Positions 1 through 64,000 of a stretch of 64,000 nt of DNA are shown in pieces. The DNA is taken from positions 6,944,001 to 7,008,000 of the forward strand of contig NZ_CP019082.1 of NCBI RefSeq assembly GCF_001956985.1, written 5' to 3'. The DNA is from Paludisphaera borealis. Lineage in GTDB: Bacteria; Planctomycetota; Planctomycetia; Isosphaerales; Isosphaeraceae. Both the position numbers and the translations under genes were made by a program. The notes below the pieces were generated by a model, which saw only the letters and a program-made list of their open reading frames with translations, ran no database searches and had not been told where the DNA came from. How positions within the stretch are numbered: position 1 is the stretch's first letter; each line of letters opens with the position of its first letter.

Positions 1-85
1 CGCCTACGTCCTTGCTGGAGGACGTAGCAAGGTTCGCGGCGGTCTGACAAACACGATCGCTCGCCCATTGCTCGGGAGGTTGGTC

Positions 86-2398
86 ATGTCGCAGACACGC
101 GGGGCTCTGTTCCGGCTGACGCTCGGATTGGTCGTCGGGTCCGTCGCTCTGACCGTGGCCGGCCCCAGGACGGCCGACGCGGCGGTGACGCGCGAGGAGG
201 TCGAGCGGGCGATTCGCGAGGGCGTCCGCTTCCTCATCAAGGAGCAGAAGGAGAACGGCTCCTGGCAGGATTACAACGACGGCAGGTTCAAGACGGGGGT
301 CACGAGCCTGGTCACGCTGGCGTTGCTCACGGCCGGCGAGAAGCCCGATTCGCCGGCCATACTCAAAGCCGTCGCCTACCTGAGGGGCTTCCGCCCCGGC
401 CAGCTCGACAGCACTTACACCATCGCGCTCCAGACGATGGTCTTCGCCGGCGTCGCCCCCGAGAAAGACGGCAACCGCATCTTGGCGAACGTCGACTGGC
501 TCGAGCGCGCCCAGATCCGGCCCGACGCCGCCCCCTCATCGCGTGGCGCATGGCCTTATGGCATAGGCCGGCACGAAGGCGTCGACAATTCGAACTCCCA
601 GTACGCGCTGCTGGGTCTGCACGCGGCGTCGGAGGTCGGCGCCGCCGTCAATCCGGAGGTCTGGAATCTCGCTCGATCGTATTGGCAGGGCGCCCAGCAG
701 GCCGACGGCGGCTGGGGCTACCACTTTCGCGACCAGCACTCGACCGCCAGCATGACCGCCGCCGGCGTTTCCAGCCTGGTGATCACCGGCCTGAGGCGGT
801 ACCAGGGCGCCGAGCACATCGAAGGCGGGACCATCCACAACTGCGGCAAGGGGGGCGATAACATCAACCTCGGGCGCGGGATCAACTGGCTGGCCAACAA
901 CTTCTCCGTCGGCCAGAACTTCGGCCTCGGCCAGCAGTGGCGGCACTATTACTTGTACGGCCTGGAACGGGCCGGCCGGCTCGCCGGCCTCCGCTTCTTC
1001 GGCGAGCACGATTGGTATCGCGAAGGCGCGGAGAAGCTCGTCCACGAGCAAGACCGGCTCTCGGGCTTCTGGCGCGGGGGGGGAGGGGAAAGCCCGCTGC
1101 TGGCCACCAGCTTCGCCCTCCTGTTCCTGTCCAAGGGCCGCGCGCCGGTCCTGGTCAACAAGCTGGTGCACGGCCCACGGGGCGACTGGAACCACGACGT
1201 CGACGACGTCCGCAACCTCGTCAACCTCGTCTCGCAAGACTGGAAGAACCTGTTGACCTGGCAGTTCGTCAACCCCGCCGAGGCCACCGTCGAGGACATG
1301 CTCCAGGCTCCCATCGTCTTCTTCAACGGCCACGCGGAGCCGGTGTTCACCGCCGTCGGCGAACGCCGGCTCCGCGTGTACGTCGAGCAAGGGGGCTTCA
1401 TCATCGCCGACGCCTGCTGCAACAGCCCGATATTCCACGAGGGCTTCCTGAAGCTCATGAAGCGGGTCTTCCCCGAGGAGGAATACAAGCTCAAGCCGCT
1501 CTCCGACGACCACCCCGTCTGGCGCGCCAAGCACCTCCTGAGCCCGACCGCCTATCCGCTCTGGGGCATCGAGCACGGCTGCCGGACCGTGGTGATCTAC
1601 TCGCCCAAGGACCTCTCCTGCTTCTGGAACCAGCTCGAACGTTCCGAGCGCGACAAGCAAAACACCGCCATCCTCAAGGCCGCCAAGGTCGGTCAGAACA
1701 TCATCGACTACGCCACCGGCCGCGAGCTGCCCGCCGACAAGCTGATGGCCCGCGAGGTCCACGACTTCAAGGTCGACGCCCCCAAGCGCGGCGCGCTGCG
1801 GATCGCCAAGCTCGAACATCCCGGCGACTGGAACATCGCCCCGCTGGCGATCCCCAACCTGATGTCCGTGCTCAGCAAGCCCCCGTTGAACTTCGACGTC
1901 ACCATTTCCCAGAAGCCTCTCCGGCCGACCGACCCCAACCTGATCTACTACCCGCTGGTCTACGTCCACGGCCGCGCCGCGGCGTCGTTCTCCAAGGAAG
2001 ACCTCGACGCCCTCCGCAAGCACGTCGACCCCGGCGGCGGCACGATCTTCGCCGACGCCGCCTGCGGCAGCCCCGCATTCGACGCCTCGTTCCGCCGACT
2101 CGCCGCCGAGCTGTTCCCCAACAACCCCCTCGTCCCCATCCCCAAGGACGACGAACTCCTCTCCACCAGGGTCTACTTCGACCTCAAGGACGCGCAGTAC
2201 ACCAAGGCCGCCGGCGGAGCCAAGGACTACCCCCAGCTCGAAGGGGTCAAAATCAACGGACACTGGTCGATCATCTACTCCAAGTACGACATCGGCTGCG
2301 CCCTCGAACGCCACTCGGCCCTCGACTGCAAAGGCTACAACTACGACAGCGCCCTGCGGATCGCCGCCAACATCGTCATCTACTCGACCTTGCCGTAG
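86..2398 (+). CDS. Secreted prenyltransferase/squalene-cyclase-repeat protein with two DUF4159-like domains
   Basis: A 770-aa exported protein. The start is ATG 86, preceded by GGGAGG at 74-79; a TTG at 68 in frame has no such site. Residues 1-33 form a signal peptide ending TADAA. Residues about 40-350 carry alpha-alpha barrel repeats of the squalene cyclase/prenyltransferase type, with QxxxGxW-like motifs (QKENGSW near 53, QADGGWGY near 205). Residues about 400-555 and 598-770 both resemble DUF4159 (hydrophobic strand, a GGF/GGT-I-ADA-C segment, then a C-rich end), so the domain appears duplicated. The acidic motif of true cyclases was not seen, so enzymatic activity is doubtful and a binding or scaffold role is as likely. 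It ends 1 bp from the convergent photolyase. Architecture is seen; function is unknown. Confidence 0.85.
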   Translation: MSQTRGALFRLTLGLVVGSVALTVAGPRTADAAVTREEVERAIREGVRFLIKEQKENGSWQDYNDGRFKTGVTSLVTLALLTAGEKPDSPAILKAVAYLRGFRPGQLDSTYTIALQTMVFAGVAPEKDGNRILANVDWLERAQIRPDAAPSSRGAWPYGIGRHEGVDNSNSQYALLGLHAASEVGAAVNPEVWNLARSYWQGAQQADGGWGYHFRDQHSTASMTAAGVSSLVITGLRRYQGAEHIEGGTIHNCGKGGDNINLGRGINWLANNFSVGQNFGLGQQWRHYYLYGLERAGRLAGLRFFGEHDWYREGAEKLVHEQDRLSGFWRGGGGESPLLATSFALLFLSKGRAPVLVNKLVHGPRGDWNHDVDDVRNLVNLVSQDWKNLLTWQFVNPAEATVEDMLQAPIVFFNGHAEPVFTAVGERRLRVYVEQGGFIIADACCNSPIFHEGFLKLMKRVFPEEEYKLKPLSDDHPVWRAKHLLSPTAYPLWGIEHGCRTVVIYSPKDLSCFWNQLERSERDKQNTAILKAAKVGQNIIDYATGRELPADKLMAREVHDFKVDAPKRGALRIAKLEHPGDWNIAPLAIPNLMSVLSKPPLNFDVTISQKPLRPTDPNLIYYPLVYVHGRAAASFSKEDLDALRKHVDPGGGTIFADAACGSPAFDASFRRLAAELFPNNPLVPIPKDDELLSTRVYFDLKDAQYTKAAGGAKDYPQLEGVKINGHWSIIYSKYDIGCALERHSALDCKGYNYDSALRIAANIVIYSTLP

Positions 2399-2399
2399 C

Positions 2400-3815
2400 C
2401 TAACTTTCGAGTCGCCTGGCGCGGCCCGCTTCGATCTCCCGCACCCGCGCGATGTACCCGGCCGAGTCGAATTTCTTGCGCGTACTCTCGTAGCTCATGA
2501 ACCGGACTGTGCCGAAGATCGGCCGCGAGGGCCAGGGGCGATCATGCTTGCCGCCGATCGCCCAGGCCACGCCGGCGTAGCCGTTGGGATCACGGCCATC
2601 CATCTCGTAGCGGTCGTTGAGATCGATCGCGATCTCGAATGCCCGCTCGGCGCTCGGGGTCCATTCGAGGATCTTCTTGGCCCAGTACATACGCAGATAG
2701 TTGTGCATTCTTCCGGTGAGCAACATCTCCTTCTGCGCGGCGTTCCAGAGCGGGTCGTGGGTCTCGCCGGCTTCGAGCTGCTTCGCGGTGTAATGAAACG
2801 GCCGGGGATCGTCGGCGTGATCGGCGAGCGTGTTTCTCGCCCATTCGGGGCAGCCGGCCAGCGAGTCGTAGTCCGGATTCCGGGATACGAAGTTGACCGC
2901 CAGTTCGCGACGAACGATCAGCTCTTCTAGAAGCACGTCGATCCCCTCGCGGGGCCCTTCGGAATTGAGCGCCGCCAGAGCGATCGTCAGCGGGCTGATG
3001 TGCCCGAAATGCAGGTGCGCCGAAAGCTCGGTCGTGGAGTAGGGGGTGGGCTCGTTCCGCCCTTCCGCGTATCGGACCAGCCGCTCGTCAAGGAACCGCT
3101 TCAACCGCCGCATCGCCTCGCCCGTCCCTCCGACGTAACCGGCGACCTCCGAAGCTCCTCCGACCTTCAAGTGATGCATGAGCGCGTTGGGCTCGATCCT
3201 CTCCCCCTGGGGGAGCCCTTTCGGCAAAACGTGCTGGGCCTTGATGTTCGGCAAAGGCTTCAGGTAGTCCTCCCAGACTCTGTGGAGCTTGGGACGCAGA
3301 GTCCGCGCCGCGTACTCCTCGCGAGGAAAAAGCGACGTAGGGACCACCACGTCGGCGTCGACCAGGTGGAACGGGACTGCCAGGCCGCGCGCGACCGACT
3401 CCCGCCATCGCCTTCCTACCAGCACCGGGTTCTCGTCGCCGACGACGAACGCCGCGCCCACTTCCTCGGCGAAGGCGGGTACGACTTCGTCGGGGCTGCC
3501 GAGCCGGACCACGAGGGGGACGCCACGCTGATTGAGATCGTCTTTAGCATCGACGAGGCCTTCGACCAGGAAGCGATAATGCCTGCGCTGGGCGCCCGGA
3601 AAATCGGCGGTGAGAGCGAAGACCGCGACGACCGGCTTGCCGATCGCGTTGCCGATGGCGATCGCCATGTTCAATGCGGGATTATCAACACCTCGCTGGG
3701 CTCGTTGCATCCAGTACAAGACGCAAGCACGATCTAGGTCCGGGACTCCCGGCCGGATCGTCCGGACGCGAGGATGGGGTTCCAGGAGGCGGGAGAGACT
3801 GGGTTGGGCGGCCAT
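2400..3815 (-). CDS. phr: Class II deoxyribodipyrimidine (CPD) photolyase
   Basis: A 471-aa flavoprotein that splits cyclobutane pyrimidine dimers using light energy. The N-terminal Rossmann part carries the class II signature VLYWMQRAQRGVDNPAL (near residues 32-48). The C-terminal FAD-binding part has MHNYLRMYWAKKILEW, then DLNDRYEMDGRDPNGY and the AWAIGGKHDRPW segment, all typical of class II rather than class I enzymes. Length matches the family. The start is ATG at 3815. The gene faces away from the inositol-phosphate synthase across a 290-bp divergent promoter region and converges on the upstream neighbour with 1 bp between stop codons. No sign of truncation. Confidence 0.95.
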   Translation of the reverse strand: MAAQPSLSRLLEPHPRVRTIRPGVPDLDRACVLYWMQRAQRGVDNPALNMAIAIGNAIGKPVVAVFALTADFPGAQRRHYRFLVEGLVDAKDDLNQRGVPLVVRLGSPDEVVPAFAEEVGAAFVVGDENPVLVGRRWRESVARGLAVPFHLVDADVVVPTSLFPREEYAARTLRPKLHRVWEDYLKPLPNIKAQHVLPKGLPQGERIEPNALMHHLKVGGASEVAGYVGGTGEAMRRLKRFLDERLVRYAEGRNEPTPYSTTELSAHLHFGHISPLTIALAALNSEGPREGIDVLLEELIVRRELAVNFVSRNPDYDSLAGCPEWARNTLADHADDPRPFHYTAKQLEAGETHDPLWNAAQKEMLLTGRMHNYLRMYWAKKILEWTPSAERAFEIAIDLNDRYEMDGRDPNGYAGVAWAIGGKHDRPWPSRPIFGTVRFMSYESTRKKFDSAGYIARVREIEAGRARRLES

Positions 3816-3930
3816 TTGTCACTCTCGTAAATGCTAACGGACTGACGGCCGGCCCGCATCCAATGTTCAGCTTGTCGGGTGTGTTCCGAGTATTCTAGGC
3901 GATCGGCCAGGTGGGCGGGGTCGCCGTGGG

Positions 3931-3959
3931 TTGAAGGGCCGGGGATTCGGGGCCATAAT
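3931..3959 (+). promoter_or_regulatory. Candidate sigma-70-type promoter of the inositol-phosphate synthase operon
   Basis: TTGAAG (3931-3936) and CATAAT (3954-3959) are separated by exactly 17 bp, giving a near-consensus -35/-10 pair about 150 bp upstream of ATG 4108. Transcription would begin near 3966, leaving a leader of about 140 nt. Assigned by eye from consensus only. Confidence 0.45.
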
Positions 3960-4107
3960 GATCTTATGAATCGTCTCGGATCAAGCTGGTCCGAGTTTCG
4001 ATCACCCTCCCCGGTCACCGCCCGGCTTGCCGCCGCCATCCATTGATGATCGCGTCAGGCCGCCGGCCGCCCCGAGATCCGTCCCTCCTGCAACAGGTGA
4101 AGTGAAA

Positions 4108-5322
4108 ATGGCACGTCGTCGCGTCGGACTCTGGCTGGTCGGAGCGTTTGGCGGAGTGGGTACGACCATCACGCTCGGTCTTGCGACGATGGCTCGCGGC
4201 CTGGTGGATCAAACCGGCCTGGTCACGGATCTTCCCGACTTCCGTGAACTTTCGCTGCCGGAGCCGGGCGACTTCGTGGTCGGCGGCCACGAGATCCGGC
4301 GGACGTCGTTCCAAGAATCGGCCGAGGAGTTCCGCCGCAACACGGGGGTGTTCGACGCCTCGTGGCTGAGCGCCTGCCGCGACGACCTGGCCGCCGCCTC
4401 GTCGCGGGTCCGCCCCGGTCCCAAGCTGGGCCTCGGCCCGGCCATCGCCCGGCTGGCCGACTGGGAAACCGAATCCGAGCCCGCCACCGCCCGCCAGGCG
4501 ATCGACCGCATCAAGGCCGACATCGCAGCGTTCGTGAAAGCCGAGAAGATCGACCACCTGATCGTCCTCAACGTGGCCAGCACCGAGGCCCCGTTCGGCA
4601 TCGGCGAGCCGCACCAGACGATGGCCGCCCTGAACGGCTCGCTGTCGCGGACCGACGCCTTGATCCTGCCGGCGAGCAGCCACTACGCCCTCGCCGCCCT
4701 GGAAGAAGGCCACACGTATCTGAACTTCACCCCTAGCCTGGGCGCTTCGTTCCCCGCCGCCTGGGAGCTGGCCGAGACAACCGGCTCGCTGTTCGGCGGC
4801 AAGGACGGCAAGACCGGCGAGACGCTGATGAAGACTGTGCTCGCCCCGATGTTCGCCGCCCGCAACTTCAAGGTGATGAGCTGGGTCGGCCACAACATCT
4901 TCGGCAACCGTGACGGCGTGGTGCTCGACGATCCGAACAACAAGTCTTCGAAGGTCGAGACCAAGGACAAGGTGATCACCGAGATCCTCGGCTACAAGCC
5001 GGCCTCGGTCGTTTCGATCGAGTACGTCCCCGACATGGGCGACTGGAAGACGGCGTGGGACCACATCCACTTCAAGGGCTTCCTCGGAACCAAGATGGTC
5101 CTCCAGTTCATATGGCAAGGCTGCGACAGCCTGCTCGCCGCCCCGCTCGGCGTCGACCTCGCCCGCCTCGCCGACCTCGAAAAGCAGCGCGGCGGCAAGG
5201 GCCTGATGCGCCACCTGTCCTGCTTCTTCAAGGGCCCCGAAGGCGACGACGAGAACGATTTCTTCAAGCAGTACGCCCGACTCGAAGAATACGTCGCCTC
5301 GCTGCGGGCGAAGACGAAGTAA
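4108..5322 (+). CDS. Inositol-3-phosphate synthase (myo-inositol-1-phosphate synthase family)
   Basis: A 404-aa cytosolic enzyme of the family that cyclises glucose 6-phosphate to inositol phosphate using tightly bound NAD. The Gly-rich NAD motif VGAFGGVGTT lies at residues 9-20. Later segments typical of the family are LNVASTEAP, GGKDGKTGETLMKT, VLDDPNNKSSKVETKDK (the lysine-rich active-site loop) and KTAWDHIHFKGFLG. ATG 4108 is chosen because AGGTGAAG lies at 4095-4102; the frame is open further up from 4027 without a better site. It is the first gene of an operon with two TIM-barrel proteins and an EboC-like UbiA protein, so its cyclitol may feed a dedicated pathway rather than general phospholipid synthesis; that link is inference. 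Confidence 0.93.
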   Translation: MARRRVGLWLVGAFGGVGTTITLGLATMARGLVDQTGLVTDLPDFRELSLPEPGDFVVGGHEIRRTSFQESAEEFRRNTGVFDASWLSACRDDLAAASSRVRPGPKLGLGPAIARLADWETESEPATARQAIDRIKADIAAFVKAEKIDHLIVLNVASTEAPFGIGEPHQTMAALNGSLSRTDALILPASSHYALAALEEGHTYLNFTPSLGASFPAAWELAETTGSLFGGKDGKTGETLMKTVLAPMFAARNFKVMSWVGHNIFGNRDGVVLDDPNNKSSKVETKDKVITEILGYKPASVVSIEYVPDMGDWKTAWDHIHFKGFLGTKMVLQFIWQGCDSLLAAPLGVDLARLADLEKQRGGKGLMRHLSCFFKGPEGDDENDFFKQYARLEEYVASLRAKTK

Positions 5323-5380
5323 GGCCCTCCACCCGAGAAACAAGACTCGTTACATCCACCCCGCCGACGGATACTCGCCC

Positions 5381-6217
5381 GTGAAACTCGCTTTCAGCTC
5401 CAACGCGTATCTCCGCCATCCGTTCGACGAAACCGCGGAGCGGATCGCGGCGATCGGCTACCAGGGGCTCGAACTCCTGGCCGACGTGCCGCACGCCTGG
5501 CCGGCCGGCTTGCTGGAAGGCCCCAAGCGGGCCATCCGCGAGACGATGGCCAGGACCGGCTTGCAGTTCTCGAACGTCAACGCGTTCATGATGAACGCGG
5601 TCAACGACCACCGTCAGCCGTACTGGCATCCTTCCTTCATCGAGCCCGACCCGAACTACCGCCGGGTCCGGATCGATCACACCCGCCGCGCACTCGAACT
5701 CTGCGCCGAGCTGGGAGCGCCGCACATCACGACCGAGCCCGGCGGCCCCATCGCCCCCGGCCAGACGCGACAAGAGGCTCTCGACCTGTTCGTCGAGGTC
5801 CTCAAACCCCTGGCCGAGCACGCCGAAAAAGTCGGCGTCCTGCTCCTGATCGAGCCCGAGCCCGACCTGTTGCTCGAACGGACCGACCAGTACGTCGAAT
5901 TGGCCGACCGCGTGAATTCGCCGGCGCTGGGCCTGAACTTCGACGTCGGCCACGCCTACTGCATGAGCGAAGACCTGCCGAAAGCCATCGCCGCGCTCGC
6001 GCCTTACACGCGGCACTACCACCTGGAAGACATCGCCGCGACGCGGGTCCATCATCACCTGCCTCCCGGCGACGGCGCGATCGACTTCGCCGAGGTGATC
6101 GCCGCGATCCGCAAGACGGGCTACGACGGCTGGCTGACGGTCGAGCTCTATCCGTCCCAGGAGAACCCCGACGAGGCCGCTCGCCAGGCCTACAACGTCT
6201 TGAAGCCGCTGATCTGA
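5381..6217 (+). CDS. TIM-barrel sugar phosphate isomerase/epimerase-like protein
   Basis: A 278-aa xylose-isomerase-like TIM-barrel protein (AP_endonuc_2 superfamily). It opens MKLAFSSNAY and carries metal-ligand-type motifs LLIEPEPD (around residue 148), NFDVGHAYC (around 187) and YHLEDIAA (around 207), plus the C-terminal TVELYP strand. The start is GTG 5381. Its stop overlaps the ATG of the UbiA gene by one base (TGATG at 6215-6219), so the two are likely translationally coupled. Members of this family isomerise or epimerise phosphorylated sugars or inositols. Given the inositol-phosphate synthase 58 bp upstream, a cyclitol or derivative is the likely substrate, but the reaction cannot be named from sequence. 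Confidence 0.88.
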   Translation: MKLAFSSNAYLRHPFDETAERIAAIGYQGLELLADVPHAWPAGLLEGPKRAIRETMARTGLQFSNVNAFMMNAVNDHRQPYWHPSFIEPDPNYRRVRIDHTRRALELCAELGAPHITTEPGGPIAPGQTRQEALDLFVEVLKPLAEHAEKVGVLLLIEPEPDLLLERTDQYVELADRVNSPALGLNFDVGHAYCMSEDLPKAIAALAPYTRHYHLEDIAATRVHHHLPPGDGAIDFAEVIAAIRKTGYDGWLTVELYPSQENPDEAARQAYNVLKPLI

Positions 6218-7134
6218 TGCGACGATCCGTCTTCCCGCTGCTCCAGTTGATCCGACTCCCCAACGTTGCCGCCGCCGGGGCCGACAGCCTCGCCGGCTGG
6301 CTGCTCATCGGCGGCGCGCTGAACGCGCCAGCGCGCTGGCTGCCGCTGGTCGGCGCGTCAATGAGCCTGTACGCGGCGGGCATGGCGCTCAACGACTGGT
6401 TCGACGTCGAGGTCGACCGCCTCGAACGCCCCGCTCGCCCGCTCCCTTCCGGCCGCGTCTCGCCGCGCGTCGCCGCCGGGATCGGCTGGGGAGGGCTCGC
6501 GCTGGGCCTCTTGCTCGCCGCCGCCGGAGCAGGGGGGGCCGTCGCGACCCTGATCGTCGCCGCGCTCCTGGCGATCGCAATCGTCGGGTACAACGCGGGA
6601 CTCAAGCACACGATTCTCGGTCCCGAGGTTATGGGCTCGTGCCGGGGCCTCAACATGCTGCTGGGCATGAGCGCGGCGCCTGCCCTGGGAGGCCCCGCCG
6701 CGTGGCTGGCGGCCGGGTCGTTCGGCCTGTTCGTCGCCGGCGTGACCTGGATCAGTCGTTCCGAAACGAAGACGGGCGAAACCCGCAACCTGCTGATCGG
6801 CCTGGCGATCCAGAACCTGGCGTTCCTCGGGCTGGCCGGCGCGGCCCTCAGCCCCCGAAGGTTTCCTGCGCCGCCGGTCGATCCGCCGTTGATCCCGCTG
6901 GAAGGGCTTTTGGTCCTCGTCGTCGTCGCCCTGACGGTCAACCTGGCGGCCTCTCGCGCCCTAAGAGAGCCGTCGCCCCGATTCTTGCAAGGGGCCGTCA
7001 AGACGGGCGTGCTGTCCCTGGTCTGGATCGACGTGGCTCTCGTCGCCTCGATCCGGGGGCCGCAGGCCGCGCTCGCCGTCGCGCTCTTCTGGCCTCCAGC
7101 GTTCGTCCTGGCCCGCTGGCTCTACTCGACCTGA
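6217..7134 (+). CDS. UbiA-family prenyltransferase, EboC-like
   Basis: A 305-aa integral membrane protein with about eight or nine hydrophobic segments. The first polyprenyl-diphosphate-binding motif NDWFDVEVD lies at residues 59-67 and is followed by RPARPLPSGRVSP, as in UbiA enzymes. The segment MGSCRGLNMLLGM at about 139-151 and TWISRSETKTGE at about 172-183 are like those I know from EboC proteins rather than from UbiA or MenA. The second aspartate motif is weak, as in that subfamily. It overlaps the upstream isomerase by one base and is followed 15 bp later by another TIM-barrel gene. The inferred role is prenylation of a polar, possibly cyclitol-derived, head group in the membrane. Confidence 0.85.
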   Translation: MRRSVFPLLQLIRLPNVAAAGADSLAGWLLIGGALNAPARWLPLVGASMSLYAAGMALNDWFDVEVDRLERPARPLPSGRVSPRVAAGIGWGGLALGLLLAAAGAGGAVATLIVAALLAIAIVGYNAGLKHTILGPEVMGSCRGLNMLLGMSAAPALGGPAAWLAAGSFGLFVAGVTWISRSETKTGETRNLLIGLAIQNLAFLGLAGAALSPRRFPAPPVDPPLIPLEGLLVLVVVALTVNLAASRALREPSPRFLQGAVKTGVLSLVWIDVALVASIRGPQAALAVALFWPPAFVLARWLYST

Positions 7135-7149
7135 GGGAGGACGCCCGAG

Positions 7150-7986
7150 ATGCGTCTGGGATACAACACGAACGGACTCGCCCACCACCGGCTGACCGAC
7201 GCCGTCGCGCTGCTGGCTGACGAGGGCTACCAGAGCGTGGCGATCACGCTCGACGCCGCCGCGCTCGATCCCTACGACGACCCGTCGGATCTCGCCCGCC
7301 AGACGGCCGAGATCCGCCGCCTGCTCGACCGCCACGGCCTCGGCCGGGTGGTCGAGACCGGCGCGCGTTTCCTGCTCAACCCCCGGCTCAAGCACGACCC
7401 GACCCTGATGGACCCCGACCCCGCCCGCCGGGCCGTCCGGGTCGACTTCCTCCGCCGCGCCGTCGACCTGGCCGTGGAGCTGGATTCGGGCGTCGTCTCG
7501 TTCTGGTCGGGGATTCTCCGCGACGGCTCGTCCGAGGACGCCGCGATGGAACGACTGGCCAAGGCGCTCGGCCCCGTGATCACCCACGCCGAGACGCGCG
7601 GGGTTCGGCTGGCGTTCGAGCCCGAGCCGGGCATGTTCATCGACACGTTCAACCGCTTCGATCAGCTCGACCAGCGGATTCGACATCCCCTCTTCGACCT
7701 GACCGTCGACCTTGGGCACGTCCACTGCATCGAGTCCGGCGACGTCGCCGAACACGTCCGCCAGTGGGGGTCGCGAATCGCCAACGTCCACGTCGAAGAT
7801 ATGAATCGAGGTGTGCATGAACACCTCATGTTCGGCGAGGGGACGATGGACTTCCCGCCGATCCTCGAAGCCCTCCGGTCGGTCGGCTACTCGGGCGGCT
7901 TGCACGTCGAACTCAGCCGACATAGCCAGATGGGGGCCGACGCCGTGCGTCGGGCGCGGGATTTTTTGACGCCGATGCTCGACTGA
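7150..7986 (+). CDS. TIM-barrel sugar phosphate isomerase/epimerase-like protein (second copy in operon)
   Basis: A 278-aa xylose-isomerase-like TIM-barrel protein starting MRLGYNTNGLAHH, with GGGAGG just upstream (7135-7140). Motifs LAFEPEPGMFIDTF (around 155), LTVDLGHVHC (around 185) and NVHVEDMNRG (around 214) match the metal-binding strands of the superfamily. It is the same length as the product of 5381-6217 and shares its general plan but is clearly diverged, so the two are probably not recent duplicates. It is the last gene of the inositol-phosphate synthase operon. Proteins of this fold accompany EboC in other bacteria (EboE); whether this one is the counterpart is not certain. Confidence 0.87.
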   Translation: MRLGYNTNGLAHHRLTDAVALLADEGYQSVAITLDAAALDPYDDPSDLARQTAEIRRLLDRHGLGRVVETGARFLLNPRLKHDPTLMDPDPARRAVRVDFLRRAVDLAVELDSGVVSFWSGILRDGSSEDAAMERLAKALGPVITHAETRGVRLAFEPEPGMFIDTFNRFDQLDQRIRHPLFDLTVDLGHVHCIESGDVAEHVRQWGSRIANVHVEDMNRGVHEHLMFGEGTMDFPPILEALRSVGYSGGLHVELSRHSQMGADAVRRARDFLTPMLD

Positions 7987-8626
7987 ACGATGCCTCCGGG
8001 AAGCGCAAGTCACGATTTCTTGGACGAGGGTGTTGCAATTTCCGCCCAAAGAGTGATAAATTTTGAAATCCAGCCAGGTCTCTCATTTTCATCAGGAAAA
8101 CTCTTCGATCTGATCATCGACGTCACGCACCGAAGATCACGGATCAGTCGCTTTCTTGGTTCAACGCCTCGTGAACTCCTCTCTCCGTAACGGTAACGCC
8201 TTCTGATTTCGCGTTCATGGAACCTCGGCTCCGGTCCCAGACCGCCATCGAACCTGAGAGCACTCCAACCTCTCGCTGTCATCCGGTTCGAACGAGCGAT
8301 CCAGTAATTCGAATTCTTTCGGACATTTCCCCCGTCGAACGAAGTGTTTCGAATCGAGCGTCGCCCAAGCAGGCTTGAAATCCGACCCGCCCGGCGTTCT
8401 TGGCGCGGGTCGCGTCATCGAACCGCGATGCGTTCGGTCCGTGATCTTCCGCTCGCCAGGTGAGACGCCCAAATCTCGGTCGAGTCAGTCGTCGCCACTC
8501 GACGTCGACGATCAACTTCCGTTTTCCTGGTCATCTTCAGCTCGATCGATCGCGGTCGCGCCCTCTTTTCTTTTTTTCTTTCTCGTCCAGGTCATGACTT
8601 CGTCGTTTCGATGAAAGGTGCTCACC
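7987..8626. other. 640-bp intergenic region, no gene recognised
   Basis: This stretch separates the inositol-phosphate operon from the first DUF1559 module. It is less GC-rich than the flanking genes, and short open frames on both strands lack ribosome-binding sites and planctomycete-like codon use. A pyrimidine run (cttttctttttttctttctc) lies near 8564-8583, shortly before the downstream start. No riboswitch, tRNA or convincing terminator was recognised. Confidence 0.5.
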
Positions 8627-9724
8627 ATGAAAGACTCAGTCCGCCGCCCGGGAGCGTCCGGCGGCTTCACGCTGATCGAACTTCTGGTGGTGATCGCGAT
8701 CATCGCCGTCCTGATCGCGCTCTTGCTGCCGGCGGTGCAGTCGGCGCGCGAGGCGGCTCGCAGGGCCCAGTGCGTCAACAACTTGAAGCAAATCGCGCTG
8801 GCCTGCCACAACTACGAATCGTCCCAGGGGTGTTTCCCGATGGGCAGCCGGTACATGATGTTCGCCGAGCCGACTGGCGGCTCGTGCACGAACACCTGGT
8901 GGATGATGCACACGGTGTTCAACTACATCTTGCCGTTCATCGAAGGCGGTAATCAGTACAACTCCTACAACTTCGTCTACACGGCGCGGAGCGGATACAA
9001 CCTGACCGCAGCGCATACCACGGTGAACAGCTTCATCTGCCCGTCCGACCTCGACTGGGTGCCGAAAGCCTTCGACCCGACGCTCACCCAGTACACCCAC
9101 GGCTCTTACGGCATGAGCCGCGGCCGCAACGAGAACATCTACTTCAACTGGGCCGTGGCCGCCTTCCCCGATCCCGGGGCCCCCTACTACGACAAGTGCA
9201 ATGCCGACCCCGGCGACGGCATGTTCGGCATGGACTCGTCCGTCCGGATCTCGGGGGTGACCGACGGCACGAGCAACACGTTCCTGTTCGGCGAGATGTC
9301 GCGGTGGAACGACAACAAGGGCCCCGGCGTCTACAATGAGGTCAACGCGACCGCCGCCTTCTCCATGGGCGCGGGGGCGACGGGGATCGGATTCTTCGAC
9401 AACGAAGTCCGCCCCCAGACCGGCGCGTTCGTCATCCCCAGACTCAACGCCCCTCCCGACCGCAAGGGCGACATCTTCAGCGCGTGCTTCTCTGCCCCCA
9501 TCGTCCCTACCGATTGGTTCAATCCGGCCATCCAGAGCCCCGCCGCCCTGGCCGCCTGCATGAACCTCGGCCAGTGGGCCTTCCGCAGCCAGCACCCCGG
9601 CGGCGGCAATTTCTCCATGGCCGACGGCTCGGTGCGGTTCGTCAAGGATTCCGTCAACATGGCGGCCTACCGCGGCCTGGGCACCCGCGCCGGCGCGGAG
9701 GTGATCAGCGCTGATTCGTATTGA
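8627..9724 (+). CDS. DUF1559 protein with type IV pilin-like N-terminus
   Basis: A 365-aa protein with a prepilin-type leader ([20 protein letters not shown]), whose glutamate five residues after the processing glycine and long hydrophobic helix are those of type IV/type II pseudopilins. It continues [17 protein letters not shown] and ends in the typical H-x-G-G-x-x-F-x-x-A-D-G-S-V-R-F segment of DUF1559, the very large planctomycete-specific family. ATG 8627 is chosen over the GTG at 8618 because GAAAGG lies at 8613-8618. Probable site is the cytoplasmic membrane or envelope, after cleavage by prepilin peptidase. The role of the family is unknown. A close paralogue lies at 10793-11887. Confidence 0.92.
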
Positions 9725-9802
9725 CCACCTCAGCGGCGCGAGCCGTCGGGCGTCGCTCGGCGACTCGCGCCTTCCCGTACACGACTATCGATGGAGATTC
9801 GT

Positions 9803-10024
9803 ATGCGGCTCGCTCACGGCCTCGTTCTCTCGACCGTCCTCGCGTTCATGTCCACCGGTTGCGGCGAATCCACGCCGCCCCCTTCCGCGACCTCGACCGC
9901 CGCTTCGACTGCGGCCGTCGCGCCTGACGCCAAGAAGGGCCCCACTTCCAAGGGGAAACAGACCTTCCAAAAACGGCGGGAATACAGCGCGGCGGACCCG
10001 GAAGGCCCGCCGTCGAAGTACTGA
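9803..10024 (+). CDS. Small lipoprotein following the DUF1559 gene
   Basis: A 73-aa protein starting at ATG 9803 (MRLAHGLVL) with GGAG just upstream; an in-frame ATG at 9791 would add four residues. A hydrophobic stretch leads to a lipobox-like STGC near residue 20, so the mature part would be an acylated peptide rich in Ser, Thr, Ala, Pro and Lys, ending EGPPSKY. There is no recognisable domain. It lies 78 bp after the DUF1559 stop, probably in the same transcript. An equivalent small lipoprotein follows the second DUF1559 gene at 12250, which supports it being a real functional partner. Confidence 0.72.
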   Translation: MRLAHGLVLSTVLAFMSTGCGESTPPPSATSTAASTAAVAPDAKKGPTSKGKQTFQKRREYSAADPEGPPSKY

Positions 10025-10698
10025 CCACGCGTCCCGTCGGCCCCGCCCGCACGCTCTCGACGGCCCGCCAGGCGGCGAAAGGCAAGAGGGTGTCATCAAA
10101 TCGATTCTCGAACGTATTCATGTTGCAAGGGTTGATGATCCGGCTATCCGGATTTTCACACTAGCCGTTGCGAATCCTCGGAGTACAATTGCGTTCGACA
10201 CGTATTGCATGGGCCCAAATTCTCCGCGTCCGCCCGGCTGGCCCCTCAGCCTCTCCCCGGGGCGTCCGCCGAAGTCGATGCGGTCGGTCCGCCAGCGGCG
10301 GGGGGTGACCGTACCGCCCCACTTCTTTTGTTCGAGCAATTTTCATCCCGCTTGGGGACTGGCTCCCTGGAGACCCACGTTTCGCCGAGCGATCTTGTCG
10401 ATTTTCGTCAAATGTCTTGATTTGAACGTCGGATGAACCGTATGATTGCACCACTCTCCAAGGCAGCCCCGCCGATCAAGACGCTTCGCCCGTAGTCCAT
10501 GAAGGTCTTCCTTCTTCACGCTCGTGAGGGAAGGGGCAGGGATCACAAACGTTTAGGAGCGATCCTCCCCAGGTCGCGGCGAGGCTCGCCTGGCACGCAT
10601 GTTGTAGGGAACAGCGTGTCAATGAGCGAGTCGACTTCGATCCCGTCCGATCCTCGCTCACCGCCTGGCAACGACGTCAATGGCCTCGGCTTTCTTAA
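10025..10698. other. Intergenic region between the two DUF1559 modules, no gene recognised
   Basis: About 670 bp with several short open frames on both strands, none with a good ribosome-binding site, family resemblance or consistent third-position GC. Only the 3' edge shows structure: the palindromic promoter region listed at 10692-10734. Confidence 0.5.
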
Positions 10699-10734
10699 TT
10701 GACAGCGTGCTTGCGTTAACGCTTAAATTAAGAA
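10692..10734 (+). promoter_or_regulatory. Promoter with nested palindromes upstream of the second DUF1559 gene
   Basis: TTGACA at 10699-10704 matches the -35 consensus exactly; TTAAAT at 10723-10728 is a fair -10 at 18-bp spacing. The spacer contains the 10-bp perfect palindrome GCGTTAACGC (10713-10722), and the whole element is bracketed by a 9-bp inverted repeat, TTCTTAATT (10692-10700) and AATTAAGAA (10726-10734). This arrangement looks like a repressor or activator operator overlapping a promoter. The AT-rich patch stands out in this GC-rich neighbourhood. No known regulator is matched. Confidence 0.5.
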
Positions 10735-10792
10735 TTACGCCCACCGCGTCAGATTCGTCCCATTCGAGAATCTTCTTCGCAAGGACCAATCC

Positions 10793-11887
10793 ATGAGATC
10801 GCGATCTCGCCCCGATTCTCCGCCAGGCGGTTTCACGCTGATCGAGCTTTTGGTCGTCATCGCGATCATCGCCGTCCTGATCGCGCTCTTGCTGCCGGCG
10901 GTGCAGTCGGCGCGCGAGGCGGCGCGCAGGGCCCAGTGCATCAACAATTTGAAGCAGATCGGGTTGGCCGCGTACAACTACGAATCGGCCCAGGGCTCGT
11001 TCCCCATGGGCAACCGAGCCGCGCAGTTCACCCCCTACAGCAGTTCGGTCACGACCCCTTGCACGGTGTTCATCGGCCACTCGGCGTTCAATTTCATGCT
11101 TCCGTTCCTGGAGGGGGGGGCCGCCTTCTCGGCCTACAACCTTCAGCGGCCGTACAACAGCGTCGTCAACAACACGGCGACCCTGGCCAAGGTGAAGACG
11201 TTCCTCTGCCCCTCAGACACCGATGCGGAGTCGGTGGACCTCACCCAGTTCATCGCGACGACCCAGAATTCCTACGGAATGAATCGCGGGTCGCAGGAAA
11301 ACATCTACTTCAACTGGGCTTTGAGCGCTCTGCCCGACTCATCATCCCCTTATTACTCGACCTGCAACTACGGCGGCGGCGACGGCATGTTCATGCCCGA
11401 AAGCATCGTCCGGATCGCCAATGTGACCGACGGCACGAGCAACACGTTCCTGTTCGGCGAGATGTCGCGGTTTCGCAATGAACCCGGCGGATCGAATTTC
11501 CAGTTCGCCAATGTCACCGGGGCCTTCGCGGGACCGCCGTGGTCGGCCAGCTCTCCGTTCTGGCCAGGCGACACGCGTCCGACGTCAGGTGCCTTCGTTG
11601 TTCCCCGACTGAACTCCCCTCCCGACACCACGGGGGCGGTCATCGCCGCCTGCTTCGCCATCCCGGTTCAGCCGCCCGACTGGGCCGACCCTGTCAAAAA
11701 CGCCTCGGGCCTCCCCTCATGCATGAAGCTCGGCCAGTGGGCCTTCCGCAGCAACCATCCCGGCGGCGGCAACTTCGCCATGGCCGACGGCTCGGTGCGG
11801 TTCGTAAAAGACTCCATCAACTACGTCGCCTACCGCGCCCTGGGCAGCCGAGCCAGCGGCGAGGTCATCAGCGCCGACGCTTATTGA
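10793..11887 (+). CDS. DUF1559 protein with type IV pilin-like N-terminus (second copy)
   Basis: A 364-aa paralogue of the product of 8627-9724. It starts at ATG 10793 and has the same prepilin leader ([20 protein letters not shown]) and [17 protein letters not shown] helix, followed by the DUF1559 body and the same C-terminal [18 protein letters not shown] segment. The DNA for the leader and helix is almost identical in the two genes, while the middle of the proteins differs, pointing to duplication with either strong constraint or gene conversion at the 5' end. It has its own promoter-like element at 10692-10734 and is followed by its own small lipoprotein gene at 12250. Function of the family is unknown. 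Confidence 0.92.
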
Positions 11888-11935
11888 TTTCAACAGCGTG
11901 ATTTGCAGTTGAGTTGAGTTGCAGAGGACGTGGAG

Positions 11936-12117
11936 CCGGATTCCCTTCTCCCCTTGCGGGAGAAGGTGCCGCGCAGCGGCGGATGAGGGGTATTCGATCG
12001 CCTTGGCCTTCGATGAATTCCTATGGTGCTCACCCCTCATCCGGCCTTCGGCCGCCTTCTCCCGCTGGGGAGAAAGCATGCTCGCAACGGCCTATTTTGA
12101 TGGTTGTCCGCAACCCA
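11936..12117. repeat. MITE-like intergenic repeat, copy 1
   Basis: A 182-bp element made of inward-facing hairpin arms: an arm with CTCCCCTTGCGGGAGAAGG and a GCGGATGAGGGG segment, a short spacer, then CCCCTCATCCGGCCTTCGGC and a TTCTCCCGC arm, ending in GATGGTTGTCCGCAACCCA. The reverse complement recurs at 28246-28430 with the same outer ends and order of parts but a different spacer. No transposase is present, so it resembles the small non-autonomous intergenic repeats common in bacterial genomes. It sits between the second DUF1559 gene and its lipoprotein gene. Confidence 0.75.
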
Positions 12118-12249
12118 CAAGACAGCCTCGACGCCGTCGCGAGACCGTCGAGGCTCTTGTCATTCCCGGCGGATCGGCGGATCATGGTTCCCAAACCAGC
12201 GGCCGGCAAGCCTCTCGTGATCGATCGAGCCAACCAGGAGCCAATCTTG

Positions 12250-12459
12250 ATGCGATTCCCCAAGTCACTCGTGTTGCTTCCGTTCAGCCTGGCGATCGCC
12301 GTCGGCTGCGACTCCGGCGCCGCCCCCGAGGCGGAAAAACCCGCCGCCCCGCCCACGCCCCCACCGGTCGCTTCCACCAGCAAGGCAAAGGGCAAAGTGA
12401 AGGAAGCCAAGCCCCCGGGAATCCACGTCGGCAAGCCGCCCGGATCCGTCGATCTCTAA
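12250..12459 (+). CDS. Small lipoprotein following the second DUF1559 gene
   Basis: A 69-aa protein beginning MRFPKSLVLLPFSLAIAVGC, with GGAG at 12237-12240 placed correctly for ATG 12250. The lipobox IAVGC puts the acylated cysteine at residue 20; the rest is a Pro/Ala/Lys-rich linker ending KPPGSVDL, without a domain. It corresponds in position, length and composition to the lipoprotein at 9803-10024. Here the pair is separated from its DUF1559 gene by the MITE-like repeat, which may have given it a separate expression level. Its upstream frame is open for another 330 bp, but that part shows no protein-like composition. Confidence 0.7.
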   Translation: MRFPKSLVLLPFSLAIAVGCDSGAAPEAEKPAAPPTPPPVASTSKAKGKVKEAKPPGIHVGKPPGSVDL

Positions 12460-12586
12460 TCTCTGACTCGGTGCGGTGCGATGTGGTGCGGTGCGCCATT
12501 TCGTGACCCGCCCACGTGTTGGGACACGACGCGACATCGATCCATTCTCAGAGGACCCTGGGGCATGAGCTCGATTGGTCGATTTC

Positions 12587-14440
12587 ATGGCCATGACGCC
12601 TCGACCGCGATTGGTCGGAGATCTGCGTCGCGGCCAACGATCCTCGAAGGTTCTTGACGTGACGGCTGCGGTGGGACTCCCGGCGCGCCTCGGCGTTGGC
12701 GCACTCGTCGCGATCGGGGTTGGAGCGGCGTTTCTCCCGATCGTGTTCAACGATTGGGTCTTCTACGACGATCCGTCGAATTTTCTCGAAAACCTCGATT
12801 TCCGGGGGTTGAGCCCGACACACCTGCTATGGGCTCTCACGACGCTCCATATGGGGGTCTACCAACCTCTTGCATGGATTCTGTTTGAAGCCGAGTACGC
12901 CGTCTTCGGGTTGCTCGCCTGGGGCTACCACCTTGTCAGCCTAGTCCTGCATCTGCTCAACGCGCTGGTGCTCGCGCGGTTGATCGCGGTGGTGGTCGAT
13001 CTCCTCCCCTCGTCGGTCGGACGCCGGCCGGGCGTGTCCTTTTACGCCGCGGCGACCTCGGCCCTGGTTTTCGCGGTCCATCCGTTGCGCGTCGAGGTCG
13101 TCGCCTGGGCGTCGTGCCAGCCCTATCTGCCCAGCGCGCTGTTCGCCATGACTTCGACGCTCGCCTATCTGCGGTCCGGTTCTCCCGCGCGGATCGGCCG
13201 CGGAGGCTGGCTGGCCGTCTCCTGGTTTCTGTATTTCGCGTCGCTCGCGTGCAAGGCGATCGCGCTCCCTCTTCCCATCGTCTTCTTGATCCTCGACGCC
13301 TACCCGCTGCGGCGGTTTTCCAGGCCGGGTCGACCGTGGCGGGCGGCGATCGTGGAGAAGCTGCCGTTCGTGGCGATCGGCCTGCTGTTCCTGACCGCCG
13401 CCGTCGTGGGAAAGTACGTCGCCTATCCCGTGGAGGCGACCGGCGGCGTGGGGGTGCCTCGACGACTTCTCGAAGCCGGGTATTCCGCATGGTTCTACGT
13501 GGAGAAGACCGGCCGGCCCTCGTCGCTCGCGGCGCTCTACGAGAGTCCCGATGCGACTTCGGACGGGAATCGCGGCCTCGTCATCGCCGTCGCGGCCGTG
13601 ATCGCGATCACCACGTTCGCGATCGTCGTGCGACGACGCTCGCCGGGACTCCTCGCCGCGTGGGCCGCCTACCTGGTGTTGCTCGCGCCGGTGTCGGGCT
13701 TTTTTCGGTCCGGCTTCTGGATCACGGCCGATCGCTACGCCTATCTCTCGACCATACCGCTGTACGTCGCCCTGGCTTACGGGCTGACGCGGCTCTGGAG
13801 CGCGCCGGGGCCGGGGTTCTCCAAGTTCGTGGCGTGGGCGGCACCGGCCGTCGCGGTCGTCGCACTCGGCGCCGCCTCCTGGCGGCAATGCCAAACATGG
13901 CGCGACAGCGAGGCGATGATGGCGCAGGCGATCCGCGCGGGGACGATCTCGCGGGCTCGCCACTTGACGGCGATCGGTGCCATCCGTGAGCAGCAGCGGC
14001 GGCCCGCCGAGGCGGAATCCTGCTATCGCGAAGCGGTCCGAGTCGATCCAAGCTTCCCCGAGGCGAACTACGGGCTGGGCATGCTCGTGGCGAAAGCCCG
14101 CCCGGACGAGGGTCTAAAATTGCTCGAACGCAGCCTGGCCGAAGACCCGAAATCCCCTCGTGCGCACATGGCGATCGGGATGGTGCTCGTCGATCAGAAT
14201 CGCTTCGTCGAAGCGGCGGGGCATTTCGAATCGGCGTTGCGGCTCTATCCCTACTATATCGAGGCTCGCTTCAACCTGGCTTATACGCTCGATCGGCAAG
14301 GAAAACGAGAGGAGGCCGCGACGGAGTACGAGCGCGTTCTTCGAAGCGACCCTCGCAATTTCCGGGCGCAGCGCAACCTCACGATCCTCCTGGAGGAAAT
14401 GCAGCGGAACCCGAGCGGGGTCGCCTTGCCCGGCTCATAG
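12587..14440 (+). CDS. Multi-spanning membrane protein with C-terminal TPR repeats
   Basis: About 617 aa. The first 450 residues contain ten or more hydrophobic segments in the layout of dolichol-phosphate-mannose-type (GT-C/PMT-like) membrane proteins; an early loop has FYDDPSNFLEN, matching the acidic first loop of that fold. Residues about 455-605 form four TPR units (for example EAESCYREAVRVDPSFPEANY and EAATEYERVLRSDPRNFRAQ). Such TMTC-like fusions are common in planctomycetes and may glycosylate exported proteins, but no substrate can be assigned. ATG 12587 or ATG 12593 is the likely start; neither has a strong Shine-Dalgarno. It ends 17 bp from the convergent TatD-type gene. Confidence 0.82.
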   Translation: MAMTPRPRLVGDLRRGQRSSKVLDVTAAVGLPARLGVGALVAIGVGAAFLPIVFNDWVFYDDPSNFLENLDFRGLSPTHLLWALTTLHMGVYQPLAWILFEAEYAVFGLLAWGYHLVSLVLHLLNALVLARLIAVVVDLLPSSVGRRPGVSFYAAATSALVFAVHPLRVEVVAWASCQPYLPSALFAMTSTLAYLRSGSPARIGRGGWLAVSWFLYFASLACKAIALPLPIVFLILDAYPLRRFSRPGRPWRAAIVEKLPFVAIGLLFLTAAVVGKYVAYPVEATGGVGVPRRLLEAGYSAWFYVEKTGRPSSLAALYESPDATSDGNRGLVIAVAAVIAITTFAIVVRRRSPGLLAAWAAYLVLLAPVSGFFRSGFWITADRYAYLSTIPLYVALAYGLTRLWSAPGPGFSKFVAWAAPAVAVVALGAASWRQCQTWRDSEAMMAQAIRAGTISRARHLTAIGAIREQQRRPAEAESCYREAVRVDPSFPEANYGLGMLVAKARPDEGLKLLERSLAEDPKSPRAHMAIGMVLVDQNRFVEAAGHFESALRLYPYYIEARFNLAYTLDRQGKREEAATEYERVLRSDPRNFRAQRNLTILLEEMQRNPSGVALPGS

Positions 14441-14457
14441 GCCTGGCGTCGGTCAGC

Positions 14458-15279
14458 CTAGGAGCGGGGGACGGCGGATCGATCGAACCGCGCGCATTGG
14501 CTGAAGAACGCCAGCGGGTTGTCGTGGACGACCGTGCGGATCAAGGCGTCGTCGTGGCCGCGGCGCTTCATCTCGAAGATGAACTCGGGGACGGCCAGGG
14601 GGTCGCTGTGCCCCCAGTCGCCGGCCGAGTTCACCATGATCCGCGAAGCGCCGTACATCTCGATCATGTCGGCCGCGCGGGCGGGGGTGCACTTGGTGGT
14701 CGGATAGAGCGTCATGCCGACCCAGTGGCCGGCGTCGAGGGCCAACCGGATCGTGTGCTCCTCGACGTGATCGATGCAGATCCGCTCGGGCTTGAGCCGC
14801 CGATCGCCCTTGAGCATGTCGAGGATCATCCGCGTCCCCTGGTACTTGTCGGCCAGGTGGGGCGTGTGCACCAGGATCAGTTCGTTGGTGCGCGCGGCGA
14901 GGTCGAGGTGTTCAAGGAACACGGTCGACTCGTTCTTGGTGTTCTTGTTGAGCCCGATCTCGCCGATCCCCAGCACGCCCGGGCGGTCGAGGAACTCGGG
15001 GATCATGGCGATCACCTGGCGCGACAGCGCGACGTCCTCGGCCTCCTTGGCGTTGATGCAGAGCCAGCAGTAGTGGGCGATCCCGTACGCCGCCGCCCGC
15101 TTGCTCTCGAAGTCGATGAGCTGGCGAAAGTAGTCGCGGAACCCCTCGACCCCCGAGCGGTCGAACCCCGCCCAGAACGCCGGCTCGCTGACCAGGACGC
15201 ACCCCGCGACCGCCATCCGCTTGTAGTCGTCGGTCGTCCGGGAAACCATGTGGATGTGCGGGTCGATGTACGAACTCAT
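14458..15279 (-). CDS. TatD-family metal-dependent hydrolase, EboB-like
   Basis: A 273-aa amidohydrolase-fold protein. It opens [19 protein letters not shown], with the H-x-H metal motif, and carries [30 protein letters not shown] and [16 protein letters not shown]. These segments, notably [10 protein letters not shown] and the final DWG-SDPLAVP, are those I recognise from EboB rather than from housekeeping TatD nucleases. ATG 15279 is preceded by AGGA at about 15290-15293; an alternative ATG at 15303 would add 8 residues. The gene is isolated from the EboC-like gene by 7 kb and on the opposite strand. In other bacteria EboB acts with EboC in export of a metabolite to the periplasm; involvement here is inferred. 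Confidence 0.86.
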
Positions 15280-15824
15280 ATATATTAATTCCTGAATTTG
15301 CATAACCACATGGCCACTTACTGTACCTTTGGCTGCAACGCTTCTGGAGCGGGACGACTTACCGCCGACCAAGTTCTTGGCTGTTCGTGAGCGTCCACCC
15401 AGGCGGCAGGGACATTGAACGCTTTGGGAGGGGGTCATGTCGAGGACGAAGAGCGTGAGGGCATCGGCACTGCCGTCTCGCATACCACATTGCGAGGCTG
15501 TCGCGATCAAGCGCGGTTGCTGTCGTTCCGGGCATGACTCGCCCCAAAAAAACTTCCGAATCTCATCGCCGTTCAACATTTTACGATCGCGCGGGCTCCA
15601 AACAAGTCAGACGGGGAGCCTTCCTTGCTCTAGTCTCCCTGCACGGCGGTCGCATGGAGGTTGTGAATTCCAGAAACCGTTCACGGCGGCCCCAGAACAG
15701 CGCGGAAAACGAACGGCGACGCATCGCGGGTCGGCGATGGTCAATTCGGAGAGATTCTGGCAAGCCTCGCGAGCCAGGGTCCGCGCCGGGTGGGCGGCCC
15801 CTGGATCGCTTGGTTCGGCTGGGG
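15280..15824. other. 545-bp intergenic region, no gene recognised
   Basis: It lies between two minus-strand genes. The part next to 15279 is AT-rich (atatatattaattcc) and probably holds the promoter and leader of the EboB-like gene. Several open frames cross it on both strands, but their translations are rich in Arg, Ser and Pro with no recognisable pattern, as expected of non-coding GC-rich DNA. Confidence 0.5.
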
Positions 15825-16340
15825 TCAGTTGCCGTCCTTCGCCTTGGCGGCGGCCTTGCGGCGGTCGGAGGCGGCTTTGCGGGCTTCGGTGAGGGCTTTC
15901 TTCTGGGGAGCGGTCAGGACGTCTTCGATCTCGGACTTTTGCCGCTCGCGGAGGGCTTCGACCTTCTTCTCGATCTCCTGGATCTGGGGATGGTATTTGC
16001 CCTGGATCTTGTAGATCGATTCCTTCTGAGCCTCGGTCAGGTTGAGGCCTCCGAAATAGGCGGGGACGCGGTGCTCGGCGTCGGGAGGCGCCTGCCGGCC
16101 GCCCTTGGCTTTCGGCTTGGCTTCGGCCTCGTCGTCCTCCTCGGCAGCCGGCGCGGCGGCCTGATCGCTCTTGGAGGTGGTTTCGGCCTTCTTCGCGATC
16201 TTCTTCTTCGCCGTTTGCGCTTTGGTCTTGGTCGTTCCCGCATCCTGCGCGGCGTTCAGCGGCAAGGCGGAGGCGAGCGCGAACGTCATGAATGCGGTGC
16301 TGGCCAGCGCGGCGATCGACCTTCGGACGAGAGGCGTCAT
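15825..16340 (-). CDS. Secreted LTXXQ (Spy/CpxP-like) protein
   Basis: A 171-aa exported protein. Residues 1-31 are a signal peptide (ALASALPLNAAQ cleavage region). Residues 32-90 are a low-complexity Lys/Ala/Glu linker. Residues about 95-165 form a charged helical domain that starts GLNLTEAQKESIYKIQGKY, the LTxxQ motif of the Spy/CpxP periplasmic chaperone family, followed by QSEIEDVLTAPQKKAL, a second such motif. Members bind unfolded proteins or sense envelope stress. The start is ATG 16340. No two-component system adjoins it, so the regulatory role of CpxP should not be assumed. Confidence 0.8.
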   Translation of the reverse strand: MTPLVRRSIAALASTAFMTFALASALPLNAAQDAGTTKTKAQTAKKKIAKKAETTSKSDQAAAPAAEEDDEAEAKPKAKGGRQAPPDAEHRVPAYFGGLNLTEAQKESIYKIQGKYHPQIQEIEKKVEALRERQKSEIEDVLTAPQKKALTEARKAASDRRKAAAKAKDGN

Positions 16341-16752
16341 GGCATACCGACCTTTCTGAATGCGACAACGGAACGGAAATGCATGCGATCGTGGACCTGC
16401 AACCAGTTTAGTTTATGAATCGTGCTCGTGCGATTCCATAGGTTCCCCAGCTTCGCGCGGAATCCGACGAGGCGACGTCCACCGTTCCGGTACGAAATCT
16501 GCATTCAGAGGCCAAGGTCAAGCGGCTTTGTGCGAAGATCTGCACGGCCTCTGAAAGACGTGGCGAGCGAAGGCGGCGGCTCGAACGACTTTCCGGAGGG
16601 CGGGGTTCGGGGGGCTTTACCCGGGCTCGACCCAGCGTTACGATTTTCGCTGGCTGCAATTCGGCAATCCCTACACCTGACGTCCTCTGGATTTGCGCTG
16701 AGTGATGCAGGTGCTTTCGTCAACCTGATCTTGCCGCGTGGAGAGTTTCGAT
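16341..16752. other. Divergent intergenic region, no gene recognised
   Basis: About 410 bp between the minus-strand LTXXQ gene and the plus-strand membrane protein gene; it must contain promoters in both directions. No clear -35/-10 pair, operator palindrome or RNA element was recognised. Confidence 0.45.
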
Positions 16753-17607
16753 ATGTCATCGGATGCGAAGGGTTCAGCGTCGGCTTCCAGCTCGTCGAGG
16801 TCGTCGAGGGATCGCGAGCGGGGAATCCGGATCTTCATGTGGCCCAAGGTCATCTACATCTTCCCGTCGGCGATCGTGGCCTTGATCTGCTCGCTGGGCA
16901 TGGTCTCGCTTCAAAATAAGACCTACGACCCCAGCAAGGAGACCGTGGTGAAGGTGACGGGGGCACCCTCGGACCCCGCGGCCGTCCAGAGCGAGGTCGC
17001 GCACATGACCAAACTGGAACGATTCCGGACGCCCCAGAATCTTCTGGGCGTGTTGTTCCTGACCGTCCTGGCCTTCAATCTGATCGTCATGGCCCTGGAC
17101 TTCCCGAGGTTCGAGCTAGTCGGGGTCATCCTGGCCGTGCTCTTCACCCTCTTCTTCCTGCTCTGGATAGGCGCCTACTTCAACATCAACATCATGAAGC
17201 CGATCAACAAGTTGCTCGAACAGACCTACATGTTCGCCAACGCGGGCTTCTATTTCCTCTACTTCCTGATGGTGGTGGTCGTGCTGGGCGTGGTTTACAT
17301 CACCCGCTGGCTCGACTACTGGGAGATTCTCCCCAACGAGATTCTCCACCACCACGGCCCCTTGAGCGACCTCGAACGGTTCCCGACGATGAACCTGAAG
17401 TTCGACAAGGAGATCCCCGACGTGCTCGAGTTCTGGATGCTCGGCGCGGGGCGGCTGGTGATGCACGTTCCGAACGTCGATCGCGCGATCATCATGGACA
17501 ACGTGCTGTTCATCAACGCCAAGGAAGACGGGCTCAAGAAGCTGATGAGCCGGCTCGACGTCCGGATCTCGACCGACCAGGACGTGACCAACCTGCCGAC
17601 GTCCTGA
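16753..17607 (+). CDS. Conserved planctomycete-type membrane protein of unknown function
   Basis: A 284-aa protein starting at ATG 16753 (GTGGAGAG at 16738-16745 supplies the ribosome-binding site). After a Ser-rich N-terminal tail there are four hydrophobic segments at about 31-50, 90-110, 118-140 and 160-185. The C-terminal hundred residues (from about YWEILPNEILHHHGPL) are soluble and contain LKFDKEIPDVLEFWMLGAGR and VDRAIIMDNVLFINAKEDGL, an alpha/beta pattern. I do not recognise a named family. It is followed by a strong bidirectional terminator. Reading frame and codon use are clearly coding; function is unknown. Confidence 0.8.
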   Translation: MSSDAKGSASASSSSRSSRDRERGIRIFMWPKVIYIFPSAIVALICSLGMVSLQNKTYDPSKETVVKVTGAPSDPAAVQSEVAHMTKLERFRTPQNLLGVLFLTVLAFNLIVMALDFPRFELVGVILAVLFTLFFLLWIGAYFNINIMKPINKLLEQTYMFANAGFYFLYFLMVVVVLGVVYITRWLDYWEILPNEILHHHGPLSDLERFPTMNLKFDKEIPDVLEFWMLGAGRLVMHVPNVDRAIIMDNVLFINAKEDGLKKLMSRLDVRISTDQDVTNLPTS

Positions 17608-17647
17608 CAACGACGGCCGCTCATCCGCCGTTGTAGGCTTCTCGAAT

Positions 17648-17675
17648 CGAGCAGGGGGCGCGGGCCCCCTGCTCG
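17648..17675. terminator. Strong bidirectional hairpin between convergent genes
   Basis: CGAGCAGGGGGC and GCCCCCTGCTCG form a 12-bp perfect GC-rich stem with a 4-nt loop, midway between the stop of the membrane protein gene (17607) and the stop of the acyltransferase-like gene (17708). There is no long T-run on either side, so it may slow polymerase or protect 3' ends from nucleases rather than terminate in the classical way. Confidence 0.65.
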
Positions 17676-17707
17676 TCGTTCGCCTTTGCCGTCGGGAAGG
17701 TCGGCGG

Positions 17708-18604
17708 TCAGGCGGGCTCGGCGGCCCCGGAGCGCTGGTTGACGGCGGGTTGATCGGCGAAGCCGGAGACCTGGGGCGGGGCCAGCCCCGGCAGGTGCGG
17801 CTTGAGCAACGGTTCGACGTTGCGCGGCGGCTCCTGGGCGGGCGCCGGGCCGGGATCTTTGAGCAGCTCGTCGAGGATCGCCCCGTTGAGGACCTCCTCG
17901 ATCTCGCGAAGCCGGCGGGCGACGAACGCGCCGTCGAGGACGCGGTGGTCGTAGATCAGCTTGACCATCACGCGGCCGGCGACGGGGTCGATCGGCCCGA
18001 AGGTGAGCGTGGTGGTCAGCGGCGAGATCGGGTGAATCTGCTCCGCGCCGAGCGCGCCGTAGCTGCTCAGGCCGAAGGTGCCGAACCGCTTGCACCGCTT
18101 GAAGCCCGAGATGTTGAGCGTGCTCCACCAGAGGAACCGCCGCACCGGCCGCGGCACCTTGCTGAAGCGAAGGGCCTGGCGGTAGAAGCCGACCTTCTCC
18201 AGGGGCTCGTGCTTGTACCAGCGGAGCGCGGCCTGAAGCTGCACCAGCGACTGCTGCTCGGGCGCCCGGAAGAGGCCGACGAAGACCCCCTCCTCACCCT
18301 GGTACGTCCGCTCGATCGCCAGAGCGCAGTTCATGTACGGATGTTCGTAGATCCGCGGCCAGGGGAATTCGAGGTACGACCGCCGCAGCGGTGCGTGCTC
18401 GGACCCAACCAGGGCGTACGCCTTCATGAACAAGCACGACCAAGACGGCCGTGAAAGATGGCGAATTCGCGGGTCGCGCAGCGCCGAGACGTTGAACGTC
18501 CGGCTCACCGGGGCCGATGGGACCTTGTGTGCGAAGTGAACCAGGTCGTTGATAAACCCGCGTGGGCCGGTCGGCGAAAGGTATCGTCCCTTCGGCTCGT
18601 GCAT
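17708..18604 (-). CDS. Stand-alone 2-oxoacid dehydrogenase E2-type acyltransferase domain protein
   Basis: A 298-aa protein. The C-terminal part has the chloramphenicol-acetyltransferase-like fold signature YDHRVLDGAFVARRL (near residue 218), with the catalytic H-x-x-x-D-G, and LTFGPIDPVAGRVM before it, as in dihydrolipoamide acyltransferases. No lipoyl domain or E1/E3-binding domain precedes it, and no E1 or E3 gene is adjacent, so it is probably not part of a classical dehydrogenase complex. The last 60 residues are a Pro-rich tail. ATG 18604 has GAGG 7 bp upstream; ATG 18619 or TTG 18622 are alternatives adding five or six residues. An acyl transfer onto some CoA- or lipoate-linked substrate is plausible; nothing identifies it. 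Confidence 0.78.
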   Translation of the reverse strand: MHEPKGRYLSPTGPRGFINDLVHFAHKVPSAPVSRTFNVSALRDPRIRHLSRPSWSCLFMKAYALVGSEHAPLRRSYLEFPWPRIYEHPYMNCALAIERTYQGEEGVFVGLFRAPEQQSLVQLQAALRWYKHEPLEKVGFYRQALRFSKVPRPVRRFLWWSTLNISGFKRCKRFGTFGLSSYGALGAEQIHPISPLTTTLTFGPIDPVAGRVMVKLIYDHRVLDGAFVARRLREIEEVLNGAILDELLKDPGPAPAQEPPRNVEPLLKPHLPGLAPPQVSGFADQPAVNQRSGAAEPA

Positions 18605-18935
18605 CCATGCACCTCGCATCAAGACGACGAAAATAGGCGGACAGCGATCGAGAACGCGTTCGACGATCGGTCGTCGGCGTTGCCGAGGGCGGCCGCTCGG
18701 ACGACCGCGCAGTCACGGACCGGAGGGTACAAGAAACGGGCCTGCCTGGGAAGGCGAAGGCCCGAGAAACCCGCCCCTCGTCGCGACGCGACCGGCGAGC
18801 GGGCGGGGAACGCTCGATCGGCCGGCGGGGGCTCCCCAGATCGGCCCGATTGTGCCATAATTCCGATAGTTTTGGGCTAAGGACGTGGAGACGCCCGTTC
18901 CCGGAGGTGGAAGGGGGCGGGGGAGGACGTGGCGA

Positions 18936-19718
18936 ATGACGTTCGTGCATTTACTGCCGAGTTTGATTCCCGCAGGCGCGCTTCGAGGAGGGGTCGCGGT
19001 CGTGATCGACGTGCTCCGCGCCTCGACGATGATCGTCCACGCCCTGGCCGCGGGTTGCGACGCGGTGATCCCGTGCGGCGAGATCGACGAAGCCTGGCGG
19101 ATCGCCGGGGGTCTGCCGCCCGGCTCGGCCCTGCTCGCGGGCGAGCGGCACGGCGTCCCAATCGAGGGCTTCGACCTCGGCAACTCTCCCGGGGCGTGCA
19201 CGGCCGACGTCTGCCGGGGGAAGACCCTGGTCATGACGACGACCAACGGCACGAAGGCGATCCTCGCGAGCCTCGACGCCGAAGTGGTGCTCGTGGGCGC
19301 GTTCGTCAACTTCGCCGCCACGGCGCAACGCCTGCTCCACGAGAAGCGGCCGGTGCATCTGGTCTGCGCCGGGACCGAGGGCGCCGTCAGCTATGAAGAC
19401 GCGCTGCTCGCCGGCGCCTTCGCCGGACACTTCGCGGACCTTGAACACACGCTCGACAACGACGAGGCCGAAATCGTCCGAGGCCTCTGGGCCCGGGTCG
19501 AGGACGCCGTCTGGTTCAAGGGCGGGGGCAAGGGCCACGCCAAGACCGACGACGATCGCCCGCTGACCCGCTACCTGAAACGGGGGGCCGGAGGACGTCG
19601 CGTCATGGAATTGGGATTCGAGGCTGATATCGCCGACGCCGCCGCGCTCAACCGCGGCGGCTATCAGTTGGCCGTCGAACTTCGCCGCGATCCTCTTCGC
19701 CTGGTCGCGGCGAGCTAG
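18936..19718 (+). CDS. comB: 2-phosphosulfolactate phosphatase (ComB family)
   Basis: A 260-aa enzyme of the ComB family, which removes phosphate from 2-phosphosulfolactate in coenzyme M or sulfolactate metabolism. Family motifs are VVIDVLRASTMIVHAL (near residue 20), GERHGVPIEGFDLGNSP (near 67), VMTTTNGTKAI (near 99) and VCAGTEGAVSYEDALLAG (near 140). ATG 18936 follows GGGAGG at 18921-18926. The other genes of the pathway (comA, comC) are not in this window. Many bacteria carry comB-like genes without the rest of the pathway, so the substrate in vivo is uncertain. It is 72 bp upstream of the glycyl-tRNA synthetase gene. Confidence 0.88.
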   Translation: MTFVHLLPSLIPAGALRGGVAVVIDVLRASTMIVHALAAGCDAVIPCGEIDEAWRIAGGLPPGSALLAGERHGVPIEGFDLGNSPGACTADVCRGKTLVMTTTNGTKAILASLDAEVVLVGAFVNFAATAQRLLHEKRPVHLVCAGTEGAVSYEDALLAGAFAGHFADLEHTLDNDEAEIVRGLWARVEDAVWFKGGGKGHAKTDDDRPLTRYLKRGAGGRRVMELGFEADIADAAALNRGGYQLAVELRRDPLRLVAAS

Positions 19719-19790
19719 AATCGGCCCAGTCACGCGACCTCCAGACAGACAGAGCGAGTTAAGCTTTAAAAGCAGAAAGCAGGATCGACG

Positions 19791-21314
19791 ATGGAAGTGG
19801 AAATGGACAAGCTGGTCTCGCTCTGCAAGCGGCGGGGCTTCGTGTTTCCTTCGAGCGAGGTCTATGGCGGAATCAACGGCTTCTGGGACTACGGCCCGCT
19901 GGGCGTCGAGCTGAAGCGGAACATCAAGGAAGCCTGGTGGCGCGACAACGTCCAGATGCGCGACGACATGGTCGGCCTGGACTGCTCGATCATCATGAAT
20001 CCGAAGGTCTGGGAAGCGTCGGGCCACGTCGGCGGGTTCAGCGACCCGATGGTCGACTGCCGGGCCTCCAAAGAACGCTACCGGGCCGACCAGCTCTACG
20101 TCTTCGTCTACATCTTCCCGGCCGTCAACCATAAGGGGGAGCCGACCGAAGCCTGGCTCGCGGGCCTGGGAGCTTCGCCCGAGGACGCGGCCGAGGCGCC
20201 GGAGAAACGGGCCGCCAAGCTCGCCAAGAAATTCGGCAAGCCCACCGCCCCGCCGACGGTCATCCCCTACATGCAGATTGACGTCGCCGACCGCGAGAAG
20301 GTCATCGGCCCGTCGACCGAAGACCGCGGCACGCTCACCGAGCCGCGCTCGTTCAACCTGATGTTCAAGACGTTCGTCGGCGCCCTCGAACACGAGTCGA
20401 ACGTCGCCTACCTCCGCCCCGAGACGGCGCAGGGCATCTTCGCCAACTTCAAGAACGTGGTCGACACTGCGCGGGTCAAGCTCCCCTTCGGCATCGCCCA
20501 GATCGGCAAGAGCTTCCGCAACGAGATCAACCCGCGCAACTTCACGTTCCGCTCGCGTGAATTCGAGCAGATGGAGATCGAATTCTTCTGCCGTCCCGAA
20601 GAGGCGCCGGAATGGTACGCCTACTGGCGGAAGGCTCGGTTCGAGTGGTACACGAGCCTCGGCCTGAAGTCGGAGAAGCTGCGGCTTCGCGACCACGACG
20701 CCGAGGAGCTGGCGTTCTACTCGACGGCCACCGCCGACATTGAATACGCGTTCCCGTTCGGCGTCAGCGAGCTGGAAGGCGTCGCGCATCGCGGCGACTA
20801 CGACCTCACCCAGCACATGAAGTTCAGCGGCAAGGACCTCAGCTACTTCGACGAAGAGCGCAAAGAGCGGTTCACCCCGCACGTCGTCGAGCCGTCGGCG
20901 GGCGCCGACCGGGCGACCCTGGCCTTCCTCTGCGAGGCCTACACCGAGGACGAGGTCGGCGGCGAGAGTCGCACGGTGCTCAAATTCCACCCTCGGATCG
21001 CGCCGGTGAAGGCGGCCGTCTTCCCGCTGGTGAAGCGCGACGGCATGCCCGAAAAGGCCGAGGCGATCTACCGCGAGCTGAAGAAGCACAACAACGTCTA
21101 TTACGACGAGAAGGGGGCCATCGGCCGCCGCTATCGCCGTCAGGACGAGGCGGGGACGCCGTTCTGCATCACGGTCGACAGCCAGACCACGACCGACGAC
21201 ACCGTGACGTTCCGCGACCGCGACAGTTGCCGCCAGTGGCGCGTGCCGGCGGCCGGCGCGGCCCAGGCCCTCCGCGACCTGCTCGAAGGCCGGTCGATCC
21301 CCGAAGGGGCTTGA
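19791..21314 (+). CDS. glyS: Glycyl-tRNA synthetase, homodimeric class II type
   Basis: A 507-aa class II aminoacyl-tRNA synthetase that charges tRNA-Gly. It opens with LVSLCKRRGFVFPSSEVYGG and GFWDYGPLGVELKRNI, typical of the alpha2 (archaeal/eukaryotic-like) form rather than the alpha2beta2 form. Class II motif 2 is seen in QIGKSFRNEINPRNFTFRSR, and the ExE-type EFEQMEIEFF follows. The anticodon-binding domain begins near residue 400 (RIAPVKAAVFPLVKRDGMP) and includes GAIGRRYRRQDEAGTPFC. ATG 19791 and ATG 19803 are both possible starts. Length is normal for the bacterial alpha2 enzyme. Gene symbol is used for glycyl-tRNA synthetase in this single-chain sense. Confidence 0.96.
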   Translation: MEVEMDKLVSLCKRRGFVFPSSEVYGGINGFWDYGPLGVELKRNIKEAWWRDNVQMRDDMVGLDCSIIMNPKVWEASGHVGGFSDPMVDCRASKERYRADQLYVFVYIFPAVNHKGEPTEAWLAGLGASPEDAAEAPEKRAAKLAKKFGKPTAPPTVIPYMQIDVADREKVIGPSTEDRGTLTEPRSFNLMFKTFVGALEHESNVAYLRPETAQGIFANFKNVVDTARVKLPFGIAQIGKSFRNEINPRNFTFRSREFEQMEIEFFCRPEEAPEWYAYWRKARFEWYTSLGLKSEKLRLRDHDAEELAFYSTATADIEYAFPFGVSELEGVAHRGDYDLTQHMKFSGKDLSYFDEERKERFTPHVVEPSAGADRATLAFLCEAYTEDEVGGESRTVLKFHPRIAPVKAAVFPLVKRDGMPEKAEAIYRELKKHNNVYYDEKGAIGRRYRRQDEAGTPFCITVDSQTTTDDTVTFRDRDSCRQWRVPAAGAAQALRDLLEGRSIPEGA

Positions 21315-21378
21315 CCGCCGGAGCGGTCGTCGGATGATTCTTCAGGTTGCAACGTCAAGCGAGACGGACGGGTTCCCC

Positions 21379-22284
21379 ATGATTCCTTGCATCAGCCAGG
21401 CCACGACGATGAGCACCTCGCTGGAGGCCGACCTGACGGCCTACCCGAAGAGCGGCTGGACCACGATCGAGCTCTGGCTGACGAAGGTCGAGACGTATCT
21501 CCGCGACCACACCGTCGCCGACCTGCGCGCGCTGCTGGATGCGAGCGGACTGCGGGCGGCGGCGGCCTCGGCCCAGGGGGGGCTGCTGCTCTCGCGCGGG
21601 GCGGAGCGCGCGGCCCACTGGGAACACTTTCGGAGCCGGCTCGCCGTGCTCCGCGAGCTGGACGTCCCCACGCTGGTCGTCGCGGTCGATTTCAACCGTG
21701 AGCTGAAGGCCGAGGACTACCCGCTCGCCGCGGCCTCGCTGGCCGAGGCGGGCGAGCTGGCCGGCTCGTTCGGGGTCCGGCTGGCGGTCGAGTTCCAGAA
21801 AGGCGCCGCGTTCTGCTCCAGCCTCGACACCACGCTGGCCCTGATCGCGCAGTGCCGGTCGCCCCACGTCGGCGTTTGCCTCGACCTGTTCCACTACTAC
21901 ACGGGGCCGAGCAAGTTCGAGGACTTCGCCTACCTCGACCGCAACAACCTCGCCTGGGTCCAGATCTGCGACCTGAGCGGCACGCCTCGCGAGTTGGCCG
22001 GCGACGGCGACCGGATCTTTCCGGGCGAGGGCGACTTTCAGATCGAACCGATCCTCGACCACTTGGGCGCGATCGGCTACGACGGCCCGGTGTCGCTCGA
22101 AGTACTCAACCCGCACCTGTGGCGGATTCCCGTCGACCGCGTCGCCGACATGGGTTATCAGGCGGTCCGTCGCACTCTGGGACGCTGGAACCGCGCCGAG
22201 CCGGAGGGTTCGACCGAGGCCGCCTCGTCTCGACCCGACGCCGAAGCCGAGGCCCAGTCCGGCGGAATTCGGGGAGGGCTCTGA
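21379..22284 (+). CDS. TIM-barrel sugar phosphate isomerase/epimerase-like protein
   Basis: A 301-aa xylose-isomerase-like protein starting MIPCISQATTMSTSL. Metal-site strands are LAVEFQKGAAFCSS (near 135), VGVCLDLFHYYTGP (near 165) and WVQICDLSGTPRE (near 195), and the final EVLNPHLW strand has the usual glutamate. The frame is open back to ATG 21334, but the homologous start of this fold is at or near 21379; no strong ribosome-binding site decides it. The last 25 residues are an Ala/Glu/Ser-rich tail. Substrate unknown. It is followed directly (2 bp) by a small membrane protein gene, so the two are co-transcribed. Confidence 0.83.
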   Translation: MIPCISQATTMSTSLEADLTAYPKSGWTTIELWLTKVETYLRDHTVADLRALLDASGLRAAAASAQGGLLLSRGAERAAHWEHFRSRLAVLRELDVPTLVVAVDFNRELKAEDYPLAAASLAEAGELAGSFGVRLAVEFQKGAAFCSSLDTTLALIAQCRSPHVGVCLDLFHYYTGPSKFEDFAYLDRNNLAWVQICDLSGTPRELAGDGDRIFPGEGDFQIEPILDHLGAIGYDGPVSLEVLNPHLWRIPVDRVADMGYQAVRRTLGRWNRAEPEGSTEAASSRPDAEAEAQSGGIRGGL

Positions 22285-22286
22285 GC

Positions 22287-22826
22287 GTGTCCAGCGTGGT
22301 GACCATGCGACCCGCCGCGACCCTCTTCCACGAAGAGCAATACTTCGATTGGCGGGTCTACACCCTGCTCGGCGCGGGCTTCCTCGCGGCCGGCCTGGGC
22401 CTGCTCTGGTGGACCTATCGCGCCGAGCCGGCCGCGCTCATGGCGCGCGCCTGGAACCTGGAGTTCGCCCTCGGGATCGGCGCCGGCCTGGGGCTTCCCT
22501 TGCTGCTGACCGTCTTCGTCCTGCACATGACCACCGAAGCCACCCCAGACGTGCTCACGGTCTGGTACGGCTGGGTTCCGATCTACCGTCGCTCGGTGAC
22601 GATCGCCGACATCCGAACCTGCGAGGTCGTCGAATACCGGCCGATCGCCGACCACGGCGGCTGGGGCGTCCGCGCCGGCCGAGACGGCGAGCGCGTCCTC
22701 ACCGCGCGCGGCGACCGAGGCGTCCGCCTCGTGCTCACCGACGGCGGCAGGCTCTTGATCGGCAGCCAGCGGGCCGACGAGCTGGCCGAAGTCCTCACCC
22801 GATCGCTCCGCACCGACATGGACTGA
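22287..22826 (+). CDS. Small membrane protein with a PH-like C-terminal domain
   Basis: A 179-aa protein starting at GTG 22287, 8 bp after GGGGAGGG (22271-22278); ATG 22305 is the alternative. Two hydrophobic segments at about 23-45 and 58-82 are followed by a soluble part beginning TVWYGWVPIYRRSVTIADIR and ending GVRLVLTDGGRLLIGSQRAD, the strand pattern of bacterial PH-like (DUF304-type) domains. The gene starts 2 bp after the stop of the TIM-barrel gene. No more precise family is recognised. Confidence 0.75.
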   Translation: MSSVVTMRPAATLFHEEQYFDWRVYTLLGAGFLAAGLGLLWWTYRAEPAALMARAWNLEFALGIGAGLGLPLLLTVFVLHMTTEATPDVLTVWYGWVPIYRRSVTIADIRTCEVVEYRPIADHGGWGVRAGRDGERVLTARGDRGVRLVLTDGGRLLIGSQRADELAEVLTRSLRTDMD

Positions 22827-23104
22827 CGCCATCCAGCCGCCTCCGCTTTCCCCCTCACATCGACGCCGTCGCCTCGCTCGACTCGGACCCGAATTCCGAT
22901 CGGGAAAGCGCGTCCGCGCCAATTCATGATTGAAAATACTAAATCTACGGATCAAGACTGGTCCACACGTCCTATGGTAACCGTATAACAGAGAGAGCGG
23001 GCGCATCGACAAGGTCGGCGGCCCGACCGGAGATCACCTTTCTGTGGGGGGAAGGCCTTCGGACAAGCCGACGCGACGGGTTCTCATCTTGCGAGGAGAT
23101 GACC

Positions 23105-23317
23105 ATGTACCGAATGCTGTGCGGAGGAAGGGCCGCTCGTCGAGGCTTCCCCTTGACGCGTGAGGGACCGCCGAGCGTGGATCTGGAGGTCCTGGCCTTG
23201 TTCCCCGTCAACAGGCTGGTGCCGGACGACTCCCTGTTCGTCCGCGAGGCCAGCGACGAATCCTCTCCGACCGCGCGGCCGGCCGCCCTGGCCGAGCTGC
23301 GACAGGTCTGGATGTGA
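23105..23317 (+). CDS. Small hypothetical protein (70 aa)
   Basis: A 70-aa protein starting MYRMLCGGRAARRGF at ATG 23105, with GGAG at 23095-23098; an in-frame ATG at 23099 overlaps that site. The second half (VDLEVLALFPVNRLVPDDSLFVREASDE) shows normal strong GC bias at third positions. There is no signal peptide, membrane segment or family resemblance. It is flanked by about 280 bp of empty upstream sequence and ends 9 bp from the convergent lipoprotein hydrolase gene. I consider it probably real on ribosome-binding site and codon use alone. Confidence 0.55.
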   Translation: MYRMLCGGRAARRGFPLTREGPPSVDLEVLALFPVNRLVPDDSLFVREASDESSPTARPAALAELRQVWM

Positions 23318-23326
23318 GGAGCGATT

Positions 23327-25177
23327 TCATCCCCCCGGGTCTTGGAATCGCTCAGGACCCGGGACAGGATGGCTTTCCCAGCGGCCGGCCTGGACTTCCG
23401 CCTGATGCTCGCCGAGGATGCGCTGAACCTCGGCGATGGCGTCGGGATGATAGTAGACGCCGTTGTGGAACGCTCGCACCCAGTGCTCGGAGGCGGCCTC
23501 GTCGAGATGGGCGCTGGAGAGCGGGACTACGAGGTCTCCACGCGCGTGCTCGGGCGAGCCGAGGCCGTGGCCGGCGATCGTGTGGAGCGTCGCGCGGGGG
23601 TTGATAGGCAGCCGCCGGACCGTCTCCAGGAACGGGCTCCACGCCATGAGCGTATCGATGCTGGTCGGCAGGTCGCGAAGCGTGGGCTGGACGGCGCCGG
23701 GGTTGTCGCGATCGACCTGGGCGATGAGCAGCTTCGTGTCGGGCGACCGCCGGACGAAGCGGGTGGCCACCGAACCGACGGCCCCCGTCGCCCACGACCC
23801 GCCGCCGTGAGGCGTCGCGAGGAAGATCACCCGTCGGACGTTGCTCACCGGCTCGAAGTAGAACAGCTCCGTGGCCAGTCGCCGCGCTTCGTCCGACATC
23901 ACCAAGCTCACCATCGGACGGTTCGCCACCATGTTCCAGAGCGCGTCGCCGCTCGAAGAGACCTGAAGCCGGCACAGCAGCCCTCCCATGCTGTACCCCG
24001 CCAGCACCATGTTCCGCATCCCGGCGTCGCCCCCGCCGGGATCGAAGGTCGCCGAGACCTGGCGGATCTGCTCGCGCAAGATCGCGGCGGTGCGGAACCA
24101 CGGCACGCCGGTCGGATAGCGATAAACCCAGATCTGAAAGTGGTCGACGAACCCCGGCGTCTTCTGGAGGGCGATCATCATATCATTGAAGATGAACGGG
24201 TCGGTGAGCAGCCCATGGACGAACAGCACCGGAATCTTGCCGGGCTGGTAGGGCTCCAGCATGACGACCTTGGCCTTGTCGATCAGGACGTCGGGAAAGG
24301 CGAAGCCCGCGAGCGCGAACGACCCCCGGCTCTCCTGAAGCTCGTAGGCTCGCGCGTTCGCGGCGTCGTAGTCGGCCGTGATCCGCCAGTTTCGAGCGGC
24401 GAAGCCCACCGTCCGCACCCGCAGCGGATCGTACAGTTCCAGCACGTCGACCGGCGGCCGCGTCCCGGGGATCCCCAGCCAGGCGTCGAGGTCGGGACGA
24501 AGCACCGCCGTGGCGTTGAAGCACCCCAGCCGGGGCAGGTAGCGATCGGCGTCCGACACGTTGGGGTTGGGCCGCTCGACGACCAGATCCGCGCCCAGTC
24601 CTGGATAATTGTTGCAAGCATGAGCATTCGTATTGCGACCCGGCCGAGTAGGCTCGCACAGACTTCCGAAATCGCCGGCCCGCCACACGAAGCCGCGATG
24701 CGCGATCGGCACCGTCGTCGCGCCCGACGGCGTATTCACCACCAACTGCGACGAAGGGTCGATCCGGCCGAACGCCTGGGCGGCGAGGAGGCAATCGCGG
24801 AGCCCGTCGTTGTACAGGTCGCGAAGCGCGATCAGCTCGGCGTCGTCGATGGGCGTCGTCGCGGTCGAAGCCGCCGTCAGCGCGGCCGAGGCGAAGACCG
24901 CTGCCGCGTAGTAGCGATCCACGCTCGCGTCGGAACCCTGCCGCTCAAGCCGGCGGCCTTCACGGCGCGCCTCGCGGGCCCGGGGGACGAGCGAGCTGCG
25001 CCTGTGGACCTCGACCCGTGACGTCGCGACGACCACCGGCGACAGTGACGGCGCCGGCGCGTGCTCGACCTGCCGGCAGCCCGCGAGCGCGAATGCCAGG
25101 AGCAGGCCCAGTCCGACGCCGACCCTCGGCCCGGATATGAAAAACCAAGGCGACTTCGCCTCAGCTGTGCGCGACAA
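23327..25177 (-). CDS. Lipoprotein alpha/beta hydrolase (esterase/lipase-like)
   Basis: A 616-aa protein with a signal segment GVGLGLLLAFALAGC whose lipobox cysteine is residue 34. Residues about 60-300 are a family-specific N-terminal region containing LYNDGLRDCLLA. The hydrolase domain begins near 320 with PVLFVHGLLTDPFIF (oxyanion strand) and has the nucleophile elbow AGYSMGG near residue 398; the late HNGVYYHPDAI segment is a likely place for the histidine. The start is TTG 25177, accepted because GAGG stands 6 bp upstream and no ATG precedes the signal segment. It is expected to be anchored in the outer envelope and to act on an ester or lipid outside the cytoplasm. Substrate unknown. 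Confidence 0.83.
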   Translation of the reverse strand: MSRTAEAKSPWFFISGPRVGVGLGLLLAFALAGCRQVEHAPAPSLSPVVVATSRVEVHRRSSLVPRAREARREGRRLERQGSDASVDRYYAAAVFASAALTAASTATTPIDDAELIALRDLYNDGLRDCLLAAQAFGRIDPSSQLVVNTPSGATTVPIAHRGFVWRAGDFGSLCEPTRPGRNTNAHACNNYPGLGADLVVERPNPNVSDADRYLPRLGCFNATAVLRPDLDAWLGIPGTRPPVDVLELYDPLRVRTVGFAARNWRITADYDAANARAYELQESRGSFALAGFAFPDVLIDKAKVVMLEPYQPGKIPVLFVHGLLTDPFIFNDMMIALQKTPGFVDHFQIWVYRYPTGVPWFRTAAILREQIRQVSATFDPGGGDAGMRNMVLAGYSMGGLLCRLQVSSSGDALWNMVANRPMVSLVMSDEARRLATELFYFEPVSNVRRVIFLATPHGGGSWATGAVGSVATRFVRRSPDTKLLIAQVDRDNPGAVQPTLRDLPTSIDTLMAWSPFLETVRRLPINPRATLHTIAGHGLGSPEHARGDLVVPLSSAHLDEAASEHWVRAFHNGVYYHPDAIAEVQRILGEHQAEVQAGRWESHPVPGPERFQDPGG

Positions 25178-25334
25178 GCGTAGCCTCGGTGTGAACTCAA
25201 GAGCGCGAGAATGTAGAGATTCAATAGAGACTCTTCGACCTGTCTATCGGCGCTGGTCGCCGCGAGATTCAGGCGATTTCGCTCGTCGGACTGCGGCGGC
25301 CCGACACAATCGCTTCAACCGACAAAGCCGCGTT

Positions 25335-25784
25335 TCACGAAAACAGACCTTTGAGGCTCTCCTGGACCGAGGAGAGCGTCAGCAAGACGCCGACCACGAT
25401 CAGCCCCGCCCCCACGAGGGTCAGGGGACGAACGGGCTCCTTGAGGACCACGAAGCCGAGCGTCATGGCGATCACGAAGCTCAGCTTGTCGATCGGCGCG
25501 ACCCCCGAGATCGGGCCGTTCTTGAGCGCCGCGAAGTAGAAGAGCCACGAGATCCCGGTGGCCAATCCCGATCCGACGAGCGCGGCCCAGTCTCGGCCGG
25601 TGAGCGACTTGACGTGGTGAACCTCGCCCGTGGCGGCGACCAGGGCCGACGCGAAAAAGACGATCACCACGGTCCGCACCAGGGTCGCCACGTTCGACGG
25701 AACGTGGCTGACCCCGATCTTGGCCAGCAGGGCCGTGAGCCCCGCGAAAAGCGCCGAGAACAAGGCGTAACCGATCCAATTCAT
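25335..25784 (-). CDS. EamA-type half-size transporter
   Basis: A 149-aa protein with five hydrophobic helices, starting MNWIGYALFSALFAGLTALL. It carries one EamA (drug/metabolite transporter) repeat, with SWLFYFAALKNGPISGVAPI and LKEPVRPLTLVGAGLIVVGV at the usual places. Full DMT transporters have two such repeats, so this one should work as a dimer, as in the small YdcZ/EmrE-like members. The preceding gene on this strand begins far away, so it is a single-gene unit. Substrate unknown. Confidence 0.85.
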   Translation of the reverse strand: MNWIGYALFSALFAGLTALLAKIGVSHVPSNVATLVRTVVIVFFASALVAATGEVHHVKSLTGRDWAALVGSGLATGISWLFYFAALKNGPISGVAPIDKLSFVIAMTLGFVVLKEPVRPLTLVGAGLIVVGVLLTLSSVQESLKGLFS

Positions 25785-25912
25785 GAGTTTCCCCCGATCC
25801 TTTTAAGCGGAACGATCCAACCTCTCGACGTTCCGATCTTACCGACCGGCCGCTCCCGGAAAAGCCTCGGGAACCCCGGACGGGCTCCTATCGCAGACAC
25901 CGCCACAGCGCC

Positions 25913-26251
25913 CGCCGATTGGGTTCGTTTGCACCGAAAACCGGCCCCCATTCCCAGACGACCGCCTCCTCAACGACGCCGGCCGCCACTCGCCGATTGG
26001 GTTCGTTCGCGCCTGTTCCAGGGACTAAAATCGACCCGCAAACCTCTATTTCACAAAGCTTTAGACGCAACGCCGAGATTGGCTTCGATCGCGCCCAAAG
26101 CTCTTCGTTTCTCGCTCTCGACCTCGCCACTCCGACGGCTCTGCCGCCGAACCCTCGCCGGGCGGATTGGGTTCGTCCGCTCACTTTTCAGTCCGCCGTC
26201 CGCCTTGAAGCCGAGACCCGCCACCCGCCGAGATTGGCTTCGTCCGCTCAC
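25913..26251. repeat. Five spaced degenerate repeats with core ATTGG(G/C)TTCG
   Basis: Five units with the core ATTGG(G/C)TTCG begin at 25918, 25996, 26078, 26166 and 26233, giving spacings of 78, 82, 88 and 67 bp. Each is preceded by GCCG or GGCG and followed by a T/C-rich triplet and CGC or GCACC; the last two share TCCGCTCACTTTTC. Units 3 and 5 share GCCGAGATTGGCTTCG, units 1, 2 and 4 have GATTGGGTTCG. They lie in an 800-bp gene-free stretch upstream of the esterase gene. No protein-like pattern other than the repeat itself is seen on either strand. Confidence 0.7.
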
Positions 26252-26579
26252 TTTTCCGACACGTCCGAGGCCGTCCCGATCTTCCTTTCTCCCCCCGGCC
26301 CGAAAGCGACGCGACGGCGAAACGCGCCACGCCATGCGTTTCGCACGTTCCGACCAACACTCCCAGTCAATGCTTTCGCTACAACCGATTTGTCAAAGAG
26401 CCCGATGCACTCCCTTCCATTTTGAGTGTGTATCACGCCGACCGTTTTCGAACAGAGATTCCGCCGATTTCCGCGAAGAATCTCAAAGCCTGCTGGCGAT
26501 CCGCCGGGCGGCCGGGGATGATCGGTTTCCAACGTGCTCTCTCCGCCATCGAAAGCTCATCCAAGGAAACCATCAACTG

Positions 26580-28232
26580 ATGCGAATCAACACCTGCCGA
26601 ATCGTAACCAGGTTCGGAGCGATCCTCCTCGTCGCCCTGGGCACCTCGACGGCCCGGGCCGAGGAACCGGCCTCGACCGCGCCCAAGGGGGAGGTCCAGC
26701 ACCACACGTTCGACCAGAGCAAGATCTTCCCGGGCACCACGCGCGACTACTGGATCTATATTCCCAAGCAGTACGACCCCGCCAAACCGGCCTGTCTGTA
26801 CGTCGGCCAGGACGGAATCCAGTACAAGGCGCCCGAGGTGTTCGACGACCTGATCAACAAGGGGGAGGTCCCCGTCTTGATCGGCGTGTTCGTCATGCAC
26901 GGCAGGGTCAAGGCGCCGTCGGACCAGGCGCTCGACCGCTTCAATCGCAGCTATGAATACGACGGACTCGGCGACGCCTACGTCCGGTTCATCAACGAGG
27001 AGATCCTGCCGGAAGTCGAGAAGAAGACGGCCGCCGACGGGCGCAAGCTGCGGATCTCGACCAAAGGGGACGACCGCTCGATCGGCGGATCGAGCAGCGG
27101 CGCGATCTGCGCGTTCACCGCCGCCTGGGAGCGGCCCGACTCGTTCCGCCGGGTCTTCAGCGCGATCGGCACCTACGTCGGCCTGCGCGGGGGGAACGTC
27201 TACCCGACGTTGATCCGCAAGTACGAGCCTAAGCCGTTGCGGGTCTTCCTGGAAGACGGCAGTTCCGACCTGAACATCTACGGCGGCGACTGGTGGATGG
27301 CCAACCAGGAGATGGAGCGGGCGCTCACGTTCGCCGGTTATGAGGTCGAACACAACTGGGGTAAGGGAGGCCATAGCGCCGAGCACGCCACCCAGATCTT
27401 CCCCGACGCCATGCGATGGCTGTGGAAAGGCTGGCCGAACGAAATCAAAGCGGGACCGGGCTCAGCGCAGCTTCAGGAGATCGTCGTTGCCGGCGAAGGC
27501 TGGACGGCCGCCGCCGAGGGCCTCATCAGCGCCGATCGGCTGACGGCGGACGCCTCGGGCGCCATCTATTTCGGACCCGGCCAGGCCGCAACCGAAATCC
27601 CCTCACCGTTTGAACCCGCCGCCGCGCCCACGATCCGCCGTCTCGAATCGAACGGCCGCGCGAGTAAGGTCGTCGAAAACGCGGCAGTGCTGGGTGCCGC
27701 GCTCGACGGCCGCATCACGAATCACAAGGGGCAGTATTTCGATGCAACGGGCGGCGCCTGGCTGATGACGAGTGCAGACGCTGATGTAGCTCCCCTCGAA
27801 CCGGCCGTGTCGTCGATTGGCGGACTTGCCCTTTCGCCCGACCAATCGCTACTTTACGTCGCCGACGCCGACAGCAAGTGGGTGTACAGCTTCCAGGTTC
27901 AGGAGGACGGCGCACCCAAGTACGGCCAGAAGTATTACCACCTTCACGTCCCCGACGACGCCGACGATGCGGGCGCGGGGGCCATGTGCGTCGATCGCGA
28001 CGGCCGGCTCTACGTGGCGACCCGGATGGGAATCCAGGTCTGCGACCAGGCCGGGCGCGTCAACGCGATCATCCCGACCCCAGGCGGCCCGGCGACTGGC
28101 CTGTGCTTCGGCGGTCCGGAGCGCAACGTCCTGTACGTCGCGTGCGGCGACGCCATCTACAAGCGGAAGCTCAAGACCCAGGGCGTCGACCCGACCGCAG
28201 CGCCGATCAAGCCCAAGACGCCGAGGCTGTGA
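26580..28232 (+). CDS. Secreted esterase with C-terminal SMP-30/gluconolactonase-like propeller
   Basis: A 550-aa exported protein from ATG 26580 (AAGGAAA about 12 bp upstream). Residues 1-27 are a signal peptide ending STARAEE. Residues about 35-290 form an esterase D/enterochelin-esterase-like alpha/beta hydrolase: DYWIYIPKQYDP, the nucleophile elbow RSIGGSSSGAICAF near residue 165 and the histidine in GGHSAEHA near 262. Residues about 310-545 look like a beta-propeller of the SMP-30/gluconolactonase type, with SIGGLALSPDQSLLYVADA and GAGAMCVDRDGRLYVATRMG. It probably cleaves acyl or lactone bonds on an extracellular carbohydrate. The repeat-rich upstream region (25913-26251) may contain its control region. 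Confidence 0.85.
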   Translation: MRINTCRIVTRFGAILLVALGTSTARAEEPASTAPKGEVQHHTFDQSKIFPGTTRDYWIYIPKQYDPAKPACLYVGQDGIQYKAPEVFDDLINKGEVPVLIGVFVMHGRVKAPSDQALDRFNRSYEYDGLGDAYVRFINEEILPEVEKKTAADGRKLRISTKGDDRSIGGSSSGAICAFTAAWERPDSFRRVFSAIGTYVGLRGGNVYPTLIRKYEPKPLRVFLEDGSSDLNIYGGDWWMANQEMERALTFAGYEVEHNWGKGGHSAEHATQIFPDAMRWLWKGWPNEIKAGPGSAQLQEIVVAGEGWTAAAEGLISADRLTADASGAIYFGPGQAATEIPSPFEPAAAPTIRRLESNGRASKVVENAAVLGAALDGRITNHKGQYFDATGGAWLMTSADADVAPLEPAVSSIGGLALSPDQSLLYVADADSKWVYSFQVQEDGAPKYGQKYYHLHVPDDADDAGAGAMCVDRDGRLYVATRMGIQVCDQAGRVNAIIPTPGGPATGLCFGGPERNVLYVACGDAIYKRKLKTQGVDPTAAPIKPKTPRL

Positions 28233-28245
28233 CGCGGTTTACTCA

Positions 28246-28430
28246 TGGGTTGTGAACAACCATCAAGACAGGCTGTCGCGAGCATGCCTTCCCCCCTTGC
28301 GGGAGAAGGCGGCCGAAGGCCGGATGAGGGTTGGACGTCATAGGGCTTCGACAAAAAAGCCCAGGCGATCGAACACCCCTCATCCGCCCCTCCGGGGCAC
28401 CTTCTCCCGCAAGGGGAGAAGGGATTTCGG
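28246..28430. repeat. MITE-like intergenic repeat, copy 2 (inverted relative to copy 1)
   Basis: A 185-bp element starting TGGGTTGTGAACAACCATCA and ending CGCAAGGGGAGAAGGGATTTC. Read on the minus strand it aligns from end to end with copy 1 at 11936-12117: same terminal GGATTCCC/GAAATCCC edge, same GGAGAAGGTGC arm, GGATGAGGGG and its complement, and the same GATGGTTGT end, with a different internal spacer. Long complementary arms would let a transcript fold into a large hairpin. It occupies most of the gap between the esterase gene and the MoxR operon. Confidence 0.75.
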
Positions 28431-28595
28431 CCTCGGCTTGTGCGCAACGCAACGGCAAACGGCGCGAGTCGGCGAATCTTCAAAATCGAGAGCCTCTCCG
28501 GCCGGTGGTTTTTTCGCTACAGCCGTTGCACGATGTTGGGCTACGATGGATCGTAAGACCATCCCGGCCTCATCGTCCTGGGAGAAGCGATCACC

Positions 28596-31208
28596 GTGCA
28601 CTGTTCATCGATTCGCCAATCGGTCTCGCGGGTTAAGAGGTTCTCCGAAGTCGTCGCGGCGGCGATCGTCTGGTTCGCGGCGAGCGGCACGGCCCAAGCC
28701 GCGGATCTCGAAGAGGCGACGAACCTCTACCGGACCGGACAGTACGACGAGGCGGCGAAGCATGCGGCCGAGGCGGTCGGTCGGGGGGCTGCGACCGAGA
28801 GCTGGTACGCGCTCAAGATCCAGTCGGAGATGACGCGGGGGAAGTATTCGGAAGCCGGGGCGTCGCTCAACGAGGCGACGCGGCGGTTTCCCGCAAGCCT
28901 GACCTTGTTTCTGCTCGGCCGCGAAGTCCGCCGGTTCAGCCCTCAAACCGAGGGTGAAGAGGCCGCGAACAACCTGATCGAACGAATCGTCATCAACGCG
29001 CCGCAGCGCTACGGCACGCTGGAAGGGCAGCTCGCCCTCGGGCGGTTCTTCCTGCGGCGCGGGGCCGACCCCAAGAAGGTGCTCGACCGGTTCTACGACC
29101 CGTTGATGAAGAAGGAACCGGAGTTCGCCGACCCCTTCTTTGCAGCGGCCGAACTCGCCCTCGACAAGCAAGACTACGCCCTCGCCGCCGAGACCCTCCG
29201 CCAGGCGCCGAAGCACGCCGCCGAAGATCCTCGGTTCCACTATCTGAGAGCGCTGGCGTTCGCCCAGGACGATCGGGCCGCGTCGACCAAGACGCTCGCC
29301 GAGGCGCTGAAGATCAACCCCCGATACGTCGACGCCCTGCTGCTGAAGGCCGACGACCAGATCGACGCCGAGCAATACGCCGACGCCGCCAAGACGCTCG
29401 ACCAGGCTCTCGAAGTCAATCCGCAAGAACCCCGCGCCTGGGCCTACCGGGCCGTGCTGGCCCATCTCCGCAACGACGCCGAGGGCGAAACCCGGGCGCG
29501 CAAATCGGCCCTCGCCCCGTGGGCCGGCAACCCCGAGGTCGACACGCTGATCGGCCGCAAGCTCTCCGAGAAATACCGGTTCGCCGAGGGGGCCGCCGCG
29601 CTGAAGCAGGCCGTCGCCCTCGATCCCAGCTATCTGCCGGCGAAGGTCCAGCTTTCCCAAACCTTGCTACGGCTCGGCGACGAAGCCGAAGGCTGGAAGC
29701 TCGTCGAGGAGATCGTCGCCAAAGACGCCTACAACGTGGTCGCCTTCAACCTGACGACCCTGCGCGACCGCCTGGCCCAGTTCCGCACGATCGAAGAAGA
29801 CGGAATCGTCCTTCGCATGGACCCGCGCGAGGCCGAGCTTTACGGCGCCCGCGTGCTCGACCTGCTGAAGCGGGCGAAGACCGAGCTGTCCGCCAAGTAC
29901 GGCGTCGCGCCGCCGAACCCGATCGTCGTCGAGATCTTCCCGCGCAAGCAGGAGTTCGCCGTCCGCACGTTCGGACTCCCCGGGGCCGACGGCTTGCTCG
30001 GCGTCTGCTTCGGCCGCGTCGTCACCGCGAACAGCTCGGCTTCGCAGGGCGAGCACCCGTCGAACGGGGAATCGGTGCTCTGGCACGAGCTTTGCCACGT
30101 CGTCACGCTCACCAAGACGCATAATAAAATGCCAAGGTGGCTGAGCGAGGGGATCTCGGTCTATGAGGAAGGACTCAAGGACCCGGCCTGGGGAAGCGCG
30201 ATGACCCCGCGCCTCCGTTCGATGCTCGTGGGCGACGAATTGACGCCGCTGAGCCGGCTCAGCTCGGCGTTCCTCGCCCCCAAGACGGCCCAGCACGTCC
30301 AGTTCGCCTACTTCGAATCGGCGCTGGCCGTCGAGTTCCTCGTGCAAAAGGCCGGCCTGCCGGCGCTCAATGGGCTGCTCGACGACCTCGGCGCGGGGAA
30401 GAATCTCGACGACGTCCTGCCGACGCGGACCAAGATGACGCTAGAACAGCTAGACAAGGAGTTCGCGCAGTTCGCGCGAGGCAAGGCCGCGACCGCGGCA
30501 CCCGAAGCGACCTGGGAGGAGATCGACCTGCCGGACGACGCGGACTCGGCCGCCGTGATCGCCTGGCTCGAAACCCGCCCCAAGAGCTTCCGAGGCTGGC
30601 AGCGGCTGGCGACGCGCCTGGTCGCCGAGCGGAAATGGCCGGAAGCCAAGGCTGCGTTGCTCAAGTTCCAGGCACTCTTCCCGGATTACGTCGGACCGGA
30701 GAACGCGTACATCATGCTCGCCGCCGTCCACAAGCATTCGGCCGACGCGGCGGCGGAGCACGCGGTTCTTGAGGAACTTGCGCAGCGCAACGGCGACGCG
30801 ATCCCGGCCTATCAGCGGTTGATGGAGCTGGACGAGGCGGCCGGCGACTGGGCGGGCGTCGCCCGCAACGCGAACCGGTTCCTGGCCGTCAACCCGCTGG
30901 TCCCCGAGCCTTACCGCCGGCTCGCCCGGGCCGCCGAACACCTGGACCGCCGCGACGAGGCGATCACCGCCTACCGCGCCCTGGCGACCCTCGACGACAC
31001 CGACCCGGCCGAGGTCCATTTCCGCCTGGCGAAGCTGCTTCATCAGGCTGGCAAGCGCGACGAGGCCCGCCGCGAGGTCCTCAAGTCGCTCGAAGAAGCG
31101 CCCCGGTTCCTCGAATCGCACCGGCTCTTGCTCGAACTGGTCGACGCCGACGCGGTGAAGCCGCCGCCCGGTCCCGCCTCGCCCCCAGACCCCAGGCCCA
31201 GCCGATGA
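28596..31208 (+). CDS. Secreted TPR protein with a gluzincin-type (MA clan) metallopeptidase domain
   Basis: An 870-aa exported protein from GTG 28596 (GGGAGAAG at 28580-28587). A signal peptide ends near residue 32 (ASGTAQAAD). TPR units cover about 35-375. A peptidase MA-like domain follows: the zinc motif is H497-E-L-C-H501 in LWHELCHVVTLT, with WLSEGISVYEEG about 20 residues later supplying the glutamate ligand. More TPR units fill about 630-860, and the tail is Pro-rich. It opens the MoxR operon and its stop overlaps the next start (ATGA at 31205-31208). The catalytic residues are intact, so it should be an active peptidase acting outside the cytoplasm; its target is unknown. Confidence 0.87.
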   Translation: MHCSSIRQSVSRVKRFSEVVAAAIVWFAASGTAQAADLEEATNLYRTGQYDEAAKHAAEAVGRGAATESWYALKIQSEMTRGKYSEAGASLNEATRRFPASLTLFLLGREVRRFSPQTEGEEAANNLIERIVINAPQRYGTLEGQLALGRFFLRRGADPKKVLDRFYDPLMKKEPEFADPFFAAAELALDKQDYALAAETLRQAPKHAAEDPRFHYLRALAFAQDDRAASTKTLAEALKINPRYVDALLLKADDQIDAEQYADAAKTLDQALEVNPQEPRAWAYRAVLAHLRNDAEGETRARKSALAPWAGNPEVDTLIGRKLSEKYRFAEGAAALKQAVALDPSYLPAKVQLSQTLLRLGDEAEGWKLVEEIVAKDAYNVVAFNLTTLRDRLAQFRTIEEDGIVLRMDPREAELYGARVLDLLKRAKTELSAKYGVAPPNPIVVEIFPRKQEFAVRTFGLPGADGLLGVCFGRVVTANSSASQGEHPSNGESVLWHELCHVVTLTKTHNKMPRWLSEGISVYEEGLKDPAWGSAMTPRLRSMLVGDELTPLSRLSSAFLAPKTAQHVQFAYFESALAVEFLVQKAGLPALNGLLDDLGAGKNLDDVLPTRTKMTLEQLDKEFAQFARGKAATAAPEATWEEIDLPDDADSAAVIAWLETRPKSFRGWQRLATRLVAERKWPEAKAALLKFQALFPDYVGPENAYIMLAAVHKHSADAAAEHAVLEELAQRNGDAIPAYQRLMELDEAAGDWAGVARNANRFLAVNPLVPEPYRRLARAAEHLDRRDEAITAYRALATLDDTDPAEVHFRLAKLLHQAGKRDEARREVLKSLEEAPRFLESHRLLLELVDADAVKPPPGPASPPDPRPSR

Positions 31209-32104
31209 CCCGAAAACGCTTGCGACTCGCTGTTGTTTCGTGCGTCCTGGCCGTCGCCGGAGGCGTCGCCCTGGCGCAGCAGCGAGGCGGTCGCGGCTGG
31301 CGATGGGGAGGCGGCGGCTCGCCGCTCGACGGACTCCCCGCCGACCGCTCCGGCGTGCCGGACTGGAAGGTCGACGAGCGGTTCAAGAACGACGTCTTCA
31401 CTTTCGTCCGCGTGCAGTACGACTCGGACTTCTCGAACTTCTACGGCGGGGGCGGGCGCGGAGGCCGCCGCGGCTGGGGCGGGGGTGGGACCTGGACGAC
31501 CGATTGGCCGGACAGCGACTTGAATTTCTCGTACCGCTTGCAGCAGCTCACCTCGCTCAAGGTCAACCCCAAGCCGATCACCCTGCGGCTCACCGACGAG
31601 AAGCTGTTCGACTACCCGTTCCTCTATTTCATCGAGGTCGCCGGTCTCTCGTTCTCGGAGGAGGAGGCGGCCGCCTTGCGGCGCTACCTGCTCAACGGCG
31701 GCTTCATGATGGTCGACGACTTCTGGGGCGAGGCCGCGTATCAGAACTTCGCGGACCAGATGAAGCGCGTGTTCCCCGACCGCGAGCCAGTGGAGTTGCC
31801 GATCACGCACGAGATCTTCCAGTGCGTCTACCGGCTCAAGGAGAAGCCTCAGGTTCCGAGCATCCACTCCTGGTATCCGGGGTCGGACGTCACCTGGGAA
31901 GACCACGGGCCGGGCTCGCGCGAGGTGCACTACAAGGGCATCTCCGACGATAAAGGGCGGCTGATGGCGATCATCTGCCACAACACCGACCTCGGCGACG
32001 GCTGGGAGCGGGAAGGAGAGGACCCCAGCTACTTCAAGGAGTTCTCCGAGAAGAAGTCGTACCCCATGGGCATCAACATCGTGACCTACGCCATGACGCA
32101 CTGA
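31205..32104 (+). CDS. Secreted DUF4159 protein
   Basis: A 299-aa exported protein starting at ATG 31205, overlapping the upstream stop by 4 bp. A signal peptide (to about residue 25, GGVALAQQ) is followed by a Gly/Arg-rich linker and the DUF4159 domain from about residue 100: LNFSYRLQQLTSLKVNP, FLYFIEVAGLSFSEEEAAAL, LLNGGFMMVDDFWGE and SYPMGINIVTYAMTH at the end. It is a single-domain relative of the duplicated DUF4159 region in the protein at 86-2398. In planctomycetes and related bacteria DUF4159 genes often stand next to MoxR operons, as here. Function unknown; an extracytoplasmic binding domain of glutamine-amidotransferase-like fold is the usual idea. Confidence 0.88.
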   Translation: MTRKRLRLAVVSCVLAVAGGVALAQQRGGRGWRWGGGGSPLDGLPADRSGVPDWKVDERFKNDVFTFVRVQYDSDFSNFYGGGGRGGRRGWGGGGTWTTDWPDSDLNFSYRLQQLTSLKVNPKPITLRLTDEKLFDYPFLYFIEVAGLSFSEEEAAALRRYLLNGGFMMVDDFWGEAAYQNFADQMKRVFPDREPVELPITHEIFQCVYRLKEKPQVPSIHSWYPGSDVTWEDHGPGSREVHYKGISDDKGRLMAIICHNTDLGDGWEREGEDPSYFKEFSEKKSYPMGINIVTYAMTH

Positions 32105-32147
32105 CTGAACGTCGCGCGGGCGGATTCGGGGAAGGAAAGGGGCGATC

Positions 32148-33158
32148 GTGGCGGAAGTCGTCGACGACTACGAGAACGAGCGGCGGATCGTCGAGAAGGT
32201 CCATGAGAGCCGGGGCCGGATCGAGCGCGAGCTGGCCAAGGTGATCGTCGGCCAGAAGGAGGCGACGCACCAGCTCCTGACCAGCCTCTTCGCCGGCGGC
32301 CACTGCCTGATCACCGGCGCGCCCGGCCTGGCGAAGACGCTGTTGGTCCGCACCATCGCGCAGGTCTTCCACCTCGACTTCCGGCGCATCCAGTTCACCC
32401 CCGACCTGATGCCGGCCGACATCACCGGAACCGAGATCCTCGAAGAAACCGGCGACGGCCGCCGCCGCATGCAGTTCGTCAAGGGGCCGATCTTCGCCAA
32501 CGTGATCCTCGCCGACGAGATCAACCGCACCCCTCCCAAAACCCAGGCCGCGCTGCTCGAAGCCATGCAAGAGCACCAGGTGACGGCCGCCGGAACCCGC
32601 TACCCCCTGGAAGAGCCGTTCTTCGTCCTGGCGACCCAGAACCCCATCGAGATGGAAGGAACGTACCCGCTCCCCGAAGCCCAGCTCGACCGGTTTCTGT
32701 TCAACGTCGTGGTCGACTACCTGGCCGAGAACGACGAGGTGGCCGTCGTCCAGCAAACGACGTCGCGACAGACCGAGAAGGTCGAGCCGCTGTTCTCGGG
32801 CCGCGACGTCCTGGAATTCCACGAGGTCGTCCGCAAGGTGCCGATCGCCGAGGACCTCGTCCGCTACGCCGTGCGACTCGCCGCCGCCAGCCGGCCCGGC
32901 CCCGATGCGCCGAGCTTCGTGACCGACTGGGTGAGCTGGGGCGCGGGCCTCCGCGCCGCGCAGTCGCTGGTGTTGGGAGCGAAGGCGCGGGCCCTGCTCG
33001 CGGGCCGGTTCCACGCGTCGGTCGAGGACGTTCGCGCGCTGGCGCATCCCACGATGCGGCACCGCGTCCTCCTCGGATACCGTGCCGAGGCCGACGGCGT
33101 GACCGTCGATTCGGTGATCGACCGCCTGCTCGAACACGTCAAGGAGCCGATCACCTGA
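32148..33158 (+). CDS. MoxR-family AAA+ ATPase
   Basis: A 336-aa cytoplasmic ATPase from GTG 32148. Walker A is GAPGLAKT at residues 57-64 and Walker B is NVILADEINRTPPK near 120. The sensor segment FVLATQNPIEMEGTYPLPEAQLDRF is the MoxR hallmark, and LLLGYRAEADGV-type C-terminal helices follow. MoxR proteins act as chaperones that insert cofactors or assemble complexes together with DUF58 and VWA proteins. Its stop overlaps the DUF58 start (TGATG at 33156-33160), so translation is coupled. Confidence 0.94.
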   Translation: MAEVVDDYENERRIVEKVHESRGRIERELAKVIVGQKEATHQLLTSLFAGGHCLITGAPGLAKTLLVRTIAQVFHLDFRRIQFTPDLMPADITGTEILEETGDGRRRMQFVKGPIFANVILADEINRTPPKTQAALLEAMQEHQVTAAGTRYPLEEPFFVLATQNPIEMEGTYPLPEAQLDRFLFNVVVDYLAENDEVAVVQQTTSRQTEKVEPLFSGRDVLEFHEVVRKVPIAEDLVRYAVRLAAASRPGPDAPSFVTDWVSWGAGLRAAQSLVLGAKARALLAGRFHASVEDVRALAHPTMRHRVLLGYRAEADGVTVDSVIDRLLEHVKEPIT

Positions 33159-34147
33159 TGCCCCCACTCGGTCGATCGCGACACCCGGCGTCCCCGACCC
33201 GCGACCACGCGTCGCGGCCCGGCTCGCTCATCGACCCGCAGACCTTGTTCCGCATCAAGAGCCTGCAACTGCGCGCCCGAGCGGCCGTCGAGGGGTTCAT
33301 CAAGGGGATCCACCGCAGCCCCTATCACGGCTTCTCGGTCGAGTTCAGCGAGTACCGTCAGTACACCCCCGGCGACGACCCGCGCTATCTCGACTGGCGA
33401 CTCTTCGCGCGCTCCGACCGCTACTACGTGAAGCGGTTCGAGGACGAGACGAACCTCCGCTGCCACCTCGTGGTGGACGCCAGCCGGTCGATGAGCTACA
33501 GGTCCGGCGCGTACAGCAAGAGTGAGTACGCGCGGACGGCGGCGGCCACGATCGCCTATTTCCTCACGCTCCAGCGCGACGCCGTCGGCCTGGTCGCGTT
33601 CGAGGACCGGATCACCGACTACCTCCCTCCTCGCCACCGTCCCGGCCACCTCCGCCGCCTTATGGGGATGCTTGACCGCGAGCCCCAGGGCCGGGCGACC
33701 GACCTCGCCGGGCCGCTCGATCAGATCGCGGCGACCGTGAACAAACGCGGGCTCGTCATCCTGATCTCCGACCTCCTCGCCCCCGCCGACGCGCTCCGCA
33801 CGCCGCTCGCCCGGCTCCACTCGCGAGGTCACGAGGTCATCGTCCTGCGGGTCCTCGACCCAGCCGAGGTCGGCTTCACGTTCGATACGCCGGCCATGTT
33901 CCAGGACGTCGAGACCGGGCGGGAACTCTACATCGATCCGGCCGCCGCACGCGCCGGCTACCTCGAACGGTTCGCGGCCCACGCCGCCGAGATCGAGCGG
34001 ATCTGCACGGATCTGGGCTTCGTCTTCCAGCCGATCACCACCGACTCGCCGCTGGAGCTGGTGCTGTTCGACGTGCTCAAGGCCCGCATGCGACGCGCCG
34101 GGGGGCTCGCCCGCCGGGCCGGGCCGGGCCGGGGGGCCGCCCGATGA
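33158..34147 (+). CDS. DUF58 protein (MoxR partner)
   Basis: A 329-aa protein. It has the DUF58 core GFSVEFSEYRQYTPGDDPRY with LDWRLFARSDRYYVKRFEDE, then a degenerate VWA fold starting HLVVDASRSMSYRSG (MIDAS-like D-x-S-x-S near residue 110) and continuing LVILISDLLAP. The first 30 residues are Pro/Arg-rich. DUF58 proteins act with MoxR ATPases in assembling or regulating membrane complexes. It overlaps both neighbours: by 1 bp with moxR and by 4 bp with the BatA-like gene (ATGA at 34144-34147). Confidence 0.93.
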   Translation: MPPLGRSRHPASPTRDHASRPGSLIDPQTLFRIKSLQLRARAAVEGFIKGIHRSPYHGFSVEFSEYRQYTPGDDPRYLDWRLFARSDRYYVKRFEDETNLRCHLVVDASRSMSYRSGAYSKSEYARTAAATIAYFLTLQRDAVGLVAFEDRITDYLPPRHRPGHLRRLMGMLDREPQGRATDLAGPLDQIAATVNKRGLVILISDLLAPADALRTPLARLHSRGHEVIVLRVLDPAEVGFTFDTPAMFQDVETGRELYIDPAAARAGYLERFAAHAAEIERICTDLGFVFQPITTDSPLELVLFDVLKARMRRAGGLARRAGPGRGAAR

Positions 34148-36269
34148 GCTTTTTGACCCCGCTCTATATCCTGGGCGCCCTGGCGATCGCGGCCCCGCTG
34201 ATCTTCCACCTGATCCGCCGCACGACCAAGGGGGAGACGCCGTTCAGCTCGCTGATCTTCCTCGCCCCCTCGCCCCCCCGCCTGACGCGCCGGAGCCGCC
34301 TGGAGAACTGGCCGCTGCTGCTCTTGAGAGCCTCCGCGCTGGCCCTGCTGGCTGCGGCGTTCGCCCGGCCGTTCCTCCGCGAATCGGCCGCCCTGAACCT
34401 CGGCGAGGTGGAACGAACCCGGATCGCCCTGCTGATCGACACCAGCGCCAGCATGCGCCGGGGCGAGCTGTGGACGAAGGCCAAGGCGAAGGCGCTCGAA
34501 GCCATCGCGTCGTGCCGGCCCGACGATCAACTGGCGGTCTTCGCGTTCGACGCCGCCACGCACCCGTTGCTCGGCTTCGACGAGTCGGCGACTCTCGATC
34601 CGTCGCGGCGCCGCGCCGTGGCGACCGCCCATGTGGAAGCGCTGTCGCCGACCTGGAACGCGACCCACCTGGGCCAGGCGCTCATCGACGCCGTCGGCGC
34701 GCTCGAGAACGTCGGCGACAAGGCCCGCGAGTCTTCGAAGACCCCGCGCCGGATCGTCCTCGTCACCGACCTTCAGCAAGGGAGCCGCCTCGACGTCCTG
34801 GGCGACTTCGAGTGGCCCGCCGACGTCGAGCTTGACGTGAAATCGATCGCCGACGACGGCTCCAACGCCGGCCTCGAAGGGCTCGCGACGGCCGACGCGG
34901 ACGCAGCGCCGGGCGACGACAAGGCCGACGCGCTCCGGGTCCGGGTCTCCAACGATCCGGCGTCGAAGCGCGAGTCGTTCACCTTGAACTGGGACGAGGC
35001 CGCCAAGGCCGCGCCGATCCCCGTCTACGTCCCCCCGGCGAAAGCCGGGTCGTCCGCGCGCCGCGACCTCCGGGCGGTTCGCGCGGGCGGTCGCTGCGGC
35101 TCGAAGGGGACACGCGCGACTTCGATAACACGCTCTATCTCGTGACGGCCCCCGACGAGACGGCCACGGTCCTCTTCGTCGGCGCCGACGCCCCCGACGA
35201 TCCCAACGGCCTGCTTTATTACCTGGTCCGGGCGTTCGAGGCCTCGCCCCGCCGCACCGTGAAGGTCGAACCGCGCTCTCCGAACGACCCGCTCGTGATC
35301 GACGCCGACCGACCGGCGGCCCTGGTCGTCGTGTCAGCCGAAACCTCGCCCGCGAACGCCGCCGTTCTCTCGAAGTTCGCGAACGAGGGTGGGACCGTGC
35401 TGTTCGTCGCCGCGTCCCGGATGTCGGCGACCCTCGCACGCCTCAACGGTGCTCAGGTCAGGGTGATCGAGGGCGTCGCCGCATCGCCGGTGATCGATGT
35501 CCAGGACGCGGCGGTCCGGGGCGACGTGATGCTGGGCGAGATCGCCTTCGACCACCCGCTTTTCGCGCCGTTCGCCGGTCCCCAGTTCAACGACTTCACA
35601 AAGATCCGGTTCTGGAAGTATCGCAAGCTGCCGCTTAACGCGCTCGGAACCGCCCGGGTCATCGCGCGGTTCGAGAACCGCGACCCGGCGGTGATCGAGA
35701 AGACTCTCGGCAAGGGCCGGCTGATCGTGTTGACCAGCGGTTGGACTCCGGCCGACGGCCAGCTCGCGCGGTCGTCGAAATTCGTGCCCCTCATGTCGGC
35801 CTTGCTCGATGGGTCGAACGCGAAGCCGGAGGGCGCGACGAACGGCCTCGTGAACGAACCGTTGACGCTGCCCGAAGGGGCGACCGCCGTGCACAAGCCG
35901 GACGGGACGGTCGTCAAGCTTGCGCCGGGCACGACGGTTTTCGGCGAGACGGATGCGCCGGGGATTTATACGATCGACGTGAAGAAGGGGCCGCGTCCGG
36001 TCGCGGTGAACCTCGATCCGATGGAGAGCAAGACGGCGCCGCTGAACGTCGAGACGCTGGAGCAGTTCGGCTGTCGTTTGGTTCGGGCTTCGCGGGCCGC
36101 GGCCGATCGCGAGGCGGTCCGCCAGATGCAGAACGCCGAGCTGGAGGGCCGCCAGAAGCTCTGGCGGCCGGTGATCCTGCTGGCGATGGCGGTTCTGACC
36201 GTCGAAACCTGGTTGGCGGGGTGGCTCGGCCGCTCTCGCCCTGTTCAGGAAGGGGCGCCGGCGTCATGA
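34144..36269 (+). CDS. BatA-like membrane VWA protein, split by a 1-nt frameshift at 35031-35036
   Basis: Read as one gene of about 708 codons. The N-terminal part (34144 to about 35036) has a BatA anchor (MSFLTPLYILGALAIAAPLI, FHLIRR), a second helix and a VWA domain with LLIDTSASMRRGEL. After PVYVPP the frame stops at 35145. The next frame, from about 35034, encodes GESRVVRAPRPPG then LRLEGDTRDFDNTLYLV and runs without a stop to 36269, ending in a membrane helix. These are the expected middle and end of the same protein, so one base is missing at the CCCCCC run. It may be a sequencing error, a real mutation or a slippage site. Alternatively two separate proteins would be made, the second from GTG 35142. 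Confidence 0.82.
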
Positions 36270-39200
36270 ACGTCGAACTGAAAACGGCCCTGACGCGAGT
36301 CGCGAGCCGAATCCGCCGCGCGCGGCTTTGGAGCGGCCTGGCCGCCTGCTGGCTGGTCTGGGCGATCCTCGCGGCGACGCTGGCCGCGCTCGGGCCTCAT
36401 CCCCTCGGCCTCGCGGTGGAACTCGCCGCGCTGGCGATTCTATCGGGCCTCGTCTGCGTCGTCTTCGCGATCCGGTCGGCGCGCGACCCGCTCGACGTCG
36501 CGCGGCGGATCGAGTCGACCCACCCCGACCTGAAAGCCGGCCTGCTGACCGCCGTCGAGGGCGAACTCTGCAGGTCTCCCGCCGAACGTCGGGGTTTCCT
36601 TCAGCAAACGGTGATCGACAAGGCCATCGACCACGGCCGCACCCACGACTGGGGAAACGCCGTGGTCCCCAGAAAGCGCCTCGCCGGCGCGCGGGTGGCC
36701 CACGCGACGGCCTTGTGCGCGTTGATCGCCGCCTTCACGGCACTCGTCGTCCGGTCCCGCTCGGAAACGAGTCCCGACGCCCCGGCCGTCGCCCGGATCG
36801 CTCTCGCCGAGGTCCAGGTTCTGCCCGGCGACGCCGAGATCGAGCGCGGGACTTCGCTGCTGGTCGTCGCCCGGTTCAACGGCGCCGTCCCCCCCGAGGC
36901 GAAGCTGGTTGTCGACGACGCCCCCGCGCAGTCGGCCCCCCGCGCGATGACCCGGAGTCTCGACGATCCGACGTTCGCCGGCCGCGTCGAGTCGGTCGAC
37001 GCCGATCTCTCGTACCACGTCGAGTTCGGCGCCGAGCGCACCTCGTCGTACCGCGTCCGCGTGTTCGAGAATCCCGAGCTGACGCGGACCGACGCGAAGC
37101 TCGTCTATCCGGGCTACACGTCGCTCGAACCGAAGCTCGCCGAGGACGTCCGCCACGTGACGGCCGTCGAGGGGACCGAGCTGACCTTGCTGTTCCGGCT
37201 CAACAAGGAAGTCGCCTCGGCGTCGCTCGTCGACGAGCAAGGCGTCGAGACCGCGCTCGCGACGACCGACGAGGCCGCCCCCGCCTACCGCGCGTCGTTC
37301 CGGCTCGCCGACACCCATCGTTACAAGGTCCAGCTCGTCGACCGCGAAGGGCGGCGGAACAAGCTCTCGGCCGAGATCGCCGTCAACGTCACGAGGAACC
37401 GGCCGCCGGCGATCGTCATGAACCTGCCCGGCCACGACGTCCGCGTGTCGCCCGTCGAGGAACTTCGCCTCAAGGCCCAGGTCGACGACGATTTCGGCGT
37501 GATCCGCCAGGGCGTGAACTTCAGCCTCGCCGGCCAGGAGCCCCAGGACGTCGTGATCGCGAACGCCGACCCCAAGCAGGCCAAAAAGACTTCGCTTGAG
37601 CACATGATCGCCTTTGAGTCGCTGAAAGCCGTCCCCGACCAGCTTGTGACCTACTTCGTCTGGGCCGAGGACGTGGGGCCCGACGGCGCGACCCGGCGCA
37701 CCGACGGGGACATGTACTTCGCCGAGGTCCGCCACTTCGAGGAGATCTTCCGCCAGGGCGAGCAGCCGTCGAGCGCCTCGCAGGAGCAGCAAGGGGGCGG
37801 CAACGCGCAGCAGGCCGATCAGCTCGCCGAATTGCAGAAGCAAATCGTCAACGGCACCTGGAAGGTCGTCCGCCGCGAGACCGGCGCGAGGCCGACCGAC
37901 AAGCTCGTCGACGACGCCAAGACCCTGGAGGACTCGCAAAAATCGGCCGTCGAGCAGGCGACGGCCCTCGGCGAGAAGTTGCAGGACGCGGACTCGAAGG
38001 CGAGCCTGGCGAAGGCCGTCGGCTCGATGAACGAGGCCGCCCGGCTGCTGGGCGAGGCCGCCGCCGCCAACGCGCCGACCACGCTCAAGCCGGCCCTCGC
38101 CGCCGAGCAGGCGGCCTACCAGGCGCTCCTCAAGCTCCGCGCCCGCGAGTTCGAGGTCGTCCGCAACAACGCGCGACAGCAGCAGCGCGGCGGTCAGGCC
38201 GGCGGGTCCCCCTCGCAGCGACAGCTCAACCAGCTCGAATTGACCAACGACGAGAATCGATTCGAGGAGCAGAGCCGCGCCAAGGAAGAACAGCTCTCGC
38301 AGAAGGAACAAGAACAGCGCGAGACCCGGCAGGTCGTCAGCCGGCTCCGCGAGCTGGCCCAGCGCCAGGCCGACCTCAACGATCGGCTCAAGGAGCTGCA
38401 ATCGGCCCTCGAAGCCGCCAAGGACGAGCCCGCGAAGAAGGAGATCGAGCGGCAGCTCAAGCGGCTCCGCGAGCAACAGCAACAGATCCTCCGCGACTCC
38501 GACGAGCTGCAAGAGCGCATGGAGAACGAGCAGAATCGGGAGCGCATGGCCGATTCCCGCCAGCAGGTCGAACAGGGCCGCGAACACGTCCGCCAGGCCT
38601 CCGAGGCGCTCGAGGAAGGTCGGCTCTCGCAGGCCCTCACCGAAGGCTCGCGCGCCGGCCGGAAGCTCGACGAGGTCCGCGAAGACCTCCGCAAGCAGTC
38701 GTCGAACCAGTTCTCCGAGGAACTGACCGGGATGCGGCAGCAGGCGAAGCTGCTCGACGAAGCCCAGGACCGCGCCACCGAACAGCTCGACGCCTGGAAG
38801 AACCGCGCCGAACGAACGCTCCGCGATCCGGACGACCGCAAGGCGATCACGGAAGGTCTTGAACGCCAGCGGCAAGACCTCGACAAGCTCGTCGACCAGA
38901 TGAAGCGGACCGTGCAGGAGGCGGAAGAGACCGAGCCGCTGCTGGCCAAGAACCTGTTCGACGCCGCCCGCAAGGCCGACGAACAGGCGATCCCCGACGC
39001 GATCAAGGAGACCGAGCGGCTCGCCGAGTTCGGCATCCCCGAGGAAGCCGTCAAATCGTCCCAGCGCGCCGGCCAGGGCATCGACCAGTTGCGCGAGGGT
39101 GTCGACCACGCCGCCCGCAGCGTCCTCGGCGACGAAACCGCCGCCCTCCGACGCGCCCAGGGCGAAGTGCAAGACCTCGCCAATCAGCTCAACCGCGAGA

Positions 39201-39862
39201 TCGCCCAGGCCACAGGCGACGATCGCAACCCCGCGAACCGCCCACAGGGCGAACAAGAACAACAGGGACAACAAGGACAGCAGCAGGGCGAGCAAGGCGA
39301 ACAAGAACAACAGGGTCAGCAAGGCCAGCAGGGACAACAAGGACAACAAGGACAAGGTCAGCAGGGGCAGCAAGGAGAACAGGGGCAAGGTCAGCAGCAG
39401 GGACAGCAAGGACAACAGGGCCAACAAGGCCAGCGGGGACGGCAAGGCGGAGGGCAGGGCGGGGGGCCGTCGGACGGCGATCGGCTCCTTGACGGTCTGG
39501 CGAGGGGTCCAGGGGGGCCGGGAGGGCCGATCCAGGGCGAGGGTTTCCGGCAGTGGTCGGACCGGATGCGCGAGGTGGAGGAGTTGCTTGACGACCCCGG
39601 CTTGCGGGCCGAGGCCGCCCGGATTCGCGACCGCGTGCGGGGGGCGCGCGAGGAATTCAAACGGCACGCGAAGGAGCCTGACTGGACGCAGTTGAAGAGT
39701 ATGGTGGCCGATCCGATCCGCGAGCTGCACACCCGGATCGCCGAGGAAGTGCGCCGGCGTGAATCGCCCGATTCCCTGGTCCCGATCGACCGCGACCCCG
39801 TGCCGCCGCGATACGCCGAAGGGGTGCGGCGGTACTACGAACGACTCGGGAGCGGACGATGA
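36266..39862 (+). CDS. Large coiled-coil membrane protein of the MoxR operon (DUF4175-like)
   Basis: A 1198-aa protein from ATG 36266, overlapping the upstream stop (ATGA). Two or three N-terminal helices (about 22-70 and 150-170) are followed by a beta-rich extracytoplasmic region with repeated Ig-like strands (about 180-480). Residues about 520-980 are long charged helices, strongly coiled-coil (for example QKEQEQRETRQVVSRLRELA). Residues about 992-1060 are a GQQ/GEQ low-complexity tract, then a soluble C-terminal domain (FRQWSDRMREVEELLDDP onward) ending in RRYYERLGSGR. Layout resembles the DUF4175 family. It overlaps the following gene by 4 bp. The job is likely structural within the MoxR-assembled complex; that is inference. 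Confidence 0.85.
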   Translation: MNVELKTALTRVASRIRRARLWSGLAACWLVWAILAATLAALGPHPLGLAVELAALAILSGLVCVVFAIRSARDPLDVARRIESTHPDLKAGLLTAVEGELCRSPAERRGFLQQTVIDKAIDHGRTHDWGNAVVPRKRLAGARVAHATALCALIAAFTALVVRSRSETSPDAPAVARIALAEVQVLPGDAEIERGTSLLVVARFNGAVPPEAKLVVDDAPAQSAPRAMTRSLDDPTFAGRVESVDADLSYHVEFGAERTSSYRVRVFENPELTRTDAKLVYPGYTSLEPKLAEDVRHVTAVEGTELTLLFRLNKEVASASLVDEQGVETALATTDEAAPAYRASFRLADTHRYKVQLVDREGRRNKLSAEIAVNVTRNRPPAIVMNLPGHDVRVSPVEELRLKAQVDDDFGVIRQGVNFSLAGQEPQDVVIANADPKQAKKTSLEHMIAFESLKAVPDQLVTYFVWAEDVGPDGATRRTDGDMYFAEVRHFEEIFRQGEQPSSASQEQQGGGNAQQADQLAELQKQIVNGTWKVVRRETGARPTDKLVDDAKTLEDSQKSAVEQATALGEKLQDADSKASLAKAVGSMNEAARLLGEAAAANAPTTLKPALAAEQAAYQALLKLRAREFEVVRNNARQQQRGGQAGGSPSQRQLNQLELTNDENRFEEQSRAKEEQLSQKEQEQRETRQVVSRLRELAQRQADLNDRLKELQSALEAAKDEPAKKEIERQLKRLREQQQQILRDSDELQERMENEQNRERMADSRQQVEQGREHVRQASEALEEGRLSQALTEGSRAGRKLDEVREDLRKQSSNQFSEELTGMRQQAKLLDEAQDRATEQLDAWKNRAERTLRDPDDRKAITEGLERQRQDLDKLVDQMKRTVQEAEETEPLLAKNLFDAARKADEQAIPDAIKETERLAEFGIPEEAVKSSQRAGQGIDQLREGVDHAARSVLGDETAALRRAQGEVQDLANQLNREIAQATGDDRNPANRPQGEQEQQGQQGQQQGEQGEQEQQGQQGQQGQQGQQGQGQQGQQGEQGQGQQQGQQGQQGQQGQRGRQGGGQGGGPSDGDRLLDGLARGPGGPGGPIQGEGFRQWSDRMREVEELLDDPGLRAEAARIRDRVRGAREEFKRHAKEPDWTQLKSMVADPIRELHTRIAEEVRRRESPDSLVPIDRDPVPPRYAEGVRRYYERLGSGR
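39241..39441 (+). repeat. Tandem GQQ-coding low-complexity tract
   Basis: Imperfect repeats of CAAGGACAACAAGGACAG-type units, varying between CAG/CAA and GGA/GGG/GGC codons, encode Gly-Gln-Gln with some Gly-Glu-Gln over about 67 residues of the large coiled-coil protein. The strand is strongly purine- and A/G-rich compared with flanking DNA. Synonymous variation between units suggests it is an old tract kept for its amino-acid composition rather than a recent expansion. Confidence 0.85.
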
Positions 39863-42234
39863 CGGAACGGACGCTGATCCTGGGAGCCCCCGAGTGGTGG
39901 ACCGCGGCGGCCTCGTTGACAGCCCTCGCGTTCGGACTGATCGCCTGGAGCTACGCCCGAGGCCGCGCCAAGCCCGCCGTGCGGATCGCGTGCGCCGCGC
40001 TCAAGGCGCTGGCCGTCTCGGCTCTCGCGCTCATCCTGCTCGAACCGCTCCTGTCCGGCTCGAGGCCGCGTCGCGGAGCGAACGCCTTCGCGGTGGTCGC
40101 CGACGACAGCCAGAGCCTTCAGATCCGCGACGGCGGCGAGTCTCAGACCCGGGGCGACTGGGTCCGTGGCCGACTCGGCCCGGACGCCGCGTGGAAGACG
40201 CGGCTGGGGCAGGATTTCGACGTCCGCAACTACGTCTTCGATTCCCACCTCCGCGCCGTCGACGGCTTCGACGCTCTGGCCTTCGACGGCTCGGGCTCGT
40301 CGCTGGGGACCTCGCTCTCAGCGCTGACGAAGCGGTTTCGCGGCCTGCCGCTGGCGGGAGTCTTGCTGTTCACCGACGGCTGCCGCACCGACGTGGGCGA
40401 CCTCGACTGGTCGTCGTTGCCGCCGATCTATCCCGTCGTCCCCCCGTCGCCCGGGGTCGCCCGCGACATCGGCGTCCGCGAGGTCTCGGTCAGCCAGACC
40501 AACTTCGAATCCGCGCCGGTCGTCCTCCGGGCCGAGGTCGCGGCCGTCGGTTTCGCGGGCCAGTCGATCGTCGCGACCGTCGTCGACGAGACCGGCGCGG
40601 AAATCCAGCGTCAGGAAGCGAAGTCCGAGAGCGACGCCAAGCCGCTGAGCTTCCGCTTTCAGTTCCGCCCCGTGCGCAAAGGCGTCAGCTTCTACACCGT
40701 CCGCGCGTTCCCGGCGTCAGAGGAAGCGAAGGTCAAGGACGGCGCGAAGCCGACGGCGGCGGTCGAATCGAGCGAACAGACGCTCGCCAACAACGGCCGG
40801 CTGGTCGTCGTCGATCAAGGGAGCGCCGCCTTTCGCGTGTTGTATGTGGGCGGAAGGCCGAACTGGGAGTTCAAGTTCCTCCGCCGGGCGCTTCACGACG
40901 ACGAGCAGATCGACCTCGTCGGCCTGCTGCGGATCGCCCGCCGGCAGCCGAAATTCGACTTCCAGAGCGCGCGGAGCAAGCGGGACGCCAACCCGTTTTT
41001 CGACGGCTTCGACAACCCCGACGCCGAGACCGCCGAGGCCGCCGATCAGGCGGTGTTGGTGCGGCTCGGCACGCAAGACGAGGTCGAGCTGCGCGACGGC
41101 TTCCCGAAGACCGCCGACGAGCTTTACCGCTATCACGCGATCATCCTCGACGACCTCGAAGCCGGCTTCTTCACGCCCGACCAGCTCGCGCTGTTGAGGA
41201 ACTTCGTGAGCTTCCGGGGCGGTGGGCTGCTGATGCTCGGCGGCCCCGACTCGTTCGCCGACGGCAAGTACGATCGCACGCCGGTCGGCGACCTCATGCC
41301 GGTCTACCTCACCGGCCGGGCCGAGGCCGAGGCGTCCGACGTCGGAGCGCATCGCCTGGCGCTCACCCGCGAAGGCTGGCTCCAGCCCTGGGTGCGGACC
41401 CGCAAGACCGAGGAAGAAGAGCGCAAACGCCTGGAAGGAATGCCGGCCTTCGAGACCCTCAGCCGCGTCGGCCGGATCAAGCCGGGCGCCGTCACGCTCG
41501 CCGAGGCCCGCGGCGCCGACGGCGAGCTCGCTCCCGCGCTCGTGGCGCAGACGTTCGGCAAGGGGCACGTCGCGGCCCTCCTGATCGGCGACCTCTGGCG
41601 GTGGGGGATGCGAAAAAAGGACTCCGAAGAGAGCGACCTCGAACGCTCGTGGCGACAGACCGCCCGCTGGCTGGTGAGCGACGTCCCCAGCCGGGTGGAA
41701 GTCTCGGCGCGTCCCAAGCCCGAGTCGTCGGCGCCGGCCGTCGAGCTTTCGGTCCGGGTGCGCGACCCCGAGTACCGGCCGCTGGACGACGCCAAGGTCG
41801 CGGTCAAGATCACCCTGCCCGGCGGCGACGCGCTGACGCTCGACGCCGCGGCCGACGGCCGCGAGCCGGGCCTGTATGCGACGACCTACGTTCCCAAACA
41901 ACCGGGCGCGTACCGGGCCGTGGCGACCGCTACAGCCGTCGACGGTTCGACCGTCGGCGAGCGCGAGGCCGGTTGGGCCGCCCAGCCCGCCGCCGACGAA
42001 TTCGCGCGGCTCGCGCCCGATCGCGCGTTCCTCCTAACGCTCGCCGCCAAGACCGGGGGCGAGGTCATCGAGGGTGCAAGTCTTGATTCGTTCGTCGCAG
42101 GCCTCCCCACGCGCGGGGCGCCGATCACCGAGCGGTGGACGTCGCCCTTGTGGGATCACCCGCTGTACTTCCTCTTCGCCGTCGTCTGCCTAACTGCCGA
42201 ATGGGGCCTGCGCCGCGTCAACGGCCTCGCCTGA
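39859..42234 (+). CDS. Membrane protein with VWA-like and glutamine-amidotransferase-like domains
   Basis: A 791-aa protein overlapping the upstream gene by 4 bp (ATGA at 39859-39862). Two N-terminal helices (about 10-32 and 40-60) are followed by a degenerate VWA region from AFAVVADDSQSLQIRD, then Ig-like strands, then a class I glutamine-amidotransferase-like region (FRVLYVGGRPNWEFKFLRRA, GLLMLGGPDSFADGKYDRTP, FGKGHVAALLIGDLWRWGM). No catalytic Cys-His-Glu set of an active amidotransferase was seen. A final helix (HPLYFLFAVVCLTAEWGLRR) anchors the C-terminus, so the central domains lie outside. This is the standard last membrane component of planctomycete MoxR operons. Confidence 0.88.
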   Translation: MTERTLILGAPEWWTAAASLTALAFGLIAWSYARGRAKPAVRIACAALKALAVSALALILLEPLLSGSRPRRGANAFAVVADDSQSLQIRDGGESQTRGDWVRGRLGPDAAWKTRLGQDFDVRNYVFDSHLRAVDGFDALAFDGSGSSLGTSLSALTKRFRGLPLAGVLLFTDGCRTDVGDLDWSSLPPIYPVVPPSPGVARDIGVREVSVSQTNFESAPVVLRAEVAAVGFAGQSIVATVVDETGAEIQRQEAKSESDAKPLSFRFQFRPVRKGVSFYTVRAFPASEEAKVKDGAKPTAAVESSEQTLANNGRLVVVDQGSAAFRVLYVGGRPNWEFKFLRRALHDDEQIDLVGLLRIARRQPKFDFQSARSKRDANPFFDGFDNPDAETAEAADQAVLVRLGTQDEVELRDGFPKTADELYRYHAIILDDLEAGFFTPDQLALLRNFVSFRGGGLLMLGGPDSFADGKYDRTPVGDLMPVYLTGRAEAEASDVGAHRLALTREGWLQPWVRTRKTEEEERKRLEGMPAFETLSRVGRIKPGAVTLAEARGADGELAPALVAQTFGKGHVAALLIGDLWRWGMRKKDSEESDLERSWRQTARWLVSDVPSRVEVSARPKPESSAPAVELSVRVRDPEYRPLDDAKVAVKITLPGGDALTLDAAADGREPGLYATTYVPKQPGAYRAVATATAVDGSTVGEREAGWAAQPAADEFARLAPDRAFLLTLAAKTGGEVIEGASLDSFVAGLPTRGAPITERWTSPLWDHPLYFLFAVVCLTAEWGLRRVNGLA

Positions 42235-42267
42235 CCACGTTCCACACGATTCCGGGGCTTGACGACC

Positions 42268-43227
42268 ATGCTCGCTCTGCTCGCGACGACTCTCTGCCTG
42301 GCGCTCGCCGAGCCCGCCGACCGAACCTCCGTGCTCGTGGTCGTCGGCGCTCCCGGCACCCCCGAGTACGGCGCCGAGTTCCGCCGCTGGGCCGAACTCT
42401 GGCGGACCGCCGCCAGGAAGGGCGGGGCCGAATCGATCACGATCGGCGAGGGCGAATCCAGCGGCGCCGAAGATCGCGACACGCTGCACAACGCGCTCGT
42501 CGACAAGGCGACGGCCGGACGCGAGCCGCTCTGGGTCGTCCTGATCGGCCACGGCACGTTCGACGGCCATGACGCCAAGTTCAACCTCCGAGGGCCCGAC
42601 GTCACGGCCGCCGAACTGGCCGAGTGGCTGAAGCCGATCAAGCGGCCGATCGCGATCCTCAACTGCGCGTCGGCGAGCGGACCGTTCATCAACGCCCTCT
42701 CCGCCGAGGGTCGCGTCGTCGTGACCGCGACGCGCAGCGGCGACGAGCAGAGCTTCGCGCGGCTGGGCCAGTACCTCGCCGAGTCGATCGCCGACCCCGC
42801 CGCCGACCTCGACAAGGACGGTCAGGTCTCGCTGCTCGAAGCCTTCCTCATGGCCGGCGGTCGGACCGACGAGTTCTACAAATCGAAGGCGCGGCTGGCC
42901 ACCGAGCACGCCTTGCTCGACGACAACGGCGACCGCCTGGGAACGCCCGCCGACTGGTTCCGGGGCATCCACGCCACGAAGCGCGTCAAGAACGGCGCGG
43001 CGCCCGACGGCGCCCGCGCGCACCAGCTTCACCTGATCCGTAACGACCGCGAGCAGCGCATGGCACCCGAGACCCGCGAGCACCGCGACCGCCTCGAACG
43101 CGCCGCGGCCGATCTGCGGGCGAAGAAGGATAAACTCCCCGAGAACGAGTACTACGACCAGCTCGAAACGATCATGATGGAGATCGCCCGGCTGTATCGA
43201 GACTCGTCCTCGGGCCACGGGCATTGA
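42268..43227 (+). CDS. C13/caspase-clan-like protein at the end of the MoxR operon
   Basis: A 319-aa protein from ATG 42268, 33 bp after the preceding stop. A short hydrophobic N-terminus (LALLATTLCLALAEP) acts as signal peptide. The CD-clan protease dyad is visible: H95 in VVLIGHGTFDG and C133 in ILNCASASGPF, with the hydrophobic strands before each that are normal for legumain (C13), caspase and related proteases. The DLDKDGQVSLLEAF segment near 185 resembles a calcium-binding loop (D-x-D-x-D-G). The C-terminal 70 residues are helical and charged. It is inferred to be an active or formerly active exported protease coupled to the MoxR machine. Confidence 0.8.
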   Translation: MLALLATTLCLALAEPADRTSVLVVVGAPGTPEYGAEFRRWAELWRTAARKGGAESITIGEGESSGAEDRDTLHNALVDKATAGREPLWVVLIGHGTFDGHDAKFNLRGPDVTAAELAEWLKPIKRPIAILNCASASGPFINALSAEGRVVVTATRSGDEQSFARLGQYLAESIADPAADLDKDGQVSLLEAFLMAGGRTDEFYKSKARLATEHALLDDNGDRLGTPADWFRGIHATKRVKNGAAPDGARAHQLHLIRNDREQRMAPETREHRDRLERAAADLRAKKDKLPENEYYDQLETIMMEIARLYRDSSSGHGH

Positions 43228-43265
43228 CGGCCTCACGGTTTCCCAGCGACGCCCGTCAGGGACGC

Positions 43266-45530
43266 TCAGGCCGGCTCGGCGACTCGTACAGGCTCGCACG
43301 TCGCGGCCGGAAGAAAGTCGATGTCTCCCGATACGACGTCGTACACCGCCCCGACGATCGCGATTCGCTCCTCCCGGACGAGACCGTCGAGAGTCTCACT
43401 TTGTTGCCGGATGGCCTCAACCACGCGTACCACGTTTCGGCGGGCCACGGAGTCGACGAACGATTCCCTCTCGCTCGCCGGCAATTGTTCGAGGCTCAGA
43501 CGATCGAGCGGTTCGACCGATTGCTGAATCTCGCTGATGATGGGTTCGAGATGCTGACATCCCGTGGCGGTGGCGGCGGACTCTCCAGAGCAGGCGAGGT
43601 TGACGGCCGCCGTCACGGCGCCGCACCGCGTATGACCCATGACCAGGATCAGCTTCACCCCGGCCGCGGCGCACGCGTATTCCAAACTTCCTAGCACTTT
43701 CCGGCTCGTGATGTTTCCCGCGACGCGTACGCTGAAGATGTCCCCCACCCCCGTGTCGAAGATCAGCTCGGCGGGCGCGCGGGAGTCGATGCAACTGAGC
43801 ACGGCGGCCAGGGGATGCTGACCCTTCGCCGTATTCTGGACCTGGCGGCCGAAGTCGCGAGTCAGGTGTTGACCATTCTGGAACCGCTCGTGGCCGTCCT
43901 TCAAGATCTGCAAGACCTGCTGCGGCGTGAGCGCGCTCTGGATCTCGCGGGTGGAGTAATCCACGTACTGGGTCCGGTCCTGCATCTGATACTGGCTCTT
44001 GAACCCTCGCAAGCTCACTTCGACTCCGCGCGCCGGCCCCGTCTTGTTCTCGAAGTCGCGAATCAGGTCGAGCAAATCCGAGTCGATGTAGTCGGTCCTC
44101 CGGGCGTCGAGCAGGACGTGGCTGCCGCGAGGCAACTCGTCGAGCGCGCGAGTCAGCGATGCCCGATTGAGGAAGCTGACCTGATCGGCCAGCTTGATGT
44201 GGACCACCTCGCCGCCCAGATGCTTCTCCACGATGCGCCGGATCGGTCGTCGCACGTTGTTGCTGAGTATGAAGCCGATGCTCGTCGCCAGCCCGATCAG
44301 GACGCCGACCAGCAAATCGGTAAGGACGATGGAGGCCACCGTCACCGCGAAGGGGATGAATTGAGAGCGTCCCTGGCTCCACATCTGCTTGACCAGCACC
44401 GGGCTGGCCAGCTTGACCCCCGTGATCAGCAGAATCGCCGCGAGGCAGGACAGCGGGATCTGGTTCAACCATGTGGGAAACAAGAGAATGCTGACCAGCA
44501 GCAAGACGCCGTGGAAGATCGTCGAGAGTTTCGTCTGTCCCCCCGCATTGATGTTCACGGAGCTACGGGCGATCACCGACGTGACCGGCAATCCGCCGAT
44601 CATCCCGAGCGCCACGTTCCCGACCCCCTGAGCCAGAAGTTCCCGGCTCGGAGGCGAGGTGCGCTGCTGCGGATCGAGCTTGTCGACCGCTTCCAGGTTC
44701 AACAGCGTCTCCAGCGAAGCCACGGCGGCGACCGTCACGGCGGAGGTGTAGACAGCCGGGTTCGACAACATGGAGAAATCCGGGAACTGCAGATACCCGA
44801 GGCTCGCCGCCAGGCCGTCGGCCACCGGCACTTGCACGAGATGGCTGGCCTCGATGACCCATTGGCCGCCGACCCGCCGGAACAGAAGGCTCATCCCGAC
44901 GCCGAGGATCACCACCAGCAAAGGCGCGGGAACGAGCGATTTCTTACCTGGCTTCCACTTGCTGAAGAGGACCAGCAACGCGATCGAAACCAGACCGATC
45001 GAGGCCGCGCCGGGATGGACGTCGCCGAGCAGTCGACCGATCTCGGAGAGCGTGTTCTCATGGTCCGGCTGCTGGAAGCTCATGTCTCCTTCAGGGTCGG
45101 GGTCGTGGCCCAGGACGTGGGGGATTTGCTTCAGAATCAGGATCACGCCGATGGCCGCCAGCAGCCCCTTGACCACGCTCGACGGAAAGAAGGCCGCGAT
45201 GAAGCCCGCGCGGATCGATCCCAGGACGATCTGGATCAGGCCGGCGACGACGACCGCCACCTGGAACGCCTGGAACGATCCCAGGAGGGCGATCTGAGCG
45301 GCCACGATGGTGGTCAACCCCGCGGCCGGTCCGCTGATGCTGGTCTGCGAGCCGCTCAGCAGGCCCACCAAGATCCCGCCGACGATTCCGGCCAGCAACC
45401 CCGAAAACAGCGGGGCGTCCGACGCCAACGCCACCCCCAGGCACAACGGCAATGCAACAAAAAAGACGACGAACCCGGAGTTCAGGTCGCGCGTCACGGT
45501 CGATCGTAGCTGTCCCGTCTGGTATGTCAT
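43266..45530 (-). CDS. SulP-family anion transporter fused to a beta-carbonic anhydrase
   Basis: A 754-aa fusion. Residues 1 to about 410 are a SulP transporter with ten or more helices, including SGSQTSISGPAAGLTTIVAA and MIGGLPVTSVIARSSVNINA. Residues about 430-520 are a STAS-like domain (FLNRASLTRALDELPRGSHV). Residues 533-754 are a beta-carbonic anhydrase: zinc ligands C580 (in SCIDSR, with D582-R584 dyad), H633 and C636 (in GHTRC). All ligands are present, so the enzyme should be active. The likely role is coupled bicarbonate uptake and CO2/HCO3- interconversion, though SulP substrates include sulfate. ATG 45530 is the start. The gene is a single unit. Confidence 0.93.
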   Translation of the reverse strand: MTYQTGQLRSTVTRDLNSGFVVFFVALPLCLGVALASDAPLFSGLLAGIVGGILVGLLSGSQTSISGPAAGLTTIVAAQIALLGSFQAFQVAVVVAGLIQIVLGSIRAGFIAAFFPSSVVKGLLAAIGVILILKQIPHVLGHDPDPEGDMSFQQPDHENTLSEIGRLLGDVHPGAASIGLVSIALLVLFSKWKPGKKSLVPAPLLVVILGVGMSLLFRRVGGQWVIEASHLVQVPVADGLAASLGYLQFPDFSMLSNPAVYTSAVTVAAVASLETLLNLEAVDKLDPQQRTSPPSRELLAQGVGNVALGMIGGLPVTSVIARSSVNINAGGQTKLSTIFHGVLLLVSILLFPTWLNQIPLSCLAAILLITGVKLASPVLVKQMWSQGRSQFIPFAVTVASIVLTDLLVGVLIGLATSIGFILSNNVRRPIRRIVEKHLGGEVVHIKLADQVSFLNRASLTRALDELPRGSHVLLDARRTDYIDSDLLDLIRDFENKTGPARGVEVSLRGFKSQYQMQDRTQYVDYSTREIQSALTPQQVLQILKDGHERFQNGQHLTRDFGRQVQNTAKGQHPLAAVLSCIDSRAPAELIFDTGVGDIFSVRVAGNITSRKVLGSLEYACAAAGVKLILVMGHTRCGAVTAAVNLACSGESAATATGCQHLEPIISEIQQSVEPLDRLSLEQLPASERESFVDSVARRNVVRVVEAIRQQSETLDGLVREERIAIVGAVYDVVSGDIDFLPAATCEPVRVAEPA

Positions 45531-46066
45531 GGCTAGTTCACTCGGTTATCCCACGTCACTCACGACGCCTATCGGCGGTTTGTAACTTACTTACAGGCGA
45601 TGGAGTTCCGTCGCTGGCAAGCTGGGGCGTGTTTGGGTGATTTCGATGTCAAACTGGGAAAACACGAAGAGATTGCGCCCTGCAACGACAACTCTCGTAG
45701 GTGATCCCGGCTAAACCGTAGACCGCCAGAAATCGCTTTGTATGGCCAAGAGCCGCCAAGCGTGACTTGGCGACAAGGGCATCGGGGCTGAGGCGAAGCA
45801 ACGGCCGCGCGGTCCGGAAGCAGGCGGGGCCTGTCAAGAACAGGAAGGGGGCGCGGTTAGGAGCCTCGCCATCCGCGCGAAAAGAACGCGGCCGGCGGCA
45901 GTTCTCCAGATGAACGCGACAGCCCGCCGTTCGCCTAGGAGAAGCGAGCAGTCACGGACGATCGGGCTCATCGCGCATCGGTCGCATGCGTCCCTATCGC
46001 CTCAAAGGGGGAGGGACGGCGAGACCGGCGGGGAGCCAGCCGTGACCGAGCGGCGACGGTCGAGCC
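45531..46066. other. Intergenic region upstream of the SulP-carbonic anhydrase gene, no gene recognised
   Basis: It should hold the promoter of the minus-strand transporter gene. TTTGTAACTTACTTACAGG near 45579 is a short AT-richer patch, but no clear promoter pair is seen. Short frames here have no ribosome-binding site or recognisable product. Confidence 0.45.
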
Positions 46067-46402
46067 TCAGCAGTTGAAACGGCAGAGCAGCAGATCGAGC
46101 CCCGGCGGTGTACCGGTCGCCGCGACGTGCATGAGCGCGAGCCGTGATGCGGGCGGAGCGAAGTGGTTGAGAGTGGCGTCTCGCCTGGCGGACCTGATCG
46201 ATCCTCGTCGCGGATGAACCAGCGGCGACGCTAGGCCACCGACGTTTGCGACTTCATCGTTGACGTCGTCTTGGGTGGCGGAGCTGACGCGAACGCCCAG
46301 GAGGAGAGAGGCTGGCAGCGCATTCAGGCTGGGCCACGCGATCGCAAAGGCGAGCGCGAAGACGAACCAGGATCTTATAAATCGCCTACCGCCAGAATGC
46401 AT
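46067..46402 (-). CDS. Possible small secreted protein, unknown
   Basis: A 111-aa frame beginning MHSGGRRFIRSWFVFALAFAI at ATG 46402, with a signal-peptide-like segment (to about residue 30) and an acidic stretch ATQDDVNDEVANVGG, ending CRFNC. No convincing ribosome-binding site precedes it and no family is recognised; the second half has a random look. It lies between the transporter gene and the group II intron remnant. I list it because the N-terminus looks genuinely like a signal peptide, but it could be chance. Confidence 0.35.
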   Translation of the reverse strand: MHSGGRRFIRSWFVFALAFAIAWPSLNALPASLLLGVRVSSATQDDVNDEVANVGGLASPLVHPRRGSIRSARRDATLNHFAPPASRLALMHVAATGTPPGLDLLLCRFNC

Positions 46403-46653
46403 GTGGAAAAAGATCGTGAGAGGAATTCAAGTCGTCGCCTTTGTTTGGACGAGCCCGCACCGCAAGTTAGTATATCCACGCTCCCGTCCCCGTCAATCAG
46501 AGGTCCGAGGCCGTCTTGCGTGGACCAGTCCACCCCGGCCGCGAGAGTTGACGGGTCAATCGTGTTCAACGCGAGGATTGCTCACGGACACGCGATGCCG
46601 ATCGGGTGGCCTGAGACGCGGGCCGAGGGACGTGATCGGCCTCCTCTTTGATA

Positions 46654-46722
46654 GGGGTAGGGAGAGTCGTGAGACTCCCCCTACCTCCAAACCGTACGTG
46701 CGGATCTCCCGCATACGGCTAT
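46654..46722 (-). ncRNA. Group II intron domains V and VI
   Basis: On the minus strand, domain V reads AGC-CGTA-TGCGG-GAGA(T)-CCGCA-CG-TACGG-TTT: a TGCGG/CCGCA helix, a 2-nt CG bulge, a CCGTA/TACGG lower helix and the catalytic AGC triad at its 5' edge. Domain VI follows as a hairpin of GTAGGGGGAGTC and GACTCTCCCTAC closing a short loop. The junction to flanking DNA is expected near 46650. The fold is recognised by eye and is a close match to bacterial domain V. Confidence 0.85.
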
Positions 46723-48022
46723 CCAGTAGGTGGTTTCACCTCCGAGAGGATTGACTCGCGAGTTCACGGGCCTGCGTCAAGTTGTAGAGCCCGTGGTCGG
46801 CGAAGAAGGCGTTGGGCCAGCGTTTGTGATCGGCTCCGCGTCCTCGTCCCTCCAGGCCGAGGCGGTTGCGGAGGAGGCTTCGCAGCCGCATCCGTATCCA
46901 CTTGTCGAGCGGGGGGAACGTCCACTTACGGCTGTGCTTGAAGTATTCCAAACCAGCCGCGAAGCGTCGGATTGAGCGTGGCGATGATCGTGGCGAGGCT
47001 CTCGCCGGAGCTGCGCGACGTCTTGGCCCGGATCGTCGTCTTCAACTTGTCCAGGCTCTTGGGGCGAGGACGACGGCCGCCCCCCCTCGAACCGACGCCC
47101 CAGGAAGTCGAAGCTTTCGGTCCCGGCGTCGATCACCCGGGTCTTGGTCGGGTGCAGCGTCAGGCCGGCCTGGGCCGTCCATTGCCGTACCTGGTCCAGG
47201 ACTCGGGCCGCGTCTTCGGCGGTTCGACACAGGATCACGAAGTCGTCCGCGTAACGCACCATCTCGACGCCCCCCTCGGCCATCAGACGGTCGAGCGGGT
47301 CGAGGTAGATGTTGCTCAACAGCGGGCTGATCACCGCGCCTTCGGGCGTCCCCGTCTCGGGCGTCCACTCCGCCAGGCCGTCCATGACGCCCTGGCGCAG
47401 GAACGCGTCGATCAGGTTCAGCACCTTCCCGTCGGACGTCTTCCTGGCGACCAACGCCAGCAGGGCGTCGTGGGGGATCGTGTCGAAGTAGCTCTTCAAG
47501 TCGGCGTCCACGACATGGGCGTATCCGGCCTTGAGCAGTTCGTCCACCCGCCGCAGCGCGTCCTTGCATCCCCGTCCGGGGCGGAAGCCGTAGCTCTGCG
47601 CGGCGAAGTCCCGCTCGAAGATCGGTTCCAGCACGTGTCGAAGCGCCGTCTGGACCACCCGGTCGCGAATCGTGGGGATGCCCAGCGGACGCGTCTCCCC
47701 ACTCCCCGGCTTGGGGATGTGGCATCGGCGGATCGCTTGCGGACGGTAGGAGCCCGTTCGCAAGGCATCGCCGAGGTCCTTGAGTTCCGCGTCCAGGCGC
47801 TCCTCGAACATCGTCACGGTCACATGGTCCACTCCTGCGGCGCCCTCGTTGGCGGCGACTCGGGAGAACGCCGCGCGGAGGTTGCGTTCGGGGTGGACCT
47901 TGTCGATCAGGCTGAACCAGCGACCTCCCTTGACCCCCTCGTCGAGGGCCGTCAACATCCGCTCCGTCCAGACCGTCGGTTCGGTCCACCCCCAGCGGAG
48001 GAGGGCCTCTCTGGCGCGTCTA

Positions 48023-48902
48023 GGTCGTGTGGACAGCAGCTGGTGAACCGCGGCGTTCTGGGCTATCGCAAGAGGATCCTGATCGAAGCCACATGAACGA
48101 ATCCGAGGAAGTTCTTGGCCGTCTTGTCGTACCGCGTCGCCACGCGGCGGTACTGCTTGGCCTTGTGCCAGAACCGCTCGACCAGGTTTCGGTCGCGGTA
48201 GCGATCCCGATCGTAAGGCCGCTGGATCTTGCGGTTGCGAAGCGAGGGGATCACCGCCTTGGCCCCGCGCGATTCGATCGCCTCGACCACGGCACGGCTG
48301 TCGTACCCCTTGTCGGCGACGACCACTTCCGTCGCCAGACCGTCGATCAGCGCCTCGGCCTGGGGCGAGTCGGCGGCCTGGCCCGGCGTCAGGATCAGTC
48401 GCGTGGGGAGTCCGAGCCCGCTGACCGCCACGTGGATCTTGGTCCCGAATCCGCCTCGGCTGCGGCCGAGGGCCTGCTCGGCGTGTCCGCCGGAGCCGTC
48501 CCACTTTTTTTCGAGCCGGCCGCCGCCGGATGCGCGCGGATCACCGTGGAGTCGAGGATCAGCCATTCGAGGTCCTCGTCCTGCAACGCGGTCATGACCC
48601 GGGCCCAGACCCCCTTGGAACACCAGCGGTCGAACCGCCGCCAGGTGCTGTTCCAGTTGCCGAACCGCTCGGGGAGGTCGCGCCACGGCGCGCCGGTCTT
48701 GGCGATCCAGAGCACGGCGTCGACGAACCGGCGGTTGTCCTGGGCGACCCCGCCGTGCCCCCCGGGAAGCCCCGGCAGGAGGTCCTTGATCCGGTCCCAA
48801 TCGGCGTCGGAGATCTCGTGGCGGCGGCGCATGACAGGCCCTCCGTGATGGTGAAGCGTCGCCGTCATTAGCCCACAACGCCTATCTGCTGTCCACACGA
48901 CC
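48023..48902 (-). mobile_element. IS5-family insertion sequence, intact (880 bp)
   Basis: Terminal inverted repeats are perfect over 17 bp: GGTCGTGTGGACAGCAG (48023-48039) and CTGCTGTCCACACGACC (48886-48902). A TA duplication flanks them. Inside is one transposase gene in two overlapping frames on the minus strand (48832 down to 48063). Size, two-frame transposase and TA duplication suit the IS427-like group of IS5. It sits inside the reverse transcriptase of the group II intron remnant, so it arrived after the intron. Perfect ends suggest a recent, possibly mobile copy. Confidence 0.9.
48063..48832 (-). CDS. IS5-family transposase made from two frames
   Basis: Frame 1 starts at ATG 48832 (MRRRHEISDADWDRIKDLLP), the N-terminal DUF4096-type domain, and includes RDLPERFGNWNSTWRRFDRW and the first DDE aspartate in WLILDSTVIRAH. 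At a seven-A run (plus strand T7, 48505-48511) reading must move by -1 into frame 2, which continues EKKWDGSGGHAEQALGRSRG, then VVVADKGYDSRAVVEAIE (second D) and RNLVERFWHKAKQYRRVATR (the glutamate) to the TAG at 48063. All three DDE residues are thus present. Slippage on the A7 run is the normal way such IS elements make full transposase; without it frame 1 ends at 48395. Confidence 0.87.
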
Positions 48903-48991
48903 TAGAGGCGCTATACTTTCGTTGAACGCCAGGCGGCTGCACGTTATCTCGTTTCAGGGTGGGGCGTCCCGGCGCGGCGCTGACCGTCGCG

Positions 48992-50428
48992 TCAGGCGAC
49001 GATTCCCTTGACGATCTCGCCGTGGACGTCGGTCAGCCGCATGTCGCGACCGCCGAACCGGACGGTCAGGCGGGTGTGGTCCATGCCGAGCAGGTGGAGC
49101 ATCGTGGCGTGGAGGTCATGGATCTCAACCTTGTTCTCGACCGCGTGGTAGCCGTAGTCGTCGGTCGCGCCGTAGATCGTTCCGCCTTTCACGCCGCCGC
49201 CGGCCAGCCAGACGGTGAAACCGTAGGGGTTGTGGTCGCGGCCGTCGCTCCCCTGCGCCATCGGCGTGCGGCCGAACTCGCCTCCCCAGAAGACGAGGGT
49301 CGATTCGAGCAGCCCGCGGGCCTTGAGGTCGCGGAGCAGGCCGGCGATCGGGCGGTCGACCGCGAGGGCGTTGCGCTCGTGGCCTCCCTTGAGGTCGCTG
49401 TGCTGGTCCCAGCGGTCGTGGCCGACGGAGGGGCAGAGGACCTCGACGAACCGCACGCCGCGCTCGACCAGACGACGCGCGAGCAGGCATTCGCGTGCGA
49501 AGATCCGGGTGGGCTCGAACGCGTCGTCCAGCCCGTAAAGCCGCCGCGTGGCCGGCGATTCCCCTTCGAGGCTCGTCAGTTCGGGGACGGTCGCCTGCAT
49601 CTTATAGGCGAGTTCGTAATTGCCGATCGCGGCTTCGAGGCTGTCTTGCTTTCCCATCCGATCGACCACCCCCCGGTCGAGTTCGCGCAGGAGGTCGAGC
49701 TTCCGGCGCTGGAGGTCGGGCGAGGCTTCTCCGGGGCGGATGTTGGCGATCGCTTCGGCTGAGGGACGGAAGAGCGAGCCTTGATACGCCGCCGGGAGGA
49801 AGCCGTTGCTGAAGCAGTCCATCCCGCCGGGGGGGATCAGGCCGCCGTTGAGGACCACGAAGCCGGGGAGGTTCTGGCATTCGCTCCCCAGGCCGTAGGT
49901 CGTCCAGGCGCCGTGGCTGGGGCGGCCCTGGAGCCCACTGCCGGTGTGCAAGAAGTAGTTCGCGGCCGTGTGCTCGGAGAAGTTCGAGACCATCGACCGG
50001 ATGATCGCCAGTTCGTCGACGTGCTGGGCGACGTGCGGGAAGAGGTCGCTGACGGGGATTCCGCTCTCGCCGTACTGGCGGAACTTCCAGGGGCACTTGA
50101 GCACGGTGCCGACGTTGTTGAACTGCGTCGGGTGCGTCTTGACCTTGATCGGCTGGCCGTGCTCGCGGTCGAGCAGCGGCTTGGGATCGAAGGTGTCCAT
50201 CTGCGATGGACCACCGTCCATATAAAGGAAGATCACGTTCTTCGCCTTGGCCGGATAGTGGCTGGGCTTCACGGCCAGCGGGCCGGACGTCGCGCGCGCG
50301 GCGACGTCGGCGCCGAAGGCCGGCTCGCGCATCAAGGCGGTCAGGGCCAGGGCGCCGAAGCCGTTGGCGCAGCGGGCGAGCATCTCGCGGCGGCTGAACG
50401 GCGTGGCTTGATATCGACCGCAGTACAT
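48992..50428 (-). CDS. DUF1501 protein (Tat-exported, sulfatase-like fold)
   Basis: A 478-aa protein from ATG 50428 with GGAG about 9 bp upstream. The N-terminus has a Tat-type signal, S12-R-R-E-M-L followed by NGFGALALTALM. The body is the DUF1501 family, a sulfatase/alkaline-phosphatase-like fold: NVIFLYMDGGPSQMDTFDPK, PGFVVLNGGLIPPGGMDCFS, RGVRFVEVLCPS, WGGEFGRTPMAQGSDGRDHN and MLHLLGMDHTRL. It lies 47 bp after the DUF1549/DUF1553 gene on the same strand, the standard planctomycete pairing. The two proteins are thought to work together in the degradation of complex carbohydrates, but no activity is proved for either. Its 3' end is next to the group II intron remnant. Confidence 0.93.
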   Translation of the reverse strand: MYCGRYQATPFSRREMLARCANGFGALALTALMREPAFGADVAARATSGPLAVKPSHYPAKAKNVIFLYMDGGPSQMDTFDPKPLLDREHGQPIKVKTHPTQFNNVGTVLKCPWKFRQYGESGIPVSDLFPHVAQHVDELAIIRSMVSNFSEHTAANYFLHTGSGLQGRPSHGAWTTYGLGSECQNLPGFVVLNGGLIPPGGMDCFSNGFLPAAYQGSLFRPSAEAIANIRPGEASPDLQRRKLDLLRELDRGVVDRMGKQDSLEAAIGNYELAYKMQATVPELTSLEGESPATRRLYGLDDAFEPTRIFARECLLARRLVERGVRFVEVLCPSVGHDRWDQHSDLKGGHERNALAVDRPIAGLLRDLKARGLLESTLVFWGGEFGRTPMAQGSDGRDHNPYGFTVWLAGGGVKGGTIYGATDDYGYHAVENKVEIHDLHATMLHLLGMDHTRLTVRFGGRDMRLTDVHGEIVKGIVA

Positions 50429-50475
50429 GATGAGGCTCCGTTCGGCCAGGTGGCGCGACGTTCGACGCTCGACGT

Positions 50476-53400
50476 TCAATCGACGTAGATGAATTCCTTG
50501 ACGTTGAACAGCACATGGCAGAGATCCGTCCACGTTCGCAACGCGTCCGAAGCCTGCCGCTCCGCGACGAACGCGGCGCACTGGCGAACCTCGCGCTCGG
50601 TCGGCGGTCGTCCGAAGGCGGTCTCGTAGAGACGTTCGATCCGCACGTCGACGGGCAGGTCGCCCTCGGCGAGCAGCCGTCCGGCCCACGCCTCGGCCAG
50701 GACGACGACCAGCGGGTCGTTAAGCAGAGTCAGGGCCTGCGCGGGGACGTTCGAGACGTTCCGGCGTCCCATCGTCGAGAACGGCACGGGGGCGTCGAAC
50801 GCCAGGAACATCGGGGTGAGGAAGTTGCGGCGCACCTGCACGTAAAGGCTCCGCCGGCCGTCGCCGTCGAGCGGGCCGCTGGCTTCCGGCCGGCCTCGAC
50901 CGTCCATGAACGCCGACAGATGCGGCGCGACGCTGGGGCCGGCGAACGTGCGGTCGAGCCTCCCCGATACCGCCAGCAGAGCGTCGCGAATCGCTTCGGC
51001 TTCAAGGCGGCGGACGTTCATTCGATGCAGGAGGACGTTGTTGGGGTCGAGCTCGTCGGCCTTCGCGTTCGACCGGCTTTGCATCCGGTAGGCCGACGAG
51101 CCGACCATCATCCGGTGCAACGCCTTCAACGACCAGCCGCGGTCGACGAACTCGGACGCCAGCCAGTCGAGGAGCGCGGGATGCGACGGAGGCTGTCCCA
51201 TCGCGCCGAAATCATCCGTCGATTTGACGAGCCCTTCGCCGAAGTGCTGCTTCCAGAGCCGGTTGACCATCACGCGCGGAAGCAGGGGGTTCGAGCGGAC
51301 GTCAACCAAACTCTGGGCCAGTTCGAGACGGCCGCTGCCTCCCGACGGGCTCGCCTGACTCTTGCCGCCGAGGATCGAGAGAAGTCGACGGGGAACGGCC
51401 TCGCCGAGCGTCTTAGGGTTGCCCCGAATCATGAGGTTCTCGTCCTCGCCGTCGCCGTCGGCGATGGCCGGCGCGAGGCTCGGCGCGGGGATCTTCGCTT
51501 CCAGGTCGCGATACGCGTCGAGCGCCCTGGCGAGCCGGTCGGCCAGCGGCGAGTCGACCGTCGCCAGCTCGTTCACGAGGGCCTTCAAGTCGATCGCCGA
51601 CCCGGCCGGGGCAGGGGGGGCGTGTGGGGGTTCGGGCCGGGCGGTCGCGGCGATCTCAGCGACACGGAGGCTGCCGCGGCCGTCGACGCGCCCCGTCCGG
51701 GCTCCGGTGTAATCGGCGGCCGAACCGTCGCACACCTCGATGTAGGCCCGGTGGCCCACCCACATTTCCAGGTCGCGGGAGATCCAGCGCGGCTCGCCCG
51801 GCGCGGCGATCGCGATCGTCAGGCCGCCGTAGATCGGATCGCGGATCTTCTCGAAGCCGTCGATCACCACATTGATCCGTCCACTCGTGCCGGCCGCGAG
51901 CAGGTGAAGATACCGCTTCTGGATCGTGAACGTGGGCGAACGGACGACCCCCTGAAGCCGGTCCGAGATCCGCCCGCTGTGCAGCTCGCCGGCGTGGATC
52001 GGGATCAGTCGTCGGGCGTCGTCGCCCAATTCGAGCCGGAAGTCGCCGCCGGCCGAGCCGAGGTCGCCGAACGCCTCGCCCGTCGTCTTCCAATCGTCGA
52101 ACCTCGTGGCGCGGAAGCCCTCGGCCGTCGCGTCGCCGACGCGGGCGCCCGGCGACGGCCGAGCGGCCTCGATCGCCGTTCGCCGGCCGTTCGGCAGTTT
52201 GGCCGACGCCTGGACCAGCAAGTCGCCGATCGTCCGCTTGAGCGTTTTGAGGTCGTCGACTATCGGAGTGATATGGACATCAGAATCAATGAACGCTTGC
52301 TGATGTCGCGAGCTTCGAAGGAAACCCGCCAGCGCGTAGTAGTCGCGGGCGCTGATCGGGTCGAACTTGTGGTCGTGGCAACGCGCGCAGCTCACGGTCA
52401 GGCCGAGGAACGTCTTCGAGAAGACGTCGATCTGGTTGTCGATCCGTCGCACGCCCTCCTCGCGAAGATCGACCGGCGAGTGCGTCCCCTCGCCGAGGAA
52501 ATAGAAGCCGGTGCCGAGGATCGACTCGTTGAAGCCCTCGGTCGGATGCCGTCTCGGTTTGGGGAGCAGGTCGCCGGCCACCTGCTCGACGACGAACTGA
52601 TCGTACGGGAGGTCGAGGTTGAACGCCCGAACGACGTAGTCGCGATATTGATAGGCGTTCAAAACGTCATAATCGAATTCGTGGCCCGAGGTCTCGGCGT
52701 ACCGCGCGAGGTCGAGCCAGTGCCGTCCCCAGCGCTCGCCGTAATGCGGACTGGCGAGCAGCCGTTCGACAAGCTTCTCGTAGGCGTCGGGCGCGTCGTC
52801 GGCGACGAAGGCCGCGACCTCCTCGACGGTCGGCGGCAGGCCGACGAGGTCGTAGGTCAGGCGTCGGATCAACGTCCGTCGATCGGCTTCGCCGGCCGGC
52901 GCGAGCTCACGCTCTTCCATCGTCGCCAACAGGAATCGATCGATCGGGTTGCGCGGCCATTGCGCTCGGGCGTCGCTCACGGCCGGAAGGGCCGGCTTGC
53001 GGATCGGTTGGAACGACCAGAACCTCGCCCTTCGCGCGAATTCAGGGCTTCCCTCGAAGCCGTCCCCTGAGCCGCCGGCCTTCGCCTCGGCCGCGTCCGT
53101 CGGCGCTTCGACGCCCCAGGTCGCGCCCTGGGCGACCCATTTCGTGAGCGCCTCGATCTCCTCGGCGGGCAGCTTCGACTTAGGCGGCATGTGGTACAGC
53201 TCGCCGTAGTTGATCGCGCTCACCAGCAGGCTCGACTCGGCCTTCCCCGGCTCGACGGCCGGCCCCGACGACCCTCCCGCCAGGACCCCCGCGCGGGTGT
53301 CGAGCCGAAGCTCCCCCTTCTGCTTCGTCGGTCCGTGGCAGTTAAGACAGCGCTCGACCAGGATCGGCCGCACGCGCTTCTCGAAGAACTCGACGGCCGC

Positions 53401-53523
53401 CGGGTCGTGCGGGAGCGAAGCCGGAGCGTCCCCCGGAGGCGCCGCCGATACGCCCAGCCCGCTTGTCAGGGCCGCCAGCCCCACGACTCGACTCACAACG
53501 TGAGCCCATCTTCTCGCCGTCAT
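50476..53523 (-). CDS. PSD1 cytochrome c-type/DUF1549/DUF1553 protein
   Basis: A 1015-aa exported protein from ATG 53523 (GAGG 7 bp upstream). After the signal peptide (to about residue 28) comes the planctomycete cytochrome c domain PSD1, with heme motif C59-L-N-C62-H63 and the distal YHMPPKSKLPAEEI. DUF1549 follows (PRNPIDRFLLATMEERELAP through FHDHKFDP-type SCARCHDHKFDPIS near 390). DUF1553 forms the C-terminus (NPLLPRVMVNRLWKQHFGEG, HRMNVRRLEAEAIRDALLAV, ALTLLNDPLVV). The SCARCHDHK segment is the second conserved Cys-His cluster of the family. It is transcribed ahead of the DUF1501 gene. A redox or sugar-cleaving role in the periplasm is generally supposed. Confidence 0.93.
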   Translation of the reverse strand: MTARRWAHVVSRVVGLAALTSGLGVSAAPPGDAPASLPHDPAAVEFFEKRVRPILVERCLNCHGPTKQKGELRLDTRAGVLAGGSSGPAVEPGKAESSLLVSAINYGELYHMPPKSKLPAEEIEALTKWVAQGATWGVEAPTDAAEAKAGGSGDGFEGSPEFARRARFWSFQPIRKPALPAVSDARAQWPRNPIDRFLLATMEERELAPAGEADRRTLIRRLTYDLVGLPPTVEEVAAFVADDAPDAYEKLVERLLASPHYGERWGRHWLDLARYAETSGHEFDYDVLNAYQYRDYVVRAFNLDLPYDQFVVEQVAGDLLPKPRRHPTEGFNESILGTGFYFLGEGTHSPVDLREEGVRRIDNQIDVFSKTFLGLTVSCARCHDHKFDPISARDYYALAGFLRSSRHQQAFIDSDVHITPIVDDLKTLKRTIGDLLVQASAKLPNGRRTAIEAARPSPGARVGDATAEGFRATRFDDWKTTGEAFGDLGSAGGDFRLELGDDARRLIPIHAGELHSGRISDRLQGVVRSPTFTIQKRYLHLLAAGTSGRINVVIDGFEKIRDPIYGGLTIAIAAPGEPRWISRDLEMWVGHRAYIEVCDGSAADYTGARTGRVDGRGSLRVAEIAATARPEPPHAPPAPAGSAIDLKALVNELATVDSPLADRLARALDAYRDLEAKIPAPSLAPAIADGDGEDENLMIRGNPKTLGEAVPRRLLSILGGKSQASPSGGSGRLELAQSLVDVRSNPLLPRVMVNRLWKQHFGEGLVKSTDDFGAMGQPPSHPALLDWLASEFVDRGWSLKALHRMMVGSSAYRMQSRSNAKADELDPNNVLLHRMNVRRLEAEAIRDALLAVSGRLDRTFAGPSVAPHLSAFMDGRGRPEASGPLDGDGRRSLYVQVRRNFLTPMFLAFDAPVPFSTMGRRNVSNVPAQALTLLNDPLVVVLAEAWAGRLLAEGDLPVDVRIERLYETAFGRPPTEREVRQCAAFVAERQASDALRTWTDLCHVLFNVKEFIYVD

Positions 53524-53742
53524 GCGGAAGCCTCGGATCGAACCGGTGGTGCGTCGCTGCTTTTTAACCAACAAATATTCTACAGCGATTCCGATTTGGT
53601 GTCATCCGATCCCGGTTCGCTCCACGGCCGCGACCGCTGGAAACCCCAAGTCTCGGATCTCCCCTCGCACCGCCGGTCTCCTGGATCTGAATGGCAGAAG
53701 AGCCCGTGCGAAGTGGTCCCGCGGGCTGTTTTCAGAGCAACC

Positions 53743-54855
53743 TCAGACGCCGATCATCCGATCGCGCGCGGTGACTTCCCACTCGTCGACGAGTTTGCCG
53801 TCGGTGATCACAAGCATCCGACGATGCAGGGCCGACGTCGGGCAGATGTGGGCGGGAATGGCCAGCAGCGGCGTGCCGAGGGGGAAGCGGTCGGCGTCGG
53901 CGGTCTCGATGACGAGATGCTCCTCGCTATGGCCGACGATCCGGGCGTCGGGGATATCGGGCAAGAACACGCGAGGGCCGACGGGGTCGGCGGCGACGGC
54001 CTTGTGTCCCAAGTCGAGGCAGAGCCGGCCGGGACGGGGGCGGCTGACCACGCGCGTGAGCAGCAACGCCGCCGGAATGAAGGGCAGGTCGGGATAGTTG
54101 GTTTGATAGTTGTAGTCGTGGAGGAGGATCGTACCCGGCGAGCACTCCAGGCCGGGCGCGTCGAGGGCCGCGTGGATCGGGAACGTGGGCGTTCCTCCCA
54201 TTACGACCCGCGGGACCGGTATTCCCTTGGCGATCAGCCGATCCCGCAGCGAGAGCGTCGTTTCCTCGACCCGACGGGCCGCTTGGGCCCGGAGTTCGAG
54301 GTCCGAGTCATGGATGTGGCCGTCATAGGCATGGAGACCGTCCGGGGCCAGGTTAGGCAGCTTGTCGATTCTTTCATAAAGAGCGACGGCCGGGTCGCCC
54401 GGGTCGATGCCGGTGCGCATCATGCCCACTTCGAGGTCAACCAGCACCGGGATCGGGTGGTCCAGCCGTTGGGCCGCTTGCGATAGGGCCGAGGCCGACT
54501 CGGGCGCATCGACGATCGCGCGAAACGTGGTCTTGGGATAGGCTCGGATCAACCGGATGAACCGCGCCACGTTGGGCCCGACCAGCGGATAGGCCAGCAG
54601 GACGTCGGTCACGCCCGAGCCGGCGATCATCTCGGCCTCGGCGATCGTGGCGCACTTTTGCTTGACGACGCCCATCTCGCGCGCCATGCGGATCAGCTTC
54701 GACGTCTTATGCGTCTTGGCGTGCGGCCTGAGCCGTTCGACGCCTCGCGCCATGCGGATCATTTCGGTCAGGTTGCGCTCGACCAGATCGCGGAAGACGA
54801 GCAATGACGGGCTCGGCAGCGTTTCGGGATCGAACAGTTCGTACAACGACGACAT
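53743..54855 (-). CDS. D-threonine aldolase-like PLP enzyme (alanine-racemase N-terminal fold)
   Basis: A 370-aa PLP enzyme of fold type III. RPHAKTHKTSK (residues 43-53) contains the lysine that binds PLP (K47). Other segments are VKQKCATIAEAEMIAGSGV, VLVDLEVGMMRTGI, PRVVMGGTPTFP and a C-terminal metal site PAHICPTSALHRR, as in D-threonine aldolases and D-serine dehydratases, which need a divalent metal. ATG 54855 is preceded by AAGGAAG. It would cleave a beta-hydroxy-D-amino acid to glycine and an aldehyde, or dehydrate D-serine; sequence does not separate these. No partner genes are nearby. Confidence 0.88.
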   Translation of the reverse strand: MSSLYELFDPETLPSPSLLVFRDLVERNLTEMIRMARGVERLRPHAKTHKTSKLIRMAREMGVVKQKCATIAEAEMIAGSGVTDVLLAYPLVGPNVARFIRLIRAYPKTTFRAIVDAPESASALSQAAQRLDHPIPVLVDLEVGMMRTGIDPGDPAVALYERIDKLPNLAPDGLHAYDGHIHDSDLELRAQAARRVEETTLSLRDRLIAKGIPVPRVVMGGTPTFPIHAALDAPGLECSPGTILLHDYNYQTNYPDLPFIPAALLLTRVVSRPRPGRLCLDLGHKAVAADPVGPRVFLPDIPDARIVGHSEEHLVIETADADRFPLGTPLLAIPAHICPTSALHRRMLVITDGKLVDEWEVTARDRMIGV

Positions 54856-55045
54856 GGCTGCTTCCTTGTCAAGGACGACGACCGTTTCCAGGCGACGGAC
54901 CGAATTGGCGAAGCCCCGCGCACGGCACCCCCGCGCTGGCAAGGGGCGACGCCGCGGCCCGACGCGTGGTGAAATCGAGCGACGCGGGCCGCAGATCGAT
55001 TTGCAGAAGCGCCGGACCGGATCTATGTTCTTCACGGGTTGATCA

Positions 55046-55228
55046 TCAGAACCTATCACGATCAACGTCCAAAATCATGAGGCGCGCCCCTCCAGAGAGA
55101 TGGAAATCTCGGCGGGGCGCCGGTCGACGTTCCCCGCCGCCGACCGGGCGCGCGGGCTGCGCGACCGGTTGCGAGATCCGGATCAACGCATCCACGCCCC
55201 CCTCGTTGACTACAAAGAACGAAGACAT
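55046..55228 (-). CDS. Candidate small ORF with a strong but sequestered ribosome-binding site
   Basis: A 60-aa frame starting MSSFFVVNEGGVDALIRISQ at ATG 55228. AGGAG stands 4 bp upstream and lies in the 3' arm of the palindrome at 55232-55251. The protein has no membrane segment or recognised family and its second half is Arg/Pro-rich. It ends 190 bp before the start of the D-threonine-aldolase-like gene on the same strand and could be a leader peptide or an independent small protein. Support is limited to the start signals. Confidence 0.38.
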   Translation of the reverse strand: MSSFFVVNEGGVDALIRISQPVAQPARPVGGGERRPAPRRDFHLSGGARLMILDVDRDRF

Positions 55229-55231
55229 GAA

Positions 55232-55251
55232 ACTCCTAATATATTAGGAGT
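55232..55251. promoter_or_regulatory. 20-bp perfect palindrome overlapping a Shine-Dalgarno sequence
   Basis: ACTCCTAATATATTAGGAGT is a perfect inverted repeat in an AT-rich island of GC-rich DNA. In a minus-strand transcript the CTCCTAA arm can pair with TTAGGAG, closing the Shine-Dalgarno of the small ORF starting at 55228. As DNA it would equally suit a dimeric regulator. The two readings cannot be separated here. Confidence 0.55.
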
Positions 55252-55938
55252 CGATTGCTTAATTAATAAGTTAAGAGTGAAGGCGGCGCGAAGATTTTCG
55301 CTGTTTTTGGCGTGGTTTTCGGCCTGAAGAGCCTCAAAGGGGTCGGGCTCGCCAGAGCGGAAGGGCGCTCCCTTGTGGCGACGTCGTGCGGCGGCGGATT
55401 CCTCTGCATGCGAGCGTCCAGTCGGGGATGGAAGATATAAAGGAGGGAACTCCCAAGCAAATGTTTTTCTGAGACAGATTTTAGTGTGCTAGGTTCTTGA
55501 CATGGTCCCAACGGATCGGCATATTGTGGTTCGCTTTCTTGTAGACGGTCGACGATTCGCCGAAACGCATCGAGAAGTGAGAATCGATCGATCGAGCTTC
55601 GTCCCCGGGCTTCGAGGCCCGGCGTCGACGCTTCACCGTCCGAATGACAGCGGGCGACGACGCTGAGGCGACGACGCACCCGCTGGGACCGACATCAGTT
55701 CCGCCCGCACGACCTGGTTCGACGACGACTCAACGGCGCTCACCGCGACTTCAGGTGAGCCCGTCCAGGGTCGAGCCGAGGGGTAATTCCCCGGCCCGAC
55801 GTTGCGAGCCGCAAAAAAACAAGACTGAGATTACTGATTGATGGATGCGTGAGGTCCGGAGACGTGTTCCGGATCGCGGAGAGTCCCTGCGCCGTGCGCT
55901 GATTTCTCGATGTTCGAGCAAGCTCGCGAGGTACTTCA
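55252..55938. other. Gene-free region upstream of the ELWxxDGT protein gene
   Basis: Nearly 700 bp, AT-rich near 55252-55320 and mixed afterwards. Open frames on both strands (for example on the minus strand 55263-55679) have no ribosome-binding site and an Arg/Ser/Pro-rich random look. It should carry the promoter of the gene at 55939; no clear pair of boxes was found. Confidence 0.45.
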
Positions 55939-57327
55939 ATGATTTCGATGTTCTTGTCCTTCTCGAAGACGCACTCCCCGGAACGGAGCCGCAGGCGGAA
56001 GACGAACACCCGACCCCGCGTGGAGGGTCTCGAAGACAGGGCGTTGATGGCGTCGCTCGCCTCGCTGAGCGCCGCCACGGCGACGATCGCGGCGACGCCC
56101 GTCGCGTTCAATGGCGCTCTCTACTTCAGCGCGACCGACGCCGTGAACGGCACGGAATTGTGGAAGAGCGACGGCACGAGCGCCGGCACCCAGATCCTCA
56201 AGGACATCTACCCCGGATCCAAGAGTTCCTACCCGTCGAACTTGACGGTCGTCGGCTCGAAGCTCTTCTTCAGCGCGACCGACCCAGTCGCCGGTACTGA
56301 GCTGTGGGCCACCGACGGCACGAGCGCCGGCACTCAGATGGTCAAGGACCTGTACCCTGGCGTGATCGGCTCGTACCCCGATCAGCTGACGCCGATGAAC
56401 GGCGTCCTTTACTACGTCGCCTACGATCCCAAGGGGGGCTACGAGTTGATCCGCAGCGACGGCACGGCCGCCGGCACCGCCATGGTCAAGGACATCAACC
56501 CCGGTACCGCCGCCTCGTCCATCCGCAACTTGACCGCCGTCGGTTCGACACTCTACTTCAGCGCGACCAACGGCGTGAACGGCGCGGAGTTGTGGAAGAG
56601 CGACGGCACGGCCGCCGGCACCGTCATGGTCAAGGACGCCAACCCCGGCTCCGGCTCGTCCAATCCCGGGGTGTTCGCGGCTCTCGGCTCGACCCTGTTC
56701 TACTCTGCTTACACTCCGGCCTCCGGCTACGAGCTTTGGAAGAGCGACGGCACGGCCGCGGGAACCGTGCAGGTCGCGGACATCACGCCCGGGGCGACCT
56801 CCTCGATGCCGGCTGAACTCACCGCGTTCGGCTCGTACATCTACTTCTCGGCCAACGACGGCGTAAACGGCGTCGAGCTCTGGCGGACCAACGGCGTGAC
56901 CACGACGCTGTTCGCGGACATCAGGCCGGGCGCCCTTGGGTCCACCCCTCAGAACCTGACCGTCGCCGGTTCCAACCTCTTCTTCACCGCCAACGACGGC
57001 GTCCACGGCGCTGAACTCTGGCGGACCGACGGGACGACCGCCGGCACCTTTCTGGTCAGCGACATCTATCCCGGCGCGATCAGCTCAAACGTTCAGAACC
57101 TCCAGGCGGTCGGCTCCAAGGTCTACTTCTCGGCCTGTGCGCCCAACTTTGGCACCGAGCTTTGGAGCTCCGACGGGACGTCGGCGGGAACCTCGCTGGT
57201 GATCGACATGAACCCCGGCGCCGGCAGCTCGAAGCCTCGCGACATGGTCGTCATGCAAGGGGCGTTGTATTTCGTGGCCGACGACGCGACGACGACGAAT
57301 CGCCTGCGGAAGCTGGTCACTGGGTGA
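55939..57327 (+). CDS. ELWxxDGT-repeat surface protein
   Basis: A 462-aa protein from ATG 55939, with GAGG upstream at the right distance. The N-terminus RPRVEGLEDRALMASLASL is the planctomycete-type leader (VEGLEDRxL), taken to mark export to the cell surface. The rest consists of about eight repeats of roughly 47 residues, each with an ELWKSDGT-type motif (for example ELWATDGTSAGTQMVKDLYP) and a YFSATD strand, as in the ELWxxDGT repeat family, which is probably a beta-propeller or solenoid. DNA of the repeats is also similar from unit to unit. No enzyme domain is present; adhesion or binding is the likely role. It converges on a PEP-CTERM gene. Confidence 0.92.
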   Translation: MISMFLSFSKTHSPERSRRRKTNTRPRVEGLEDRALMASLASLSAATATIAATPVAFNGALYFSATDAVNGTELWKSDGTSAGTQILKDIYPGSKSSYPSNLTVVGSKLFFSATDPVAGTELWATDGTSAGTQMVKDLYPGVIGSYPDQLTPMNGVLYYVAYDPKGGYELIRSDGTAAGTAMVKDINPGTAASSIRNLTAVGSTLYFSATNGVNGAELWKSDGTAAGTVMVKDANPGSGSSNPGVFAALGSTLFYSAYTPASGYELWKSDGTAAGTVQVADITPGATSSMPAELTAFGSYIYFSANDGVNGVELWRTNGVTTTLFADIRPGALGSTPQNLTVAGSNLFFTANDGVHGAELWRTDGTTAGTFLVSDIYPGAISSNVQNLQAVGSKVYFSACAPNFGTELWSSDGTSAGTSLVIDMNPGAGSSKPRDMVVMQGALYFVADDATTTNRLRKLVTG

Positions 57328-57372
57328 TCCCCGGGTCATCCTGACTCAACCCAGGACGGGCCGGCGACGGCC

Positions 57373-57419
57373 AAAAAAACAACCCCCGCGGCAGCCGGAT
57401 GATGGCCGCCGCGGGGGTT
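57373..57419 (-). terminator. Rho-independent terminator for the PEP-CTERM gene
   Basis: AACCCCCGCGGC (57381-57392) and GCCGCGGGGGTT (57408-57419) form a 12-bp perfect stem. On the minus strand it is followed by seven Ts (plus-strand A7, 57373-57379), the classical intrinsic terminator layout. It may also slow transcripts from the convergent ELWxxDGT gene. Confidence 0.85.
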
Positions 57420-57453
57420 GATTATGGGTGGAGGAATCGCGATTGCTCGCGGA

Positions 57454-58272
57454 TCAAACGTCGGTGCGCCGCCGCATCCGGCGTCCCAGGGCCAGCAGAG
57501 CGGGCAGGCTGATGAGCCCGAGGGCCATCGAGCTGGGCTCGGCCACCACCGTCTGAACCGACGTGCCGCCGGTGAACTGAGCTTGCTGGACGTTGGTCGT
57601 GCCGGGCCCATTGGCGCCGAGGGTGATCACCGTGATGTTGGTCAGGGTGAACGGCGTGGTCTGGCTGCCCAAGGGGGTCACCAGGTCCGGATTCGAGGGG
57701 CTGAACGGTCCCGTGCCAACGCCCGGGGTGAACGTGAAGGCGCCCAGGGACGTGTTGACCAAGCCGCCGCCCGATCCCGTCGCGTCGAAGATGCTCTGGA
57801 ACGTCCGGCTATCGCCGGCGGTGGTGTTGTTGAACGTGCCACCCGCCGAGGTCCGCATCTCTTTCGGATTGCTGACGGGGAAGCTGAAGGTGTCGTCGGA
57901 TGCAATGATGGTCAGCGTGTGGACGAGACCGTTGGAGTTGTCGTTGGTGCGGACCACGACGCCAGTCTGTGTGAGCGATGCGACGTCGTCACTGCCCGGG
58001 GTTCCGTCGGGTCCGCTCGACGCGGAGGACAGGCTTCCAAACTGGAAATAAGTCAGCGCCGAGTTGAGGGCCGTGGTCAATGCCGTGATAGTGTCGGGAT
58101 TGGAGCTCCCGTCAAGCGGGCCGGCAATGGAGATCACGGCGCCAGCGAAGGCGGTCCCGGCGTCTTCCTGGACCGTAAGCGTGAAAGCAGCCTTCGCCGA
58201 AGGGGCCTGTATGGCGGCGACCGCGAACACGGCCAGAACCGGAGCGATCCATTTTCTTGTCGCCTGAAGCAT
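57454..58272 (-). CDS. PEP-CTERM sorted exported protein
   Basis: A 272-aa protein from ATG 58272. A signal peptide ends near residue 28 (APSAKA-A). The middle part is Thr/Ser/Gly-rich with DTFSFPVSN and GTFNNTTAGDSRTFQSI, without a catalytic motif. The C-terminus is a full PEP-CTERM sorting signal: VAEPSSMALGLISLPALLAL followed by GRRMRRR, that is the PEP-like motif (here EPS), a membrane helix and a basic tail. It should be processed by exosortase and attached at the cell surface; no exosortase gene lies in this window. Function of the mature protein is unknown. Confidence 0.9.
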   Translation of the reverse strand: MLQATRKWIAPVLAVFAVAAIQAPSAKAAFTLTVQEDAGTAFAGAVISIAGPLDGSSNPDTITALTTALNSALTYFQFGSLSSASSGPDGTPGSDDVASLTQTGVVVRTNDNSNGLVHTLTIIASDDTFSFPVSNPKEMRTSAGGTFNNTTAGDSRTFQSIFDATGSGGGLVNTSLGAFTFTPGVGTGPFSPSNPDLVTPLGSQTTPFTLTNITVITLGANGPGTTNVQQAQFTGGTSVQTVVAEPSSMALGLISLPALLALGRRMRRRTDV

Positions 58273-59723
58273 GCATAAGACTCCTGTTTGAGTGTTCCGT
58301 TACTGATGCGTGAACAGCCTGGGTGTCGACACAAGAACGCGACGGCGGCGCCGTCAGTGCGACCGCCGAGTCCGATGGCATTCTTCCCGGCCCGCGGGCT
58401 GCAGGCGCCGTGGGTTGGAAGGGTCGTCTTGACGCCATGCTCGGCCAGTTCCATTTGGCCCTCGACCTTTCGGGCGATCAACCGCTCCAAGACGTCGATC
58501 ATCGATCGAGGCGATGGAGGGTCGTTCACTTTTCAAGCGGCGAGGCTTCTCATCACGACGACACGAAATGGTCGGCGCAGCGTCGGTCCTCCTCTGAGCA
58601 AAAATTGAGAACGAAAGCCGTCTACAAAGAACGCACGTTGAGCGGCTCGCGCTACGCCAGCCGTCCTTAATGAAACTTCACGTTTGTGAACAAGGTTTTA
58701 TCGAGCGTTCGTCCAAGGAATCCGCCTCGGATGATCCACGGTTTGCGTGAAGTCCGGCGTTGAAACTCGGTTCTCGCTTGCGGCGGGGGCGGTCCTTCGC
58801 GTCCCGGATCCTTCCAGGACTCGCGCGCTGGGGTCTTGCGGTTCGGAAGTCGTTCGAGGCTGTTGAAAAGGCTTGGGGAACGTACTGGGAAACGCCTCCA
58901 CGATCAATTTTCGCTTCGAGCTTTCGTTATGTGGTCGGCGCTCCATGAAACACGTTTGAGTTCGCGACCCGAGCCGAATCGCCTGGCGTCCGACGGAGCC
59001 GTTCGTCCCGTCGTCATCGCTTTCCAGCGGTTCCAGGGAGATCGAACCGGTGCGGTCGGGCAAGAAGCCATGCCGATCATCCACGGCCGTCGCACGCCTC
59101 AGACTCCAACGTGTCGATCCGTTCGGAGAGGGCGTTCTCGGTTCCGTGAATATGCACGCTTCGCGGCTCATGCGTGTTTCCTTTCCAGCCTCCTTGTGCT
59201 GACTCGATCCTCGTTAGATAACAACCATCCTGGAAGGACATTTCAAGAGGGGGCCGTCTCAAGCCTTGTGTTTTTTTGTGCGACTAGCATAAGGAAAGCG
59301 TTGGAGACTCGCGAAAGAGCTATATTAAGCCGTTGAACCGCACCGTGTTGCGGGTTCGCGACCCATGATGATTTAGAACAACATGCGGGCAATGAGTCGA
59401 TGCACGCGTTTTGGTTCGCGTGCGGATGCCGTGGCGCGCGAGCCGGCGTCTTGCAAAGCTCGTCTGGGTGAAGTTGTGATATGAATCTCGGATGTTTCGT
59501 GTCGTTTGGCCGATCGTCCCGACGCCCGCTGCGGCGCTTGAACGTCGTGACCACCCCGAGGAACGCCGTATGATCCGCCCGCGCAAGCCCCTAAAGTGGC
59601 CAGCTGACCGCCGGTTTCGGATTCGGATGGCTGCGCCGGGGCTCGTTCGCGTGGCGAACCGACCACGCTCCCGGCCGTGGAGCGTCCGGCGTCGTTGCGG
59701 TGCGCAATGAACCAGGGGGTGGT
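58273..59723. other. 1.45-kb region with no convincing gene
   Basis: The longest gene-free stretch of the window. Open frames on both strands reach 160 residues but have irregular codon use, no ribosome-binding sites and no recognisable sequence. GC content drops in places (for example 59210-59350, ataacaaccatcc and gctatattaagcc). It could contain an undetected RNA gene or a decayed gene; I see no specific signature of either. Confidence 0.45.
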
Positions 59724-61052
59724 TCAGGGCTTGGGTTTCGGTGGCAAGAGGCCCGAGACGGCGGCGGTCATCGCTCGAACGCCGGTGGCGATGCTCCCCG
59801 CGGGCTCGGGGTGGTAGAGGGACGAGTGCAGGCCCGGGAGGTCGACTCCCTTGGATATCGCCTCCTCGATCCGCTGGGGAGGAACGGTGCCGATCCAGAA
59901 CATCATGATCGGCACGTCTCCCTCCGCGTAGAGCGCGAAGTCTTCCGCGCCCATGACGGGATCGACGAGTTGCACGTGGCCGTCCCCCAGCGCCTTCTTG
60001 AGGAACGGCGTCACCCGCGCGACCAGCTCGGGGCGGTTGATCGTGGCCGGCGTGTGCTCCTGGACTTCGACCGACGGAGGCGGGGCCTTGTGGGCCACGG
60101 CGAGAGCCTTGGCCCGGCGCTCGATCCCTTCGATGAGTTGGAGGCGGACCGTTTCGGAATAGGACCGGAGCGTGAGCTGGAGCTTGACCTCGTCGGAAAT
60201 GATGTTGTGCTTCTCGCCGCCGTGGATCGATCCCACGGTGACCACGGCCGGCTGGATCGGCTCGATCTCCCGGCTGACGATCGTCTGGAAGTCGAGGATC
60301 GCCAGGGCCGCCAGGACGATGGGGTCGACGGTCCGGTGCGGCATGGCGCCGTGTCCGCCCTTGCCCCGGATCGTCACATTGAGCGAGGTCGAGCTGGCGA
60401 GCATCGGCCCCGGGCGGTAGAGCACGTCGCCCACGGGGGAATCGGCCTTGCAGTGCAGCGCGAGCGCGAAGTCGGGCTTGGGGAACCGTTGATAGAGGCC
60501 GTCGTCGAGCATTTTTCTCGCCCCCCCGATGGTCTCTTCCGCGGGCTGGGCGATCAGGACGACGGTGCCCGACCAATCGCCCTTGTGCTCGGCGAGCCAG
60601 TTCGCCGTGCCGACCAGGCAGGTCATATGGACGTCGTGTCCGCACGCGTGCATTACACCGACGACGCGACCCAACGGGTCGGTCGCCTTGGCCTGGCTCG
60701 CGTAGGGCAGGCCGGTCCGTTCGGTCACCGGCAGCGCGTCCATGTCGGATCGGACCAAAACGACCGGCCCCGGCCCGTTCTCGATGACGCCGACGACGCC
60801 CAGCTTGCCGACGCCGGTGGTGACCTTCGCGCCCGCCTTTCTCAGCTCGTCGGCGATCCGCCTGGACGTCTCGACTTCTTGAAACGAGAGTTCCGGATGC
60901 GCGTGCAGGTCGGTGTACAGCCGTTGAAGCTGTTCCTGGCGTTCGCTGATCCAGGTTTCGATGGGCGAGAGGGCGGGCGCCGGCGGATCGGCCGCGCGGG
61001 AGCGGCCGCACGCCGTGGCGGCGATCAGGAGAGTGAGCAGCCAGCGCGACAT
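59724..61052 (-). CDS. Exported M20-family amidohydrolase (IAA-amino-acid hydrolase-like)
   Basis: A 442-aa metallopeptidase-fold enzyme. ATG 61052 has GGAG 9 bp upstream. A signal peptide is present (to about residue 20); LLIAATAC might be a weak lipobox. Metal ligands are seen in VRSDMDALP (D103-105 region), HACGHD (H125, H129) and VLIAQPAEE (E-E pair near 158), and ALHCKADSP and HSSLYHPEP supply later ones, as in the M20D subfamily. The dimerisation domain contains GKGGHGAMPHRTVDPI. Members hydrolyse N-acyl amino acids. Being exported, it probably recovers acylated amino acids outside the cytoplasm. It is followed by the TPR gene upstream on the same strand, 70 bp away. Confidence 0.9.
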   Translation of the reverse strand: MSRWLLTLLIAATACGRSRAADPPAPALSPIETWISERQEQLQRLYTDLHAHPELSFQEVETSRRIADELRKAGAKVTTGVGKLGVVGVIENGPGPVVLVRSDMDALPVTERTGLPYASQAKATDPLGRVVGVMHACGHDVHMTCLVGTANWLAEHKGDWSGTVVLIAQPAEETIGGARKMLDDGLYQRFPKPDFALALHCKADSPVGDVLYRPGPMLASSTSLNVTIRGKGGHGAMPHRTVDPIVLAALAILDFQTIVSREIEPIQPAVVTVGSIHGGEKHNIISDEVKLQLTLRSYSETVRLQLIEGIERRAKALAVAHKAPPPSVEVQEHTPATINRPELVARVTPFLKKALGDGHVQLVDPVMGAEDFALYAEGDVPIMMFWIGTVPPQRIEEAISKGVDLPGLHSSLYHPEPAGSIATGVRAMTAAVSGLLPPKPKP

Positions 61053-61121
61053 GAGGGCGGTCTCCGGGGGCGGATGGTCAGGGTCGTTTCTCAAGGGAAG
61101 GCAAGGCCGTGCATCGCGGGG

Positions 61122-61442
61122 TCAGTCGGCGCCCATCTGCTTCTGCCAGGCGAGGGCCTTGGCGTGCTCGGCCTCGGGGATCTTGCCGCAACGCTGGTAG
61201 ATGACCGAAAGGGCGGTGTAGCTGAAAGCGTCGTCGGGCTCGAGCTCGACCACCTTCTTGGCGTGCTCGATGGCCTTGTCGGCCTCGGCCAGGTCGGCGT
61301 AGAGTTTGGCGAGCATGCCGTGCCCGATGGAGAAACCGGGATCAAGCGCGACGGCCTCTTCCAGCTTGGCGGCGGCGGCGGGCTTGTCGCCCTTGTCGCG
61401 GATGTCGACGGCCTGATCGTAAAGTTCATCGGCGGTTGGCAT
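61122..61442 (-). CDS. Small tetratricopeptide-repeat protein
   Basis: A 106-aa cytoplasmic protein from ATG 61442, with AGGAA 7 bp upstream. It consists of about three TPR units, seen in AAAKLEEAVALDPGFSIGHG and AIEHAKKVVELEPDDAFSYT, with a final EAEHAKALAWQKQM helix. No signal peptide or enzyme domain. TPR units bind partner proteins; the partner is unknown. Orientation and spacing suggest co-transcription with the M20 amidohydrolase downstream. Confidence 0.85.
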   Translation of the reverse strand: MPTADELYDQAVDIRDKGDKPAAAAKLEEAVALDPGFSIGHGMLAKLYADLAEADKAIEHAKKVVELEPDDAFSYTALSVIYQRCGKIPEAEHAKALAWQKQMGAD

Positions 61443-61644
61443 GAAATGTTCCTGTCTCGATGGTGACTTAAGGAATGAACGAAGCGGCGACGCGCCGCGT
61501 TTATTCTAGGCGGATCGTCCGGGTTCCCGCCAGATTCCGGGGGCCGGGCGAGTCAGGATGCGTCGTCCTCTCGCGTCGGCCGGCGGCGACGAGTAGAATA
61601 ATGGGACTTGGTTGATTCGAGCGGAACTTTCGCGAGGTGCGGGA

Positions 61645-62421
61645 ATGTTGCTGGCGTTCACGGAACAGGGGAGCGGACCGGTCGTCGTCTTGCTCCACGG
61701 ATTTCCGCTAAGCCGCGTCATGTGGGCCGAACAGCTCAAGACGTTGAGCGAATCGTACCGGGTGATCGCGCCCGACCTCCGAGGGCATGGCGAATCGCCC
61801 GCGCCGGACGCGGCCTACACGATGGATTTGATGGCGGACGACGTGGTCGAGTTGCTCGACGGCCTGGGCGTCAGCGAGCCGGTCGTGGTGGGCGGTCTGT
61901 CGATGGGGGGATACGTCGCGCTGGCGATGGCTCTCAAGCACCCCGGCCGGGTGCGGGCCCTGATGCTGATCGACACCAAGGCCGCGGCCGATTCGCCCGA
62001 AGCCGCGCAGACCCGCGAGGAGACCGCGCAGGCGGTCCTCAAGGCCGGGAATTCCGGCGAGGTGGTCGCGGCGATGATTCCCAAGCTGTTCGGCAAGTCC
62101 ACTCTCGCGCGACATCCCGACCGGGTCGAGCCCTTGAAGGCCGAGATGGAGAAGACCTCGGCGTCGGGCGTCGCCGGCGCGCTGCGCGGCATGGCGATCC
62201 GTCCCGACCGTCGCGAGCAGCTCGCCGAGATCGCCGTGCCGACCCTCGTGATCGTCGGCGAGGACGACGTGATCGCCCCTCCCGCCGAGGCCCGCGCCAT
62301 GGCCGAGGCGCTGCCGAACGGCCGGCTCGAAGTCGTCTCCGACGCCGGCCATCTCGCGCCCTACGAGAATCCCGATGCGGTCGACCAGGCGATCCTGGGG
62401 TTCTTGCAGGGGCTGAATTGA
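61645..62421 (+). CDS. Alpha/beta hydrolase
   Basis: A 258-aa cytoplasmic hydrolase starting MLLAFTEQGSGPVVVLLHGF at ATG 61645, with GAGG 7 bp upstream. The catalytic triad is complete: S86 in VVGGLSMGGYVAL, D208 in GEDDVIAP and H236 in SDAGHLAPYE; the oxyanion segment is LLHGFPLS. PDLRGHGESPAPD and the cap region are typical of the small esterase/haloalkane-dehalogenase-like branch. Nothing points to a specific substrate. It stands alone, divergent from the TPR gene. Confidence 0.9.
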   Translation: MLLAFTEQGSGPVVVLLHGFPLSRVMWAEQLKTLSESYRVIAPDLRGHGESPAPDAAYTMDLMADDVVELLDGLGVSEPVVVGGLSMGGYVALAMALKHPGRVRALMLIDTKAAADSPEAAQTREETAQAVLKAGNSGEVVAAMIPKLFGKSTLARHPDRVEPLKAEMEKTSASGVAGALRGMAIRPDRREQLAEIAVPTLVIVGEDDVIAPPAEARAMAEALPNGRLEVVSDAGHLAPYENPDAVDQAILGFLQGLN

Positions 62422-62512
62422 ATTCCTATTCGAAGAACGGAATCGCGTGTCGCCGGCGCGTTTCGCAAGCGGACCACTTCGCCCGTCGGCTCGGGTTCCC
62501 GCAGGGTGCATT

Positions 62513-63721
62513 ATGTCCGAGACGCGTCAAGAAAGCCTGATCGCCACGCCGGCCGGGCTCCAAGAGTTGATTGAACATATCCAGGCTGAAGGGCGATTCG
62601 GGTTCGACACCGAGTTCGTTTCGGAAGACACGTTCGAGCCGGTCCTCTGCCTGATCCAGGTCGCCACCCGCTCGCGGCTCGCGGCCGTCGACCCCCAGGC
62701 CGTCGGCGACCTCGGCGGCTTCTGGGCGTTGGTCCACGACCCCGCGATCGACGTGGTGATGCACGCCGCGGGCGAAGACATGCGGATCTGCCTGATGCGC
62801 ACGGGCTCGGTGCCGAAGCGGATCTTCGACGTCCAGATCGCTGCGGGGCTCATCGGCTACAGCTATCCGCTCAGCCTGGTGAACCTCGTGAGCCAGGTGA
62901 TGCGGGTTTCGCTCGCCGGCAGCGAGACCCGGACCGACTGGCGGCGCAGGCCGCTCACCCCCGCCCAGGTCCGCTACGCGCTCGACGACGTGCGGTATCT
63001 GCTGGAACTGGAAGATCGGCTGGCGGCCGAGCTGGCGCGGCTGGGCCGGACCGACTGGGCCGAGGCCGAATTCGCCGACTTCCTGACCTCGATCGAGGAC
63101 CGGGCCGACGAGGAGCGTTGGCGGCGGCTGCCGGGCTTGCACCAGCTCAACCGCCGAGGGCTGGAGGCGGCGCGGAAGTTGTCGGAATGGCGCGAGTCCG
63201 AGGCGCGGCGGCAGAACCGGCCGATGCGTCAGGTGATGCGCGACGACCTGCTGGTGGCCATCGCCAAGCGACAGCCGGCCAACCGTCGCGACCTGGAAGC
63301 GCTCCGCGATTTCAATCGGCCGAACCTGACGAGCCGGGCCAACGAGATCCTGGCGGCGATCGAGGAGGCCCGATCCACGCCCGACGACGCTCTGCCCGAA
63401 CTCGCCCCGCGTCACGACGACGCGCCCGGGGCGTCGACGGTCGCCAACTTGCTGGCGGCGGCCCTGGCCCAGTGCTGCCTCGAGAACAAGGTCGCCGGCT
63501 CGCTCGTGGCCCACACGGCCGACCTCAAGCACCTGATCCGCTGGCGGCAAGACGGGCGCCCCGACTCGAACCGGCCCGCGCTGATTGAAGGCTGGCGAGG
63601 CGGGTTGTGCGGCGAACTGCTGCTCGACGTCCTCGACGGCCGCCGCGCGCTGCGGGTGGTCGATCCGACGAGCGAGTTCCCCGTCGCCCTGGAACCGGTC
63701 CGAACCGAGGAGCCCTCCTGA
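62513..63721 (+). CDS. rnd: Ribonuclease D
   Basis: A 402-aa 3'-5' exoribonuclease of the DEDDy class that trims tRNA and other stable RNA ends. ATG 62513 follows AGGG at about 62503-62506. The exonuclease motifs are FDTEF (D32, E34), MHAAGEDMRI (D near 89) and QVRYALDDVRYLLEL (Y and D near 155-160). The HRDC domain is at about 205-285 (VMRDDLLVAIAKRQPANRRD). The C-terminal 120 residues are an extra region with LLAAALAQCCLENKVAGSLV, like a second HRDC-like part, as in alphaproteobacterial and planctomycete forms. The next gene begins 2 bp after the stop. Confidence 0.92.
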   Translation: MSETRQESLIATPAGLQELIEHIQAEGRFGFDTEFVSEDTFEPVLCLIQVATRSRLAAVDPQAVGDLGGFWALVHDPAIDVVMHAAGEDMRICLMRTGSVPKRIFDVQIAAGLIGYSYPLSLVNLVSQVMRVSLAGSETRTDWRRRPLTPAQVRYALDDVRYLLELEDRLAAELARLGRTDWAEAEFADFLTSIEDRADEERWRRLPGLHQLNRRGLEAARKLSEWRESEARRQNRPMRQVMRDDLLVAIAKRQPANRRDLEALRDFNRPNLTSRANEILAAIEEARSTPDDALPELAPRHDDAPGASTVANLLAAALAQCCLENKVAGSLVAHTADLKHLIRWRQDGRPDSNRPALIEGWRGGLCGELLLDVLDGRRALRVVDPTSEFPVALEPVRTEEPS

Positions 63722-63723
63722 CG

Positions 63724-64000
63724 ATGTCGCGCACCCTGAGTTGCTTCACCAACTGCTACGGCCCCGACGGCGTCTGGACGGCCGTGGGACGGATTCGCGA
63801 GGCCGGGATCGACCACCTCGAACTGGCCCTTCGCGGTCACGACTTCGGCGGCCTGGTGATCCCCGAATCGGTCGTCGTCACCGAGAAGGCCGACGACGCG
63901 ACGGCTCAATCGTTCGTCGATCACCTGACGCGGCACGGCGTCAAGGTCAGCGGCTGCAACGTCGGCGGCGCCGACATCCGGACCGAGGACGGCGTCGCAT
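63724..64000 (+). CDS. TIM-barrel sugar phosphate isomerase/epimerase-like protein (partial, runs off the window)
   Basis: The first 92 residues of a protein that continues past the window end. It starts MSRTLSCFTNCYGPDGVWTA at ATG 63724, 2 bp after the RNase D stop, with AGGAG at 63708-63712. AVGRIREAGIDHLELALRGH and HGVKVSGCNVGGADIR are first and second strands of the xylose-isomerase-like TIM barrel. It is the fourth member of this superfamily in the window, and is probably co-transcribed with rnd. Confidence 0.75.
   Translation, partial: MSRTLSCFTNCYGPDGVWTAVGRIREAGIDHLELALRGHDFGGLVIPESVVVTEKADDATAQSFVDHLTRHGVKVSGCNVGGADIRTEDGVA

Follow-up and report, generated by a model that had tools for sequence, protein, structure and literature searches.

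A four-gene operon of Paludisphaera borealis probably forms the core of a variant ebo system, in which a UbiA-superfamily membrane protein corresponds to EboC, a myo-inositol-3-phosphate synthase (MIPS) and a TIM-barrel protein (TIM2) take the place of EboD, and a second TIM-barrel protein (TIM1) takes that of EboE. ebo genes are spread over numerous bacterial phyla and are also present in algal plastids; in Nostoc, export of the scytonemin monomer depends on them. No description of a MIPS-type ebo variant was found in the open-licence literature; ebo itself is known, and it is the variant that appears to be new. The canonical ebo (EDB) operon, eboABCDEF, is described in passages of Yurchenko et al., 2016 (PMC5133447) and Klicki et al., 2018 (PMC6282210).

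Organization of the operon

The window analysed is a stretch of 64,000 nt from P. borealis (assembly GCF_001956985.1, contig NZ_CP019082.1, positions 6,944,001–7,008,000, forward strand). The initial annotation had placed an operon of MIPS, TIM1, UbiA and TIM2 at 4108–7986, and the open reading frames and Pfam domains confirm it, with every frame at its stated place and on the plus strand (Table 1). TIM1 starts with GTG and its stop codon overlaps the UbiA start (TGA and ATG as TGATG, 6215–6219), which is the coupling of second and third genes originally described. The longest MIPS frame opens at TTG 4027. ATG 4108 was used as the start and agrees with two near relatives (L119 and L126) that also begin with MARRRVGLWLVG. 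The same window holds an EboB gene, absent from the initial finding.

Table 1. Positions of the operon genes and of EboB in the window.
Feature	Position	Strand	Evidence
MIPS, myo-inositol-3-phosphate synthase, putative EboD-place cyclase	4108..5322	+	PF07994, PF01658, 1u1i match, EboD exclusivity
TIM1, xylose-isomerase-like TIM barrel, putative EboE place	5381..6217	+	PF01261 166 bits, weak EboE match
UbiA-superfamily membrane protein, EboC type	6217..7134	+	EboC 181.6, SCO3242 181.1 bits, EboC motifs
TIM2, xylose-isomerase-like TIM barrel, MIPS companion	7150..7986	+	PF01261 143.2 bits
EboB, TatD-like metal-dependent hydrolase	14461..15279	-	PF01026, identity to operon EboB

The pairing of MIPS with an EboC-type gene is conserved in related genomes. 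Of the 27 class genomes with MIPS, 14 have it within ∼1 kb upstream of UbiA and on the same strand, and 13 have it elsewhere; all four genes occur together in 20 of the 34 family loci with sufficient flank. Given these counts, the MIPS-UbiA adjacency is not a chance arrangement.

The UbiA protein and its relation to EboC

The UbiA protein, which Pfam assigns to PF01040, is by its sequence an EboC-type protein and not a curated EboC. Among the NCBIfam models, EboC (NF035940) and SCO3242 (NF045897) score 181.6 and 181.1 bits, respectively; the next-best, geranylgeranylglycerol-phosphate transferase, scores 68.2 bits, and the two leading models outscore all other UbiA families by more than 110 bits. 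Both scores are below the curated cut-offs of 250 bits for EboC and 260 bits for SCO3242, and the latter shortfall (181.1 vs 260) sets the window protein apart from SCO3242. As a control, EboC from L103, an operon with six ebo genes, reaches just 101.4 bits on the EboC model, which means that the EboC cut-off also shuts out an EboC proven by its operon; a score below the cut-off was therefore rejected as a ground for denying the UbiA protein EboC-type status. The UbiA protein of a Streptomyces locus (L114) passes the SCO3242 cut-off with 348.1 bits.

The UbiA protein is the sole good EboC match in its own genome. In a 49-row alignment that takes in EboC proteins of operons with EboD, it shares with operon EboC the motifs NDxxDxxxDxxERP and MxxCR, as well as an RxE replacing the second Asp motif. 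The two segments first associated with EboC in the initial annotation are conserved across this alignment: the M and R of MGSCRGLNMLLGM in 49/49 rows and the E of TWISRSETKTGE in 48/49.

Membership in PF01040 and the 68-bit match to the geranylgeranylglycerol-phosphate transferase model would also fit a prenyltransferase of the ordinary kind, for quinones, heme or ether lipids, in an operon unconnected with ebo. However, the model search sides with EboC and SCO3242, and not with quinone or heme enzymes. The P. borealis genome also holds EboA, EboB and EboF, and among the 27 family loci with long flanks EboB is found in 18 and EboA in 10, often a few kb from the operon. We regard an ordinary prenyltransferase as highly improbable.

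MIPS and the two TIM-barrel proteins

MIPS exceeds the Pfam gathering score in both of its domains (PF07994, 154.5 bits; PF01658, 118.6 bits) and matches the solved structure 1u1i with E=1.9e-85. Its K286 and K375, which we take to be catalytic, align with the lysines that are mutated in chains 3qvw and 3qvx and are invariant in 14 cluster MIPS. The structure 6k96, a MIPS-family relative making a five-membered cyclitol phosphate, is matched only at E=1.7e-6. TIM1 and TIM2 both match PF01261 (166 and 143.2 bits), and their structure models have pLDDT values of 94.8 and 95.7, respectively. The EboE model matches TIM1 weakly, at about 23–24.9 bits. TIM2 is 46–48% identical to the TIM2 proteins of plasmid loci in Streptomyces and Gemmatirosa. 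Fold comparison places TIM1 and TIM2 near the ketose-3-epimerase group and indicates no reaction for either.

Other ebo genes in the P. borealis genome

EboA lies ∼18 kb before the window start, and no credible EboA was found inside the window. EboB, located 6.5 kb downstream of the operon on the opposite strand, is 62–65% identical to EboB of two six-gene ebo operons (L102 and L103), and an alignment of 13 EboB sequences has 55 invariant columns. No EboD was found in the genome; the lone match at E<=0.001 is AroB (379.2 bits vs an AroB cut-off of 305), and a hidden EboD was rejected on this ground. Canonical EboE is also missing from the genome, in which the EboE model picks up TIM1 alone. 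Because the genome lacks EboD and has MIPS and TIM2 in that place, the system is called a variant of ebo and not a member.

Compared with canonical ebo as presented in parts of the published accounts (PMC5133447; PMC6282210), the genome likewise has an EboC-type UbiA, EboA, EboB and EboF, partly clustered, and the operon likewise has a cyclitol-forming cyclase and, in the position of EboE, a xylose-isomerase-like TIM protein. The differences are that the cyclase is a MIPS, unrelated to the dehydroquinate-synthase-like EboD and joined by the extra TIM2, that the shorter TIM1 replaces EboE, and that the genes are scattered, with MIPS-TIM1-EboC-TIM2 the only operon.

Exchange of the cyclase across Planctomycetota

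The ebo genes were surveyed in 40 genomes of the class and in 392 genomes of Planctomycetota, at E-value limits of our own choosing (MIPS 1e-30, EboD 1e-55, EboB 1e-25, TIM2 1e-20). The EboD limit lies past the level that AroB reaches in the P. borealis genome, and EboD counts outside that genome are matches at this limit. An EboC-type UbiA gene and EboB are both present in 40/40 class genomes. MIPS is found in 27 of the 40, TIM2 in the same 27 and EboD in none of these; the remaining 13 have EboD and lack both MIPS and TIM2 (Fisher p=8.3e-11). Across the 392 genomes, MIPS was matched in 196, EboD in 83 and both in 2. Counted by GTDB families, 53 have MIPS only, 21 EboD only, 3 both and 21 neither (p=4e-7).

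The initial annotation had proposed that MIPS fills the EboD slot. The slot assignment is upheld by the exclusivity in 40/40 class genomes and the 2/392 with both, but the exchange has to be widened, as TIM2 joins MIPS in it. Its reading of the operon is also amended at TIM1, which exchanges with EboE: EboE is over the cut-off in 34/40 class genomes and TIM1 lies beside UbiA in exactly the other 6. A weak TIM match (25% identity) beside UbiA in one EboD/EboE genome (G291, locus L071) was left out of the TIM1 count.

In the phylum sample, MIPS or EboD is present in 260 of the 287 EboB genomes, leaving 27 with neither, while 2 have both; one of the two cyclases is present in 17 of the 105 genomes without EboB; conversely, EboB is found in 184/196 MIPS genomes and unmatched in 12. 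Inositol has many other uses, and MIPS might supply it for a phosphatidylinositol-type lipid or an osmolyte, its adjacency to EboC being shared regulation or accident. The 13 class genomes with a distant MIPS and the 12 MIPS genomes without an EboB match are in keeping with this. Yet EboB accompanies MIPS in most genomes, and MIPS and EboD hardly ever share a genome, an avoidance not expected of an enzyme that serves some other purpose. Moreover, no class genome has MIPS without TIM2, and MIPS appears again among ebo genes in Streptomyces and Gemmatirosa (see below). We consider this explanation unlikely.

The cyclase exchange could explain why some Planctomycetes were found in 2016 to lack eboD (PMC5133447). 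EboD-type and MIPS-type EboC proteins are interleaved on the EboC tree, and a single clade of the EboD-type proteins is rejected (AU p=2.4e-5), indicating that one lineage of EboC serves both cyclases. Only 1 independent pair differs in cyclase on strongly supported branches, and the best tree has 5, numbers too small for a p value corrected for lineage. The topology of the MIPS tree allows MIPS to be the older cyclase of the class.

UbiA matches outside the class (226/392) are mixed with other UbiA enzymes and are therefore not a tally of EboC; several of them, by our reading, adjoin RseP- and DXR-like genes. A scan of genome contigs with the EboB alignment returned at least 80 loci, with record titles nearly all from Planctomycetota. 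Among the matches listed, EboD is present in 9/80, EboB or EboA-EboB stands alone in 59/80 and MIPS occurs in the flanks of 1/80; the exceptions by title among these matches are one Bacteroidales and one 'uncultured bacterium'.

Plasmid loci in Streptomyces and Gemmatirosa

Three of the 7 plasmid records matched were inspected as 18-kb stretches; the records are unannotated and the gene calls are from this analysis. The Streptomyces NBC_00046 plasmid has, in a row, MIPS, an SCO3242-family UbiA, TIM2, an EboA-domain gene, EboB, EboE and EboF. The genes of the NBC_01450 plasmid are the same, except that a single reading frame encodes TIM2 and the EboA domain, and the Gemmatirosa plasmid has EboE, EboA, EboB, EboF, UbiA, MIPS and TIM2. 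No EboD was found within the 18-kb stretches of the three loci. The Streptomyces loci differ from the P. borealis operon in retaining canonical EboE, without TIM1.

SCO3242 (UbiA) and SCO3243 (MIPS) are placed in the CDA region of Streptomyces coelicolor (PMC3610822; NCBIfam NF045897), and resemble the operon in pairing a MIPS with an EboC-like UbiA under successive gene numbers. Their plasmid relatives also have TIM2 and EboA, B, E and F, and the variant in this way connects the SCO3242/SCO3243 pair with ebo.

Proposed pathway and product

In the pathway that we propose, MIPS with NAD+ would close glucose 6-phosphate to 1D-myo-inositol 3-phosphate, and this cyclitol, either as such or in a keto form, would be reshaped by TIM2 acting as a ketose-epimerase-like metal enzyme. 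TIM1 may then carry out another isomerisation or a dehydration, as would EboE; hydrolysis of an intermediate would fall to EboB and EboF, and prenylation in the membrane to EboC. The pathway would end in a prenylated cyclitol or a derived compound, serving the export or membrane function that has been proposed for ebo. Where EboD is present, the ring would instead be made by the dehydroquinate-synthase-like cyclase. The initial interpretation is supported in part: its slot assignment stands, whereas the prenylated or exported inositol derivative that it named as product is conjectural. The swap to MIPS, whose chemistry is well established, points to a cyclitol derived from glucose 6-phosphate as the first building block of ebo, and inositol may offer a labelling route toward the ebo product. 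In the BE-40644 pathway of Actinoplanes, as outlined in a passage of PMC5133447, a sugar phosphate cyclase and a UbiA-superfamily prenyltransferase similarly yield a prenylated cyclitol; there the cyclase is a 2-epi-5-epi-valiolone synthase and the UbiA protein is not EboC.

MIPS-type and EboD-type systems might have common downstream enzymes and different products, with EboC taking any ring supplied. This is a sub-case of the variant proposed here, with the same slot and another product, and we place it slightly under an even chance. MIPS retains the phosphate and all hydroxyls, whereas EboD-like cyclases are expected to lose the phosphate and leave a ketone, and in the class TIM2 is found with MIPS only, both of which suit different products. 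Assayed EboC relatives farnesylate quinoline acids and took six of the 14 aromatic substrates tested, a breadth that also suits this reading (PMC9235831). A cyclitol is absent from the substrates reported in the passages on these assays, which speaks against the pathway proposed above. Against different products, the interleaved EboC types, the rejected EboD-type clade and the identical motifs mean that no adaptation of EboC to its cyclase is visible, and TIM2 could be an extra step that makes the two routes converge.

Tentatively, and with clearly less than even confidence, EboD and MIPS with TIM2 may arrive at one and the same cyclitol precursor by enzymatic routes that are unrelated. EboD would then use glucose 6-phosphate, which is the substrate of 2-deoxy-scyllo-inosose synthase, and not sedoheptulose 7-phosphate, and the ebo pathway, in a wide range of bacterial phyla as well as in some algal plastids, would assemble a prenylated compound on a six-carbon cyclitol. 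Sedoheptulose 7-phosphate is the EboD substrate proposed in a passage of the 2016 paper (PMC5133447). Set next to the same-precursor reading is the observation that phosphoglucomutase occurs beside the UbiA gene with both cyclase types: immediately ahead of MIPS-UbiA in 10 loci of the class, and right in front of UbiA in 2 EboD-type loci.

The operon and the scattered ebo genes of P. borealis

The four-gene operon proposed in the initial annotation was confirmed in full. It encodes an inositol-3-phosphate synthase (MIPS), two xylose-isomerase-like TIM-barrel proteins (TIM1 and TIM2) and a UbiA protein, with a TGATG overlap joining the end of TIM1 to the start of the UbiA gene. The operon is flanked upstream by a photolyase gene on the opposite strand and downstream by a gene for a DUF1559-type protein. 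A TatD-like gene further downstream is, judged from its sequence, EboB; its product is 62–65% identical to the EboB proteins of two six-gene ebo operons (L102 and L103), and an EboB alignment of 13 rows contains 55 invariant columns. Elsewhere in the genome, EboA is 69% identical over 98 residues to that of a genus mate and EboF is 47% identical to L103 EboF. The sole EboD-like protein of the genome is AroB, which scores above the AroB cut-off, and the EboE model matched only TIM1 in this genome, at 23 bits. The window also contains a further TIM-barrel gene, located after a class II tRNA synthetase gene, whose product matches TIM2 at 27% identity along part of the sequence, and a gene fusing a carbonic anhydrase domain to a sulfate permease family transporter.

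Positions of the operon genes, the other ebo genes and two further genes (bare coordinates, window; C1, P. borealis contig)
Feature	Position	Strand	Description
MIPS	4108-5322	+	Pfam myo-inositol-1-phosphate synthase
TIM1	5381-6217	+	Pfam xylose-isomerase-like TIM barrel
UbiA protein	6217-7134	+	Pfam UbiA
TIM2	7150-7986	+	Pfam xylose-isomerase-like TIM barrel
EboB	14461-15279	-	TatD-like; strand opposite to operon, 6.5 kb downstream
EboA	C1:6926010-6926294		~22 kb before operon
EboF	C1:1086334
Further TIM barrel	21334-22284	+	PF01261, xylose-isomerase-like
Carbonic anhydrase–permease fusion	43266-45530	-

The UbiA protein is closest to EboC and the SCO3242 family

The association of the UbiA protein with EboC was supported by HMM comparison, which puts it just as near to the SCO3242 family, with both relevant cut-offs missed: it scores 181.6 bits on the NCBIfam EboC model (cut-off 250) and 181.1 bits on the SCO3242 family model (cut-off 260), and these two lead every other NCBIfam UbiA family by >110 bits. 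The EboC of L103, a complete EboD-A-B-E-C-F operon from the same phylum, itself reaches only 101.4 bits, indicating that the EboC cut-off is too tight in this phylum. Nearly all of 49 aligned UbiA proteins, drawn from systems with either EboD or MIPS as cyclase, share the first Asp motif, MxxCR, and RxE replacing the second Asp motif.

MIPS and TIM2 exchange with EboD

Among 40 genomes of the class Planctomycetia (P. borealis counted), the UbiA gene and EboB are each present in 40/40. MIPS occurs in 27 and the dehydroquinate-synthase-like cyclase EboD in 13, with zero overlap and no genome left without a cyclase (Fisher p=8.3e-11; the exchange p values are not lineage-corrected, strictly independent pairs in the EboC tree being too few). 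TIM2 occurs in the identical set of 27 genomes. EboE scores above its cut-off in 34/40, and the six genomes lacking it (G000, G377, G167, G353, G357, G369) are exactly those in which TIM1 adjoins UbiA. These complementary patterns indicate that MIPS plus TIM2 exchange with EboD, and TIM1 with EboE. The earlier proposal that MIPS occupies the EboD slot is well supported, in the more specific form of a MIPS–TIM2 pair together with TIM1 for EboE.

In the phylum sample (392 genomes, the class included), 196 genomes carry MIPS and 83 carry EboD, and 2 carry the two together. Counted by GTDB family, MIPS is the sole cyclase in 53 families and EboD in 21; 3 families have both and 21 neither (p=4e-7, likewise uncorrected). 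The 287 genomes with EboB divide into 182 with MIPS only, 76 with EboD only, 2 with both and 27 with neither, and the 105 EboB-less genomes include 12 with MIPS and 5 with EboD. By these counts MIPS behaves as an ebo gene in the phylum. The two genomes with both cyclases (G106 and G153, family f46) give some of the weakest MIPS matches (E=2.4e-60 and 6.6e-42); the protein matched may be a different enzyme.

Gene neighbourhoods within and beyond the class

The UbiA gene is present in 44/45 Isosphaeraceae genomes, own genome counted, and 41 of the 43 other loci were examined. Where the flank suffices, TIM1 lies immediately upstream in 37/38 and MIPS is kept upstream in 21/34; TIM2 follows in 23/40 and the complete set stands together in 20/34. 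Opposite-strand EboB lies downstream in 18, and EboA in 10, of the 27 loci having 8.5 kb of flank. Five loci (L128, L141, L142, L145, L146) have a distant EboF-like protein (25–29% identity), perhaps another phosphatase-like operon member, after UbiA, with TIM2 absent or further on.

Three of seven matching plasmid records were examined. The Streptomyces sp. NBC_00046 plasmid carries, in order, MIPS, UbiA, TIM2, an EboA-domain protein, EboB, EboE and EboF; its UbiA protein falls in the SCO3242 family (348 bits, above cut-off) and its TIM2 is 47% identical to that of the window. The Streptomyces sp. NBC_01450 plasmid has the same gene set; there, a single 503-aa reading frame (L113:9873-11381) encodes both TIM2 and the EboA domain (153.9 bits), physically tying TIM2 to an ebo protein. 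Gemmatirosa kalamazoonensis plasmid 2 carries EboE, EboA, EboB, EboF, UbiA, MIPS and TIM2. The EboD query found no match in these three loci. The CDA cluster of S. coelicolor includes SCO3242, annotated as a putative transferase, and SCO3243, annotated as a myo-inositol phosphate synthase (PMC3610822).

The order MIPS-EboB-TIM1-UbiA, with EboF downstream, occurs in two genomes of the phylum that belong to other families (G222, G012). In G222 (L097) the ebo-like operon is interrupted between UbiA and EboF by a gene for a DNA methylase (PF01555) and one further gene, perhaps a restriction-modification pair.

Possible substrates and reactions

A phosphoglucomutase/phosphomannomutase gene stands just before MIPS-UbiA in 10 class loci (L054, L055, L057-L059, L061, L062, L064, L066, L067), and directly before UbiA, without MIPS, in the EboD-type loci L038 and L068. 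Since the gene accompanies both cyclase types, both may draw on glucose phosphates. The closest structure entry to MIPS is 1u1i (E=1.9e-85), and the lysines altered in mutant chains of that enzyme are present in the window protein and invariant across its cluster. Confident TIM-barrel models of TIM1 (pLDDT 94.8) and TIM2 (pLDDT 95.7) gave D-tagatose 3-epimerase and UlaE, respectively, as top Foldseek matches; each protein has invariant Glu, Asp, His and Glu in positions where metal ligands would be expected.

The gene exchanges are shown by the genome comparison; for the reactions, we infer that MIPS would form a cyclitol phosphate, TIM2 and TIM1 would isomerise or dehydrate it, EboB and EboF would act in hydrolysis and EboC in prenylation. 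Assayed EboC relatives are reported to farnesylate quinoline acids (PMC9235831). The available text of Yurchenko et al. (2016; PMC5133447) proposes an isoprenoid-cyclitol as the ebo product, suggests sedoheptulose 7-phosphate for EboD, records eboD as absent from 2/3 Planctomycetes and does not contain the word "inositol". Scytonemin monomer export requires ebo genes, as Klicki et al. (2018; PMC6282210) showed. No MIPS-ebo connection was found in a search of open-licence papers; as far as that literature shows, which is not proof of absence, the variant is apparently undescribed. The operon noted initially stands as an observation, and the prenylated or exported inositol derivative suggested with it as a candidate product.

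Evolution of the two cyclase types

In the EboC tree the two types are interleaved, with 5 changes on the best tree and 5–6 in bootstraps, only 1 of them forced by strongly supported branches. A single clade of EboD-type EboC was rejected (AU p=2.4e-5, on a tree with long branches). The MIPS tree mostly tracks families and places genes adjoining UbiA and those elsewhere in one lineage, so that within the class MIPS may be the older state and EboD a later arrival in some lines.
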